A stretch of DNA of 56,459 nucleotides from Prochlorococcus sp. AG-315-B03 (GTDB lineage: Bacteria; Cyanobacteriota; Cyanobacteriia; PCC-6307; Cyanobiaceae): NCBI GenBank assembly GCA_003283745.1, contig QBWA01000004.1, positions 1 to 56,459 on the forward strand, written 5' to 3'. Under the pieces are notes generated by a model that was not told the DNA's origin, made no database searches, and saw nothing but the letters and a program-made list of their open reading frames with translations. The stretch's first letter is position 1. Every line of letters starts with the position of its first letter. Shown here piece after piece: positions 1-56,459 of the stretch. The translations under genes were made by a program, and so were the position numbers.

Positions 1-1590
1 AATGGGATTATTGAGAATTACACAGAATTACGTAAAAGTTTGCAAGAGAAAGGAATTCAATTAGTTTCTGATACGGATACAGAAGTCATTCCTCATTTAA
101 TAGGAATTGAAATCGAAAACTGCTTGGCTAATGGTTACCCAAATAATGGTTCAACATTACTCATTGCTGTTCAGAAGACTTTATCTTTATTAAAAGGAAC
201 ATATGCCATTGCAGTGATTTGGGCTAAAGCTCCTGATGCTTTAGTAGTCGCGAGAAAAAAGGCACCATTACTAATTGGATTTGGAGAGGGAGAATTTTTC
301 TGTGCTAGTGATACCCCTGCCTTGATTGGATTGACTCGTACTTTCTTGCCTTTGAAAGATAATGAGGTGGGGTTGTTAACCCCGCTTGGAATAGAACTTT
401 ATGATGCAAAAGGTATAAGACAGCAAAGGTCACCATCCCTTTTAAAGGGAGTTGAGCATTTCGCTGATAAGAGAAATTTTCGGCATTTCATGCTGAAGGA
501 AATTCATGAGCAACCAGACATAGCAGCATTGTGGATAGAAAAACATTTGCCTCCTGATTTACCTTTTGGAACGTCAGTGTCTTTACCCATTGAACAATCT
601 TTTCTTAAGTCAATTCAGCAAATTCAAATTCTTGCTTGTGGTACGAGTCGTCATGCCTCCATGGTTGGTGCTTATTTATTGGAACAATTTGCAGGAGTCC
701 CTACTAAGGTTTATTTCGCAAGTGAATTTCGTTATTCTCCTCCTCCCCTTTCCCCAAATACATTGACTATTGGAGTGAGTCAATCAGGGGAAACAGCAGA
801 TACTTTGGCAGCATTAAATATGGAGAAACAAAGAAGAAAAGCCACTAATAATCCAGCTTTTTTTTATCACCAATTAGGAATAACTAATAGGCCTGATAGT
901 TCTTTATCTCGTGAAGTAAACAATATCATGGATATTGGAGCTGGACTTGAGATTGGTGTTGCTGCTACTAAAACTTTTCTTGGACAAATGTTATCTTTTT
1001 ATGGATTAACTTTATTATTTGCCTCTCATTCTAAAAAAAGAACATTTGAAGAGATTTCAAATCTTGTCAATGATTTGAAATTAGTACCTAATCAATTAAG
1101 AGAGCTAATTAAGAAACATGATCGTTTATCTGAAGGTCTAGCACATAAATTTAATCAAACTCAGGATGTTATTTTCCTGGGCCGTGGAATTAATTACCCT
1201 ATAGCTTTGGAAGGAGCATTGAAACTTAAAGAAATAAGCTATATACATGCACAAGGCTATCCTGCTGGTGAATTAAAACATGGGCCAATAGCTCTTTTGG
1301 ATCAACATGTTCCCGTGATATCTATTGCCGTTCCAGGAGTAGTTTTTGAGAAAGTTATTAGTAACTCACAAGAGGCAAAGGCAAGAGATGCTCGACTAAT
1401 AGGAATTGCACCAAATGGAACAGAATCTGAAATATTTGATGAATTATTTCCGATACCGAATGTAAGTGAATGGGTTAGTCCTTTGTTGACTGTGGTTCCA
1501 CTACAGTTGTTTAGCTATCACATCGCTGCACATAGAGGACTTGATGTTGATCAACCCAGAAATTTAGCAAAAAGTGTAACAGTTGAGTAA
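1..1590 (+). CDS. glmS: Glutamine-fructose-6-phosphate aminotransferase (isomerizing), C-terminal part
   Basis: Makes glucosamine-6-phosphate from fructose-6-phosphate and glutamine, the entry step to cell-wall amino sugars. The reading frame is open from base 1, and the first codons give the conserved NGIIENY of the glutaminase domain, so about 95 residues, including the N-terminal catalytic cysteine, lie outside the window. Two SIS (sugar isomerase) domains follow, with CGTSRHAS and SQSGETADT in the first. The protein ends in the family-typical NLAKSVTVE. A TTG at base 40 is not the real start, because conserved residues precede it. The stop codon abuts the stop codon of the convergent manC gene with no base between them. 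The assignment is secure. Confidence 0.96.
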   Translation, partial: NGIIENYTELRKSLQEKGIQLVSDTDTEVIPHLIGIEIENCLANGYPNNGSTLLIAVQKTLSLLKGTYAIAVIWAKAPDALVVARKKAPLLIGFGEGEFFCASDTPALIGLTRTFLPLKDNEVGLLTPLGIELYDAKGIRQQRSPSLLKGVEHFADKRNFRHFMLKEIHEQPDIAALWIEKHLPPDLPFGTSVSLPIEQSFLKSIQQIQILACGTSRHASMVGAYLLEQFAGVPTKVYFASEFRYSPPPLSPNTLTIGVSQSGETADTLAALNMEKQRRKATNNPAFFYHQLGITNRPDSSLSREVNNIMDIGAGLEIGVAATKTFLGQMLSFYGLTLLFASHSKKRTFEEISNLVNDLKLVPNQLRELIKKHDRLSEGLAHKFNQTQDVIFLGRGINYPIALEGALKLKEISYIHAQGYPAGELKHGPIALLDQHVPVISIAVPGVVFEKVISNSQEAKARDARLIGIAPNGTESEIFDELFPIPNVSEWVSPLLTVVPLQLFSYHIAAHRGLDVDQPRNLAKSVTVE

Positions 1591-3048
1591 TTATTTTTTA
1601 GTATTCATCTTTTTAATTCTTCCGTAGGAATCATCAAAACGAATTATGTCATCTTCATTTAAATAAGCTCCACTTTGAACTTCAATTAGTTCAAGTTTCA
1701 TTAAGCCTGGGTTACTCAATCTATGTTTGCAACCTAGAGGGATAAATGTACTCTCATTCTCACTGAGTATTTGCTGTTCTCCATTTTTTTCTATTAGTGC
1801 AGTGCCTTTTACAATAATCCAATGTTCTGCTCGATGATGATGCATTTGTAGAGAAAGTGAAGCATTAGGTTTCACTTCTATTAATTTAACTTGCCATCTA
1901 TTACCTGAAACTATGGTTGTGTAATGTCCCCAAGGTCTATATATTTTCCTATGCGTTTTTCCTTCTGGAATACCTTCTTTCTCTAGTAGTTTAACTATTT
2001 TCCCGACATGTTGAGAATGTTCTTTATCAGCTATTAAAATTGCATCATTAGTCTCTATAGCTATTAAGTTTTCCAACCCTAGTGCTACTAATAAGCGATG
2101 TTCACTTTTTAGATAGCAGTTTTTACTATTTTCAATTATTACTCTTCCATCAACACAATTTCCGTCATTATTTTTTTTACTTGTATCCCAAAGTGATTTC
2201 CAACTGCCTACATCACTCCAGCCCGCATTCAGTGGTAATACAGTACCTAATTTTGTTTTTTCCATTACTGCAATATCAATAGAGACTTTTGGACAACTTT
2301 TGAATGATTCCATGTCCAATCTAAGGAAGTCTAGATCGGCTAAATCTTCTTCAAGTGCAGTTTTGCAGTAGTTAACTATTTCTGGAGACAATCTTTCTAG
2401 CTCATTTAATATTACACTTGCTTTGAATAGAAACATTCCACTATTCCATGTGAATCGAGAATCTTTGATTAATTTTTCAGCTTTATTTTTATTTGGCTTT
2501 TCAATAAACCTTTCGATTGGTAATCCAATACCTTTTTCTTGACACAGAGCTTCAGTTGCTTCGATATATCCGTAACCTGTTTCGGCGCTTGAAGGAATAA
2601 TTCCAAAAGTCACAAGACGTCCTTGCTGTGCATAAGTCTTTCCAAATTCAATCACTCTTTGAAATTCAGTTATGTTTTGAATCTCATGATCAGCTGCTAA
2701 AACTAAAAGTAAGGGATCATGTCCTTTAGAAATAGCTTGAAGAGCTGCAACTGCTATCGCCGGAGCTGTGTTCCTGCCAATTGGCTCCAGAATAATTGCT
2801 TGTGGAGTTGTATTAATCTCTCTCATTTGTTCAGCAACTATGAATCTATGATCTTCATTGCAAAGCAATATTGGTTTTTCAAGTCCCTCTAAACCCACAA
2901 GCCTTTCATTTGTTTGCTGTAAAAGAGTTTTTTTCGTTTCAGTATTTAGAGCTAAATATTGCTTGGGATAACTTTCTCTTGAAAGGGGCCAAAGTCTTGT
3001 ACCAGATCCACCGCATAGAATCACTGGAACTAGAGAATTGACAGTCAC
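1591..3048 (-). CDS. manC: Mannose-1-phosphate guanylyltransferase / mannose-6-phosphate isomerase
   Basis: Bifunctional enzyme of GDP-mannose synthesis, which feeds surface polysaccharides. The 485 residues match the usual length of the two-domain form. The nucleotidyltransferase domain opens with GGSGTRLWPLSRE (residues 13-25). The C-terminal cupin (type II phosphomannose isomerase) begins near RPWGHYTTI and contains the metal-binding stretch QMHHHRAEHW. The best start is a GTG at 3046-3048, giving MTVNSLVPVILCGG, because no ATG lies upstream at a sensible distance. That codon sits inside a perfect 13-bp inverted repeat (3040-3052). The gene is convergent with glmS. Whether both activities are kept is inferred from the domains. 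Confidence 0.93.
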   Translation of the reverse strand: MTVNSLVPVILCGGSGTRLWPLSRESYPKQYLALNTETKKTLLQQTNERLVGLEGLEKPILLCNEDHRFIVAEQMREINTTPQAIILEPIGRNTAPAIAVAALQAISKGHDPLLLVLAADHEIQNITEFQRVIEFGKTYAQQGRLVTFGIIPSSAETGYGYIEATEALCQEKGIGLPIERFIEKPNKNKAEKLIKDSRFTWNSGMFLFKASVILNELERLSPEIVNYCKTALEEDLADLDFLRLDMESFKSCPKVSIDIAVMEKTKLGTVLPLNAGWSDVGSWKSLWDTSKKNNDGNCVDGRVIIENSKNCYLKSEHRLLVALGLENLIAIETNDAILIADKEHSQHVGKIVKLLEKEGIPEGKTHRKIYRPWGHYTTIVSGNRWQVKLIEVKPNASLSLQMHHHRAEHWIIVKGTALIEKNGEQQILSENESTFIPLGCKHRLSNPGLMKLELIEVQSGAYLNEDDIIRFDDSYGRIKKMNTKK

Positions 3049-3101
3049 TGTCTAAAGGGGGTTGTTTGGAAATGAGATTTTGGATTTGTTTATCAAAACC
3101 T

Positions 3102-3653
3102 TTAAAGATCTAATAGACCTGGTGGGGGGTTGATTAAAAGCCATTTTTCTTGGATTTTTATTTCTGGTACAATTTCTTTTACAAAAGGTACTAAGACTTT
3201 TTTCCCTTCAACTAACTCTATCTCTAGGAGGTCGTTACCTCCTTTGATTAAGTTAGTTACATGACCAATTAAAATCTTTTTTGGCATAAGCCTTACTTCT
3301 AATCCAATAAGATCTAAGCAGTGAAATTCTCCATCTTTAAGAAAAGGTCTGCTCTTAATTGGAACAACAAGCTTCCACCCAAGTATTTTTTCGGCAGCAT
3401 CCCGACTAGATATTCCTTCAATAGAAAGAATATAGATAGATTTACCAGGGATAGGCTTCCCTTTTATTAAATTTATTTCTATTGGGACTTCATTATTTTC
3501 TTGTATCCATCTTTTCCCTGGATTGGTAAATCTTTCTGGAAAGTCGCTACTAGGATTAATACGAACATCACCTTTTAGGCCTTGTGGTGCAACAAACTCA
3601 CCTATCACCATCCAATTTTCGTCTTCGATCATTTTAAAAAGTAGACTTATCAT
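3102..3653 (-). CDS. rimM: Ribosome maturation factor RimM
   Basis: Assists maturation of the 30S subunit head through 16S rRNA processing. The protein has the RimM N-terminal beta-barrel, with VIGEFVAPQGLKGDVRI and the SDFPERF stretch, and a C-terminal PRC-barrel-like domain with LIGHVTNLIKGGNDLLEIE. It ends in VPEIKIQEKWLLINPPPGLLDL, which fits the family. The longest frame starts at 3653 (MISLLF). A second ATG at 3629-3631 (MIEDENW) is equally plausible and gives 175 residues. It is divergent from ndhS, with only 30 bp between them. Confidence 0.94.
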   Translation of the reverse strand: MISLLFKMIEDENWMVIGEFVAPQGLKGDVRINPSSDFPERFTNPGKRWIQENNEVPIEINLIKGKPIPGKSIYILSIEGISSRDAAEKILGWKLVVPIKSRPFLKDGEFHCLDLIGLEVRLMPKKILIGHVTNLIKGGNDLLEIELVEGKKVLVPFVKEIVPEIKIQEKWLLINPPPGLLDL

Positions 3654-3683
3654 TTATATAGTTTATTTGACTAATTTGCAATT

Positions 3684-3869
3684 ATGGCTGAAACAAAAGA
3701 TCCAATTCTTCCAGGAACAACAGTAACTGTAAATAATACAAAATCAATTTATAATGGATACGTAGGATTTGTACAAAGGATAAGTGGAGATAAAGCAGCA
3801 GTTCTTTTTGAAGGAGGTAATTGGGATAAATTGCTGACACTTCCTCTAAAAGATCTTTTGAAGAGTTAA
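3684..3869 (+). CDS. ndhS: NAD(P)H-quinone oxidoreductase subunit S
   Basis: Small SH3-like subunit of the cyanobacterial and chloroplast NDH-1 complex, part of the ferredoxin-docking site on the thylakoid NDH-1. The 61-residue protein shows the family pattern ILPGTTVTV near the N-terminus, GYVGFVQRISGDKAAVLFEGGNWDKL in pieces through the middle, and a short C-terminus. This pattern fits NdhS (formerly a DUF3252 protein) rather than NdhO, which has a different sequence. It starts at ATG 3684 and is convergent with rnc. A shared AT-rich hairpin sits between the two stops. Confidence 0.88.
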   Translation: MAETKDPILPGTTVTVNNTKSIYNGYVGFVQRISGDKAAVLFEGGNWDKLLTLPLKDLLKS

Positions 3870-3898
3870 ATATATAAAATATTCATCTTTTATATATT
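3869..3898. terminator. AT-rich hairpin between convergent ndhS and rnc
   Basis: Perfect 11-bp inverted repeat (3869-3879 with 3888-3898, 8-nt loop). The arms are A/T only, so a U-rich tail exists in both directions. It overlaps the stop codon of ndhS and the end of rnc, which fits a bidirectional terminator. The all-AT stem is weak. Confidence 0.5.
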
Positions 3899-4666
3899 CG
3901 AGTCCAATAAATCATTTTTATCTAAAGTTCCTAAAGCATGCTTAGCTGCCTCCTTTTCTGCTTGTTTTATTGAGCCTCCAAAACCTTCTCCTTTGACATG
4001 ATCTTCTATATATACGGTGCAAAAAAATCGGTTTGGGTTGGCATGTTCTTTATCTCGTTCATTTGTTTCATATTTAGGAATAGAGTAACCTTTGCCCTGG
4101 CTCCATTCTTGGAGTGCTGATTTATAGTTTTCTCTATGAGGGTCTGATAAAACTTCTTCACTTCTCTTACTCCAAAAGGGAGTAAGCCAATTTTTTATAG
4201 GATCTAATCTGCCTAGAATTTCATATAATGCTCCTATTAATGCTTCTGTAGCTTCAGCCTGAATAGTTGCTCTTGCCGATCTGTCACCAAGAGCTTTAGG
4301 CCCAATAATTAATATTTTACTGATATGTATACTTGTGCCAACATTCTCAAGCCATTGGTCGCTTACAAGCTGCGAACGAAGTTCAGATCTTTCTCCTACT
4401 TTCATTCTTGGATATTTTTTTTTGATAAAATCTGAAGCAATTAATCTGAGAACTGCATCTCCAAGAAATTCCAAATTCTCATAATTAATTGAATTATTGG
4501 CTGAGCTATGTGTGAGGGCTTCGTTAATGATTAATAGATTATTTATTTTGCTTGTTGTAAGTTCTTCTTTAGATCTCTTGTCTAAATTAAGATTGCTAAT
4601 AAATTTAACTATATCTACTGATCTTTTATTTAAAAGGGTATTTTTCATAATCTTTTCAAGAAGCAT
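3890..4666 (-). CDS. rnc: Ribonuclease III
   Basis: Cuts double-stranded RNA, including rRNA precursors and sense/antisense pairs. The catalytic domain holds the signature ENLEFLGDAVL (residues 63-73), with the acidic residues E63, E66 and D70 in place. A second acidic region (EATEALIGALYE) follows near residue 135, and a double-stranded-RNA-binding domain starts around residue 163 (NYKSALQEWSQGKG) and ends near AEKEAAKHAL. The length of 258 residues is normal. The start is either 4666 (MLLEKIM) or the ATG at 4646-4648 (MKNTLL). It lies just downstream of rnpB on the same strand, so two RNA-processing genes sit side by side. Confidence 0.96.
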   Translation of the reverse strand: MLLEKIMKNTLLNKRSVDIVKFISNLNLDKRSKEELTTSKINNLLIINEALTHSSANNSINYENLEFLGDAVLRLIASDFIKKKYPRMKVGERSELRSQLVSDQWLENVGTSIHISKILIIGPKALGDRSARATIQAEATEALIGALYEILGRLDPIKNWLTPFWSKRSEEVLSDPHRENYKSALQEWSQGKGYSIPKYETNERDKEHANPNRFFCTVYIEDHVKGEGFGGSIKQAEKEAAKHALGTLDKNDLLDSNI

Positions 4667-4727
4667 ATTGAAGTTGGTAAATTGATACTCAAGCTTTGAA
4701 TTGTAAAGATTGCTTTAAAGGAAAAGT

Positions 4728-5130
4728 GAAAGCAGGTCATAAGCCGGGTTCTGTTAATTCACTTTTCTAAGGAAAAGGGAATTGGTAATCATCTATCTGG
4801 GACTACCGTTACCGATAGCCTCAAGCGGCTTTAGTTTAGGAACGAGGTTTATGGTCGCCCTGTGTCCCTAGCCTTGCTCCGAGCCGGGGTTTACCTAGCC
4901 AGTACCTCTCGATACTGCTGGTGCGCTCTTACCGCACCTTTGCACCCTTGCCTTGCTTGTTGGGATTTCACCATGAAGCAATAGGCGGTGTATTTCTGTG
5001 GCACTATCCTCACGGTCACCCGCACTGGGAATTATCCAGCAAGCTTGACCATTTGGGAGCCCGGACTTTCCTCAATTGAATTTTTCAGCTTTTGGCTGAG
5101 GTTTCAATTGCGATTACCTCCCCTGCTTTC
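4728..5130 (-). ncRNA. rnpB: RNase P RNA
   Basis: Catalytic RNA that trims the 5' ends of tRNA precursors. Read on the minus strand, the 5' end GAAAGCAGGGGAGGTAATCG and the 3' end CCGGCTTATGACCTGCTTTC are the classic bacterial type A ends, and they pair as helix P1. The conserved GAGGAAAGTCCGGGCTCC element and an AGGGTGCAAAGGTGCGGTAAG stretch (split here at 'AAGGTG') lie inside. The length is about 403 nt, normal for cyanobacteria. The ends are set by pairing of the P1 arms. Confidence 0.96.
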
Positions 5131-5165
5131 AACTCCATCATGCCTCAAGGCATAATCTATTTCAG
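5131..5165. promoter_or_regulatory. Compact divergent promoter region between rnpB and tRNA-Arg
   Basis: Only 35 bp separate the two oppositely transcribed RNA genes. A perfect 14-bp palindrome, ATGCCT-CA-AGGCAT (5140-5153), lies at its centre. A possible -10 element CATAAT (5151-5156) points right toward the tRNA, and CATGAT on the minus strand (5141-5136) points left, ending about six bases before the rnpB 5' end. Neither has a clear -35 box. The promoter reading is inferred. Confidence 0.45.
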
Positions 5166-5239
5166 GGGGCTGTAGCTCAGTTGGATAGAGCGACGGTTTC
5201 CTAAACCGTAGGTCGTGGGTTCAAGTCCCGCCAGCCCCG
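5166..5239 (+). tRNA. tRNA-Arg (anticodon CCT)
   Basis: 74-nt cloverleaf. The acceptor arms GGGGCTG and CAGCCCC pair fully, with discriminator G. The D arm is GCTCAGTTGGATAGAGC, the anticodon loop TTCCTAA gives CCT (reads AGG), and the T arm contains GGTTCAAGTCC. No CCA is encoded. It is transcribed away from rnpB, whose product processes tRNAs. Confidence 0.97.
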
Positions 5240-5338
5240 TATGAAAAACTAATTAAAACAAAAAAATTAAGCCCATATGTAGTGGGTGTGCAAAATCTCT
5301 ACTCTCTCGCTAGCGTAGGCTTAGTGAATCAGTCAAAT

Positions 5339-5677
5339 ATGGCACAGCTTCACGATATTCGTTTGCGTTTGCTTATCCAACAGGAAAGTGAGCACATTTC
5401 AAAATCGCAACCTACCGATTTAGATCTTTCTGTTGTTCAAGCAAGATGTTTATGTTGGTTAACACTTTTAGCCGAAGCTCATGAAGATCAGGCTGATGAT
5501 GCCGAGAATAGAGGTGATACTGAGCAGGCGATGGGATGGTTTGCTGATTCGATGAGATTGCGTGATGTGATTCAAGTTGTTACAAGTGTCGAAATTCCTC
5601 TTCCTGAGAGCTCTGAGGGAGAAAAAAACGATGAAGGTGGAGCTTCTTTTCTTGGAGAGCCTCCTATGACGGCCTAA
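5339..5677 (+). CDS. Conserved-type small protein of unknown function
   Basis: I do not recognise the family. From the ATG at 5339 the product is 112 residues. A longer frame from a GTG at 5282 is possible but adds a low-complexity leader. The protein is soluble, starts MAQLHDIRLRLLIQQESEH, and is mostly helical, with two cysteines in ARCLCWLTLLAEA. It has an acidic stretch AHEDQADDAENRGD and an acidic, glycine-rich C-terminus. No signal peptide or membrane segment is seen. It is followed after 27 bp by another small gene on the same strand, so the two may be co-transcribed. Confidence 0.75.
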   Translation: MAQLHDIRLRLLIQQESEHISKSQPTDLDLSVVQARCLCWLTLLAEAHEDQADDAENRGDTEQAMGWFADSMRLRDVIQVVTSVEIPLPESSEGEKNDEGGASFLGEPPMTA

Positions 5678-5704
5678 GAGATGTAATGATGTATATGAGT
5701 TGAC

Positions 5705-6166
5705 TTGAGCAAGGTGCCTGAAGAACCATGTCAATGTCCAGACTGTATGAGGTTTTATCGAGAGCATGATCGTTTAATTCGCGAATTTCCAACACTTCGT
5801 CATCAGCAAGAAATCAATTGGGCCGCTCTTCAGTCCTTTAGAACACTTTCTGGAAAAGTTTTAGAAGATTTACAAAAACAAATTAGCCAAAATTCATCAA
5901 ATAACTCACCAGAAAGTTTAGCTGATAGTTCTTTAGAAAATAGGAAGGAATCTATTACTCAAGCAATTGCAGATCTTGAAAATATAAATGCTCATCTTTT
6001 TTCTATAGAAGCTCTAATGGAGAGAGTGTTTGATGTAAAAGTCCCTGAAGAGATTGAAAATAAATTTAGAGAAATTGCTGGAGAATTAGCTCCAGACCCA
6101 TTAAATATAGATCGTTTAAGATTAAATAGGCTGTTGCACCAGACCCCCGATGTCCCAGAAAAATAA
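5705..6166 (+). CDS. Hypothetical protein with N-terminal CxC..C motif
   Basis: Function not recognised. The 153-residue product begins MSKVPEEPCQCPDCMRFYREHD from a TTG start at 5705; a GTG at 5714 is an alternative. Three cysteines in CQCPDC suggest a metal site, but no second cysteine pair is present. The rest is predicted helical and charged, with a likely coiled-coil region around ADLENINAHLFSIEALMERVFD. It sits downstream of the 112-residue hypothetical gene and ends two bases from the stop of the convergent glgP. Confidence 0.72.
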   Translation: MSKVPEEPCQCPDCMRFYREHDRLIREFPTLRHQQEINWAALQSFRTLSGKVLEDLQKQISQNSSNNSPESLADSSLENRKESITQAIADLENINAHLFSIEALMERVFDVKVPEEIENKFREIAGELAPDPLNIDRLRLNRLLHQTPDVPEK

Positions 6167-6168
6167 AT

Positions 6169-8688
6169 TCAGCTTTCGCAACTTATTTCTACAGGCATTG
6201 GATTAACTTTCCAAATGGATTGGCAATATTCCCTTATTGATCTGTCTGATGAGAAGAAACCTGATCTTGCAGTATTTAATAAGGCCATTCGATTCCATGT
6301 TTTACTTTTTTTCCAAACCTGACTGACTTCATCTTGTGCACGAAGATAGTCTTCGAAATCTGCCATGACAAAGAAAGGATCATTGCTAGTTAAAATATTT
6401 ATTATGGGTCTGAATAATTCAGTATCACCGTTACTAAAATGACCAACTTCTAATAATTTTAGAATTTCTTGTAGCTCATTTGATTTTTCGATAAAACTTG
6501 ATGGTTGATAGCCTTGATTCCTTAATTTCATTATTTCTGACTCTGTATTACCGAATAAAAAGAAATTCTCAAATCCAACTTTTTCTCGTATTTCAACATT
6601 TGCCCCATCAAGTGTTCCAATTGTTAATGCTCCATTCATTGCAAATTTCATATTTCCAGTTCCTGAGGCTTCTTTCCCGGCTGTTGATATTTGTTCAGAA
6701 AGATCAGTTGCAGGATAAACTTGCTCTCCTAATTTCACATTGTAATCTGCTAGAAAAACAACCCTCAATAATCCATCCATATCAGGATCGGCATTAACTA
6801 CTTCTGCGATTCCATTTATAAATCTAATCATTAATTTCGCCATGAAATAACCAGGCGCAGCCTTCCCTCCAAAAATAATTGTTCGAGGTGCAATATTTTT
6901 TGTTATTCCATTTTTAATTCTTAGATATTGAGCAATAACTTGCAAAGCATTTAGATGTTGTCTCTTGTATTGATGAATTCTTTTTACTTGTACATCAAAC
7001 AAGCTTGCAGGGTCAACAAGTACTCCTGTTTGTCTATGTATGTAACCTGCAAGCTTTCTTTTCCCCGAAAGTTTTGCGGAAGCAAACAGATCTAAGAAAT
7101 TCGAATCATTTTCTTTTTTTTCTAATTCACGTAGCAGATCCATATTGGTTATCCAATTAGGACCTACCTCTTTATCAAGGAGTTTTGAAAGTTCAGGATT
7201 AGCTAAAGCTATCCATCTTCTAGGAGTAACTCCATTAGTCACATTGGTGAATTTCTCGGGCCAAAGTTCAGCAAATTCTGGTAATAACTGTCTTTTAATT
7301 AAATCTGAATGAAGAGCTGCAACACCATTAACATGATGTGCTCCAATTGTTGCTAGATGAGCCATTCTGATAGCTTTTCCACCCTCTTCATCAATAATTG
7401 AAAGCTTTCTCAGAATTGAATCATTCCCAGGGTATTTAAGCCTTACTTGCTGTAAAAATCGTCTATTTATTTCATAAATAAGTTCTAAATGTCTTGGTAA
7501 TAAGTCTTTAAATAAATTGAGATCCCATTTCTCAAGTGCTTCGGGAAGCAATGTGTGATTTGTATAAGCAACAGATCTATTTGTTATCTCCCAAGCTTTG
7601 TCCCAGTCCAATCTATGTTGATCAATCAGTAATCTCATTAATTCGGCTACGGCAATAGCCGGATGTGTATCATTTAGCTGAACTGTCCAGTGATCAGAAA
7701 AATCTTGAATTGCGATAGATCTTTTTTCAAGACTTCTCAGCATGTCTTGCAGAGAGCAACTTACAAAAAAGTGTTGTTGTTTAAGACGAAGTCTTCTCCC
7801 TTCGTCGGTTCCATCATTTGGATATAAAACTTTTGAGAGAGTTTCAGAAGCAACTTTTTCTTCAACAGCTCCGTAATAGTCACCTATGTTAAATGCATAA
7901 AAATCAAAACTTTCTGTTGCATCAGCTCGCCATAAACGCAAACGATCACAGCTATTGACTCGATAACCAAGCACAGGTACATCGTGTGGAACTCCTATTG
8001 CATGCTCACTTGGTATCCAGCGAGAACGATATTTCCCATGATCGTCAATGTAGCTTTCTGTTTGTCCTCCAAAGCCAACTAAACAAGCTTCATCAGGCTG
8101 AGGTAATTCCCATGGCCAGCCTCCTTTTAGCCATTTATCAGTAACTTCGACTTGCCATCCATCTCTAATAAGTTGGTTGAAAATGCCGAATTCATATCTA
8201 ATCCCATATCCAACAGCAGGTACCTGCAAGCTGGCTAGGGATTCCATATAGCAGGCCGCTAATCTTCCAAGCCCACCATTACCCAGGCCAGGCTCTTCCT
8301 CGACTTCTAAAATGTCATTAAGTGATTCAATTCCAAACCTTTTAAGAGCTTTTTCTGCTTCTTTTCTAATTCCTAAATTTAGTAAATTATTATTTAACTG
8401 AGGACCAATTAGGAATTCGGCGGAAAGATATGCAACTGTTTTTTGAGGCTTTGCACTAATTGTTTCCTGACTAGTTAAATACCTGCTCATCAACCGATCT
8501 CTAACTGCATAACTTAGAGCCATGTAGAGATCGCGAAGACTAGCTGAAGTTGCAAGTTTACCGAGCGTGAAAAAAAGATGCTCGGTCATTCCATCGAAGA
8601 CTGCATCAGCATCCATGCCAGCCCTAACAGGATCTGCATAGCATCCAGGGGTAGGCAGACGCAGATCTAATGACTGTGGACTGCTCAT
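6169..8688 (-). CDS. glgP: Glycogen phosphorylase
   Basis: Releases glucose-1-phosphate from glycogen, the night-time carbon store. At 839 residues it is full length for the GT35 family. Conserved pieces include LGNGGLGRLAACYMESLAS, VQLNDTHPAIAVAELMRLL, VTNGVTPRRW, and the pyridoxal-phosphate lysine region EASGTGNMKFAMNGALTIGT with K in NMKF. It starts at ATG 8688. It is convergent with the small hypothetical genes (2-bp gap) and divergent from the antiporter gene. Confidence 0.97.
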   Translation of the reverse strand: MSSPQSLDLRLPTPGCYADPVRAGMDADAVFDGMTEHLFFTLGKLATSASLRDLYMALSYAVRDRLMSRYLTSQETISAKPQKTVAYLSAEFLIGPQLNNNLLNLGIRKEAEKALKRFGIESLNDILEVEEEPGLGNGGLGRLAACYMESLASLQVPAVGYGIRYEFGIFNQLIRDGWQVEVTDKWLKGGWPWELPQPDEACLVGFGGQTESYIDDHGKYRSRWIPSEHAIGVPHDVPVLGYRVNSCDRLRLWRADATESFDFYAFNIGDYYGAVEEKVASETLSKVLYPNDGTDEGRRLRLKQQHFFVSCSLQDMLRSLEKRSIAIQDFSDHWTVQLNDTHPAIAVAELMRLLIDQHRLDWDKAWEITNRSVAYTNHTLLPEALEKWDLNLFKDLLPRHLELIYEINRRFLQQVRLKYPGNDSILRKLSIIDEEGGKAIRMAHLATIGAHHVNGVAALHSDLIKRQLLPEFAELWPEKFTNVTNGVTPRRWIALANPELSKLLDKEVGPNWITNMDLLRELEKKENDSNFLDLFASAKLSGKRKLAGYIHRQTGVLVDPASLFDVQVKRIHQYKRQHLNALQVIAQYLRIKNGITKNIAPRTIIFGGKAAPGYFMAKLMIRFINGIAEVVNADPDMDGLLRVVFLADYNVKLGEQVYPATDLSEQISTAGKEASGTGNMKFAMNGALTIGTLDGANVEIREKVGFENFFLFGNTESEIMKLRNQGYQPSSFIEKSNELQEILKLLEVGHFSNGDTELFRPIINILTSNDPFFVMADFEDYLRAQDEVSQVWKKSKTWNRMALLNTARSGFFSSDRSIREYCQSIWKVNPMPVEISCES

Positions 8689-8856
8689 AAGGGCTTTTAA
8701 TGTTCACGGAAGCTAGCTAATTTTTATTGAATAAATCTGTTAGTAACTTCAGATCCACACCTGATTAAATAAGTCTTATTTGATACTTAAACCAAATATG
8801 CACCATGATTAGGTAATTTATATTTCATAGAAAGAAGGATTCTCGAAAAAACCCTC

Positions 8857-10230
8857 ATGGTATTAACTCCTTTTGTATCAGTGCTTAGTACTCATGATGT
8901 GGAGGTAGCAGAAACGCTTATTGGTGTTATTAACTTTTTGTTGATTTTTCTTGCGGCAAGGACTTTAGCGGAAATCCTTGTCAGGCTTAGTTTGCCTACA
9001 ATTGTTGGTGAACTTCTGGCAGGCGTTTTAATTGGTGCTTCTGGTTTGCATTTGCTGTTGCCACCTACTGCCAATGCAGAATTAAATCATGGTTTTGTTT
9101 CTGTAATTAGTACACTTGCTTCAGTCCCTCCGGAAGCAGTTCCTGATTTATATTTTGAAACTTTTCCTTCTCTCCAGGCAGTAGCGACCCTTGGACTATA
9201 TGCGTTGTTGTTTCTAACAGGTCTTGAAAGTGAGTTAGACGAACTTGTTGCAGTTGGAGCCCAAGCTTTCACTGTTGCAATGGCTGGAGTGATTTTGCCA
9301 TTTGCGATTGGTACATTTGGTCTGATGTTTATTTTCCAAGTGGACATAATACCTGCCGTCTTTGCAGGAGCTTCTATGACTGCTACCAGTATTGGAATTA
9401 CAGCAAGTGTTTTTGGAGAACTTGGATATCTAAAAACGCGTGAGGGGCAAATTGTTATTGGAGCTGCAGTTTTGGATGACATTCTTGGGATAGTCATTCT
9501 TGCTGTAGTGGTTGCAGTTGCTACGGGTGGATCTCTTCAAATAGCTCCTATTTTCAAATTAGTAATTGCTGCAACAGTTTTTGTTATTGCTTCAATTGCC
9601 TTAAGTAGAACCGCTGCTCCTGCTTTTGATTGGACCCTTGAAAGACTTAAAGCGCCTGGAGCTGTGGTTGTCGCCTCTTTCGTTATTCTGGTCTTAAGTT
9701 GTTTTGTTGCTACTGCGATTGGATTAGAGGCTGCATTAGGAGCTTTCGCAGCAGGCTTGATACTCAGTAGTTCAAAAAATAATCATGCGATACAACAATC
9801 TGTTTTGCCTTTGGTTTCTTTGTTCGCAACTATTTTCTTTGTTTTAGTTGGAGCTGGTATGGATCTTTCGGTCATCAACCCTCTAGATCCAGAAAGCCGT
9901 TCTGCTTTAGTGGTCGCTGGATTCCTTTTAGTCGTGGCAATTATTGGGAAGATTGCTGCGGGTTGGTCATTCTTAATTGATAAACCTACCAACCGATTAG
10001 TAGTTGGTTTAGGAATGATGCCTAGGGGTGAAGTTGGGTTGATATTTCTTGGATTAGGAACTAGTGCAGGCTTACTTACTCCCTCGTTAGAGGCAGCAAT
10101 ATTGCTGATGGTTATTGGAACTACGTTTTTAGCGCCAGTTCTTTTAAGGGTTGTACTGAAGGATAAGCCTCCATCAGGAGGGAACTCTGTGCCTGATGAT
10201 GTTGCTGCTAATCCAGTAGGCTTAATTTAG
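8857..10230 (+). CDS. CPA2-family cation:proton antiporter (NapA/KefB type)
   Basis: Integral membrane protein of 457 residues with about a dozen hydrophobic segments, probably exchanging Na+ or K+ for protons. The first hydrophobic segment starts near residue 20 (ETLIGVINFLLIFLAARTLAE in two parts), followed by LPTIVGELLAGVLIGASG. The paired aspartates in GAAVLDDILGIVIL match the ion-binding pair of NapA-like carriers. There is no C-terminal TrkA-N domain, so it is the short form. It starts at ATG 8857, with a purine-rich AAGAAGGA stretch about 15 bases upstream. The ion is not predictable from sequence. Confidence 0.88.
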   Translation: MVLTPFVSVLSTHDVEVAETLIGVINFLLIFLAARTLAEILVRLSLPTIVGELLAGVLIGASGLHLLLPPTANAELNHGFVSVISTLASVPPEAVPDLYFETFPSLQAVATLGLYALLFLTGLESELDELVAVGAQAFTVAMAGVILPFAIGTFGLMFIFQVDIIPAVFAGASMTATSIGITASVFGELGYLKTREGQIVIGAAVLDDILGIVILAVVVAVATGGSLQIAPIFKLVIAATVFVIASIALSRTAAPAFDWTLERLKAPGAVVVASFVILVLSCFVATAIGLEAALGAFAAGLILSSSKNNHAIQQSVLPLVSLFATIFFVLVGAGMDLSVINPLDPESRSALVVAGFLLVVAIIGKIAAGWSFLIDKPTNRLVVGLGMMPRGEVGLIFLGLGTSAGLLTPSLEAAILLMVIGTTFLAPVLLRVVLKDKPPSGGNSVPDDVAANPVGLI

Positions 10231-10343
10231 GATATTTATTGAGATCGTTTTATGTATTATTTTACGAACGAAAATAAATAGTTACTGATGAGCCTTTTTA
10301 ATGTGATTAGTGACTTTGAAATTTTTAATTAGCTAGCTTTTTA

Positions 10344-11294
10344 ATGTCTGTTTTACTTGCTAAGCCAAACCCACCATGGAGTCATTTAGGTTATGAAGTT
10401 TTTTCAATAAGTAGTAATTCAATGGATCTGCCTGAGATGGCAGTCTCTAAGAAAAATCCAGCAGTATTGCTGGTTCACGGGTTTGGGGCTTCAACAGATC
10501 ATTGGCGGTACAACATTCCAGTACTCGCGAAGACCCACGAAGTCCATGCTATTGATTTGCTTGGGTTTGGTCGAAGTGAAAAGCCTGGCGAATTAGATTA
10601 TGGAGGTGAGCTTTGGAAGGAACAGATTGTCGCATATGTCAAAGAACGCATTAAAAAGCCCACTGTCATTGTTGGTAATTCCTTAGGAGGTTATGCCGCT
10701 CTTGCCGCCGCCGCCGCTTTGGAAAATGAATCTGCAGGTGTTGTTTTGCTTAATGCTGCTGGATATTTCAGTGATGAGAAATTGTCTTCTGACCCGAAGA
10801 AATTTAGTTCAAAAATTCGAAAGATTATTGGTGCTGGTCTTTCTAGAGACCTGCTTGTTAGGTGGATGATTTATCCATTAATTCAGAGATTGATTTTTGA
10901 GAATTTGCGAAGACCAAATGTTATTAGGAGCACTCTGAAACAGGTATACATTGATTCAACTAATGTTGATGATTATTTAATTGAGTCGATACGTAGACCT
11001 TCTTTAGACCCAGGAGCTTTTCAAGTCTTTCAAAAAGTATTTCAAGCAAGAGGTCTAAAGGGCAAGCCAATAGATCAATTATTTCAGGATTTGAAAGCTC
11101 CTTTGTTGCTCCTTTGGGGAGATAGTGATCCTTGGTTGAGGGATCCAAAAGCAAAACAGGAAAAATTCCGCTTATATGCTCAGAAAGCTTCCTTAGATAT
11201 TAAAGAAGTGTTCTTGAACGCAGGCCATTGCCCTCATGATGAAGTTCCTGATTTGGTCAATACAGAGATGCTGCATTGGCTTCAAAGTAATTAA
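10344..11294 (+). CDS. Alpha/beta hydrolase
   Basis: Serine hydrolase fold with the oxyanion segment HGFGASTDHWRYN (residues 45-57), the nucleophile elbow GNSLGGYAA (serine about 113), the acid region LLLWGDSDPWLRDP, and the histidine in AGHCPHDEVP near the C-terminus, so the triad is complete. Cyanobacterial and plastid relatives include pheophytinase-like enzymes, but the substrate is unknown. A short run of GCC codons (10704-10718) codes AAAAA after the nucleophile, which is GC-rich for this genome. The stop codon is immediately followed by the ATG of the next gene, suggesting translational coupling. Confidence 0.88.
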   Translation: MSVLLAKPNPPWSHLGYEVFSISSNSMDLPEMAVSKKNPAVLLVHGFGASTDHWRYNIPVLAKTHEVHAIDLLGFGRSEKPGELDYGGELWKEQIVAYVKERIKKPTVIVGNSLGGYAALAAAAALENESAGVVLLNAAGYFSDEKLSSDPKKFSSKIRKIIGAGLSRDLLVRWMIYPLIQRLIFENLRRPNVIRSTLKQVYIDSTNVDDYLIESIRRPSLDPGAFQVFQKVFQARGLKGKPIDQLFQDLKAPLLLLWGDSDPWLRDPKAKQEKFRLYAQKASLDIKEVFLNAGHCPHDEVPDLVNTEMLHWLQSN

Positions 11295-12152
11295 ATGTCA
11301 GGAACTCTCTCTCAAAAGGATGATCCCTATCAACATTGGGAATACCTCAGCTTGCAGACTGGAGATCGCTTGAGAATTGTTCCAGATCGAGGAGGATTGA
11401 TTACTGAATGGCGCAGTGAAGGTAAAGAACTGTTGTATTTTGATTTAGAACGGTTTAGGGATAAAGATAAAAGTGTCAGAGGTGGAATACCTATTCTGTT
11501 CCCAATATGTGGTGATTTATCTGATCAATATCAAATACATGGTGAAAAGTATTCTTTAAAGCAGCATGGCTTTGCAAGAGATTTACCTTGGTCAATTAGT
11601 CTATTAAAAGATAAGTTAGGAATAAGTTTAAAGCTAAATGATTCAAAGGAAACGCATTCTTTTTTTCCTTTCATTTTTACTCTTCAGATGGATGTGCATT
11701 TGAAAGAAAAAAGTCTTCAGATATCGGTTAAAATTTTTAATCATAGTAAAGATACTATGCCTTTTTGTTTTGGTCTCCATCCATATTTTCAAGTTTCAAA
11801 TTTACAAAAAATAAAGATAGATGGGTTGCCTGAAAAATGTATTGATCAAACTAATATGAAAGTTACTAACGCTTCTGATCAAATAAAAATTTTAGATAAA
11901 GGAGTTGATTTCATTGCATATCCTTCTTGTTCGGTTAAACTTTCCGATCCTTTATCTAAGAATGTAATTGAATTAATTCATCAAGAGCCAATGAATACAA
12001 CTGTTATATGGACAGATCCTCCCAGGTCAATGGTTTGTCTTGAGCCTTGGACTGGCCCTAGGAATTCATTAGTGACTGGAGATAGAAAGCTTGAAGTTAA
12101 ATCACAAGAATATCTAGAATTATTTACCACTTTTAAGCATAATTCTTTGTAG
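11295..12152 (+). CDS. Aldose 1-epimerase-like protein (glucose-6-phosphate 1-epimerase type)
   Basis: Galactose-mutarotase fold, 285 residues. Recognisable pieces are RGGIPILFPICGDL and KQHGFARDLPW in the first half, FCFGLHPYFQV in the middle, and VCLEPWTGPRNSL near the end, which match the YeaD-like branch thought to interconvert anomers of hexose-6-phosphate. The histidines in QHGFARD and GLHPYF and the glutamate in CLEPWTG are the expected catalytic and binding residues. It begins directly at the stop of the alpha/beta hydrolase, so the two are probably one transcript. Confidence 0.83.
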   Translation: MSGTLSQKDDPYQHWEYLSLQTGDRLRIVPDRGGLITEWRSEGKELLYFDLERFRDKDKSVRGGIPILFPICGDLSDQYQIHGEKYSLKQHGFARDLPWSISLLKDKLGISLKLNDSKETHSFFPFIFTLQMDVHLKEKSLQISVKIFNHSKDTMPFCFGLHPYFQVSNLQKIKIDGLPEKCIDQTNMKVTNASDQIKILDKGVDFIAYPSCSVKLSDPLSKNVIELIHQEPMNTTVIWTDPPRSMVCLEPWTGPRNSLVTGDRKLEVKSQEYLELFTTFKHNSL

Positions 12153-12301
12153 TTATTTCATTTTTTGAGGAGAATGACTTGTAACTAATTAAACTTGATT
12201 TATAGTTTTTTGAATGATAAATATTTCAATATTTTGTTAGTTTTCACATCTATGATCGTTATATTATAGATTCATAATTCATTAATTTATAATGAATAAT
12301 T

Positions 12302-13483
12302 ATGGGAGCAGATGTTTCCTCGCCAGGTGTAGTTAATATTAATGACCTTAGGTCTAGGGCTGAAAAACGTCTACCTACTATGGTTTTTAACTATATAGAT
12401 AGTGGTGCTGATAGAGAACAAACACTTTCACAAAATTGCAGTGCATATAATGAAATTTTATTTAGACCTAGATGTGCAGTTTCGGTCCCATCGTGTGATT
12501 TAGGAATATTTGTCTTAGATCAGAGCTTTCAACTTCCTTTTCTACTAGGACCAGTAGGGAGTAGTAGAATGTTTTATCCCCAAGGGGAAGTTGTTGCAGC
12601 CCGAGAAGCAGGAAAAGCTGGAACTGGATATACATTATCGACCCTTTCAGGTTGTTTATTGGAAGATGTTAAAGCAGCTACAAATGGACCAGCTTGGTAT
12701 CAGCTTTATTTACTTGGCGGTAAAGAAGTCGCGTTGAAAACAATTGCCAGAGCTAAAAAAGCAGGATTCTCTGCTTTAGTTGTCACGATTGATACCCCTG
12801 TATCTGGTTTAAGGGAAAGAGATATTAGAGCTGGAACACAGCAGCTTTTGTCGAGAAATCCTTTTGAGATGCTTCCTTTTATTCCTCAAATGTTAGTTAA
12901 ACCATGTTGGCTGACTCAATGGTTAAGTGATGGAGGGTTAATGAGTTTCCCGAATGTTCAACTTGAAGATGGTCCTATGGGATATACGGCAATTGGTCCT
13001 GCTTTAGAACAATCAGTTGTTACTTGGGAGGATCTTGAATGGATAAGAGAGGCGTGGGGTGGAAAAATTATTGTTAAGGGTATACATATTGGTGATGATG
13101 CCAAACAAGCTGTAGAGCTAGGTGCTGATGCAATCGTTATTTCTAATCATGGAGCGAGACAACTTGATAGCGTTGCGCCAACGATTCGTGTTTTGCCCGA
13201 AATTTTAGCTGCAGTAGATGGGAAAATAGATGTTTTGCTAGATGGAGGTATTCGCAGAGGTAGTGATGTAGTTAAAGCATTATGTCTTGGCGCGAAGGGA
13301 GTTTTGATAGGCAGAGCATATGCTTATGGACTGGCGGCTGCAGGAGGAAAGGGTGTTGCTAGAGCTATAGAAATTCTTCAAAAAGATATAGTTAGAACTA
13401 TGAAACTATTGGGGTGTAGATCTATTGCCGATTTGAATAAATCTTATATTCAAATTCCTGAAAGTTGGAAAAGATTCGAATAA
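12302..13483 (+). CDS. FMN-dependent alpha-hydroxy-acid oxidase (glycolate/lactate oxidase family)
   Basis: Oxidises a 2-hydroxy acid to the 2-oxo acid. The family TIM barrel is intact over 393 residues: FNYIDSGADREQTL at the N-terminus, LLGPVGSSRMFYPQGE, WYQLYL, VTIDTPVSGLRERD, IIVKGIHIGDDA, the active-site SNHGARQLDSVAPT, and the phosphate-binding LLDGGIRRGSDVVKALCLGA. In cyanobacteria, members act as lactate or glycolate oxidases; which one applies cannot be read from sequence. A gap of 30 bp separates it from the DUF1537 kinase downstream on the same strand, so a shared transcript is likely. Confidence 0.9.
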   Translation: MGADVSSPGVVNINDLRSRAEKRLPTMVFNYIDSGADREQTLSQNCSAYNEILFRPRCAVSVPSCDLGIFVLDQSFQLPFLLGPVGSSRMFYPQGEVVAAREAGKAGTGYTLSTLSGCLLEDVKAATNGPAWYQLYLLGGKEVALKTIARAKKAGFSALVVTIDTPVSGLRERDIRAGTQQLLSRNPFEMLPFIPQMLVKPCWLTQWLSDGGLMSFPNVQLEDGPMGYTAIGPALEQSVVTWEDLEWIREAWGGKIIVKGIHIGDDAKQAVELGADAIVISNHGARQLDSVAPTIRVLPEILAAVDGKIDVLLDGGIRRGSDVVKALCLGAKGVLIGRAYAYGLAAAGGKGVARAIEILQKDIVRTMKLLGCRSIADLNKSYIQIPESWKRFE

Positions 13484-13513
13484 ATCTTTGATTAAATAAT
13501 AGGTTTATTTTTT

Positions 13514-14866
13514 ATGAAAATAATTATTTTTGATGATGATCCAACAGGATCACAAACTGTTTATGGATGTCCATTATTGTTAAATTGGGATGAAGAAAGT
13601 CTAGAGAAAGCATTTAAACAGCCTTCACAATTAATATTTATACTTGCTAATACCAGATCTTTATCCTCTTCTTTAGCCGATAAGAAAATCAGAGAAATAT
13701 GTTCATCTCTTAAGAGATTTTTTATAAGACAAGGGTATTCAAAAGATGACTATCTCTATATTAGTAGAGGTGATTCAACATTACGTGGACATGGTGTTTT
13801 AGAGCCAGCAACTCTCGATGAAGAATTAGGGCCATTTCATGCAACATTTCATATTCCAGCTTTTTTTGAAGGTGGAAGAACTACTGAAGATGGCATTCAT
13901 TATTTAAATGGTATACCAGTTCACATGACTGATTTTGGACATGATAAACTTTTTGGTTTTTCTACTAGTGATTTAGCTGAATGGATCGAAGAAAAAAGTT
14001 GTGGAAAGATTGAAGTGGAAAACATCTTGCATTTAGATATTAAACAATTAGATATGGCTTTTGATAATGAAAATGGCTTTGAATCTCTTTTAATATTTTT
14101 ATCTAAATTAGAAAATAATATTTCCGTAGTTGTTGATGCTAAATTACCTCAGCATTTAGAAATACTAGCTAGAGCTATAAAAAAAACTTCTAAAGAAAAA
14201 AGATTTCTTTTCAGAACAGCAGCAAGTTTCATAAATGCTTTATCTGGTTTACCTCCGAATCCAAAAAGCACTTCAGACTTAGTCTCTTTAAAATCTAGAA
14301 ATATTGATTTTGAGTATAAACCTGGCTTAATAATGGTTGGTTCCCATGTACAATTAGCGACAGACCAATTAGAGACCTTATTGAAAGAAAAGTTCTGTGA
14401 AGGTTTGGAAATCCCAGTTAGCAAATTAGCTGATATTTTTGTATTAGACGACTGTCAACAGTTAATTTTAGAGTTGGAAGGTATTTTATTATCAAAAATA
14501 GAAAGTATTTTAGATAGAAAGAAAATACCTGTTTTATATACAACTCGAGAAGAAATGCAGTTTTCATCTAATTCAGAAAGAATGAATTTTGGACTTGAGC
14601 TGGCAGAGTTTATGGCGATTTTAGTTGGAAAAATAACTAAAAAGTTGGGATATATTATTAGTAAAGGAGGTATTACAACTCAACTTTTACTTCAAAAAGG
14701 ACTAAATCTTAACCAAGTAAATTTACAAGGTCAAATATTACCAGGATTATCAATAGTAAAGAGTATGTCTGATCAAGATGAATTGCCAGTAATTACTTTC
14801 CCAGGAAATCTAGGAAATGATAAAACACTTCTACAATCATTTAGATTGATGGAGTTTTATTGTTAA
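13514..14866 (+). CDS. DUF1537 four-carbon acid sugar kinase family protein
   Basis: ATP-dependent kinase family that phosphorylates four-carbon sugar acids such as threonate and erythronate in studied bacteria. The N-terminal motif is IFDDDPTGSQT (residues 5-15), followed by RGDSTLRGHG and the FEGGRTTEDGIHYLNG loop. The C-terminal nucleotide-binding domain has LIMVGSHV, ISKGGITTQLLLQKG and FPGNLGND. The 450-residue length is normal. Its place next to an alpha-hydroxy-acid oxidase suggests a role in sugar-acid handling, but no partner dehydrogenase, aldolase or isomerase of the known pathways is adjacent. Substrate unknown. Confidence 0.85.
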   Translation: MKIIIFDDDPTGSQTVYGCPLLLNWDEESLEKAFKQPSQLIFILANTRSLSSSLADKKIREICSSLKRFFIRQGYSKDDYLYISRGDSTLRGHGVLEPATLDEELGPFHATFHIPAFFEGGRTTEDGIHYLNGIPVHMTDFGHDKLFGFSTSDLAEWIEEKSCGKIEVENILHLDIKQLDMAFDNENGFESLLIFLSKLENNISVVVDAKLPQHLEILARAIKKTSKEKRFLFRTAASFINALSGLPPNPKSTSDLVSLKSRNIDFEYKPGLIMVGSHVQLATDQLETLLKEKFCEGLEIPVSKLADIFVLDDCQQLILELEGILLSKIESILDRKKIPVLYTTREEMQFSSNSERMNFGLELAEFMAILVGKITKKLGYIISKGGITTQLLLQKGLNLNQVNLQGQILPGLSIVKSMSDQDELPVITFPGNLGNDKTLLQSFRLMEFYC

Positions 14867-14893
14867 CTATTTTAAGTTTTAAATATCTTTTAT

Positions 14894-16318
14894 TTAAAAT
14901 CTTTCAACAATTGATTTAGCAAAATCACTACAACTAAGAGGTTCAGCGGGTGGTTCCATTAAACGGGCTAGATCATAAGTAACTTTGTGATCTGAAATTG
15001 ATTTACTTAAGCCATTTGTAATTAATTCTGCAGCTTCAGTCCAGCCTAAATATTCCAACATCATAACTCCACTAAGAATGACCGATCCTGGATTGATTCT
15101 GTCTAATCCTGCGTGTTTTGGAGCTGTTCCATGTGTTGCCTCAAAAATAGCAGCACTATCACCAATATTTGCTCCTGGAGCCATTCCAAGACCACCTACA
15201 ATTGCTGCTGCTGCATCTGAAATGTAATCACCATTGAGATTTAATGTGGCCAAAATTGAATATTCCTGCGGACGAGTTTGGATTTGTTGAAAAATACTAT
15301 CTGCTATTCGATCGTCAACCATAACCATTTCCTTCCATTTCCCTTTGCCATGACTAATTCCAATTGTTTGAATTACTGAATTAACTTCTTTGCATATAAG
15401 TTCCTTTTTATCATTAGTTAATGAGCTATACCCAGGATCAATCAAACTAGCATTTTCTTCGTTAGTAATACCAGGATTTTTTTCTGCATTCTCTAAAATC
15501 CAACTTTCTCTCTCTGTTACACATACATTTCTAAATTCAGTTGTTGCTAATTCATATCCCCAATCTCTAAATGCTCCTTCCGTGAATTTCATGATATTGC
15601 CTTTATGCACCAAAGTTACATGGCGCTTATTGCCCTTAAGAGATAAAGCGTGATTAATTGCACGTCGAATATGTCTTTGACTGCCAGTTTTGCTTACTGG
15701 TTTAATTCCTATGCTAGATCCAATTGGAATTTTTCTATCTTTTAATTTTTTGCTAGCGGGTATTACTTCATTGTTGAGTTGATTTATAAGTTTGATGCAC
15801 TCAGGATCATCTGCTTCCCATTCGATACCCATATAAATATCTTCAGTGTTCTCTCGGTAAACAATTACCTCTAAGTCCTGTGGCTTTTTATGTGGACTAG
15901 GAGTTCCTTGAAAATATCTACAAGGCCTAACACATGAATAAAGATCAAATATTTGCCTGAGAGCAACATTGAGAGATCTTATCCCTCCTCCTATTGGAGT
16001 TGTTAAAGGACCTTTTATTGCTATGCCGTAGGTCCTTATCGCTTCAAGAGTATCTTTTGGCAAATATTGATAAGTTCCATATAAATCACAAGCTTCATCC
16101 CCAGCATAAATTTTAAACCATTCAATTTTGCGCCTGTTTCCATAGGCTTTTTCAATAGCTTTATCAAGCACTGATTGTGTGGCAGGCCAAATATCTACGC
16201 CTGTTCCGTCTCCACGAATAAATGGAATAATTGGGTGATCAGGAACTATTGGCTTCCCTTTTACAAAACTAATGGCTTCGCCTTGAGATGGTGTCTTAAG
16301 CTTTTCAAAAATTGTCAT
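14894..16318 (-). CDS. icd: NADP-dependent isocitrate dehydrogenase
   Basis: Converts isocitrate to 2-oxoglutarate, the carbon skeleton for nitrogen assimilation in cyanobacteria. The 474-residue protein shows IPFIRGDGTGVDIWPA, the substrate loop GGGIRSLNVALRQIFDLY, RENTEDIYMGIEW, LVHKGNIMKFTEGAFRDWGYELA, and the C-terminal nucleotide site ATHGTAPKHAG. It is convergent with the DUF1537 gene and divergent from the heme oxygenase gene (79 bp). Confidence 0.97.
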   Translation of the reverse strand: MTIFEKLKTPSQGEAISFVKGKPIVPDHPIIPFIRGDGTGVDIWPATQSVLDKAIEKAYGNRRKIEWFKIYAGDEACDLYGTYQYLPKDTLEAIRTYGIAIKGPLTTPIGGGIRSLNVALRQIFDLYSCVRPCRYFQGTPSPHKKPQDLEVIVYRENTEDIYMGIEWEADDPECIKLINQLNNEVIPASKKLKDRKIPIGSSIGIKPVSKTGSQRHIRRAINHALSLKGNKRHVTLVHKGNIMKFTEGAFRDWGYELATTEFRNVCVTERESWILENAEKNPGITNEENASLIDPGYSSLTNDKKELICKEVNSVIQTIGISHGKGKWKEMVMVDDRIADSIFQQIQTRPQEYSILATLNLNGDYISDAAAAIVGGLGMAPGANIGDSAAIFEATHGTAPKHAGLDRINPGSVILSGVMMLEYLGWTEAAELITNGLSKSISDHKVTYDLARLMEPPAEPLSCSDFAKSIVERF

Positions 16319-16397
16319 GAATTCTATTCAACGATTAAATGATCACATGATGAGCCTATGTCTAAGTGGTAAGTTTTGATTAAATGATTTTGAACTC

Positions 16398-17105
16398 ATG
16401 GCAGTAGCCTTAGCTAGGCAACTTCGTGAAGGGACTAAAAAGTCTCATACGATGGCTGAAAATACTGGTTTTATTAGTTGTTTTCTGAAGGGAGTAGTTG
16501 ATAAAGCTTCATATCGAAATTTATTAGCAGATTTATATTTTGTTTATTCCGCAATGGAGGAAGAGATTGAAAAATTATGCAATCAGGATCATCCAATAAT
16601 ATCTCCAATAGGATTTAAAGAACTTTTTAGAAAAGATAAATTGGAAAAAGATTTATATTTTTATTTTGGAGAAAATTGGTCTGAATTGTTGAAGCCCTCG
16701 CAGCCTGCTCTTGAATATGTCGACAGGATTAGAGAAATAGCGATAGAAAATCCTGCACTTTTAATTGGGCATCATTACAGTAGATATATAGGTGATTTGT
16801 CTGGTGGGCAGCTTCTGAAAACAATCACTCAAAAAGCAATGAATCTAACTGATGATAAGGGGTTAAATTTTTATATATTTGAAGAAATTAGTGATGAGAA
16901 GGAATTTAAAACTAAATATAGGAATACATTAGATAGTCTTCCTATTGATCAAGAAATAGCTGATTCTATAGTAGAAGAGGCTAATAAGTCATTTAAATAT
17001 AATATGGATATATTTAATGAGTTGGAAGGAAATTTAATTGCTGCAATCGGTACAGTCCTTTTTAGATTTTTTACAAATAAAGAACGTAAAGGCAGTACAG
17101 AATAA
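16398..17105 (+). CDS. ho1: Heme oxygenase
   Basis: Opens heme to biliverdin IXalpha using ferredoxin electrons, the first step of phycobilin synthesis. The heme-ligand histidine is H17 in REGTKKSHTMAE, and the signature GHHYSRYIGDLSGGQLL is complete. 235 residues is normal. It is followed on the same strand by pebA and pebB, which use its product. The 255-bp gap before pebA suggests that pebA may have its own promoter. Confidence 0.96.
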   Translation: MAVALARQLREGTKKSHTMAENTGFISCFLKGVVDKASYRNLLADLYFVYSAMEEEIEKLCNQDHPIISPIGFKELFRKDKLEKDLYFYFGENWSELLKPSQPALEYVDRIREIAIENPALLIGHHYSRYIGDLSGGQLLKTITQKAMNLTDDKGLNFYIFEEISDEKEFKTKYRNTLDSLPIDQEIADSIVEEANKSFKYNMDIFNELEGNLIAAIGTVLFRFFTNKERKGSTE

Positions 17106-17360
17106 TTATTTTCATAAAATTAATTGAAAGTATTTAAGTGATGTCTTGTTAACTTGTTTGGGATTAGATAGTTGGCCTAAGAAATGAAATGAAAATTTAA
17201 TCTTCAATAGTCTATTATGTATTCATTTAAATACCATAGGAGAATAAAAAACTTTTAAGCTATATTAGAATTAAAGATTATCTGGCTTGCATGTTGCTTT
17301 TGTAAGTATGCAAATTTAAGCCTAGTCCTTTCTTCAAAAGGCTTGCAAGTGAGGATTTCA

Positions 17361-18062
17361 ATGTTTGATGATTTATTGCAAGAATTAAATATAAGTATCC
17401 TTGACCATGGTGGGAGTGAATTAATAGTGCCAAATGACTTGCAAGAATGTGTATCTGAAACTAGGAATTGCCATATCAGAAGTTGGTTGTGGAATGTGCC
17501 TAAATTTCGCAGATGGAGAGTGACTAGGCTTGATGCAGGAGATCGATTACAAGTCTTAAACTCTGTTGCTTACCCTACCTATCAAAGTGATTTGCCAATA
17601 TTGGGTGTTGATCTTTTATGGTTCGGGAAAAAACAAAAGTTAGTTGCGATACTAGACTTTCAGCCACTTATTCAAGATCAAGAATATTTTGATAGATATT
17701 TTGAGGGACTAAAACATCTTAAAGAGTATTTTCAAGACTTTAATTCTGACACAAATATGAATTTGTATGATCCAAATAAGTATTTCTCTCCATGGGTTCT
17801 ATTTTGTAAAGGAGGTATTAATGAGGCAACTAATATACTGCCAAGAGTTTTTAAAGCTTTTATTAAATCTTATTGGGATAATTTTAATTTATCAAAAACT
17901 CATTATAAACAGATAGAACCTGTTCAGGTGAAAAGAATCCATATTGATTATGATAAATACAGTGCAGAAAAAGATCCAGCTCATGGATTATTCTCTGGTT
18001 TTTTTGGTAAAGAATGGTCAGATAAATATATGAAGGAATTTTTATTTCCATTAAGCTCATGA
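17361..18062 (+). CDS. pebA: 15,16-dihydrobiliverdin:ferredoxin oxidoreductase
   Basis: Reduces biliverdin at the 15,16 double bond, the first half of phycoerythrobilin synthesis. It belongs to the ferredoxin-dependent bilin reductase family (FDBR), shown by PILGVDLLWFGKKQKLVAILDFQPL and the C-terminal DPAHGLFSGFFGKEWSDKYMKEFLFP. I chose ATG 17361 (MFDDLLQELN), not the TTG at 17343, because a GAGG sits seven bases upstream and the family usually begins MFD. The 233-residue product passes dihydrobiliverdin to PebB, encoded 26 bp downstream. Confidence 0.94.
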   Translation: MFDDLLQELNISILDHGGSELIVPNDLQECVSETRNCHIRSWLWNVPKFRRWRVTRLDAGDRLQVLNSVAYPTYQSDLPILGVDLLWFGKKQKLVAILDFQPLIQDQEYFDRYFEGLKHLKEYFQDFNSDTNMNLYDPNKYFSPWVLFCKGGINEATNILPRVFKAFIKSYWDNFNLSKTHYKQIEPVQVKRIHIDYDKYSAEKDPAHGLFSGFFGKEWSDKYMKEFLFPLSS

Positions 18063-18088
18063 AAACGTAATTCTTTATAATTTATCTA

Positions 18089-18865
18089 ATGAAAGAAAAT
18101 CGTGTTAATAGCTTGGAACCTATTTCAATAACTGATTGGAGATGGTCTTATTTTCTAAACACTACTGCTCAGGCCTTTTCTATATTTAAACCTAGACCTT
18201 ACCCTATTGAAAATAAATATCTTATTAGAGAATCTTCTTTCGGACCAAGTTCTAATCCTGAGAAAGTATTATTAGAAACATGGGGCTTTAAAACAAATAA
18301 GATAAGACAAGCCAGATGTGCTTGTCTTAAAGCGGGAAAGATAATCTCAGTAATGAATTTAGTTATTTCGCCTTCTAATAGTTATGACCTTCCTTTTTTC
18401 GGGGCTGATTTCGTAACATTACCAAATGGACATTTAATAGCTTTAGATTTACAACCTGCTATGAAAAATGATTCTGTTCATACTCAATATATTTGGAATA
18501 AATTAAAACCTATTCATGCTAAATGGCAATCTTTACTTCCTAGTGGAGGGAATGTTCCAGAGGAAGCCTTGGAATATTTTTCACCAGGTTTTTTATGGTC
18601 TAGGATTCCACTAGGAGCTGAAGGTGATCAACTCATAAATACAATTATTAAACCTGCATTTAATGAATACTTAAAACTATATTTAAATATATTAATTGAT
18701 GCTATAGAAGTAACGAAGCAAAGATCCTCAATGATATTAGATGGCCAAAAAAAATATATGCACTATAGGGCAAAGAAAGATCCGGCAAGGGGAATGTTAA
18801 AAGGTTTTTTTGGTAATGAATGGACTGAGAATTACATTAATTATATTCTTTTTGACTTACAATGA
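18089..18865 (+). CDS. pebB: Phycoerythrobilin:ferredoxin oxidoreductase
   Basis: Second bilin reductase. It reduces 15,16-dihydrobiliverdin to phycoerythrobilin. The FDBR core is visible as LPFFGADFVTLPNGHLIALDLQP, with the conserved aspartate in GADF, and the C-terminal KKDPARGMLKGFFGNEWTENYI. Tryptophans near the N-terminus (DWRWSYFL) are typical of PebB. 258 residues is normal. It follows pebA on the same strand, and the pair is the usual marker of picocyanobacteria that keep phycoerythrin or a remnant of it. Confidence 0.94.
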   Translation: MKENRVNSLEPISITDWRWSYFLNTTAQAFSIFKPRPYPIENKYLIRESSFGPSSNPEKVLLETWGFKTNKIRQARCACLKAGKIISVMNLVISPSNSYDLPFFGADFVTLPNGHLIALDLQPAMKNDSVHTQYIWNKLKPIHAKWQSLLPSGGNVPEEALEYFSPGFLWSRIPLGAEGDQLINTIIKPAFNEYLKLYLNILIDAIEVTKQRSSMILDGQKKYMHYRAKKDPARGMLKGFFGNEWTENYINYILFDLQ

Positions 18866-18886
18866 AAATGTGATGCAATAACATTT

Positions 18887-19360
18887 ATGTTGAAAAAAGT
18901 TCTTTTTGTTTGTTTAGGAAATATTTGCCGTTCCCCAGCTGCTGAAGGTATTTTTCAAAAGAAAATTAAAGATAGAGGTTTAGAAAAATCTTTTGTTGTT
19001 GATTCTGCTGGTACAGGGGGATGGCATGTTGGCAACCTTGCAGATTCAAGAATGCGTAAAGCAGCATCCGCAAGAGGAATTAACCTTGAAAGTCGTTCGC
19101 GCCAAATTAAACAAATAGATTTATATGAGTTTGATGAAATACTTGTAATGGATAAAGATAATCTTGAGGCAGTTAAATCATTAATTCCAGATGCCTTAGA
19201 TCCAGTAAATTCAAAAATTAAACTTATTCTTAGCTATTCCAAAAAGACCAATTTAAATGAGGTTCCTGATCCTTACTATGGCGGACAGAATGGTTTTGAT
19301 AATGTTTTAGAATTACTAAATGATGCTATAGATGGACTATTAGAAAGTTTTATAGATTAA
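18887..19360 (+). CDS. Low-molecular-weight protein-tyrosine phosphatase family protein
   Basis: The catalytic loop CLGNICRS (residues 9-16) is the C-X5-R-S motif of the family, and the general acid lies in VPDPYYGG near residue 126. At 157 residues it is full length. Targets are unknown; relatives can also act as arsenate reductases, but the extra cysteines needed for that cycle are not seen. Its last four bases overlap the end of the convergent panC-cmk gene. Confidence 0.9.
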   Translation: MLKKVLFVCLGNICRSPAAEGIFQKKIKDRGLEKSFVVDSAGTGGWHVGNLADSRMRKAASARGINLESRSRQIKQIDLYEFDEILVMDKDNLEAVKSLIPDALDPVNSKIKLILSYSKKTNLNEVPDPYYGGQNGFDNVLELLNDAIDGLLESFID

Positions 19361-20916
19361 GGGGTTGGCCAAATTTCTTCAGGTATTTTAGATCGAAAAA
19401 TCTGAGTAAGTTCAGTTATTACTTTCTGAATATTCATTCCGTCAGTAATTAACTCAATTGCATCTTCAGGTTTCATTAAAGGTGCAATCTCTCTTTGACT
19501 ATCTTGTAGGTCTCGCTCCTTAATCTCTCTTTCTAGGACTTCTATTCTTGGAGATTGATAGCCTCTTTTTTGTAAGTCTAGATATCTTCTCCTTGCTCTT
19601 TCTTTCGGAGAAGCAGTAAGAAATACTTTCACTTCAGCATCAGGAAATACTACGGTACCAATGTCTCTACCCTCCGCGACAATACCCCCTTTAGCCCCAA
19701 TTGATTTTTGTTGAATTGTTAATGCTTTTCTTACAGATTCTATTGAAGCAATTTTAGAGACTAAGGCAGTTACTTCAGGGGATCTAATTTCCTCAGTTAT
19801 ATCAATATCGTTAATTATTATTTTTTGATTACCTTTATTTGAAGTTTTGAATTCTAATTTTAAATTTTTTAGCATATTATTAATCATCTCTTTGTTTTCT
19901 GGGTCAATGAAATCCCTTTGGATTAAATAAGTGACCGCTCTATACATAGAACCTGTATCTAAATAAATTAAACCTAGCTTTTTAGCAATTTCTTTAGTGA
20001 CTGTGCTTTTCCCGGCACCAGCTGGTCCATCTATTGCGATAATAGGTTTTCGTTTCATAAGAAAAGTGTGATCGATAAGTCTTGTCGTACCGCATCTAAC
20101 TGCTGCGGCTAGAAGGCACAAACTATTAGTATCTTCTCTTTCTTTAAGTGTATATGCATCAACAATTTTTAGATATTCAATTTCTAGGTCATTTTCTTTC
20201 AGTTTGGCGGCGGCTTTGTCGAGGTTTATTTTCTTTGTTGTGTTGAATTCATCTCTTACTTCTTTTAGTGATTGAGGTAATGAGAGTGCTTGTTGCTTCT
20301 CAATATTAGAAAGGTAAGAATTTCTGGAGCTATAGGCAAACCCATTATTATCTCTAAATGTTGGATAGGATTCAATTTTGGTAGGTATAGATAGTTCCTG
20401 AAAGAGTTTTCTGATTATAATTAATTGTTGCCAATCTTTTTCTCCTAAAATCAGTGTCGCTGGTTGAATAAGTTTAATTAGACGGATAATTACTGTTGCT
20501 ACTCCATCAAAATGACCTTTCCTATTTGCCCCGCATAATTGTTTGTGGAGTGTTAAAGGAACTTTAATTTTAAAGTGATAATCTTCTCCTCCAGGAAAAA
20601 CTTCGCTTACGTTGGGTGCCCAAATCGCATCTGCTCCAGAGATACAAGCTAATTCTGAGTCTCGTTTAAGATTTCTCGGATATTTCTCAAAGTCTTCATT
20701 TTTGCTGAATTGTAGTTGATTAACAAAAATGCTTACAAGAACAATTGTATCTTTTACATTAGAAGTTTCTTTTGCTTTCCTAATTAAGAATTGATGCCCA
20801 GCATGTAGCCCCCCCATTGTGGGTATTAAGATTATTGCTGAATTTTGCTCATTAATCCAAGCTTCTAATTCAGACTTGGTGTGGAGAATTTTCAATGGCA
20901 CTATGTTGATAAACAA
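19357..20916 (-). CDS. panC/cmk: Bifunctional pantothenate synthetase / cytidylate kinase
   Basis: Fusion of two enzymes normally encoded apart: PanC joins pantoate and beta-alanine, and Cmk phosphorylates CMP. PanC covers residues 1 to about 287, with PTMGGLHAGH, FVNQLQF, KGHFDGVATV and SSRNSYLS. Cmk starts near MKRKPIIAIDG, with the P-loop GPAGAGKS (297-304), DTGSMYRAVTYL and AEGRDIGTVVFPDA. The same fusion is known across cyanobacteria. The start is uncertain: the frame opens at a TTG (20916), and a GTG lies 15 bases further in. It is divergent from purM across a region rich in inverted repeats. Confidence 0.94.
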   Translation of the reverse strand: MFINIVPLKILHTKSELEAWINEQNSAIILIPTMGGLHAGHQFLIRKAKETSNVKDTIVLVSIFVNQLQFSKNEDFEKYPRNLKRDSELACISGADAIWAPNVSEVFPGGEDYHFKIKVPLTLHKQLCGANRKGHFDGVATVIIRLIKLIQPATLILGEKDWQQLIIIRKLFQELSIPTKIESYPTFRDNNGFAYSSRNSYLSNIEKQQALSLPQSLKEVRDEFNTTKKINLDKAAAKLKENDLEIEYLKIVDAYTLKEREDTNSLCLLAAAVRCGTTRLIDHTFLMKRKPIIAIDGPAGAGKSTVTKEIAKKLGLIYLDTGSMYRAVTYLIQRDFIDPENKEMINNMLKNLKLEFKTSNKGNQKIIINDIDITEEIRSPEVTALVSKIASIESVRKALTIQQKSIGAKGGIVAEGRDIGTVVFPDAEVKVFLTASPKERARRRYLDLQKRGYQSPRIEVLEREIKERDLQDSQREIAPLMKPEDAIELITDGMNIQKVITELTQIFRSKIPEEIWPTP

Positions 20917-20944
20917 ATTAATCGCATAAACTTTTTATTGAAAT

Positions 20945-21000
20945 GTATGCAATGAAATAGGTTCATTGCATACTGTTCCAATATGGAACTTCATATGAAG
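20945..21000. promoter_or_regulatory. Three tandem inverted repeats in the panC-cmk/purM divergent region
   Basis: Three perfect dyads lie end to end. The first is a 12-bp arm pair (20945-20956 with 20962-20973, loop ATAGG). The second is GTTCCA-ATA-TGGAAC (20975-20989). The third is the 12-bp palindrome CTTCATATGAAG (20989-21000). The purM ATG is 33 bases further on. They could be operators or hairpins in the purM leader. None has a T-run directly after it, so a simple terminator is unlikely. Confidence 0.6.
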
Positions 21001-21033
21001 ATTCTATCTTTTAAGTAAAGAAAGGTTTTAAAG

Positions 21034-22074
21034 ATGGATTACAAAACTTCTGGAGTTGATGTTGTTGCTGGCAGAGCTTTTGTCGATCGAATTAAATCTA
21101 GTGTGGAAAAAACTCATAAAAGTGAGGTGGTTGGCGGACTAGGAGGTTTTGGAGGTTGTATCAGAATTCCCAAAGGGTATGAAAGTCCTGTTTTGGTGTC
21201 TGGAACAGATGGAGTTGGTACAAAATTAGAATTAGCACAGAAGTATGGATCTCATTTTGGAGTGGGGATCGATCTTGTTGCTATGTGCGCAAATGACGTA
21301 ATAACTAATGGAGCTGAACCTTTATTTTTCCTTGATTACATCGCAAGTGGAACTTTAACTCCTGATTCTTTAGCTGAAGTGATTGAAGGAATTGCGGAAG
21401 GGTGCCGTCAATCTGATTGTTCGTTATTAGGGGGTGAAACTGCTGAGATGCCAGGTTTTTATCCATCAGGTAGATATGATCTTGCTGGTTTTTGTGTGGG
21501 AATTGTTGAAAGCGATAGATTGATTGATGGCTCTAAGATAAAACCAGAAGATCGAATTATTGCCCTGAAGAGCAACGGTCTCCATAGCAATGGTTTTAGC
21601 CTTGTTCGTAATGTGATTGCAATGGCAGAGGTGAATAAAGAAACTATCTATGGAAAAGATTCACGAAACTTGATTGAATCATTGCTTAGACCAACTGCAA
21701 TCTATGTTCGACTTATTAAGAGTTTATTGAAGAAAAAATTTCCAATTAATGGTATGACTCACATTACAGGAGGAGGGTTACCTGAAAATCTTCCTCGAGT
21801 TTTTCCATCAGGCTTGAATCCAATCGTAGATTTAGATACCTGGGACATTCCAGAAATCTTTGATTGGTTAAAACAAGCCGGTGAGATCCCTGAAAAAGAT
21901 CTTTGGAATACTTTTAATATGGGAGTTGGTTTTTGCTTAATTGTGCCTAAAGAGAATGAATCAACAATTTTGGAAGCTTGTTTGGAGAATGGTTTTGATG
22001 CATGGACTATTGGTAAAGTTCAGGAAAATATTGAAAACTCCAAGAGTAAAGAAGTATTGGGATTACCGCTTTAA
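21034..22074 (+). CDS. purM: Phosphoribosylformylglycinamidine cyclo-ligase (AIR synthetase)
   Basis: Fifth step of purine synthesis, forming aminoimidazole ribonucleotide with ATP. Starts [13 protein letters not shown], as the family does. Conserved stretches are [67 protein letters not shown] and [14 protein letters not shown], with NMGVGF near the C-terminus. 346 residues is normal. The upstream region carries three inverted repeats, noted separately. Confidence 0.97.
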
Positions 22075-22232
22075 GATTTTAAATAGATTTAGCAATTTTT
22101 TTATTGAAATTGATTATTAAATTAAACGAAGTTTAAAATATTTCCATATAGCAAAAAATAATAGTAGAGTATCAAAAACGCAAACCGAATATTTTCGGAA
22201 GATGCGAAGTTAGATCTTAATTAATTAGTTCT

Positions 22233-22862
22233 ATGCCTTTTGAAAATCAACAGCGGCTTACGCGTAGGAGAAGTTCTGCAGGTCCTACACCTCCAAGAAA
22301 ACCTTTAGGAGGGCAATCAGATGGAGGCATGAGACAAACTGGAGGACCTCGTCCAACTTTTCTTACTCTTAGAGATCATGGAAAAGTTTATGTAGCTGAT
22401 CTGCCTAATTTATCTGATGGGCAATTATCACATATAGGTAAAGAGGCTGATGAAGTACTAAATAGTTTAGAAAAAAGAATTACTGACCTCGAACAAGAGG
22501 CAGCAAATGGCCAAAGAGACAATGACACTTTAATTAAGGCATCTACTAAACACGAAGTTACTCTGCGTTTTATTAGTGCGATACATGACGAACAAGATCA
22601 TCGAAGAAATAACCCAGCATTAAAAGATGCTGCCTCAGAATCTTTGCCATTAACTTTTCTTGAAATTGCTAGACACAGATTGCCAGGAGCAACTTTTGAT
22701 TCTCTATTGAGAGAAGCTTTAGAAGCTTGTGCAAAAGAAGATAAAGAACCTGAGAAAGAAATTATTGAAAAAAGATCAAATGAGCAACCAATACCGCCTG
22801 CAAAAGTTATTAGCATCCCGTCCTCAAATTCGATGAAAGTAGTTGTAAGTCCAGAAAAATAA
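22233..22862 (+). CDS. Hypothetical protein, basic N-terminus and acidic middle
   Basis: No family recognised. The 209-residue product begins MPFENQQRLTRRRSSAGPTP, followed by a Gly/Pro-rich and probably disordered first 45 residues. A central helical region (NLSDGQLSHIGKEADEVLNS, LEKRITDLEQEA) looks able to form a short coiled coil. A further segment, LTFLEIARHRLPGATFDSLL, precedes a charged tail. There is no signal peptide or membrane segment. The start has no competing ATG nearby. It stands alone downstream of purM. Confidence 0.7.
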   Translation: MPFENQQRLTRRRSSAGPTPPRKPLGGQSDGGMRQTGGPRPTFLTLRDHGKVYVADLPNLSDGQLSHIGKEADEVLNSLEKRITDLEQEAANGQRDNDTLIKASTKHEVTLRFISAIHDEQDHRRNNPALKDAASESLPLTFLEIARHRLPGATFDSLLREALEACAKEDKEPEKEIIEKRSNEQPIPPAKVISIPSSNSMKVVVSPEK

Positions 22863-22869
22863 ATTTTTT

Positions 22870-23845
22870 CTATGGACTTTTAAAGGGATTTTGAAGCATA
22901 TAAACCTCAGAATTATTTCTTAGGCAATCTAAGCTTTCTTTATCATCTTTTGTCAGACACCAACTTAGTGCTGAAGATGCATCTTTAGCTTGAGATGGAT
23001 TGCGTATCCCCACAATTTGCTTTGCACCATGCGACCTGATCCAATTTAAGGCGACTTGTGTTTGGGATGCACTATATTTTTTGCCAATATTTTGTAGGAC
23101 TGTTCTTAATTCTTTTGATTTGGGTAGAATTCGTTGAAAAAGATTTTGCCGTAAAATTGTCGAAGGTTTGGGCGATTTATCTGGAGGTACACTTAAGATT
23201 CCTATCGCTAAAGGACTGTATGCTAAAAATTCAATATTCAATTCGTTACATATATTTTTCATTCTTTCTTCCTCTGAAGAAGGTTTAGTTAATAATGAAA
23301 AAATTGTATTTGGATACTTTTAATTTTGATACCACGTGAGTTAAGCATTTGATATAAAAACTTTAATCTTTTAGGACCAATATTTGAAAGACCAATTTCT
23401 TGAATAAAACCATTCTCATATAAATCTGCTAGACCATTTAATAATTGTATTTCCTGCCAAGGTGCATAACGATATGTACTCCAATGAAGTTGGACTCTAT
23501 TTATTTTCCCTTTCAGACGTTTATTGCTCTACTATTAAATGCTTTTTTTAACCCATTCCGACCAATCCTCCAAGGGAATGGAGCAAGTTTGGTCGCAATA
23601 GTGATGTTTTTTAATTTTTCATTGGGAAATTCATTTAGAAAGTTGCCTATGAGTTTCTCGCTTTGACCTGATAATTTACCTGTACCGTAAGAATCTGCGG
23701 TATCAATAAGATCTAACACGCCATCTAATGCTTCAGAAAAAGTTTTTTTAAGTAAAATATCATCTTTCTCAGCGTCATAACCCCATACCAGCTTATTTCC
23801 CCATGCCCAAGTACCAAAACCTATTCCAATCGAGTTTTTAATCAT
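22870..23845 (-). pseudogene. Aldo/keto reductase, broken by two frameshifts
   Basis: Three pieces of one aldo/keto reductase lie in order in three reading frames. The N-terminal part (23845 to about 23516) has GIGFGTWAWGNKLVWGYD and LIDTADSYGTG (the active-site Asp/Tyr region). The middle (about 23520 to 23300) reads INRVQLHWSTYRYAPW and GFIQEIGLSNIGPKRLK in another frame. The C-terminal part (about 23300 to 22870) reads LLTKPSSEEERMKNICNELN, then AYSPLAIGIL. One shift lies at a six-base A run on the plus strand (23298-23303), the other between about 23515 and 23530. The pieces are otherwise intact, so the lesion is either recent or caused by sequencing error. Confidence 0.85.
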
Positions 23846-23895
23846 GTGTTTTTATAATGATGGTTATTCCAGAAATATATTTACTGGTATTTTAC

Positions 23896-24084
23896 ATGGA
23901 TAAAATAAAAAATTTAGAAAATTCTTACGATGCAACTTATTATCTAAAAAAGAATTGCCAAGCCAAGTTTGAAAAAGAAGATCGTGAAAATAAAATTGAG
24001 AAAGTATTATGTGAACATTGTGGGAGAACAGCAGAAAATGGAATTAGATGTTTAGGAATTTGTGTAGCAGATAATGATTATTAA
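23896..24084 (+). CDS. Small cysteine-motif protein (CxxC...C...C)
   Basis: 62-residue product from the ATG at 23896. A longer frame from 23857 adds a hydrophobic leader that I consider less likely. The second half has CEHCGRTAENGIRCLGICV, a pattern of four cysteines that could bind zinc. I believe similar short proteins recur in marine picocyanobacteria, but no function is known to me. It is divergent from the broken aldo/keto reductase (50 bp). Confidence 0.65.
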   Translation: MDKIKNLENSYDATYYLKKNCQAKFEKEDRENKIEKVLCEHCGRTAENGIRCLGICVADNDY

Positions 24085-24126
24085 AATATTAATTTATTTG
24101 GATTATTTTTCATTAATTGAAATAGA

Positions 24127-24165
24127 TTTATTGATTTAGGAGTATTAATTCTTTCAATCAATAAA
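24127..24165. terminator. Hairpin between convergent small genes
   Basis: Arms TTTATTGATT (24127-24136) and AATCAATAAA (24156-24165) form a perfect 10-bp stem with a 19-nt loop, midway between the stops of two convergent genes. T-rich and A-rich flanks would fit weak termination in either direction. Inferred. Confidence 0.4.
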
Positions 24166-24170
24166 CTAAA

Positions 24171-24620
24171 TTATTCAAGAACGTCAAGTATACCTTCAGT
24201 TATATACCTTGCCATTTTGGTTAGATGTTTCTTTATCTCACCTTCTCTAACATTCCATTTTGTTGAAATTTCTTTTATCTTATTATTGTCTTTAACAAAT
24301 TGAATCATTTTCTCGGATAAAAATACAGGAAGATTTTCTTCGTTTTTAACTGATAACTGCTCCCATTCTTCTGGATTTAGTAACCCTATAGATTTTAAGT
24401 CTTTTTGGCTTGTGAAGTTAAATAGTTCAGTTACTCCAATAGAAAGATAAAGGTAACCTAATTCTTCTAAATAGCTTTTAGCAGTATCACCTTTTTTGAA
24501 GATTTCGATTTTTTCTTCTAATGAAGATATGTTTTCAGAATCACCTTCTTTTATTGAATTAAGCAGTATAAAAAAAGAACTGAATTCAATTTGGCTTGAC
24601 ACTTTTGATTCTTGCTTCAA
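24171..24620 (-). CDS. Hypothetical protein, acidic and helical
   Basis: Function not recognised. 149 residues from ATG 24620 (MKQESKVSSQIEFSS). It is highly charged and probably all helical, with repeated EE and KE patterns such as ENISSLEEKIEIFKKGD and a C-terminal KKHLTKMARYITEGILDVLE. No cysteines, signal peptide or membrane segment. Base composition is similar to the neighbours. The upstream side opens onto about 780 bp without a protein gene. Confidence 0.6.
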   Translation of the reverse strand: MKQESKVSSQIEFSSFFILLNSIKEGDSENISSLEEKIEIFKKGDTAKSYLEELGYLYLSIGVTELFNFTSQKDLKSIGLLNPEEWEQLSVKNEENLPVFLSEKMIQFVKDNNKIKEISTKWNVREGEIKKHLTKMARYITEGILDVLE

Positions 24621-24891
24621 TGTCAGTAATCTTATTTCATTACTTCTATTATTTGCTTATGAAGATTAGATGATTGTAATGAAAAAAAACTTTTATTTTA
24701 ATATAATTGACCTTGAAATTGTTATGAATGAAAATAATACCCTGATAATTTGATAGCTGTAAATACCAATATGTGATATATCTTGATTGGATATAACATT
24801 TTTTTTCTCGTTTCAAGATTTATAAAAACTAATTAGCTAACGTGTGAAATTTAGTTAATAAATAGAAGAGAAGAACTTTTTAGAAGATTAA

Positions 24892-24983
24892 GCACAAAAA
24901 AACCTGCTCGAAAGCAGGTTCTTTGGAGATCTATAAGCAAGTGTTTCCTTGTTTCCACTGCTGGAGGATCTCAACTCCTCACA
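24892..24983 (-). ncRNA. yfr2: Yfr2-family small RNA
   Basis: Read on the minus strand, the RNA has three parts. A 5' hairpin GAGGA-gttgaga-TCCTC comes first. A central hairpin follows whose loop carries two copies of GGAAACA (AGTGGAAACAAGGAAACACT), the hallmark of the Yfr2-5 family of cyanobacterial small RNAs. The 3' end is a strong terminator, AACCTGCT-TTCG-AGCAGGTT plus a T run. The length is about 92 nt, as expected. The 5' end is set by eye just upstream of GTGAGGAGTTG. That stretch is complementary to the Yfr1-like RNA at 33.05 kb. Confidence 0.82.
24896..24920 (-). terminator. Rho-independent terminator of the Yfr2-like RNA
   Basis: 8-bp perfect stem AACCTGCT/AGCAGGTT (24913-24920 with 24901-24908), TTCG tetraloop as read on the minus strand, followed by TTTTT (24900-24896). 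Confidence 0.88.
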
Positions 24984-25020
24984 TTTATAAAATTAGTATC
25001 AGATGAGCAATTTTCAATAA

Positions 25021-25117
25021 GTGACAGTTGAGTTTGTCAACTGTCACATGTGCCAATTCTCGGAAAACAGAAAGTCTCAAGAGACTGTAATCACAAGAAA
25101 ATGAGCGCTTTTTCTTG
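25021..25117. repeat. Cluster of three inverted repeats
   Basis: First, a perfect 11-bp dyad GTGACAGTTGA/TCAACTGTCAC (25021-25031, 25037-25047, loop GTTTG). Second, AGTCTC-AA-GAGACT (25073-25086). Third, CAAGAAAA/TTTTCTTG (25094-25101, 25110-25117) around the hexamer AGCGCT. All three lie upstream of the Yfr2-like RNA. The third could terminate weakly. No protein frame covers them. They may mark another structured RNA or binding sites. Confidence 0.55.
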
Positions 25118-25399
25118 AGAGAACGGTTCTGTGAGGATTTTTGTTATTAATTCTTTCCTAGTTCTATATTAATCTTTTATGACTCTCCAATGCTTGAAAG
25201 AGTGACATAGAAGTATCACTTTTATTGGTTAAAAAATGGAACGTCTGGAAGAATAGGAAAGAGTTGGAATATTTGGCGGTCAGAACCCTGGATTCCATTT
25301 CACTTACATTTTGTTGAAAATACTTGAGACTTGCTACTCGATATCACTGGCAAATAATCCTCGACAGAGTTGTCGGGAAAATATTTACAAAGGTAAGGA
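25118..25399. other. Non-coding stretch with no recognised element
   Basis: AT-rich sequence between the hairpin cluster and tRNA-Cys. It holds only short imperfect dyads, such as CGACA-ACTC-TGTCG on the minus strand just after the tRNA 3' side (25362-25375), which may help end the tRNA transcript. I see no conserved gene. Confidence 0.5.
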
Positions 25400-25470
25400 A
25401 GGCGGCACCCAGATTCGAACTGGGGATAAAGGATTTGCAATCCTCTGCCTTACCACTTGGCCATGCCGCC
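25400..25470 (-). tRNA. tRNA-Cys (anticodon GCA)
   Basis: 71-nt cloverleaf on the minus strand. Acceptor arms GGCGGCA/TGCCGCC pair fully, discriminator T, anticodon loop TTGCAAA with GCA, T arm containing GTTCGAATC. No encoded CCA. It lies head to head with the LpxB-like gene, whose reading frame remains open across the tRNA antisense by chance. Confidence 0.97.
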
Positions 25471-25524
25471 AAAGATAAAATTTTTATCTCCAACTCAAAT
25501 GGTATCAGTCAGACTAAAAAAAAT

Positions 25525-26739
25525 GTGTTGTTTCTTAGTAATGGACACGGAGAAGATGTTATTGCTTTGAGAGTAATGGAGTCTTTGCATAGCTTGCATA
25601 AAGATATTGACTTTGAGGTGATGCCGTTAGTTGGGGAAGGAAAGGTCTTTCGAAAGGCTTTAAGAGAAGGATGGTTGTTAAAAATAGGTCCTTCAAAATC
25701 TTTGCCGAGTGGAGGCTTTAGCAATCAAAGCTTTCGCGGGCTTTTTTCCGATTTGAGATCTGGTCTTATGTCATTGTTATGGCGGCAATGGTACTTTGTT
25801 TGGCAGGCAGCGAAAGAGGGAAGAACAATTATTGCTGTTGGCGACCTCTTCCCACTTTTTTTTGCTTGGGCTAGCGGGACAGATTATTTTTTTATTGGGA
25901 CACCTAAAAGTGATTACACATGGACAAGTGGACCACATTTTTCAGCTAGTGATTATTATCATCGATTGAAAGGCTCTGAATGGGATCCTTGGGAATATAT
26001 TTTGATGAGATCTCATCGTTGCAAAATGGTTTCTGTTCGAGACAAAATCACTGCAAGGGGGCTTAGAAATAATGGAGTTTTAGTGGCTTTCTCAGCGAAT
26101 CCAATGATGGATGGTTTCTCGAGCTGTGAGCATCCCCAAGAATTAAATGAATATAGAAGGTTGATTTTGTTATGCGGAAGTCGTTTCCCTGAGGCTTATA
26201 AGAATTTTAAAAAACTTTTAATAGCAATTCAGAAAGTTCAAAGTTCTTCTCCGATTGCAATATTTGCAGCTTTAAGTTCAAATTTAAAGGTAGAAAAAAT
26301 AGAATTTATTTTGGATGATTTTGGATTTAAACCTATTACTAAATCAATTAATGGATTAGATATTTCAGCATGTTGGACAAAAAATGGAATGCTTTTGATT
26401 ATTGCTATTGATCAATTCGCATGTTGTGCGAGATGGGGAGAAGTTGGAGTTGCGAATGCTGGAACAGCTACCGAGCAATTAGTCGGGTTAGGTATACCTT
26501 GTGTTTGTTTGCCCGGTAAAGGGCCTCAATTTAAGCTCTCTTTCGCTAAGAGACAAAGTCGTTTATTGGGAGGGGCTGTAGCTATTTCTACTGACTCTAA
26601 AGATCTTGCAAAGCGAGTAGAGTTTTTATTAAATTCTGAAAAAGATAGAAAGTCTATTGGTTTAAAAGGATCTAAACGTATGGCACAAGCAGGTGGGAGT
26701 CAATCTTTAGGTTCATTGATCTCTAGTAAATTGTTTTGA
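25525..26739 (+). CDS. LpxB-like glycosyltransferase (cyanobacterial lipid-A-disaccharide synthase-related)
   Basis: Resembles the cyanobacterial family related to lipid-A-disaccharide synthase: LFLSNGHGEDVIALRVM at the start, IAVGDLFPLFFAWASG and FFIGTPKSDYTWTSGPH in the middle, and WGEVGVANAGTATEQLVGLGIPCVCLPGKGPQF as the C-terminal nucleotide-sugar site. The substrate is unknown and true lipid A synthesis should not be assumed. No ATG is available before MESLH. GTG 25525 (or TTG 25528) just ahead of the first conserved strand is the best start; an upstream start would run into the opposite-strand tRNA-Cys, which ends at 25470. From GTG the product is 404 residues. Confidence 0.8.
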   Translation: MLFLSNGHGEDVIALRVMESLHSLHKDIDFEVMPLVGEGKVFRKALREGWLLKIGPSKSLPSGGFSNQSFRGLFSDLRSGLMSLLWRQWYFVWQAAKEGRTIIAVGDLFPLFFAWASGTDYFFIGTPKSDYTWTSGPHFSASDYYHRLKGSEWDPWEYILMRSHRCKMVSVRDKITARGLRNNGVLVAFSANPMMDGFSSCEHPQELNEYRRLILLCGSRFPEAYKNFKKLLIAIQKVQSSSPIAIFAALSSNLKVEKIEFILDDFGFKPITKSINGLDISACWTKNGMLLIIAIDQFACCARWGEVGVANAGTATEQLVGLGIPCVCLPGKGPQFKLSFAKRQSRLLGGAVAISTDSKDLAKRVEFLLNSEKDRKSIGLKGSKRMAQAGGSQSLGSLISSKLF

Positions 26740-26804
26740 AAGGTTCTTTGGGGTATAACCTTAAATGAGTAATACCTTCAAGATCATTTATTGAACTTCT
26801 AAAT

Positions 26805-27074
26805 ATGCCATTAATTGAAGATCATCATTATCTTAAAATCTGTGCTCAATTGGCCTCTTGTTTAAGTATTAGTATTGCAGCTGCACGTAGAAAAGTTGAA
26901 GTTGCAGCGGCTAAAGAAGGTAAGAAGGATTTGCCTTCACGTAAAGAAATTGCTAAAAACTTACTTAATCAAACTCTTGAGAATAAAAAGACAGAAACCT
27001 ATTCATCCTCCTCATCCTTTGATGAATTACTTAAAGCATTAAAAGAAGAAGAGAATTTTATGCTGGAGGACTAG
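26805..27074 (+). CDS. Small hypothetical protein, 89 residues
   Basis: No known domain. Begins MPLIEDHHYLKICAQLASCL, then an alanine-rich helical part (ISIAAARRKVEVAAAKEGKK), a serine patch and an acidic helical end (LLKALKEEENFMLED). It lies 65 bp after the LpxB-like gene on the same strand. Start ATG 26805 is clear. Confidence 0.72.
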   Translation: MPLIEDHHYLKICAQLASCLSISIAAARRKVEVAAAKEGKKDLPSRKEIAKNLLNQTLENKKTETYSSSSSFDELLKALKEEENFMLED

Positions 27075-27094
27075 TTTTATCTAAAATAGATGAC

Positions 27095-27739
27095 TTAATG
27101 ATCAAAAATATTTGTAAACCTTCTTATGTCGAGCTCTGAGAGTATTGGTATACATTGGAAGCATTTTTGGGCTATTTCCCATCGCTCTTCGCGTTTGAGC
27201 ATTTCCTCAAGTTTTTCTTTTGCTTGAAGTAAATATCTCACATCATTTGCTGCATATAAAAGTTGTTCTTGACTTAACTCATCAACTTTTCCCCAATCAC
27301 TACTTTGAGCTTGTTTATCTAGTTCAACTCCAACAGTTTCCATCACTACTTCCTTCAATCCATGCCTAGGGCTATAAGTTCTTCCTATTTTACTTGCAAT
27401 TTTAGTACAAAAAATTGGATTAACTTCAATATTTAAATTGGTTGCTAAAGCTGCGACATCAAACCTCGCGAAATGAAAAACTTTCTGAACAGTTTGTTTC
27501 TCAAGGAGACTTTTTAAATTTGGTGCTGACTTGTCTTCTCTTCCAATACGAATGCAAACAACATTGTCTAAATCATCGCAAATCTGTACTAAACAAAGTC
27601 TGTCTCTTCCGTGAATTAATCCCATAGCTTCAGTATCAACTGCTATTGCGGTATTGGAGATGAATTTAATTTCAGTCTCTTTATCTATATCTCCATCAAA
27701 GATTTTAAAAGATGCTGGATTCTTATTTTTTTTGCTCAT
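27095..27739 (-). CDS. RNase D-type 3'-5' exonuclease
   Basis: Single DEDD exonuclease domain of 214 residues. Exo I is AVDTEAMGL with D and E, exo II lies in KVFHFARFDVAAL, and exo III is YAANDVRYLLQAKEKL with Y and D, which places it in the DEDDy group. The C-terminal HRDC domains of E. coli RNase D are absent, as in many cyanobacterial homologues. Probably trims RNA 3' ends. Start ATG 27739 (MSKKNKN). It is convergent with the 89-residue gene. Confidence 0.9.
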   Translation of the reverse strand: MSKKNKNPASFKIFDGDIDKETEIKFISNTAIAVDTEAMGLIHGRDRLCLVQICDDLDNVVCIRIGREDKSAPNLKSLLEKQTVQKVFHFARFDVAALATNLNIEVNPIFCTKIASKIGRTYSPRHGLKEVVMETVGVELDKQAQSSDWGKVDELSQEQLLYAANDVRYLLQAKEKLEEMLKREERWEIAQKCFQCIPILSELDIRRFTNIFDH

Positions 27740-27967
27740 GAGACAATATTTAAAAATCTAATTTAAGAGTTAATTATAAGTGCAAAAAAGAAATTAGCTT
27801 CAAAAGTTATTAACAATAAATACATGAAAAACTCTAACTTTTCTTTTATGAAACAAAAAAATAATTAGGTTAGATAAATTAAGATTTCACAAATTTTATT
27901 TTTTGCACCTTTTCTTCATAGCTAAGTCATCTATAACTAATAAGTTCAGAATTAGTGAAACTCTGAG

Positions 27968-28525
27968 ATGCACTCTGCATTCTCCTCAACTTTATTTCTT
28001 ACTCTCTTATTAGCTATCGGATTAGGCTTTTTTCTTAGAGCTGCTAGTAAAGACCGTACAACAGTTGTAGATATTAAGTCTCCTTTGCCACCACTGGAGG
28101 TTCTTAATGGAATTAGCTCTTGGTTGATAAAACGTGGCTGGAAAGATAATGGCGGAGATGCCCAAGAAAAAATATTGCGCTTCAATGGAAGTGTGTCGTC
28201 AAGTCCCTATTTAGCAGTTTATTTATCTTTTTTAGGAGGATTAGGTTCAGCTTGTTTGGGTCTAGTTTTATCTCAGTTGTATCCCTTTATGGGTTGGTGG
28301 CCTTTGCTTCTTTCTTGTATTGGAGCTCCACTTGCAGGGATAATATATAAGAAAAAATCTTCCAGAGAAGAGTTTTTAGAACTTAAGTTATTGAGTTCTG
28401 AGATAGCCAATGAGAGTATCCTTAGAGTAAAAGCCCATCGTGATGAGTTGATAGCTATGGAATTAGAATTATCAGAAATCTTAGAACTAAGCAGTGATGG
28501 TTCACTTCTTTCTTCTCCTATTTGA
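27968..28525 (+). CDS. Probable cytochrome b6f cofactor-assembly protein (CCB2/CCB4-like)
   Basis: 185-residue membrane protein. One transmembrane segment follows the N-terminus (STLFLTLLLAIGLGFFLRAA), then the motif KDRTTVVDIKSPLPPLEVL and RGWKDNGGDAQEKILRFNG. A pair of hydrophobic segments (LAVYLSFLGGLGSACLGLVL, WWPLLLSCIGAPLAGIIY) and an amphipathic tail complete it. The RTTVV plus PLPPLEVL arrangement recalls the CCB2/CCB4 family that helps attach the extra c-type heme to cytochrome b6. The assignment comes from recalled family patterns and is moderate. Confidence 0.62.
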   Translation: MHSAFSSTLFLTLLLAIGLGFFLRAASKDRTTVVDIKSPLPPLEVLNGISSWLIKRGWKDNGGDAQEKILRFNGSVSSSPYLAVYLSFLGGLGSACLGLVLSQLYPFMGWWPLLLSCIGAPLAGIIYKKKSSREEFLELKLLSSEIANESILRVKAHRDELIAMELELSEILELSSDGSLLSSPI

Positions 28526-28589
28526 TGAATGTAAGATTTTATTTGTGAGATTATTCTTTTATAAGTAATATCTATTTGTTAAAAACTTT

Positions 28590-29636
28590 TTAGTCCAAGG
28601 CTTGATATTGACGACACCTTTCTTCTAGTGAATTATCATTAAACCATTCTTGCGGCTTGGTAAATAAATCTGTTAGAAGAGCTTCACGAGAATTCTTTTC
28701 TGGCTTAAATCCATACTCCCATCTAGCTAGTGGCGGTAGAGACATCAGTATTGATTCTGTTCTTCCATTTGTCTGTAAGCCAAATATCGTTCCTCGATCC
28801 CATACGAGATTGAACTCTGCATATCTTCCTCTCCTATAAAGCTGGAAGTCTCTTTCCTTGTCTGTATAATTTTGATTCTTGCGCTTGTTAATTATCGGTT
28901 CATATGATGGGAGAAATGCTTTTCCGCATGCTTGTGCAAGAGAAAACAGTTCTTCCCAAGTTAATGAACAATTTCCTACTTCTTTGGAAATAGATGCAGC
29001 CTTACCATCTTTCTTTTGCCCTTTATAAATTTGCCCTGAACCATCTTGATAGTCATAAAAAATACCACCAATGCCTCTAGTCTCATTTCTATGCTTTAGA
29101 AAGAAATATTCATCGCACCAAGGTTTGAGTACTTTATGAAGAGATGGATTGATTGAGTCGCAGGCATTTTTGTGAACTGCATGAAAGTGACGTGTATCAG
29201 ATAAATATGGATAGAAAGGCGTTAAATCTGCACCTCCACCAAACCACCAAACTGGTCCTGCTTCAAAATAACGATAGTTAAGATGAACTGTTGGTATAAA
29301 AGGACTCTTAGGATGAAGCACCATAGAAGTTCCAGTTGCAAACCAAGAGTGACCTTTTGCTTCAGGCCTTTGATTAGTGATTGAAGGAGGTAGTTCTTTA
29401 CCATGAACTTCAGAAAAATTTACGCCTCCTTGCTCCAAGATTCTTCCGTTTTTTAATACTCGTGATCGGCCTCCTCCTCCTTCTGGCCGTTCCCAAGATT
29501 CTTCTATGAATTTCCCTTCTCCATCAAGAGTCTCTAAACCATTACAGATTTCATCTTGAAGGCTTAGAACAAGCTTTTTCGCTCGTTCTCTTGAATTAAG
29601 TACTGGCGAATTGGCTTGATCGGGTAAGGAGGACAA
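28590..29636 (-). CDS. hemF: Oxygen-dependent coproporphyrinogen III oxidase
   Basis: Converts coproporphyrinogen III to protoporphyrinogen IX with oxygen, on the route to heme and chlorophyll. Conserved pieces: [20 protein letters not shown], the [15 protein letters not shown] motif, [13 protein letters not shown], and [31 protein letters not shown]. 348 residues is typical. The start appears to be TTG 29636 (MSSLPDQ), with no ATG nearby; a start further in would lose part of the N-terminal helix. Confidence 0.96.
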
Positions 29637-29813
29637 AATAAATAAATTTTGCTTACTTTAAAAAACTACTTTTAAATGATGCAAATTGGCATTCAATAGT
29701 GGAAAAGTTTGTATAGCGAATAGTTCTTAGATTTTTTAAAACCCAGATCATTATTTATTTAATGGAAATTTAAGAGTCTTTTTCAGTATTATCAAGTGTA
29801 TTAGAAATTAAGA

Positions 29814-30893
29814 ATGACAACAAACGAGCAAGTTCTAAAAGCCCTTGATTGTGTGAAGGATGTCGGAAGTGGTAGCTCTATTAGCGAGCTTGGATGGTTC
29901 AAATTAATTTCCGTAAAGCCGCCAAAAATGGTTGTCAGATTGACTATTCCTGATTTCGCGCAAAGTCAAAGAGAGAGGTTCGCAAATGAGATTAGGGAAG
30001 TCGTCAAAAACATAGAAGGGATTGATGAAGTTCAAATTGAGATAGGTCAGTCATCTAGTCATACGCCTATTGGTCAAGCAGGTCATGGCGCTCAAACCCA
30101 AGGATTGAATCCAATTCCAAAGGTGAAAAATGTAATTGCGATTAGTAGTGGTAAGGGTGGGGTTGGTAAAAGTACTATTGCTGTCAATTTGGCATGTGCT
30201 CTTAGTCAAAAGGGCTTTAAAGTTGGATTGCTTGATGCAGATATATATGGGCCCAATACTCCTTATATGCTTGGAGTAAGTCAAATAACTCCTGAAGTTA
30301 TTGGTTCAGGTGCAGAACAAAAGATTAATCCTATAGAAACTTGTGGAATAGGAATGATTTCAATGGGACTTCTCATTGATCAAGATCAGCCGGTTATATG
30401 GCGCGGCCCCATGCTTAACGGAATTATTAGACAATTTTTATATCAAGCTTCATGGGGAGAAAGAGACTTTTTGATTGTAGATCTCCCCCCAGGTACTGGG
30501 GATGCTCAACTCTCGTTAGCTCAGGCAGTGCCAATGGCAGGTGTGATAATAGTTACAACACCACAAAATGTATCTCTTCAAGACTCAAGGAGAGGTTTGG
30601 CAATGTTTAAGCAAATGAATGTTCCTGTCCTTGGCGTTGTCGAAAATATGACTTATTTTATTCCACCAGATCAACCTAATAAGACTTACAAAATTTTCGG
30701 TTCAGGAGGAGGCAAGCAATTAGCCAGTGAAAATGATGTCTTATTGTTAGCTCAAATTCCTATTGAGACAGATATTTACTCTGGAACAGGCAATGGACTT
30801 CCAGTAGTTCATACCTCTAGAGAATCAATTACCGCAAAGGCGTTCTTAGAACTTGCTGATACTGTTGTGGCTTCATTATCGATAACTAGTTGA
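29814..30893 (+). CDS. mrp: Mrp/ApbC-type P-loop iron-sulfur carrier
   Basis: Member of the Mrp/Nbp35 family that carries and delivers iron-sulfur clusters. An N-terminal DUF59 (MIP18-like) domain covers about residues 5-85. The deviant Walker A motif SSGKGGVGKST follows near residue 110, then LLDADIYGPNTPYMLG, IWRGPMLNGIIRQFLYQ and LIVDLPPGTGDAQLSL. The usual CxxC near the C-terminus is not seen: VVENMTYFIPPDQPNKTY replaces the cysteine pair found in many homologues. Start ATG 29814. It is followed 13 bp later by rodA. Confidence 0.93.
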   Translation: MTTNEQVLKALDCVKDVGSGSSISELGWFKLISVKPPKMVVRLTIPDFAQSQRERFANEIREVVKNIEGIDEVQIEIGQSSSHTPIGQAGHGAQTQGLNPIPKVKNVIAISSGKGGVGKSTIAVNLACALSQKGFKVGLLDADIYGPNTPYMLGVSQITPEVIGSGAEQKINPIETCGIGMISMGLLIDQDQPVIWRGPMLNGIIRQFLYQASWGERDFLIVDLPPGTGDAQLSLAQAVPMAGVIIVTTPQNVSLQDSRRGLAMFKQMNVPVLGVVENMTYFIPPDQPNKTYKIFGSGGGKQLASENDVLLLAQIPIETDIYSGTGNGLPVVHTSRESITAKAFLELADTVVASLSITS

Positions 30894-30906
30894 AAAATTA
30901 AAATTA

Positions 30907-32178
30907 ATGATAGGAGCCAATCAACCAAAACAATCAATATTTAAACAAATTAGATCCAAAAAATCCTGGAAGAATATTGATATAATAATTTGGTCTGTAC
31001 CATTAATATTAGTACATTTATCTTGTTTTTTAATTGCTAGTACTCAAAGAAATCTTGGAATTGCTGATTGGTATCAACATGCAATTATGTCTTACTTGGG
31101 TTGTTTAATCTCATTTTTTCTTGCTCAAGTGCCTTTGGCTAGATTACGTACATTATTAATACCTTTATATATAATTACACTCATAACCCTTATTTCGGTT
31201 CAACTAATTGGAACTGAAGCCTTGGGTGCTCAAAGATGGTTGAGTTTTGCGGGTTTTAATTTTCAACCATCTGAGGTTGCAAAAATAACCTCCATACTTA
31301 TGATTGCGTCCATTTTGGAGCGTCAGAAATATTCAAGTTTATCTAATTTATTTAAAGGCTTATTAGTACTTTTCCCAATTTGGTTATTAGTTTTTCTTCA
31401 GCCAGATTTAGGTACCTCTCTTGTCTTTGGTTTTATCCTTATAGGAATGCTTTATTGGGCTGGAATTCCCTTTGAGTGGTTGTTTATTGTTTTTTCTATT
31501 TTTATTACTGGTTTAATTTCATTTTTATATAAAATTGGACTTTTTTTGTGGATTCCATTTATTGTAATTCTCGCTTACAAATCTCTACCAAATAAAAAAA
31601 TATTAACACTTTTAACTGTCTTTTTTCATTTGGTTATTGCAAGAATTACACCTTGGTTTTGGAATGATGTATTGAAAGAATATCAGAGAGATCGCTTAAT
31701 TCTTTTTCTTGATCCTAGTCAAGATCCATTAGGTGGAGGTTATCATTTGATTCAAAGCAAAATAGGTATTGGATCTGGAGGTTTAATTGGGACTGGGATT
31801 CTTCAAGGACAATTGACTAAACTAAAATTCATACCAGAACAACATACAGATTTTATCTTCAGTGCATTAGGAGAAGAGACAGGATTCTTTGGTACTTCTA
31901 TAGTTCTTTTATTATTTCTTATTTTAATTTACCGACTTATAAAAATTGCAATTAATGCGCGTACAGATTTTGAATCACTTATAGTTATTGGCATAGCTAC
32001 AATGATAACTTTTCAAGTTATTGTGAATATATTTATGACTATTGGCCTAGGTCCTATTACAGGAATTCCACTACCTTTTATGAGTTATGGACGAACTGCA
32101 TTGGTTGTAAATTTTACTTGTATAGGCTTATGTCTATCGATATCCAGAAGAGGGCAATCAATTAGACGAAATATGTAA
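30907..32178 (+). CDS. rodA: RodA (SEDS-family peptidoglycan polymerase)
   Basis: Membrane glycosyltransferase of the rod complex. 423 residues with about ten hydrophobic segments. Family motifs are GAQRWLSFAGFNFQPSEVAK, LQPDLGTSLVFGFI, the loop DPLGGGYHLIQSKIGIGSGG with GTGILQGQLTKLKFIPEQHTD (in parts), FSALGEETGFFG and GLGPITGIPLPFMSYGRTAL. It lies directly downstream of mrp and convergent with the recombinase-like gene. Confidence 0.95.
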   Translation: MIGANQPKQSIFKQIRSKKSWKNIDIIIWSVPLILVHLSCFLIASTQRNLGIADWYQHAIMSYLGCLISFFLAQVPLARLRTLLIPLYIITLITLISVQLIGTEALGAQRWLSFAGFNFQPSEVAKITSILMIASILERQKYSSLSNLFKGLLVLFPIWLLVFLQPDLGTSLVFGFILIGMLYWAGIPFEWLFIVFSIFITGLISFLYKIGLFLWIPFIVILAYKSLPNKKILTLLTVFFHLVIARITPWFWNDVLKEYQRDRLILFLDPSQDPLGGGYHLIQSKIGIGSGGLIGTGILQGQLTKLKFIPEQHTDFIFSALGEETGFFGTSIVLLLFLILIYRLIKIAINARTDFESLIVIGIATMITFQVIVNIFMTIGLGPITGIPLPFMSYGRTALVVNFTCIGLCLSISRRGQSIRRNM

Positions 32179-32198
32179 TTGCTTCGTTTTGTCCTTCA

Positions 32199-32822
32199 TT
32201 ATTTAGATGGATCTTTTTCAACAATGATTCGCCTAATAGTTGAGAGAGCAAGCCCTGTTTGTTTTCTTATTAAGCGATAAGAACAACCTTCGTCTCTTAA
32301 ACGTAAAACTAAAACTTCCTTATCATTATTTGTTTTTGGTCGTCCTCCCAGATTTCCACCTGTCTCACGGCGGTTCTTGATGCTCTCTTGGACTCGTTCG
32401 ATAACAGTATGATGCTGAAGTTCGCTTAGTTCACTTAATAGACCAAAAGCTATTGGAGCAAGCTTGCCAAAGGCTCTAGTGTTGATTAACCCATTGGTCG
32501 TGCGAACATGAATACCTTTTTCTAAAAGGTCGTTAATTGTTTTTATGCATTGGCGTTGATTGCTGAAACCCCTATGTAGTTTTGTGAAACATATTTCATC
32601 TCCTTTTTGAAGAGTCGCCAAAGCTTCCTTAAGTTTAGGTCTGTTTTTTGATGAGCTGCTAACTGTCTCTTCGAAAATAACAGCGCAACCAGAGTTATTT
32701 AATTCTTCAATTTGAGCAGCATTAGATATTTGCTCTTGAGAACCTTGCCTGGCATATCCGATGGATTGGTAAGAAGGCTTTTCAGAAAAAAGCAGACTTT
32801 TTCTTTCAAATTTTCTACTCAT
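32199..32822 (-). CDS. Serine-recombinase (resolvase/invertase)-like protein with altered catalytic motif
   Basis: 207 residues with a resolvase N-terminal domain and a C-terminal helix-turn-helix (EGCSYRLIRKQTGLALSTIRRI). The usual YARVST motif reads GYARQGSQEQ (residues 22-31): the catalytic serine position falls on G27, with a serine one place later. The K-LDR-LGR region is KLHRGFSNQ, so only one of its arginines remains. INTRAFGKLAPIAFGLLSELSELQ and GGNLGGRPK match the rest of the fold. The upstream 1.3 kb has no protein gene. Probably a DNA-binding protein with weak or no recombinase activity; this is inference. I recall related proteins in marine picocyanobacteria, which argues against recent transfer. 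Confidence 0.82.
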   Translation of the reverse strand: MSRKFERKSLLFSEKPSYQSIGYARQGSQEQISNAAQIEELNNSGCAVIFEETVSSSSKNRPKLKEALATLQKGDEICFTKLHRGFSNQRQCIKTINDLLEKGIHVRTTNGLINTRAFGKLAPIAFGLLSELSELQHHTVIERVQESIKNRRETGGNLGGRPKTNNDKEVLVLRLRDEGCSYRLIRKQTGLALSTIRRIIVEKDPSK

Positions 32823-32960
32823 TAATAGGTGTTCCAGAAACTACGCATGTTTGCTTATTCCATTATTGTATCAATAAAACACTCTTATTGGAACATTCAG
32901 CTTAGTTGGAATTTTGTTTTTTCGAGCTTAAGTGGGTCGTGGCTGAATGTGTTTTTACTA

Positions 32961-32989
32961 TGACCTTTTTGGAACATTTATTTTATAAT
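32961..32989 (+). promoter_or_regulatory. Sigma-70-type promoter for the Yfr1-like RNA
   Basis: TGACCT (32961-32966), a 17-bp spacer, then a consensus TATAAT (32984-32989). Initiation would fall near 32996-32998, upstream of the Yfr1-like motif and terminator. This is the best promoter match I noticed in the window. Confidence 0.65.
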
Positions 32990-32996
32990 GTTTAAG

Positions 32997-33121
32997 TGAA
33001 TATTGTTTCTGGATGACTTTGTGACTCTGACCTGTTAGAAAGGTAAAACAGAACAACTCCTCACACATAGTTCTGTTAAAAAAGACATCCTCTTTCACCA
33101 GTGAGCAGGGATGTCTTTTTT
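32997..33121 (+). ncRNA. yfr1: Yfr1-like small RNA
   Basis: Contains ACTCCTCACAC (33056-33066), the invariant unpaired motif of the cyanobacterial small RNA Yfr1, followed by a strong terminator hairpin. A small hairpin, ACCT/AGGT, lies 5' of the motif. In addition ACAGAAC and GTTCTGT could pair around the motif and show it as a loop. The 5' end is set from the promoter at 32961-32989 and would make the RNA longer (about 125 nt) than the 55-90 nt usual for Yfr1, so processing or a later start is possible. In other strains Yfr1 is near guaB/trxA, which is not the case here. Confidence 0.66.
33078..33121 (+). terminator. Terminator of the Yfr1-like RNA
   Basis: Perfect stem GACATCC (33084-33090) with GGATGTC (33109-33115), extended by six A:T pairs, with an 18-nt loop and a run of six T at 33116-33121. 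A textbook rho-independent terminator on the plus strand. Confidence 0.88.
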
Positions 33122-34151
33122 ATTGGGTCTTGTCAAGCTGGAGTTTTATGAAGACATGCTGAGTGAGTAGTTGGTTTCCTCTAGCAATGGAAGAATGTAT
33201 ATGTTTAACAAGCTGCATAAAGAGACTAGTTAGAATTTGGAGGTTTTGCACCTAAATTATCAGTTGATTTCTATTTGAAAAAAATATTTCAAGAAAATAT
33301 GTATCTTTTCAATTATTCCATTTAAAGTATATAGTTACTTCCATCTTGACGAGGTGAGGGAGACTTAATAGTTGGCAATTTATAGATTCTTTTCATTCGA
33401 ATTTCTTGAATAGAAAAGACCTTTATTGACAGTGTTCAAGATTACTTTTGTATATTTTATTTAATGCCGATGTCTTCGGAATTAGTTTATTCTAAGATCA
33501 ATGACAATGATACTTATAATTAAAATGTGAAGTTCAAAATTTGTTTCCCAATATCTATAACAATATAAAAAGGAATATTTGTGTATAATTTTTACTTGAA
33601 ATCAATTGATAAGGAATATATATTCTCTTGATATTTAGATTGTAATACATAGTTTAATTTGATTATTATTGTTGTTTGAATTGCTTACCATTTTTATCCG
33701 ATAGGTTGAATTATATATATTAAGTTGCAAATGTAATTAAATTTGCAATACTTTTCGGCTGTTCATAAATCATTCTTTTTTATTCTGCCTAGGTATTATT
33801 GCTTTATTTTTATCTTTAGCTTTAAGTGAAATGCAATGTTTTTATTTGCCCCTCTGCAAAGTTTTTACATAACATCTAACAGCTAAGTTCTACTACCTAT
33901 GTAAAGGAAGGAATCCTCACTATCTGAATAAAGAGGAATTCTAATAATATTTAATTCTAATTTGGATTATTTCTTTTTTGAGTTTTCTTGATTCATCTCC
34001 ACAGCAGTTTTACATCTAAATTTCGAGTGGGAGTCAGTTAGTTAAATAAGGACACTTGCAACTTTTCCAACCCTGATCAAAATGCATCATTATCATTCAA
34101 AACTGAGTTACATTAAGGGTTTGAAGGTTTTTATTAGGTCGCTATAGACTA
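33122..34151. other. About 1 kb without a recognisable gene
   Basis: Very AT-rich, and I see no conserved protein in any frame. Visible structure is limited. There is a promoter-like TTGACA (33426-33431) with TGTATA or TATATT 17-19 bp downstream, followed by a small hairpin CCGA-tgtct-TCGG (33467-33479). An 8-bp dyad TTGCAAAT/ATTTGCAA lies at 33725-33748. It may hold unrecognised small RNAs or the leader of the histidine kinase gene, or be gene decay. Confidence 0.6.
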
Positions 34152-35540
34152 GTGAGTAATTCTTTAGTCACAATTAAGGCTTTACAAAAAAGGATGGCAC
34201 AAGGTGTGCCTAGAGGTTCATGTAATGAGACAACAGTAAGAAGATTGTGGTGGGCCGCATTAGATACTTTGCAGTCAGATATCTTATGCCCAATGAATCT
34301 TTCAAGAGGTTTGTGGTTGTCTTCACCTCTTCCTGCGTTATATGAGCCGAAATTATTAAAAAAATTGCAAGGTTGGGTTTGTGCTCCCAAGGCATTTAAT
34401 CTTAATTATCCTGCAATTGGATTACTGCCTCCTAGTCATTCAGTTTCAATTAATAAGCATGATTTTTCATCAAGTTATGAGCGTTTAACTCTTTTAGAGG
34501 AAGATGGAAATGATCCATTCCTTATTGTAATTACTCCTGAAATTCAAATAGCATTAGCGTTAGAAGGGAAATCTGAAGAACGTAAGTTACTAATGCGTAG
34601 TGATCCTGATACTTTAAGAGATCTATTGACTATGTTAGATACTCGATTAAATCTTGAAAAAATTGGTCAAGCCAACAACCTTAGAACTTCTTTGAGAGAT
34701 TTAGGCCAATTAAAAACTAATGATGATTTATCAAAAATATTTTGGCCTTTATTGGCTCAAAGACTTGCAGGCATCTCACCTAGTTTGAACATTCAAACTT
34801 TGCCTGAGAAAATAATTAATGAAGAAAAAACAGTGGCTTTAAATGGGGAGATCTCATTATTAGAGGCTTTGACTCATGAAATCAGGACTCCACTTGCAAC
34901 AATTAGAACGCTGATTAGGTCACTTCTTCGTAAAAAAGATTTATCAAAGCTTGTAGATACTCGATTGAGGCAAATTGATGCAGAATGCACTGAACAAATA
35001 GATCGCTTTGGCTTGATATTTAATGCGGTTGAGCTTGAAAGAAGTAAACCTTTGAAAGCACAATTGGCAATTATTGATTTAGGGCAAATGTTGACTGTTT
35101 TATCTCCAGTTTGGACTAATCAACTAGAGCGAAAAGGATTAAAATTATTTTTGGATATTACCCCAGATTTACCACAAGTGTTGAGTGATCCTGAGGGACT
35201 TGAGTTGATGCTTACAGGTTTAATTGATAGGAATACCCGTGGTTTGCAAATGGGTGGTGAACTTACCTTGAAATTAAGACCAGCTGGGCAACGACTTAAA
35301 CTTCAAATATTAAGTAGTCTTTCCACTGGGCAGAGCTCTAAAATCTCAGAAAATTCTCCTAATGAAGATATTGGACCAGTGCTTAGTTGGAATCCTTCAA
35401 CAGGAAATTTGCAGCTTAGTCAAGCTGCTACACAACGCTTATTAAAAAGCCTTGGTGGTCGTCTAACTAATAGAAGGGATAGCGGCATCACAATATTTTT
35501 TCCTATTTCTGAATCAAAAGAATTTGAGCATATTTATTAA
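34152..35540 (+). CDS. Sensor histidine kinase-like protein with degenerate ATP-binding domain
   Basis: 462 residues from GTG 34152. A HisKA dimerisation domain is clear: LLEALTHEIRTPLATIRTLI, with the phospho-acceptor at about H242. The first 230 residues form a cytosolic input region with no transmembrane segment. The ATPase domain is degraded: the N box NLLDNA reads GLIDRN, no DxGxG G1 box is found, and only LGGRLTNRRDSGITIFFPI recalls the end of the domain. It may act as a scaffold or depend on a partner kinase. No response regulator is adjacent; psaD follows. Confidence 0.82.
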   Translation: MSNSLVTIKALQKRMAQGVPRGSCNETTVRRLWWAALDTLQSDILCPMNLSRGLWLSSPLPALYEPKLLKKLQGWVCAPKAFNLNYPAIGLLPPSHSVSINKHDFSSSYERLTLLEEDGNDPFLIVITPEIQIALALEGKSEERKLLMRSDPDTLRDLLTMLDTRLNLEKIGQANNLRTSLRDLGQLKTNDDLSKIFWPLLAQRLAGISPSLNIQTLPEKIINEEKTVALNGEISLLEALTHEIRTPLATIRTLIRSLLRKKDLSKLVDTRLRQIDAECTEQIDRFGLIFNAVELERSKPLKAQLAIIDLGQMLTVLSPVWTNQLERKGLKLFLDITPDLPQVLSDPEGLELMLTGLIDRNTRGLQMGGELTLKLRPAGQRLKLQILSSLSTGQSSKISENSPNEDIGPVLSWNPSTGNLQLSQAATQRLLKSLGGRLTNRRDSGITIFFPISESKEFEHIY

Positions 35541-35637
35541 TGTTGACGCGTGTGAAGGTTGAAATCAAAGTACTAAAAAGCACATAAACAAGTGCTAATT
35601 TAAGTTTATTACTGAGTAAGTCTATTAAATTTCTAAC

Positions 35638-36063
35638 ATGACAGAAGTATTACCAGGAACTCTTCCACAGCATATTGGTAGCACAGGAGGACTTTTAAAT
35701 TCAGCAGAAACAGAGGAGAAATATGCAATAACATGGACTAGTAAAAGTGCTGATGTCTTTGAACTCCCTACTGGAGGAGCTGCGAGAATGCATGAGGGGG
35801 AAAATCTTATGTATTTTGCAAGAAAAGAACAATGTTTTGCTCTTAATACTCAATTAAGGGGATTTAAACCAAGAATTGAAACTTGTCAGATCTATAGAAT
35901 TTATCCTGGTGGAGATAGAGAACTACTTTTTCCAAAAGATGGAGTCTTTTCAGAGAAGCCTAACGAAGGTAGAGAAAAAGTTGGATATAACAATAGACGT
36001 ATAGGAGAAAATCCAAATCCTGCAAGTTTAAAATTTAGTGGAAAGAATACCTACGATGCTTAA
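35638..36063 (+). CDS. psaD: Photosystem I subunit II
   Basis: Stromal (cytoplasmic-side) subunit of photosystem I that docks ferredoxin and stabilises PsaC. 141 residues, with the family pieces [62 protein letters not shown] and [21 protein letters not shown] (each conserved in part). Start ATG 35638. Expected to be highly expressed. It is followed by trpE after 60 bp. Confidence 0.98.
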
Positions 36064-36123
36064 TTTTTGCAATTGAGAATATAGCGCCATTGGAATTTAT
36101 ATTGGACTGATGGATGAGTAGGA

Positions 36124-37644
36124 ATGTTCTTTTTAGATAAGCAAAAATTTCTTTTATCAGCTTCAAAAGGGGCTAATTTTATACCTATTGCTACAAGTTG
36201 GCCAGCAGATTTAGAAACACCTCTTACAACTTGGTTGAAGGTTGGAAATGATAAGCCTCCAGGTGTCCTACTTGAGTCTGTAGAAGGTGGAGAAAATTTA
36301 GGTCGGTGGAGCATTATTGCCTCTGATCCTCTTTGGACTATTACGGTTAGAGGCAAATCGACAACTAGGCAATGGAGAGATGGACATTGCGAAGAGTTTC
36401 TGGGCAATCCTTTTGAGATACTTAGGAAAATGCTTGAGCCTTATAAATCAGCATCTTTATCCGGTTTACCACAATTGGGACAGCTCTTTGGAATGTGGGG
36501 CTATGAATTAATTCAATGGATTGAGCCTAAAGTTAAAATTCACAAGATATCTAATCAAGATTTGCCTGATGGAATTTGGATGTTTATGGATAAAATTCTT
36601 ATTTTTGATCAAGTAAAACGTCTCATTACGGCTGTTGCTTATGGAGACTTAACTGAGGGTCTTGATCCAGACCAAGCTTATGACATTGCGTTGAAACAAA
36701 TTTATGAGCTTCAAGAATTTATGTCAGTTCCTTTAAAGCCAATAAAGCCATTGAAGTGGAGTTCAAAAGGTGATAATCCTGTTCAATTTGAAAGCAATAT
36801 CACAAGAAAAGAATTTGAACAAAATGTAAAAACTGCCAAGAAATATATTCGAAAAGGTGATGTTTTTCAATTGGTACTTAGTCAAAAACTTGAAACTTCG
36901 GTACTACAAAAACCTTTTGAACTGTATCGAAGTTTGAGGATGGTAAATCCTTCACCTTTTATGGCATTCTTTGATTTTGGGGATTGGCAACTTATTGGTT
37001 CTAGTCCAGAGGTTATGGTAAAGGCTCAAAGAACTGATAAAGGTATTAGTGCGAGTTTAAGACCCATTGCGGGTACTCGTCCAAGAGGAGCAAATGAATT
37101 AGAAGATTCTTCTTTAGAGGATGATCTTTTGCAAGATCCTAAAGAAAGAGCAGAGCATGTGATGTTAGTAGATTTGGGTAGAAATGATCTAGGTAGAGTT
37201 TGTTCCTCGGGAAGTGTTTTTGTAAAAGAATTGATGGTAATAGAGAAATATTCTCATGTAATGCACATTGTGAGTGAGGTAGAGGGATTGCTCAGGAAAG
37301 AAAATGATGTGTGGGATTTATTGATGGCCTCCTTCCCCGCTGGAACAGTAAGTGGAGCGCCAAAAATAAGAGCTATGCAACTAATTAATGAATTAGAAAC
37401 AGAACGTCGAGGACCATATTCCGGTGTTTATGGCTCTTTAGATCTCAATGGGGCTTTAAATACAGCTATTACGATTCGCACAATGATTGTGCGAAAAAAA
37501 AAGAAAGGTGATTTTTTGGTAGAGGTGCAAGCAGGCGCTGGTGTTGTTGCAGATTCCATCCCTTCAAATGAATATCAAGAAACTTTAAATAAAGCTAGAG
37601 GAATGTTTACTGCTTTAGCTTGCCTACAAGAACCTAATTCATGA
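36124..37644 (+). CDS. trpE: Anthranilate synthase component I
   Basis: Chorismate to anthranilate, the first step of tryptophan synthesis. 506 residues. The N-terminal regulatory part has PADLETPLTTWLKVG and LLESVEGGENLGRWSI (the tryptophan-binding LLES). The catalytic half has GDVFQLVLSQKLE, PSPFMAFFDFGDWQLIGSSPE, RPIAGTRPRG, DLGRNDLGRVC, FPAGTVSGAPKIRAMQLI and the C-terminal VQAGAGVVADSIPSNEY. Its last four bases overlap the start of gshA (ATGA), giving translational coupling. Confidence 0.96.
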   Translation: MFFLDKQKFLLSASKGANFIPIATSWPADLETPLTTWLKVGNDKPPGVLLESVEGGENLGRWSIIASDPLWTITVRGKSTTRQWRDGHCEEFLGNPFEILRKMLEPYKSASLSGLPQLGQLFGMWGYELIQWIEPKVKIHKISNQDLPDGIWMFMDKILIFDQVKRLITAVAYGDLTEGLDPDQAYDIALKQIYELQEFMSVPLKPIKPLKWSSKGDNPVQFESNITRKEFEQNVKTAKKYIRKGDVFQLVLSQKLETSVLQKPFELYRSLRMVNPSPFMAFFDFGDWQLIGSSPEVMVKAQRTDKGISASLRPIAGTRPRGANELEDSSLEDDLLQDPKERAEHVMLVDLGRNDLGRVCSSGSVFVKELMVIEKYSHVMHIVSEVEGLLRKENDVWDLLMASFPAGTVSGAPKIRAMQLINELETERRGPYSGVYGSLDLNGALNTAITIRTMIVRKKKKGDFLVEVQAGAGVVADSIPSNEYQETLNKARGMFTALACLQEPNS

Positions 37645-38780
37645 CAAAAACAAGGCTATTAAAAGGCTTTGAAGTGGAGCTTTTTACAGGTACTTTTTCT
37701 GCCGAGAATATTGGGGTTGCTTCAGCGGTCTCAAAGGATCTACATGATTTTGTTACGGAACCTGATCAAAGAAACCTTGAATACATAACAGTACCAGACA
37801 AAAGATATTCGGTATTAAAAAAAGCACTTTTATTGCCTAGGAAACAACTTAGGCAATGGCTTGATTTAAAAGAATTGACAATTTTACCTGGAAGTACACT
37901 TAGCTTTAGTAATTTAGAAAAATTTGAAAGGTCAGACCTCAGTAACCCATATCATTCGTTTATTGAAGAAAAATATGGGACAAATGTTGTAACAGCAAGT
38001 ATTCATATAAATTTAGGTATAGAAAATTTGCCGTTACTTTTTGCTGCGCTTCGTTTGGTCAGGTGCGAAGCATCTTTATTTCTTGCTTTAAGTGCGAGTT
38101 CTCCTTTCTTAGGTGGGAATGTAACGGGCGTTCATTCTCAAAGATGGATTCAGTTTCCTAAGACTCCTACCGCTGTGCCTATTTTTATTGATCATGCACA
38201 CTATGTGAAATGGATTGAAGATCAACTGAGTAAGGGCTATATGCATAATGAAAGACATCTTTGGACTTCCGTTAGACCCAATGGACCGATTCGTCCATAT
38301 TCACTAAATCGACTTGAAATAAGAATATGTGATCTGATAAGTAATTGTGATTTGCTTTTGGCTATCACTGCTTTATTAGAACTAAGAATAATAAGCCTTT
38401 TAAATCATTTGAAAATGTATGACCCAATTCAAGCAAGTTCAAAAAATTTAGATGATTTAGCTCTTTTATGCGATGAAAATGAGATTCAAGCAGCTAAAAA
38501 TAGCCTTAATTCAAATTTAATTCATTGGAAAAACGGGAATCAAATTAATTGTCGTGATTGGATCAGGGAACTTGTTAACGATGTAACACCCCTAGCTGAA
38601 GAACTTGATATGTTTGATTTGCTAGAACCTATCGAAGCTGTTTTGAAAAATGGAAATCAAGCAATGATATGGCTCGATTCCTATGCAAAAGGAACATCGA
38701 TTGAATCTGTTCTTCAGCAAAGTATTCGCGAAATGGAACAAGAAGAATCAAACTTCTTTCAAATGAAGTCAACCTATTAA
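37641..38780 (+). CDS. gshA: Glutamate-cysteine ligase, cyanobacterial type
   Basis: First step of glutathione synthesis. 379 residues matching the cyanobacterial family: [12 protein letters not shown] near the start, [26 protein letters not shown] and [22 protein letters not shown] in the centre, and [21 protein letters not shown], which carries conserved arginines. The ATG overlaps the end of trpE, and its own stop codon shares one base with the ATG of ppc, so trpE, gshA and ppc form a tight unit. Confidence 0.92.
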
Positions 38781-41700
38781 TGACTAAGTCGATAGAACTG
38801 CCTCATAATGGATTTATGTTGAACAATTTTTCTAAAGATAATCGCTCTGATAATTCCACTGCTCTTGTGGAGGATCAAGATCCTGGCCGACTGTTACAGC
38901 AAAGACTGGAACTAGTTGAAGACTTATGGAAAACAGTTCTCAAAAGTGAATGTCCTGCTGATCAAACTGATCGATTGTTGCGACTTAAGCATTTAAGTGA
39001 TCCGAGTAGCTCAGATGAAGAAAATCAAAGAAATCCCTCTCAATCAATAGTGAAGTTGATTAGAGAAATGGATTTGGCTGAGGCTATATCTGCTGCAAGG
39101 GCTTTTTCTCTCTATTTTCAGTTAGTAAATATTCTTGAACAGCGAATAGAGGAGGATAGTTACTTAGAAAGCATGAGTAAAAGTCAGAAAGAGCAGAGTG
39201 CCGATCAATTAGACCCTTTTGCCCCGGCTTTAGCTAGTCAGACAGCACCTGCAACTTTTAGACAATTATTTCAGCGATTACGTCGCTTGAATGTTCCTCC
39301 AGCTCAGCTTGATGCTTTGATGAGAGAAATGGACATACGGCTTGTTTTCACAGCACATCCAACCGAAATAGTGCGACATACTGTTCGACATAAACAACGA
39401 AGAGTAGCCAGTCTTTTGCAACAACTGCAATCCAATAGTTCAATTTCTGATTCAGAAAAGGAAATTTGTAGGTTGCAATTAGAAGAAGAAATTCGACTCT
39501 GGTGGAGAACTGATGAGCTTCATCAATTCAAACCAACAGTTCTTGATGAGGTTGACTATGCACTTCATTATTTTCAACAGGTGCTATTTGATGCTATGCC
39601 ACAGTTGAGAAGAAGGCTTGCTTCAGCATTAGTATCCAGCTATCCAGATGTAGATATTCCTCATGAAGCGTTTTGTACCTTTGGTTCATGGGTAGGTTCG
39701 GATCGTGATGGGAACCCGTCTGTTACACCAGGAATTACTTGGAGAACAGCTTGCTACCAGAGACAATTAATGTTGGATAGATATATTTCCTCTGTTCAGG
39801 AGTTGAGAAATCAATTGAGTATTTCGATGCAATGGAGTCAAGTAAGTTCTCCTTTGTTAGAGTCATTAGAGATGGATAGAGTTCGTTTCCCTGACGTCTA
39901 TGAAGAAAGAGCTGCTAGATATCGTTTGGAACCATATCGTTTGAAATTGAGTTATACATTAGAGAGATTGCGACTTACCCAACAACGCAATAAACAGTTA
40001 GCTGAGGCAGGCTGGCAATCTTCGCCTGAGAGAAATTCTTTAACAGCTACTCCTAGTAGCTTTGATGAAATATTGCACTATGTTTCTATAGATGAATTCA
40101 GGAATGAATTAGAACTTATTCGAAATAGTTTGGTGAGCACTGATCTAACTTGCGAGCCATTAGATACTTTATTAAATCAAGTTCATATATTTGGTTTTTC
40201 TTTAGCGAGCTTAGATATAAGACAAGAAAGTACACGTCATAGTGATGCATTGCATGAAATCACTAGTTATTTAAAGTTACCTAAGTTATATGGAGATATG
40301 GATGAAGAAGAGAGAGTTGAGTGGTTACTGAAGGAATTGGAAACCCGTCGCCCCCTCATTTCTTCTGCTTTTGAATGGTCTAAAAGTACTAATGAAACCA
40401 TAGAAGTTTTTCATATGCTCCATAGATTGCAGAAAGAATTTGGTGCTCGTATCTGTCGTTCATATGTAATTTCAATGAGTCATACAGCCTCAGATTTGTT
40501 GGAGGTTCTTCTTTTAGCTAAAGAATCAGGTTTGATTGATCCAGCTTTAGGCAGTGCTGATTTTCTAGTTGTACCATTATTTGAAACTGTCGAGGATTTG
40601 CAACGATCTCCGTCTGTAATGGAGTCACTTTTGCAAACAAATTTATATCGTCAACTACTTCCATGTGTAGGGGATAAATCCCAGCCTCTACAAGAGTTGA
40701 TGCTTGGATATTCTGATAGCAATAAGGATTCTGGTTTCCTTTCTAGTAATTGGGAAATTCATAAAGCACAAATAGCTCTTCAGAATCTTGCCAGTAGGCA
40801 AGGAATAGCACTACGTATTTTTCATGGTCGTGGTGGTTCTGTTGGTAGGGGAGGAGGACCAGCTTTTCAAGCAATTCTTGCTCAACCTAGTGGGACGATT
40901 CAAGGTCGTATAAAAATCACGGAGCAGGGAGAAGTTTTAGCATCAAAATATAGTCTTCCTGAGTTGGCACTTTATAATCTTGAAACGGTCACAACAGCTG
41001 TTCTGCAAAATAGTTTGGTTACTAATAAATTAGATGCTACTCCAAGTTGGAATGAATTAATGAAGAGGCTTGCAGCTTGTTCTCGCCAACATTATAGAGC
41101 TTTGGTACATGATAATCCTGAATTGGTTCAATTTTTTCAAGAAGTAACCCCTATAGAAGAGATTAGTAAGCTACAAATTTCTAGTCGTCCTGCTCGTAGG
41201 AAGAGTGGAGCTAAAGATTTATCAAGTCTTCGTGCAATTCCTTGGGTCTTTGGATGGACTCAAAGTCGCTTTCTTTTGCCAAGTTGGTTTGGAGTTGGAA
41301 CAGCTTTAGCTACAGAACTTAACTCAGACCCCAAGCAGATGGAGATGTTGCGTATGCTAAATCAACGGTGGCCCTTCTTTAGAATGTTGATTTCGAAAGT
41401 TGAGATGACACTTTCAAAAGTTGACTTAGAAGTGGCTCATCATTATATGGTTAGTTTAGGAAGTAATGAAAATCGTGAGGCGTTTACTCGTATTTTTGAG
41501 GTAATTTCAGCAGAGTATAGTTTGACTAAAAAGTTGATTCTTGAAATCACTGAAAAGTCAAGGTTATTAAGTGCTGATCCGGCTTTGCAATTGTCAGTGA
41601 ATCTACGAAATAGGACGATTATTCCATTAGGCTTTATTCAAGTAGCGCTTCTTAAACGCTTAAGAGATCAAAAACGTCAACCACCCATTAGTGAAGATCT

Positions 41701-41809
41701 TTCTAGTGACGCAAATGATAGTGGAAGAACATATAGTCGTAGTGAACTTTTGCGTGGCGCTTTATTAACTATTAATGGTATTGCTGCTGGCATGAGAAAT
41801 ACTGGATGA
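38780..41809 (+). CDS. ppc: Phosphoenolpyruvate carboxylase
   Basis: Adds bicarbonate to phosphoenolpyruvate to make oxaloacetate, refilling the TCA branch used for amino acids. 1009 residues, full length. Key motifs: [18 protein letters not shown] (catalytic His), [48 protein letters not shown] and [16 protein letters not shown], with the invariant C-terminal RNTG. The N-terminal 40 residues are poorly conserved, so a start further in (for example MLNNFSKDN) is possible. Confidence 0.97.
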
Positions 41810-41810
41810 A

Positions 41811-42263
41811 ATGCTTAGATTCAATTCATCAAACAGTTCTTCTAAAATTCCTGAAGGCTTTGATTTGCTTCGTGGTAATAGTGTCTCTCCTCGAAAATTA
41901 AATAGGCTTTTGTCAAGATGTAATTTAGATACTCATCAACCTAAGACTTTAGAATTAGCCTTAAAAAAAAGTGATTTCTATTTAACTCTTGTTCATAAGG
42001 AATCTGAAAATCTAGTGGGTTTTGTTCGGGTGACAAGTGACAAAGGCTTAAATGCAAATTTATGGGATTTAGCAGCAGAGCCAGGAAATGAACAAGAAAG
42101 TTATATAAATGTGATTGTTTTTAAGGCAATTGACATTATTAAGCGTGAGATGCCTGGTTGCAGTATTTCTGTTGCAGCTCCATCTATTTCAATTAAAGCA
42201 TTAGAGGCTAATGGTTTTTTGCTAGATCCCAATGGCATTAAAACAATGGGGTTTAAGCTTTGA
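41811..42263 (+). CDS. GNAT-family acetyltransferase-like protein
   Basis: 150 residues with the outline of a small GNAT fold: FYLTLVHKESENLVGFVRVTSDKG (strands 2-4), LWDLAAEPGN in place of the usual acetyl-CoA loop, and APSISIKALEANGFLLDP for the C-terminal helix and strand. The classic RxxGxG/A motif is not evident, so activity is uncertain. It starts one base after the ppc stop and ends the trpE-gshA-ppc run. Confidence 0.65.
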   Translation: MLRFNSSNSSSKIPEGFDLLRGNSVSPRKLNRLLSRCNLDTHQPKTLELALKKSDFYLTLVHKESENLVGFVRVTSDKGLNANLWDLAAEPGNEQESYINVIVFKAIDIIKREMPGCSISVAAPSISIKALEANGFLLDPNGIKTMGFKL

Positions 42264-42281
42264 TCAAATTTGATTTATCAA

Positions 42282-42355
42282 CGAGCATGGAGGGACTCGA
42301 ACCCCCGACCCTCAGAACCGGAATCTGATGCTCTATCCAACTGAGCTACATGCCC
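42282..42355 (-). tRNA. tRNA-Arg (anticodon CCG)
   Basis: 74-nt cloverleaf on the minus strand. Acceptor GGGCATG/CATGCTC with one G-U pair, discriminator G, anticodon stem TCAGA/TCTGA around loop TTCCGGT giving CCG, T arm GGGTTCGAGTC. No encoded CCA. The second arginine tRNA of the window. Confidence 0.97.
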
Positions 42356-42433
42356 CTGTAGGGTTTTGAGAAAATAAGGCCAAAAAATTTATACCTTATT
42401 AAAATTAGATTACATAAAATTCAATAAAGAAAC

Positions 42434-43534
42434 ATTCAGCTTCAAAAGTTAGAACTTCATAATTTCCGAAATTACAGACGATTTCAGTTTGAAGTGACTG
42501 AAAATCGTTTGATAGTTATTGGTCCCAATGGAGTGGGTAAATCTAACCTTTTAGAAGCAGTCGAATTATTATCAAGTTTACGCTCTCATCGATCTAATAG
42601 AAATCAGGATTTGATCTTTTGGGAGGAAGATCAGGCTTTCTTAACTGCAATAACGGATGATGAGGATAAACTTACTTTAGAGTTCAATAGAAAAGGTGGT
42701 CGGAAGGCATTCAAAAATGAAAAACAGTTAAATCGACAAATTGATTTAACTGGGCCTTTAAGAAGTGTAGGGTTTAGTGCTCTCGATTTAGATTTAATTC
42801 GGGGTGAGCCTTCTCTAAGAAGAAATTGGTTGGACAGAATCGTTCAGCAACTTGAGCCAATTTATGCTGATTTAATTGCTAGATTTAATAGATTACTTAG
42901 ACAACGGAGCCAACTTTGGCGTCATTTTAGTCTTGAAGGAGGACAGGATAGAGATAACTTATTAGATGCCTTTGATATTCAAATGGCTTTGGTCAGTACG
43001 AGAATTCATAGGAGACGTAATCGTGTATTGAATCGTCTACTTCCTTTAGCTTTATTATGGCAGCAGAATCTCAGTGGTAAAATGGAACAATTGGATATTA
43101 TATATTTACCGGGTAGTGAATTAGAGGGGGAAGAAAGTGAGTTGCTGTGGAGTCAAATGATAGAAAGTCAACTTTTAGCTATGAGGCCTGATGAGGTAAA
43201 AACAGGTAGTTGTCGTATTGGACCTCATCGTGATGATGTCCTTTTCATGATCAATGGAGTTAATGCTAGACGCTTTGCTTCTGCAGGGCAACAAAGAACA
43301 ATTGTTTTGGCTTTGAAGTTAGCTGAATTGGAATTAATGACAAATTTGCATGGTCAGTCTCCAATTTTGCTTCTAGATGATGTTTTGGCCGAATTAGATA
43401 CAAAGAGGCAATTACTGCTTTTAGATGCAGTGGGTCAAGAACATCAATGTTTAATAAGTGCAACACATTTAGAAGCTTTTGAAGGTGATTGGATCAGACA
43501 CTCACAAATAATGAAATTGGATTCCTTAATTTGA
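42434..43534 (+). CDS. recF: DNA replication and repair protein RecF
   Basis: ABC-type ATPase that loads RecA at gapped DNA. Walker A is [10 protein letters not shown]; the signature and Walker B regions are [21 protein letters not shown] and [13 protein letters not shown]. The conserved N-terminal strands ([19 protein letters not shown]) are encoded upstream of the first GTG (42494), but the frame there opens after a TAA at 42425 and holds no ATG, GTG or TTG before the conserved part. The most consistent start is the rare ATT at 42434, six bases after AAAGA, giving 366 residues, the normal length. GTG 42494 would delete the first two strands. Confidence 0.88.
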
Positions 43535-43574
43535 GAGTATTATTCGGTTATGGTGGAAAAGATTTTCAGAACAT

Positions 43575-44042
43575 ATGGAACCTTTCGTGTCTGACTTACA
43601 TCCAAATCCTGGATGGGCTAATGCTGAGAAAATAAATAATATTGAATCTTCAGGAAAAGTTTCTTATGAGAAGGCAGGTAGACACTGCATTCTTGAAATC
43701 TATGAATGCGATCAAGCTAAATTAAATGATGAAGCTTTTGTAAGGACAACGATAACTTCATCAGTAAAAATGGCTGGTGCAACACTTATAAATTTAATTA
43801 CGCATAGCTTTAAACCACAGGGCGTAACCGGACTCGCTTTATTGGCTGAATCACATATTTCAATTCATACATGGCCTGAAATTGGTTATGCAGCAATAGA
43901 TGTTTTTACATGTGGAAACCATACAATGCCTGAAAGTGCTTGTGAATTTTTCTCAAAAGAATTTGCAGCAAAAAAATGCTCTTTGAAAAGTATTGTTCGA
44001 GACATACCTACTGAATGTAATACTTTATCTCGTGATCCATGA
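43575..44042 (+). CDS. speD: S-adenosylmethionine decarboxylase proenzyme
   Basis: Supplies the aminopropyl donor for spermidine. The prokaryotic class shows the self-cleavage site [14 protein letters not shown], with cleavage before S93, which becomes the pyruvoyl group, and the proton-donor cysteine in [12 protein letters not shown]. 155 residues includes an N-terminal extension of about 25 residues compared with the shortest forms. It follows recF by 40 bp on the same strand. Confidence 0.94.
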
Positions 44043-44075
44043 CTCGAAAATATTAATGAGTTTTTTCTATCTATT

Positions 44076-44930
44076 TTAAAGTTGATTATTTAGGAGCTTT
44101 CTATCTCTATTTAGCTTTCCACTAATTAAACCTTCTAAATCAATACTTACTGAAGTAAAACCTATAGATAAAAAATAATTGATAATTTCTTCTTTTTGAA
44201 CACTTTGTAAGAAGTTCTCTATTTCAGCTTGGGGTAATTCTATTCTTCCTGACAATCCCTGACTTCTAACCCTTACTCTTTTAAAACCTAGATTGATTAT
44301 CCATTCCTCAGCTAGAGCTATTTGTTCAAGTCTTTTTGAACTGATTTCTTCTCCGAAAGGAATGCGAGAGGCTAAACATGGCTGTGCAGGTTTATCCCAC
44401 CAAGGTAGGCCTAATGCTTTAGAAATTGAACGAATGGATTTTTTATTGATTTCCAGTTCAGCCAGAGGTGATCTTGCTCCAGCCTCATTTGATGCATGAA
44501 TTCCAGGACGAAATTCTTGAAGGTCATCATGATTAACACCATCAAGCACTTGAGCATTGTTGGACTGTATAGAAATTTCTTTTAGATACTTGTGCAGTTC
44601 TTTTTTGCATGCATAACATCTATTCTCAGGGTTTTTATAGTAGTTAGGTATTTTTATTTCATTGGTTTGGCATTCTTCATGACGAATACCTATCCATGAC
44701 GCTTGTTGACGAGCTTGTTTTAATAAATATGGAGCTAAAGAGGAAGAAACGCCTGTGATTGCAAAAGCTTTTGATCCTAATTGTTCTTGAGCAATACTTG
44801 CTACTAATGAACTGTCTACTCCTCCTGAGAAAGCAACACAAACATTTTCAAAAGCTTTAATAAAATCTCTCAATAAATACAATTTTTTGAGATCTGATTT
44901 TGATAAAGATTCAAGTTGGCTAAAAAACAC
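44076..44930 (-). CDS. larE: LarE-type ATP-dependent sulfur transferase
   Basis: PP-loop enzyme that in lactobacilli sacrifices its own cysteine sulfur to build the nickel-pincer cofactor of lactate racemase. The PP-loop is VAFSGGVDSSLVA (residues 32-44). The sacrificial cysteine is kept: PAQPCLASRIPFG, C185. A further ENRCYACKKELH pair may bind a metal. 284 residues is normal. It starts at GTG 44930 (MFFSQLE). No larA, larB or larC is next to it, so its role here is open; similar proteins could act in other thiolation reactions. Confidence 0.87.
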   Translation of the reverse strand: MFFSQLESLSKSDLKKLYLLRDFIKAFENVCVAFSGGVDSSLVASIAQEQLGSKAFAITGVSSSLAPYLLKQARQQASWIGIRHEECQTNEIKIPNYYKNPENRCYACKKELHKYLKEISIQSNNAQVLDGVNHDDLQEFRPGIHASNEAGARSPLAELEINKKSIRSISKALGLPWWDKPAQPCLASRIPFGEEISSKRLEQIALAEEWIINLGFKRVRVRSQGLSGRIELPQAEIENFLQSVQKEEIINYFLSIGFTSVSIDLEGLISGKLNRDRKLLNNQL

Positions 44931-44988
44931 TTCTTTTGGGCGACTAGTTTTGTTGTAATGAAAGAGGCTTGAACTAGTTAAGTTGTGA

Positions 44989-46215
44989 ATGTATGTTGGA
45001 TATTCTATGACGTCTAATACAGAAGAAGTTAAGTTGCATTCAAAAGGATTGAAAGTATCTCAAGTGGTATCTAAAGGTATAGGAATTACTACGGCATCAG
45101 ATGGATTAGAACGTAATCATGGGCAATTACATATATATGATGGAGAAGGTAAGGGTAAAAGCCAAGCAGCTCTTGGAGTCGTTTTAAGAACAATTGGTCT
45201 TGGTATCTGTGAGAAAAGACAAACAAGAGTGCTTCTTCTTAGGTTTTTGAAAGGTCCTGGCCGTTCTTATGATGAGGATGCTGCTATAGAGGCTTTGCAG
45301 CAAGGCTTTCCACATCTTATTGATCAAGTAAGAACTGGCAGGGGTGAATTCTTTACAACTGATGAAGCTACAAAATTTGATATTCAGGAGGCTCAACGAG
45401 GTTGGGACATTGCTAAGGGTGCTATAGCTAGTGCGCTTTATTCAGTCGTTGTATTAGATGAACTTAATCCCGTTCTTGAACTTGGATTATTGACTGTTGA
45501 AGATGTTGTGAAGACACTTACTTCAAGACCACCTGGTATGGAAATAATAGTTACTGGAAGAGCAGCTCCAATACCTCTAATTAAAATTGCTCAACTTCAT
45601 TCTGAGATGAAAGCTCATCGACGCCCCGAAATAAATGATGAGGAAATATTTTTTGAAAGAAATATAGATGGAATTGAGATTTATACTGGAGAAGGAAAAG
45701 GAAAATCAACAAGTGCTTTAGGAAAAGCTTTACAAGCTATTGGCAGAGGCATAAGTCAAGATAAAAGTCATCGTGTATTAATTTTGCAATGGCTTAAAGG
45801 TGGTAGCGGTTATACAGAAGATGCTGCTATTGCAGCTCTTAGAGAGAGTTATCCTCATTTAGTTGATCACCTTCGTTCTGGTAGAGATGCAATTGTATGG
45901 AGAGGTCAACAAATGCCTATCGATTATGTAGAAGCGGAGAGAGCTTGGGAAATAGCAAGAGCGGCAATTTCTAGTGGACTTTATAAGACAGTAATTTTGG
46001 ATGAATTGAATCCAACTGTTGACTTGGAATTACTCCCAGTGGACCCGATTGTTCAAACATTGCTTCGCAAACCTTCAGAGACGGAGGTTATTATTACAGG
46101 TAGATGTAAAAACCATCCAGCATATTTTGATTTAGCAAGTGTCCATTCTGAGATGGTATGTCATAAACATTATGCAGAAAAAGGAGTCGATTTAAAAAGA
46201 GGTGTTGATTATTAA
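44989..46215 (+). CDS. Tandem CobO/BtuR-like P-loop protein (two cob(I)alamin adenosyltransferase-type domains)
   Basis: 408 residues made of two homologous halves. Each has a Walker A GEGKGKS (residues 52-58 and 234-240), a following LLLRFLKG or LILQWLKG strand, a GRG or GRD loop, VVLDELNP or VILDELNP (Walker B), and VTGR or ITGR near the end. This is the CobO/CobA family, usually 170-200 residues and one domain. Cobalamin adenosylation or a related nucleotide reaction is the likely role. Starts are ATG 44989 or ATG 45007 (MTSNTEEV). Divergent from larE. Confidence 0.86.
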   Translation: MYVGYSMTSNTEEVKLHSKGLKVSQVVSKGIGITTASDGLERNHGQLHIYDGEGKGKSQAALGVVLRTIGLGICEKRQTRVLLLRFLKGPGRSYDEDAAIEALQQGFPHLIDQVRTGRGEFFTTDEATKFDIQEAQRGWDIAKGAIASALYSVVVLDELNPVLELGLLTVEDVVKTLTSRPPGMEIIVTGRAAPIPLIKIAQLHSEMKAHRRPEINDEEIFFERNIDGIEIYTGEGKGKSTSALGKALQAIGRGISQDKSHRVLILQWLKGGSGYTEDAAIAALRESYPHLVDHLRSGRDAIVWRGQQMPIDYVEAERAWEIARAAISSGLYKTVILDELNPTVDLELLPVDPIVQTLLRKPSETEVIITGRCKNHPAYFDLASVHSEMVCHKHYAEKGVDLKRGVDY

Positions 46216-46222
46216 TTCCAGT

Positions 46223-47377
46223 TTATTTTGCTTGATTCCAAGCCTCTATTCCTCCTTCAATATTGATACTATTTATTCCAAACTTCTCTAAATATTTGAC
46301 TGCTCTAATTGAGCTCTTCCCAGTTTTACAGCAAATGTAAAGATCATAATCGGTCGAATTATTTTGGATTTGATCAAGTACCTCTCCACTTTCAATTTTA
46401 TATAGAGGTATTGACTTGGATCCTGGTATCGAACCTTCTAAAAATTCTTTTAAGTTACGAACATCTATGATTGATATCTTTTCTGGTTGTTTATTTAGCA
46501 ATAATTTAAGATCTTTTACAGAGATACTTTTTATTTTTGAACTGACATTGGCTTTATTTTTTGAGTTTATATTAGAACAGAATTTATCATAATCTATAAG
46601 CTTATGTATTGTTTTATTTGCTGGATCAGGTTTTAATGTTAGCTCTCTGAAGCTCATCTTTAGAGCATTAAAGATCAATAATCTTCCGTTAAGCGGCTTC
46701 CCGATTTGCGTAATTATCTTGATAGCTTCTGTTGCTTGAATTGTACCGATTATGCCTGGCAAAACACCCATAACTCCAGCTTCAGAACAAGATGGAATCA
46801 ATTCTAGTGGAGGTGGTATTGGAATTAAATCTCTATAGTTAGGACTTTCTCTAGTTAGATTAAAAACACTAGCTTGCCCTTCAAATCCTGCAATAGATCC
46901 ATATACATAAGGCTTACCTAGGATTGTGGAAGCATCATTTATTAAATATCTAGTTGGAAAGTTATCTGAACAATCACAAATGACATCATAATCATTAATT
47001 ATATTTAAAGCATTATTTTGGGTTAGTTTTTGGTTGAATAAATCGATTTTACAAAAAGGGTTTATCTTGAGGAGATGTTTTTTAGCTGAATCAGTTTTTT
47101 TTGTGCCAATTGAAGTTGTTCTATGAATTATTTGTCTTTGCAAGTTAGAATCTTCTACTAAATCAAAGTCAACTATTCCAATACGTCCGATTCCTGCAGC
47201 CGCAAGATAAATTAAAAGCGGAGAGCCAAGCCCTCCTGTTCCAATAGTTATAACTGAACTATTTTTGAGTTTTTTTTGTCCTTTTAGTCCTATTTCAGGA
47301 AGACTTAAATGTCTTGCATACCTTGAAACTTCTTCAGGCGTCAGATTTACTTTCTGATCATTTTCTCCCATTATCAA
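46223..47377 (-). CDS. moeB: E1-like adenylyltransferase with C-terminal rhodanese domain (MoeB/MoeZ type)
   Basis: Activates the C-terminal glycine of small sulfur-carrier proteins (MoaD/ThiS type) and passes sulfur on. The N-terminal E1 domain has GTGGLGSPLLIYLAAAG (residues 46-62), D70 at the end of IGIVDFD, and the candidate cysteine C197 in IPSCSEAGVMG. The zinc CxxC pairs of E. coli MoeB are absent, which I recall as common in cyanobacterial members. The rhodanese domain begins near residue 285, with its active-site loop at CCKTGKSS (C350). It lies 18 bp after a JAMM peptidase gene on the same strand. Confidence 0.9.
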   Translation of the reverse strand: MIMGENDQKVNLTPEEVSRYARHLSLPEIGLKGQKKLKNSSVITIGTGGLGSPLLIYLAAAGIGRIGIVDFDLVEDSNLQRQIIHRTTSIGTKKTDSAKKHLLKINPFCKIDLFNQKLTQNNALNIINDYDVICDCSDNFPTRYLINDASTILGKPYVYGSIAGFEGQASVFNLTRESPNYRDLIPIPPPLELIPSCSEAGVMGVLPGIIGTIQATEAIKIITQIGKPLNGRLLIFNALKMSFRELTLKPDPANKTIHKLIDYDKFCSNINSKNKANVSSKIKSISVKDLKLLLNKQPEKISIIDVRNLKEFLEGSIPGSKSIPLYKIESGEVLDQIQNNSTDYDLYICCKTGKSSIRAVKYLEKFGINSINIEGGIEAWNQAK

Positions 47378-47395
47378 AATCTTTCATGATGTAGT

Positions 47396-47908
47396 TTACG
47401 TTAAAGAGAAAAACTCAACTTTCACATTATGAAAGCTATCTTTATTCTCAATCCACCATGCTTTTAAAGAACCATGTCTATCAGCTATAACCATAAGACC
47501 AGGTGAGTGGTGCCATAGTAAATCAATTTTGGAAGGTATGTTGTTACCTAATGGATGAGAGTGTGCGCAACATAGAATTTCAAGATTATATTTTCTTGCC
47601 CATCGTTGAGCTGCAATTTGATCTTTAGCATCTATTTCAAAACGATTTCTTTTCGATAAAGGGTTTAAATTTTTCTTTTTTCTCAAATCTATTTTTGGCT
47701 CACATAACCTGGAATTAGATTTTTTCCAGACATTAGAACATTGCCAAGAATTTTTTATTTCCCAAAAGTTCTTTTCTTTATTATCTAGCGAAGTTCTTTT
47801 GTTCCCAATTAAGATTGCACATCCTTCCTGAGGTTCTACTGCTTTTAAGTTTTCACATAGGAAAAGATGGCAGTTGTTATGGAATTCGATATGTTCAGGA
47901 ATTTTCAT
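47396..47908 (-). CDS. JAMM/MPN metallopeptidase
   Basis: Zinc isopeptidase-like protein of 170 residues. The full JAMM signature is present: E28 (QEGCAILIG), H116 and H118 in HSHP, S126 and D129 (SKID), spaced H-x-H-x7-S-x2-D. Prokaryotic members often sit beside E1-like enzymes and trim C-terminal extensions of sulfur-carrier proteins, as described for the CysO-processing type. Here the next gene on the same strand is the E1/rhodanese protein, with an 18-bp gap. No carrier protein gene is adjacent. The middle section (residues 40-88) is lysine-rich and variable. Confidence 0.88.
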   Translation of the reverse strand: MKIPEHIEFHNNCHLFLCENLKAVEPQEGCAILIGNKRTSLDNKEKNFWEIKNSWQCSNVWKKSNSRLCEPKIDLRKKKNLNPLSKRNRFEIDAKDQIAAQRWARKYNLEILCCAHSHPLGNNIPSKIDLLWHHSPGLMVIADRHGSLKAWWIENKDSFHNVKVEFFSLT

Positions 47909-48030
47909 ATGAAAACCTAATTTGATTCGGTACTCTCTACATTTTGGTTCGGAGTTATCGATATATTGCCTATGGCGTTTATAAGATTAATTCGATAAGG
48001 TTTGTTCATATTGCTTAGCCGCTTGTGTTC

Positions 48031-48393
48031 ATGTCTGATGTAAATCCTGAGTCAAAAGACGACTCCAATTCAAATAAAACTGAAGGAATTAGTTTTTCAG
48101 AACGTTACAGTGACGTAATGGGAAAAGTCAATGAGTCATTGAACAAGATTGATTGGACTCAAATGGGTAAATATGGTAAAGCTGCAGGGATTATTGCAGT
48201 CGTAATTCTTGCCCAAGTTTTGATTAAGATTGTTATTGATACAATAAACTTCTTCCCAATTCTACCTGGCTTATTAGAACTTCTTGGAGTCGTAGTTTTA
48301 GGTCAGTGGAGCTGGCAAAACTTAAAAACAAGTGAAAGAAGAACAGCAGTATTTGAAAAAGTTCAAAACCTTAAAAAAGAATATTTAGGTTAA
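48031..48393 (+). CDS. CAAD-domain (CURT1-like) thylakoid membrane protein
   Basis: 120 residues from ATG 48031 (MSDVNPESKDD); a GTG at 48025 would add two. An acidic, flexible N-terminus is followed by an amphipathic part (YSDVMGKVNESLNKIDW), then two hydrophobic segments, KAAGIIAVVILAQVLIKIVI and FPILPGLLELLGVVVLGQWS, and the LKTSERRTAVFEKVQNLKKEY tail. This is the CAAD domain pattern, related to CURT1, which bends thylakoid membranes in plants. Its own terminator follows and runs into the end of the opposite gene. Confidence 0.85.
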   Translation: MSDVNPESKDDSNSNKTEGISFSERYSDVMGKVNESLNKIDWTQMGKYGKAAGIIAVVILAQVLIKIVIDTINFFPILPGLLELLGVVVLGQWSWQNLKTSERRTAVFEKVQNLKKEYLG

Positions 48394-48419
48394 CTTTTAC
48401 TTTGTTTTTTTAAGTTCTT

Positions 48420-48460
48420 AAAACTAAGACTTGATTGAAAAATCATGTCTTAGTTTTTTT
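48420..48460 (+). terminator. Terminator of the CAAD gene, overlapping an opposite coding end
   Basis: Stem AAAACTAAGAC (48420-48430) with GTCTTAGTTTT (48447-48457), extended inside by TGATT/AATCA, then a T run to 48460. The hairpin includes the final codons of the minus-strand kinase-like gene ending at 48424, so one sequence serves as terminator and protein C-terminus. Confidence 0.8.
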
Positions 48461-49323
48461 ATTGTCTTTAATACTGATTCTTTATAAGATCCACCAAAGA
48501 TATTTGCGTGATTTAGTAAGTGATAAAGATTATATACTTCAACTCTTTCCTCAGATGATTTATTTAGAGGCCAAATTTCTTCATATCCACGATAAAAATC
48601 TGAACTAAACCCTCCAAATAATCTAGTCATAGCTATATCAACTTCTCTATCTCCCCAATAGCAAGCTGGATCATATAGACATCCCAAACCATTTTTATTA
48701 GTCCCACAATTACCACTCCAAAGGTCGCCATGAAGGATTGATGGACTGGGTTTGTGATTATTTAAATATGAACCAAAATAGACTAAAATATCTTTATATT
48801 CTTCAATGTTTATTCCCCATTTTCTTGCGATTCTTAACTGTGGCTCTAGACGATATTTTATAAAATATTCCCCCCAGTTGTTATCCCAACCCCTTTCCTG
48901 ATAGTTGGTACCTATAAAACCCTCACTTTCCCATCCGAAATTCTTTTTGCTTTCTCTTGATGAGGACTTATGAAGTAAGGCTAAACCTTGACCAAGGATT
49001 GTTTGGGTACATTGTTCAAGATTTATCCATGTCAGACAAAGTATGGAAATTTCATTGTATTCGATAAGTTCCAATGGCTCAGGAATATAGATATAAGATT
49101 CATTAGAATATTCTCTCAGATTTACAAGGCATTCATATTCATACATAAACATATTAAAATTGTTTATGTGGTTTGTTTTTGCGAACACTCTATGCCCATT
49201 TTGTAAATGAATACACCATGCTTTGTGAATACAACCTCCTCCAACAGGAGTTATTTTTTCTACACATGAGCTTTTAGTTATCTTGTTTGAATTTGTAATA
49301 GCTTCTTTTATTAAATCTTCCAT
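48424..49323 (-). CDS. Fructosamine kinase-family protein
   Basis: 299 residues. The phosphotransferase fold is shown by VFAKTNH (the ATP lysine region), the catalytic loop SILHGDLWSGNCGTN and the metal site LYDPACYWGDREVDIAMTRLFGGF. These match the fructosamine/ketosamine-3-kinase family, which removes sugars bound to protein amines (deglycation). An aminoglycoside-phosphotransferase-like role is less likely given YWGDREVDIAM. Start ATG 49323. Divergent from the CrtD-like gene (29 bp). Confidence 0.88.
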   Translation of the reverse strand: MEDLIKEAITNSNKITKSSCVEKITPVGGGCIHKAWCIHLQNGHRVFAKTNHINNFNMFMYEYECLVNLREYSNESYIYIPEPLELIEYNEISILCLTWINLEQCTQTILGQGLALLHKSSSRESKKNFGWESEGFIGTNYQERGWDNNWGEYFIKYRLEPQLRIARKWGINIEEYKDILVYFGSYLNNHKPSPSILHGDLWSGNCGTNKNGLGCLYDPACYWGDREVDIAMTRLFGGFSSDFYRGYEEIWPLNKSSEERVEVYNLYHLLNHANIFGGSYKESVLKTIKKLRHDFSIKS

Positions 49324-49352
49324 TTAATTATTTTTGCCTAATAATTTGTCTT

Positions 49353-50870
49353 ATGTCTGAAGAATCTATCATTGTTGTGGGTGGAGGAATCGCAGGCTTA
49401 ACTACTGCGGCTTTGTTGGCTAAAGAAGGATATTCAGTAACTTTGATAGAAGCTCATACACAACTAGGTGGATGTGCAGGAACTTTCCATAGAAGCACAT
49501 TTATTTTTGATGTAGGAGCTACTCAGGTCGCAGGACTGGAAAAGGGAGGAATTCATCATCGTTTGTTTAATTATTTACAAATCCCAATACCTGATGCAAA
49601 AATTTTGGACCCTGGTTGTTCTGTAGATCTTTGTGATGGGACTATGCCAATTAATCTTTGGCATAATCCGCTTAAGTGGAGAGAAGAACGCGAAAAACAG
49701 TTTCCTGGCAGTGAATTATTCTGGTCATTATGTACTCAAATACATAAAAGTAATTGGGCTTTCGTAGATAGAGATCCTGTCTTGCCAATTAGTAACTTTT
49801 GGGATTTGACTGAATTAATTAAAGCAATTCGTCCTGGAAACTTATTAACAGGTGTTTTAAGTAAATTGACAATTGCTGATTTACTTAAAATATCAGGATG
49901 TGAGAAAGACAAACGTCTACGGAAATTTTTAGACCTTCAATTGAAACTTTACTCTCAAGAGCCTGCAAATAGAACCGCAGCATTATATGGAGCGACAGTT
50001 TTACAAATGGCTCAGTCACCAAGGGGGTTATGGCATCTTCAGGGTTCAATGCAAATCTTGAGTGACTCTTTGAAAAATAGTTTTCTGCGAGATGGTGGAA
50101 ATCTTTTGATTGGGCATAGAGTTACTAGTATATTTAAAGATAAAAATCTAAATAATTTCTTGATCAAGGTCATTAATAAAGGGAACAATTTGATGTGCCT
50201 GAATTCATCTGATGTAGTTTTTAGCCTTCCACCTCAATTACTTCTCGATTTAGTACCCATAGAGGGTGGTTTATCTAAAAGATATCGTCAACAAATAAAA
50301 AACTTACCGAAAGCTAGCGGAGCTTTAGTACTTTATGGGGCTATATCGCGATCTGATTTGCCAGCGAACTGTCCAAGTCATCTTCAGATTGTTGATGAGA
50401 ACTTAGGTTCTTTATTTGTATCCATAAGTGTAGATGGTGATAAACGCGCTCCCATTGGGATGGCGACATTAATAGCAAGTGTATTTACTGATATAGAGAA
50501 TTGGTCCAATATCGATTCTGAGACTTATTTATGTAAAAAAGATTTTATTAGTACACAGATCCTGGATATCCTCAATCAAAAGCTTCATCTATCAGGCAAG
50601 AGTTGGTTGCATAAAGAACTAGCAACGCCTAAAAGCTTTGAAAAGTGGACACGTCGTCCAGGTGGGATAGTTGGTGGGCTTGGTCAGCATCCATCTCAAT
50701 TTGGCCCTTTTGGCTTGCCAAGTCGATCTCCTCTTGACGGGTTGTGGCTTTGTGGCGATTCAATATATCCCGGTGAAGGTACTGCAGGTGTTAGTCAATC
50801 AGCATTGATGGTATCTAGGCAAATTATGGCAGCAAAAGGTAGACGATTAGATATTCCTATCTTGGGTTGA
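49353..50870 (+). CDS. CrtD/CrtH-like FAD-dependent oxidoreductase
   Basis: 505 residues. N-terminal FAD site VVGGGIAGLTTAALLAKEGYSVTLIEAH (in parts) and QLGGCAGTF, as in phytoene desaturases and carotene isomerases, and the C-terminal GLWLCGDSIYPGEGTAGVSQSALM. The overall pattern recalls the cyanobacterial CrtD (C-3',4' desaturase) group. Prochlorococcus is not known for the myxoxanthophylls that CrtD helps make, so the substrate is open and a specific symbol is not given. Its last 14 bases overlap the convergent tyrA. Confidence 0.82.
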   Translation: MSEESIIVVGGGIAGLTTAALLAKEGYSVTLIEAHTQLGGCAGTFHRSTFIFDVGATQVAGLEKGGIHHRLFNYLQIPIPDAKILDPGCSVDLCDGTMPINLWHNPLKWREEREKQFPGSELFWSLCTQIHKSNWAFVDRDPVLPISNFWDLTELIKAIRPGNLLTGVLSKLTIADLLKISGCEKDKRLRKFLDLQLKLYSQEPANRTAALYGATVLQMAQSPRGLWHLQGSMQILSDSLKNSFLRDGGNLLIGHRVTSIFKDKNLNNFLIKVINKGNNLMCLNSSDVVFSLPPQLLLDLVPIEGGLSKRYRQQIKNLPKASGALVLYGAISRSDLPANCPSHLQIVDENLGSLFVSISVDGDKRAPIGMATLIASVFTDIENWSNIDSETYLCKKDFISTQILDILNQKLHLSGKSWLHKELATPKSFEKWTRRPGGIVGGLGQHPSQFGPFGLPSRSPLDGLWLCGDSIYPGEGTAGVSQSALMVSRQIMAAKGRRLDIPILG

Positions 50871-51738
50871 TATTCTTTTTGATCAGATCTTCTCTGATTT
50901 GTTGAGTCTTAAGTAGTTCTTTTTCTATTTCTTCCCAGTTCTCAGAAAGTAGACGTTGTTCGAGTAAATCTAGAGATTGTTTATAAGTACGTAAACTTTG
51001 GAGCATGTTTGACTTGTTAAATTTTGCCATTGCAACGCCTAGCTGAGGGTTCCCTCCACCAATTCTTGATGTATCAGCAAATCCACTAGAAACTAAGTCT
51101 TTGGCAAGAGATAATAGAGACTTATTATCTCTAATATCCATAGTCTTAAGTAAAGCAGCGCTAATGAAAACAGGCAAATGTGAAATTAAACCAACTGCCT
51201 CGTCATGAATTTTGGCTTCAGTAGTTATCCATTTGCATCCAAGTAATAAAGAAATTTGATGAATCGTTTCGAGTGCTAATTGATCAGTCTCCTTGTCAGG
51301 TGTTACTACCCATGGTTTATTCTTGAATAAATTATGTTGTCCTGCAGTTACTCCAAATTTTTCAGTACCTGTCATTGGATGGCTTGCGACAAAACGAGGA
51401 TGTAATTTCTTCCAAGTTTTTAAAACAGGTAGTTTTACGGATCCAACATCTGTAACAACAGCATTTTCTGGAATTGAATTTACTAATAATGATTCTGGCT
51501 TTAAGAGCTGCTGGAGTGGTAAAGCAATAAAAACTATTGAACAATTTTTTAATGTATCCGTATCTGTGCTGATTGTTTGAGCTAGCTTTCTTTTTCTCGC
51601 TTTTTTGGCGGTTTCTTCACGGTGAGCAATTCCATGAACATTAAAACCAAGTTTTTGAAGATCTAAACCCAAGGATCCTCCAATTAGGCCCATTCCAACA
51701 ATTCCAATATTTGTATGCGCTGTTGGTTTAAGATCCAT
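50857..51738 (-). CDS. tyrA: Prephenate/arogenate dehydrogenase
   Basis: Oxidative decarboxylation on the way to tyrosine. Rossmann motif GIVGMGLIGGSLGLDLQKLG (residues 13-32), the ASHPMTGTEKFGV catalytic region with histidine, and the helical second domain with HDEAVGLISHLPVFISAAL and GFADTSRIGGGNPQLG. 293 residues is normal for the cyanobacterial arogenate-using form. Start ATG 51738. Confidence 0.94.
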   Translation of the reverse strand: MDLKPTAHTNIGIVGMGLIGGSLGLDLQKLGFNVHGIAHREETAKKARKRKLAQTISTDTDTLKNCSIVFIALPLQQLLKPESLLVNSIPENAVVTDVGSVKLPVLKTWKKLHPRFVASHPMTGTEKFGVTAGQHNLFKNKPWVVTPDKETDQLALETIHQISLLLGCKWITTEAKIHDEAVGLISHLPVFISAALLKTMDIRDNKSLLSLAKDLVSSGFADTSRIGGGNPQLGVAMAKFNKSNMLQSLRTYKQSLDLLEQRLLSENWEEIEKELLKTQQIREDLIKKNINPR

Positions 51739-51812
51739 AAATACTATTGTTCTCTATCTTTTTTGATAGGGCAACCTAACTAAGAGAATTTATTGATATT
51801 AGGTTTTTTCTA

Positions 51813-53261
51813 ATGCTTGAGGCAAATTCTCATAACCATCTAAAAAAACTTCATCAAAAGAATCTTTCTTTGTGGCCTAATAGTTTAACTTTAACAAGAT
51901 TAATCGCTAGAAGTTTAAGACGAAGAGACAATACTTTAATTCAATTAGCCAGTGATTCTCAGAATTATTGGTGGCCTAGTCTTTTGATTCCAATTTGCTT
52001 AGAGAGCAATAATATTGTGCTTCTTCTCTCGGCTAAATTACGTCGACAAATAATTGAAGTTGAATTGCCACATTTACGAGCAAGTGGATTGAATTTTGAT
52101 TATGTCGAAGGAATTAGACGCACACCACCAGCAAATAAAATATGGTTGCTTAATCATAAACATCTATGTATTGCTTATGAAAATGATTCCCTGAGAAATT
52201 GCCAATTGATTATTCCGGAAGCTGAGTTTTTGTCTGGTGAACTTACAGAATCTATGTCGATCAAAATTACTCCAAAAGATTGGGAGAATTTAATTAAGTG
52301 TTACCCTGGTTTTGAATCAGCAATTCTTAATATTCATGAGAGATTAAGTCGAAGACTTTTTAGGCAGGCTGCTTGTAATGACGCTGCCATAAGACTTGAT
52401 TCAAGTGAGATAAAGCTTTTACGAGAGATGTTGAAGGATGAACCATCTTTTCCAATCCCTTGGGATAGGGCTTTCCGTGCTGCCACTAATGATTGGGTGC
52501 ACTGGGCTCAATTAAGTCATCAAGAACTGAAATGGGATTGGCATTTTCAGCCTGTAACTCCTTTGAAAACCCTTTCAGATCTTTGGTCCAGTCAGATTCA
52601 TTTAATGGTGACGAACTCAGGGAAAAATGATTCGTTCCTTTCAGAACTGAAACAAGCAAAATGTTCTTTTTCAGTAGAAGTTAATTTAGGTAAAACTTTG
52701 AATCAAGAACCTATTCCTCTTTTTGTACCCAAGAAACAACCTTTACCAAATACACCTTCTTTTTATCGATATTTGTTAGATCAATGTCGAAGATTGATTC
52801 TTGGTCGTAGACGTATAACTATTATTTTGATAGATGACTTACAATTACGGCTTAAATTGTTAAGTGAATTAGTTGAAGAATTTGGATTGAGAGTGGTTCA
52901 TGAAACTATTAATTCTGAGAGTAATGGGATTATTTGTTGTAGCTGTGATTGGTGGATTATTAATCAAGATCAGCTTCCAATGCCCGATCAATTGATTTTT
53001 GCAATTATTCCATTCCCTACTTTAGAATCACCTTTAATTGCAGCTAGAGCTCAAACATTTAAGAATCAAGGTAGAGATTGGTTTAGAGAATTTCTTTTAC
53101 CTGAAACTCTTAAGATCCTTCTTAGATCTATAGCAATTATTAGAGGTAAGGATGTTCGAGTTGCAATCCTTGACGGTCGCATGCGCTATAGAAGTTGGGG
53201 AAAATCAATCTTCCAAACACTTGAGCCTTGGATTCCCTTGGAGCGTTTATTGCCTTATTAA
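51813..53261 (+). CDS. DinG/XPD helicase-related protein lacking Walker A
   Basis: 482 residues. The C-terminal part matches the DinG-type helicase end: FAIIPFPTLESPLIAARAQTF, NQGRDWFREFLLPETLKILLRS and ILDGRMRYRSWGKSIFQTL. The N-terminal half has no GxGKT/S P-loop (the place reads LIQLASDSQNYWWPS) and no DEAH box that I can find. It may bind DNA without ATP-driven unwinding, or be an eroded helicase kept for another use. The frame is intact with no stop. It precedes the DUF2839 gene. Confidence 0.78.
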   Translation: MLEANSHNHLKKLHQKNLSLWPNSLTLTRLIARSLRRRDNTLIQLASDSQNYWWPSLLIPICLESNNIVLLLSAKLRRQIIEVELPHLRASGLNFDYVEGIRRTPPANKIWLLNHKHLCIAYENDSLRNCQLIIPEAEFLSGELTESMSIKITPKDWENLIKCYPGFESAILNIHERLSRRLFRQAACNDAAIRLDSSEIKLLREMLKDEPSFPIPWDRAFRAATNDWVHWAQLSHQELKWDWHFQPVTPLKTLSDLWSSQIHLMVTNSGKNDSFLSELKQAKCSFSVEVNLGKTLNQEPIPLFVPKKQPLPNTPSFYRYLLDQCRRLILGRRRITIILIDDLQLRLKLLSELVEEFGLRVVHETINSESNGIICCSCDWWIINQDQLPMPDQLIFAIIPFPTLESPLIAARAQTFKNQGRDWFREFLLPETLKILLRSIAIIRGKDVRVAILDGRMRYRSWGKSIFQTLEPWIPLERLLPY

Positions 53262-53300
53262 AATCAATCTCGTAGATTGGCAATCATTACTTTCCTCAGA

Positions 53301-53540
53301 ATGGGAGAAGCTCGTCGTAGATCCAAAGAAGGCTTGTTACCAAGGGATAGGAAAAATCCAAAGAATGAATCCCCACGTATTGTTTCTTGGTTTCCTGTGA
53401 CACAAGCTCAAAGAGATCAGTTTATTCGGTTAAGTATTCGAGGAGGATGGATAGGTATTATTTTATTGGTTTTGCTTTGGGTTGTCGTTCGATTTCTTGG
53501 ACCCGCTGCAGGATGGTGGGTACCTGCAGATATGAGATAA
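53301..53540 (+). CDS. DUF2839-family small membrane protein
   Basis: 79 residues from ATG 53301 (MGEARRRSKEGLLPRDRK), chosen because the family begins MGEA(K/R)RR. An upstream start would add MAIITFLR. One transmembrane segment (WIGIILLVLLWVVVRFLG) near the end. Function unknown. Confidence 0.82.
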   Translation: MGEARRRSKEGLLPRDRKNPKNESPRIVSWFPVTQAQRDQFIRLSIRGGWIGIILLVLLWVVVRFLGPAAGWWVPADMR

Positions 53541-53564
53541 ATCTTGTATAAGTATCTCTCTTAC

Positions 53565-54698
53565 TTAGCCATCTGCTGATACCTGACGTACTTCTGCTCG
53601 TGATGCAGCATTGCGAGCAGCAGCTGCTAATGGACGCATTGAATTAGCACTGACCTCTGATCCTTCGATTAATTTTTCTTTCACTAATTTCTCAATTATT
53701 TCTTTTGCTTCAGGATTTTGTTCAAGCCAACTAATTGTATTGTCTCTGCCTTGACCAATATTGTCACCTTCGTAGCTATACCAAGCTCCTTTACGAGTAA
53801 CGATATTAGTTTCATCTGCCAAATCAAGAAGACAACCAAGAGTGCTAATTCCTTTTCCAAAAAGAATGTCAAATTCGGCTATTCGAAATGGGGGTGCAAC
53901 TTTGTTTTTTGCTACTTTAACTTTTGCACGAATTCCATATTCTTCTGTTCCTCTTTTAAGTGTTTGAATGCGACGGATATCTAATCTTACAGAGGCATAA
54001 AACTTAAGAGCATTCCCACCAGTTGTAGTCTCTGGGTTCCCATATGTAATACCAATTTTAAGACGCAATTGATTTAGGAAGATTACTGTGCATCCAGACT
54101 TACCTATATTTCCAGTAATTTTTCTCATTGCTTGACTCATTAAACGAGCTTGGGCGCCTACTGAATGATCACCCATCTCGCCTTCTATTTCTGAACGAGG
54201 TGTTAGTGCAGCGACGGAGTCAACAACAACTAGATCTACGGCAGCAGATCTAATGAGTTGGTCAACGATTTCCAAAGCCATCTCTCCTGTATCCGGTTGA
54301 GATACGAGAAGATTCTCTATATCAACACCAAGAGAAGCTGCATAGACTGGATCAAGAGCATGTTCTGCATCTACAAAGGCAGCAACTCCGCCGTTACGTT
54401 GAATTTCTGCTATAGCATGTAATGTAAGCGTTGTTTTGCCAGAACTTTCAGGACCATAAACCTCTATTACACGTCCTTTTGGATAGCCGCCGCCAAGAGC
54501 TAAATCAAGTGTTAGGGCACCAGTCGATATTGTTTCTACTCGCATCTTTGAGGCGTCCCCTAGGCGCATGATCGAACCTTTTCCAAAGTTTCGTTCTATT
54601 TGCCCAACCACTAAATTCAATGCTTTTTCTTTTTCCCCGGATTTTGCGTCCATTGTTTTTGATGCAGCTGATTGGAGTGGTTTGACTTCGCTTGACAT
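53565..54698 (-). CDS. recA: Recombinase RecA
   Basis: Strand-exchange protein and LexA co-protease. 377 residues with Walker [11 protein letters not shown] (about 80-89), [24 protein letters not shown] (Walker B), the L1/L2 loops around MSQAMRKI and [17 protein letters not shown], and a basic/alanine-rich C-terminus. Start ATG 54698 ([11 protein letters not shown]). No LexA-like palindrome is obvious upstream. Confidence 0.98.
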
Positions 54699-54810
54699 GA
54701 CAAGTAACTTTAATTTAGAGGGACAACAACAGACGTTGGAATTGATAATTAAATACTCAGATTCTCAACGAATATCAATCAGACCGATAGTACAGACGTA
54801 CGCTATTTAG

Positions 54811-55590
54811 TCAAGGCCAGTTCGAAATAGGTTCTCTTAAAGTTTCTAGATCTAGTAATTGAATACCAGAAGGAAGATTCTTTCGATCCTGAGGTTTTAA
54901 GTACCCCCAACTTGCTAAGTAGCAAGGGATAGATTTTAATTTTGGATCTTCCAGGACTTTTTCTAAGGTGCTTCTACGATCTTCTATAAATCCGCGAATG
55001 ATTCTTTGATGTAAGAGTTGGTTTAAAACATCTATTTTGCTTCCTGATTCGTGACCAAAAATAAGTTTTGGCTGCAGGTTGAAACAATTCAGAAGTTTTT
55101 TTGTGAACTCAATACTTTTTGTTGTTAAAATAGCAAACTCAATTTCTTCTTTTTCAAGGATCTGGAGTCTTTGAATCACTGAAGAAAAGGGCCGATGATA
55201 ATTTAACCATTGATTGAAATTATGTGATATAGCTTCTCTTCGTGTTTGATTTAAAGCTTCTTGTAATTGAGAAGATGTCCAACCCCATTTGTTAAGAGCT
55301 AAAGAGCATTCTTTTGAATAATTTCTTGAGAAAGTTTGAATACCTTTTAAGTTTATTTGACTATTTTTATGGGAACATTCAGCAGCCAAGATAACCATTT
55401 CCCAACCATGGTGAACCCAGGGTCTCATTGCCTTAAAAGTTGTGGGGATCTCGCTAGGCAAAAAAATTACTTCTTTTTCTTGAGGAGAAAGTATGTTGAG
55501 ACAAGTTTGACGAGAACTTGACCAATACTCTTCAATGCCGTCAACGATGACACCATCAAAATCAAGAACAAGTAAAGGTTTCTTTATCAC
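54811..55590 (-). CDS. HAD-superfamily hydrolase
   Basis: 259 residues. Motif I is LVLDFDGVIVDGIEEYW with both aspartates, motif II is ILTTKSIEF, a lysine lies in GHESGSKIDVL, and acidic motif IV is FIEDRRSTLEKVL. The large cap insert (residues about 50-130) is of the C1 helical type. Probably a phosphatase; substrate unknown. It lies between recA and tRNA-Gln. Confidence 0.85.
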   Translation of the reverse strand: MIKKPLLVLDFDGVIVDGIEEYWSSSRQTCLNILSPQEKEVIFLPSEIPTTFKAMRPWVHHGWEMVILAAECSHKNSQINLKGIQTFSRNYSKECSLALNKWGWTSSQLQEALNQTRREAISHNFNQWLNYHRPFSSVIQRLQILEKEEIEFAILTTKSIEFTKKLLNCFNLQPKLIFGHESGSKIDVLNQLLHQRIIRGFIEDRRSTLEKVLEDPKLKSIPCYLASWGYLKPQDRKNLPSGIQLLDLETLREPISNWP

Positions 55591-55603
55591 TAAAAGTTGA
55601 AAA

Positions 55604-55675
55604 CTGGGCCGCTAGGATTCGAACCTAGGAATGTCGAGACCAAAACCCGATGCCTTACCACTTGGCGACGGCCCA
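55604..55675 (-). tRNA. tRNA-Gln (anticodon TTG)
   Basis: 72-nt cloverleaf on the minus strand. Acceptor TGGGCCG/CGGCCCA, discriminator G, anticodon stem TCGGG/CTCGA with one G-T pair around loop TTTTGGT giving TTG, T arm AGGTTCGAATCCT. No encoded CCA. Confidence 0.96.
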
Positions 55676-55855
55676 TTGTACCAGATCTATGTTTGCAATT
55701 GATAGCCACAGATTTGGATTCTTGCTCTTAGATGATTGCATATTTGATTCAATCCTGTCATGTCCTTATCCAGTTTTTTTTAGTTAATCAGAAAATTTCT
55801 TCTTCTATGAATCAATTGAAGCTTTCGTATGATTGATCTGGCTAAGAAAATTCAA

Positions 55856-56459
55856 TTATGAAGATTTTCTTATGAGCCAAGGATTTATTAGTTGTTGTGC
55901 TTTTGAAAGAGCTGCCTCCCAACCTTCTGGCCACTCTCTAAGACTAATCCGTTTTCGTTGAGCTTCTTGTAACCAGGGTTGGATGATTTTTCTTGCTTGA
56001 CCTCCAAAAGCAACTCCTTCAGGCCCATTGGCCTTGGGGAGGTACTTAATGGTTGATTCATTAGTACCTCCGGCAAGTTGCAATGGGCCTGGTGGGGCTA
56101 TTGGGCGTATCTTTTCCCATAGTTTTACTGCAACTTTAGCTGCACCTATTCCTAGGTCTCCACTCATTCTGCGACCATCAAGTTGCCAAAGAGGTTTGAG
56201 GTTGTGCATTCTCAGGGCCTCATGACGAATCCAAAGCTCTTCTGCTAACTTTTCATGATTGATGTCATAACCTTGTAAGCCACAACTGACGGATAGGCGG
56301 TTGAATTGCAAATCTCCTTTCATGATTTCTTCTATTGTTTTTTGAAATGCTTTTGATCTTCCTGGCGCAGTATGAATTTCAATAGCATCCGGTTTTATAG
56401 ATTTTAATAATGGTGCGAAATCCTGAAGGGACAATCTTCTATCTTTCTCCTGAATAATT
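55856..56459 (-). CDS. ldpA: LdpA (light-dependent period protein), C-terminal part
   Basis: The frame is open to the window edge (…QEKDRRLSLQDFAPLL), so the N-terminal part with the iron-sulfur cysteines lies outside. The visible 200 or so residues match the LdpA C-terminal domain: DAIEIHTAPGRSKAF, LKPLWQLDGRRMSGDLGIGAAKVAVKLW, PGPLQLAGGTNESTIKYLP and GVAFGGQARKI. In Synechococcus elongatus, LdpA links redox or light state to the circadian clock. A TTG at 56432-56434 is not the real start. Confidence 0.84.
   Translation of the reverse strand, partial: IIQEKDRRLSLQDFAPLLKSIKPDAIEIHTAPGRSKAFQKTIEEIMKGDLQFNRLSVSCGLQGYDINHEKLAEELWIRHEALRMHNLKPLWQLDGRRMSGDLGIGAAKVAVKLWEKIRPIAPPGPLQLAGGTNESTIKYLPKANGPEGVAFGGQARKIIQPWLQEAQRKRISLREWPEGWEAALSKAQQLINPWLIRKSS

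Follow-up and report, generated by a model that had tools for sequence, protein, structure and literature searches.

The 56,459-nucleotide stretch of Prochlorococcus sp. AG-315-B03 DNA analysed here (the window) contains adjacent genes for a JAMM metallopeptidase and for an E1-like enzyme with a rhodanese domain. This pair probably serves to mature and activate ThiS, the sulfur carrier of thiamine synthesis. The sequences of relatives point in this direction: their ThiS usually carries extra residues after the terminal glycines, and among near-complete genomes with a single carrier this cap is found only together with the peptidase gene.

The gene pair of the window

The open reading frame coordinates agree with the initial annotation, which had described two genes 18 bp apart on one strand (Table 1). 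An alternative ATG start of the E1 gene lies two codons inside, at 47371, and gives a gap of 24 bp; in two close relatives the gap is 23 bp. Such short spacing is consistent with one transcript. In the cyanobacterial family of the window, an open reading frame with the JAMM motif was found at most 250 bp upstream of E1 in 37 of 52 E1 loci, in a selection that deliberately took in JAMM-less genomes, and the adjacency is therefore more than chance. The other 15 loci belong to 13 genomes without a detected JAMM and to G013 and G029, where the intact E1 lies away from JAMM.

Table 1 Positions of the features of the window that are discussed in the text
Feature	Position	Strand	Remarks
JAMM/MPN+ peptidase (Prok-JAB, PF14464)	47396..47908	(-)	170 aa, start ATG; open reading frame list, Pfam
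E1-like adenylyltransferase + rhodanese domain, MoeZR type	46223..47377	(-)	384 aa, start TTG as listed
Intergenic gap JAMM/E1	47378..47395	(-)	18 bp, between open reading frames as listed
Cobalamin adenosyltransferase	44989-46215	(+)	Two tandem CobA/CobO domains (two Pfam stretches; PRK07413)
LarE, ATP-dependent sacrificial sulfur transferase	44076-44930	(-)	TIGR00268, 285 bits; two genes from E1

The peptidase matches Prok-JAB with an E value of 2.5e-16 and 60 bits, against a curated Pfam cut-off of 25. The E plus HxHx7SxxD motif is present, with E28, H116, H118, S126 and D129 intact as previously annotated, and these five residues are invariant across 33 aligned JAMM sequences. The AlphaFold2 model (pLDDT 82.7, pTM 0.76, residues 64-74 below 50) has the MPN fold, and its top Foldseek matches are PfJAMM1 and chains of the BRISC and proteasome-lid complexes, with a probability of 1.00. 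The best solved match to the model is PfJAMM1 bound to SAMP2 (5lda, Foldseek E 3.5e-8, 20% identity), which is also the closest solved structure by sequence (E 6.6e-6). PfJAMM1 binds a ThiS-like carrier; it is, however, archaeal, and the structure entry names a deubiquitinating enzyme homolog. We propose that the 170-aa JAMM may be a ThiS-uncapping peptidase.

The E1 protein contains ThiF (E 5.5e-76) and rhodanese (E 1.2e-13) domains, both over the curated Pfam cut-offs. The residues that the initial annotation had called intact (GTGGLG, C197 and rhodanese C350) are all present in the translation: GTGGLG stands at residue 46, Cys197 within PSCSEAG, and Cys349 and Cys350 within ICCKTGKSS. In proteins of the MoeZR type, according to the available part of PMC3227635, NYRD replaces the first CXXC and the second CXXC is missing. 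The translation of the window gene reads ESPNYRDLIP and has no CXXC anywhere, so that GxGGxG, ThiF, a C-terminal rhodanese domain with its Cys, NYRD and the lack of CXXC are found together. The protein is proposed as a candidate ThiS-activating and sulfurating enzyme.

The candidate sulfur carrier

The initial annotation had found no carrier next to the pair and placed it elsewhere. PF02597 and the ThiS profile likewise gave no carrier in or near the window, or in the whole 56%-complete assembly of its genome (957 kb, 61 contigs); the genome's own ThiS is outside the assembly. The carrier was therefore sought in relatives. At least one PF02597 carrier is present in 94 of the 94 family genomes of at least 90% completeness, and small family genomes usually have a single one, which is a true ThiS. 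Five ThiS tested (three capped and two uncapped) score 69-77 bits with the TIGR01683 thiS equivalog, for a cut-off of 37. The thiE gene is on the same strand as thiS in 59 of 61 loci (distinct ThiS, locus length at least 2.5 kb), often with an overlap of 4 to 11 bases. The thiS gene is outside the JAMM operon, and the carrier is thus not clustered with the JAMM gene. Taken together, the missing carrier of the JAMM/E1 pair is most likely the thiamine carrier ThiS, whose gene lies next to thiE, away from the pair.

Cysteine, thiamine and molybdopterin synthesis had all been named as possible destinations of the sulfur; for the small genomes, most with a single PF02597 carrier, thiamine stands and the list is narrowed to it. 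A molybdopterin partner in small genomes was rejected: the two MoaD-like proteins read (G002 and G125) end in SGG and are uncapped, and 21 near-complete genomes have only one PF02597 match. A 91-aa carrier was also rejected as the capped partner, its best-scoring 30 loci all terminating in AVAGG.

ThiS caps in relatives

The end of ThiS was read in all 136 family genomes with a ThiS profile match, of 151 searched; G105 was dropped because a contig edge truncates its thiS, which leaves 135. ThiS extends past the terminal GGG in 116 of these 135 genomes. The cap is a single S in 88 of the 117 family genomes with JAMM, and the other family caps are SYS, SYSELN, SLY, A, C, N, T, F, DSP, GPP, FLES, HLP, HLPPLEP, LSPGRWRRT and longer tails. 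All five near-complete congeners of the window are capped (SYS in four, SYSELN in one). Among 20 named Prochlorococcus records with a similar ThiS, 19 have SYS and one has SYSSLILNK; JAMM was detected in 16 of these 20, and of the other four, three are without E1 and one has only an E1 fragment (46% identity, with a stop), so that these four were not taken as counter-examples. From these relatives we infer that the window's own ThiS is likely to be capped.

A carrier with residues after the GG, as anticipated by the initial annotation, is thus borne out in relatives, where the ThiS beside thiE usually ends in GGG plus a cap. The proposed search for MoaD/ThiS-like proteins with such extensions found extended ThiS to be common, and the family does not show the opposite outcome, all carriers ending in GG.

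In the genus g9 (L157, L158, L159, L163, L165) the ThiS caps are 3 to 22 residues long and mutually dissimilar, and the preceding GGG is constant, as expected for a discarded tail. Of the solved ThiS chains, 1tyg_B, 1f0z_A and 2cu3_A terminate at the GG(G) position; 2k5p_A and 2lek_A continue 8-9 residues beyond the GG position, residues that may be purification tags.

Co-occurrence of the cap and the peptidase

ThiS is capped in 109 and uncapped in 8 of the 117 family genomes with JAMM, versus 7 capped and 11 uncapped among the 18 where JAMM was not found (Fisher p 3.5e-7, genomes not independent). When only the 11 JAMM-less genomes that have a full E1 are counted, one is capped and 10 are uncapped (Fisher p 2.0e-9, the genomes again not being independent). 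Strains with E1 and no JAMM, which the initial annotation had singled out as a possible objection should they give the same products, do therefore exist, and where their ThiS is readable 10 of 11 are uncapped. In near-complete genomes with one carrier (completeness at least 98%, exactly one PF02597 match, n=21), the separation is complete: 18 of 18 with JAMM are capped and 3 of 3 without JAMM are uncapped (p 7.5e-4).

Seven capped family genomes have no detected JAMM. Five of these are also without E1 and one has an E1 cut at the contig start; the JAMM locus is probably unassembled in these six, because E1 is missing or cut as well, and they were not retained as counter-examples. The seventh is G021 (90% complete), which has a capped ThiS and a full E1. 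The flanks of the usual JAMM locus, searched with queries from G013, a different genus, were not found in G021, and its E1 is at another place, convergent with a 90-aa MoaD/SAMP1-like carrier (L434, G021:C26).

In the rest of the class, beyond the family, caps occur in 6 of the 46 JAMM-bearing genomes read and in 0 of 19 without JAMM, a difference that is not significant (p 0.17). Of these 19 genomes, 14 have no PF14464 match and five have weak ones that were judged not to be this JAMM, although two narrowly exceed the cut-off; another twelve genomes of the class that carry JAMM fall outside this reading, as does G311. Since eight family genomes and 40 of the 46 read outside the family keep JAMM with an uncapped ThiS, JAMM must do something else in such genomes.

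A possible model for this other role is the mycobacterial pathway of Mec+, CysO, CysM and MoeZR, where, according to the available text of PMC3227635, a peptidase and a MoeZR-type E1-rhodanese act on a GG carrier and Mec+ frees cysteine from CysO. If the JAMM of the window worked like Mec+, it would hydrolyse an amino acid (cysteine or similar), added by a PLP enzyme, off a CysO-like carrier, and the E1-rhodanese would recharge that carrier. This would explain the persistence of JAMM beside an uncapped ThiS, all eight such family genomes having two to four PF02597 matches, and it agrees with the uncapped end of the 91-aa carrier in its 30 best-scoring loci. It also agrees with the gene order in the Synechococcus-like genus g9 (JAMM, E1-rhodanese, ThrC-like PLP enzyme and the 91-aa carrier ending in AVAGG), a layout close to the mycobacterial pathway as far as the available text describes it. 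A CysO-like carrier with a PLP enzyme is, however, found in g9, and four of the five near-complete congeners of the window have a single PF02597 match, ThiS; the fifth, G056, has a second match. Moreover, 18 near-complete genomes retain JAMM with a single PF02597 match, seen to be ThiS in G029, G052, G071, G110 and G123 and assumed to be so in the rest, and G080 (98% complete), with an uncapped ThiS, has a match of the length of the 91-aa carrier (C243) and no JAMM. We consider a Mec+-like function of the window's JAMM unlikely.

In g9 itself, the row was noted in L074:2073-5701, where all four genes were read, and also in L075-L077; the 91-aa carrier is MoaD/SAMP1-like, and the PLP enzyme was named ThrC-like by eye from its sequence. 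This row is a possible carrier-dependent amino-acid pathway in cyanobacteria.

Tree tests and genome streamlining

The relatedness of the genomes was taken into account with a quick E1 gene tree, in which 27 of 50 inner branches are poorly supported and to which G013, G021 and G029 contribute relocated E1 copies. The tree implies at least six changes in JAMM and eight in the cap. A model in which the two traits depend on each other beats the independent one (LR 25.2, p 4.7e-5, 49 tips), and LR is 25.8 without G021. The well-supported branches give only four independent pairs, of which on average 2.6 are concordant, none is opposed and 1.4 show no difference, too few for a sign test; this count codes G105 as uncapped, and the Fisher and correlated-evolution tests leave it out.

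These results bear on the explanation that a general protease removes the cap and that JAMM is unrelated to it, the co-loss reflecting genome streamlining only. The JAMM losses do include a whole streamlined clade (g18), in which many tips share one event, and well-supported independent pairs are few. Against this, an uncapped ThiS accompanies the losses in g4, g11 and g17 as well as g18, the tree test favours dependence of the two traits, and 13 of the 20 JAMM-less genomes queried retain E1 at full length, which shows that the operon was not lost as a whole. We find streamlining alone quite improbable as the explanation.

Decayed and relocated loci

JAMM pseudogenes with in-frame stops occupy the JAMM position in G016 and G088, and ThiS ends at GGG in both. 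The G016 copy has lost the HSHP motif, and that of G088 can be aligned over only the first hundred or so residues. The G088 contig is shared with the uncultured Prochlorococcus record AG-435-K18, which leaves room for single sequencing errors; sequencing error is unlikely to be the full account of the pseudogenes because there are several lesions per gene. In both genomes the stop after GGG is immediately followed by a second one, an arrangement found in none of the 62 S-capped genomes looked at. From the sequence, this second stop could be the old ThiS stop. The tandem stop is present in only 2 of the 19 uncapped thiS genes looked at, the other 17 being without it, and the codon of an S cap is TCC or TCT, which differs from the tandem stops by two changes; both points count against a simple story of uncapping.

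The opposite arrangement is found in G013 and G029, where JAMM is kept although the E1 copy next to it is broken; the intact E1 is at another site, and ThiS is capped. JAMM is thus retained together with the cap even where the neighbouring E1 is not. The loci concerned are L433 (G013:C17), L434 of G021, and G029:C20 and C9. The pattern in G013, G029 and G021 suggests replacement of E1, perhaps along with a carrier.

Short stop-bearing matches to the start of JAMM in G080 and G105 (E 4e-4 and 8e-6) carry no weight here, and matches in G116 and G135 (E 0.004 to 0.03, 11-23 residues, at or before a start codon) were rejected as JAMM remnants. In the pseudogene search the query L308, which is over-long, gave matches that run antisense to an adjacent gene, and these were disregarded.

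Proposed function

In E1-rhodanese enzymes, the E1 domain adenylates the carrier and the rhodanese persulfide converts it to the thiocarboxylate, and the thiocarboxylate of ThiS is the sulfur donor for the thiazole of thiamine. On this background, ThiS would be made with at least one residue after the terminal GGG, which would block its carboxyl end, as read in relatives and presumed for the window. The JAMM metallopeptidase would then cut after the last glycine and free it. The E1 domain would adenylate the freed glycine, the persulfide of the rhodanese domain (Cys349/Cys350 region) would convert it to the thiocarboxylate, and this would supply the sulfur for the thiazole. Where a genome with one carrier has an uncapped ThiS, the peptidase would become dispensable and its gene would decay, as the co-loss suggests. 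A plausible history is that JAMM first served the 91-aa carrier, that ThiS then became capped, and that streamlined lineages may have kept JAMM for ThiS only, until uncapping made it expendable.

Relation to known systems

The available text of PMC6006322 describes two capped carriers of Streptomyces platensis, PtmS2 (GG-MV) and PtmS3 (GG-C), that work with the JAMM protein PtmS1, whose deletion abolishes the product, and cites QbsD as exposing the GG of a capped carrier. The thioplatensimycin system (PtmS1/PtmS2/PtmS3/PtmS4) resembles the one proposed here, to the extent that this text covers it, in having a JAMM, an activating enzyme and GG-capped carriers, one of them capped by a single residue. 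It differs in that it makes a thioacid natural product and has JAMM clustered with the carrier, whereas here the carrier is the ThiS of primary metabolism, encoded elsewhere with thiE. QbsD/QbsE/QbsC differ in serving a siderophore pathway (thioquinolobactin) with a dedicated carrier, in place of thiamine. Relatives of the window thus share the capped carrier with QbsE/QbsD and PtmS2/PtmS1 but not its clustering with JAMM, and by analogy JAMM and ThiS would work like these pairs and not be members of their gene clusters.

The gene pair itself is listed in the accessible part of Iyer et al. 2006 (PMC1779556, Table 1 row 4b), where E1-rhodanese and JAB form an "uncharacterized operon" of cyanobacteria, Prochlorococcus marinus among them. 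In that part, the authors suggested that JAB might release the C-terminal end of ThiS or MoaD when either is fused to another protein, reported JAB to be completely absent from thiamine pathways, and for this reason predicted a ubiquitin-like mechanism for JAB-associated E1s. The caps found here are, in contrast, on stand-alone ThiS and point to thiamine. The corresponding reading, in which E1 attaches ThiS to target lysines and JAMM removes it, as for archaeal SAMPs, has the parts that such a system needs (precursor, E1 and JAMM) and the fold match to PfJAMM1 with SAMP2 on its side, and is highly improbable given a carrier that is the thiamine ThiS beside thiE, an E1 whose rhodanese domain is a hallmark of sulfur transfer, and no E2 family match among the seven neighbourhood proteins scanned. 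A ThiS that is a ubiquitin-like pro-modifier, matured by JAMM and stripped by it from targets, so that one carrier would serve both thiamine synthesis and reversible tagging, deserves very little credence.

Among the matches listed from the open-access literature, with subscription journals mostly outside its scope, no paper was found on capped ThiS or on the JAMM/E1 pair in thiamine synthesis. If the proposed function is correct, it gives a role to two genes that the 2006 survey listed as uncharacterised, and places a JAMM peptidase in a pathway from which that survey reported JAB to be completely absent. A step of vitamin B1 synthesis in abundant marine phototrophs would then depend on a maturation protease, and lineages with a decayed JAMM and an uncapped ThiS would be natural knockouts. 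The case further suggests a way for one carrier to take over the peptidase of another during genome shrinkage.

The surroundings of the pair in the window include LarE and the cobalamin adenosyltransferase (Table 1). A neighbourhood of SpeD, LarE, CobO, CAAD and an FN3K-like gene was seen again, by eye, in several relatives that have lost JAMM.
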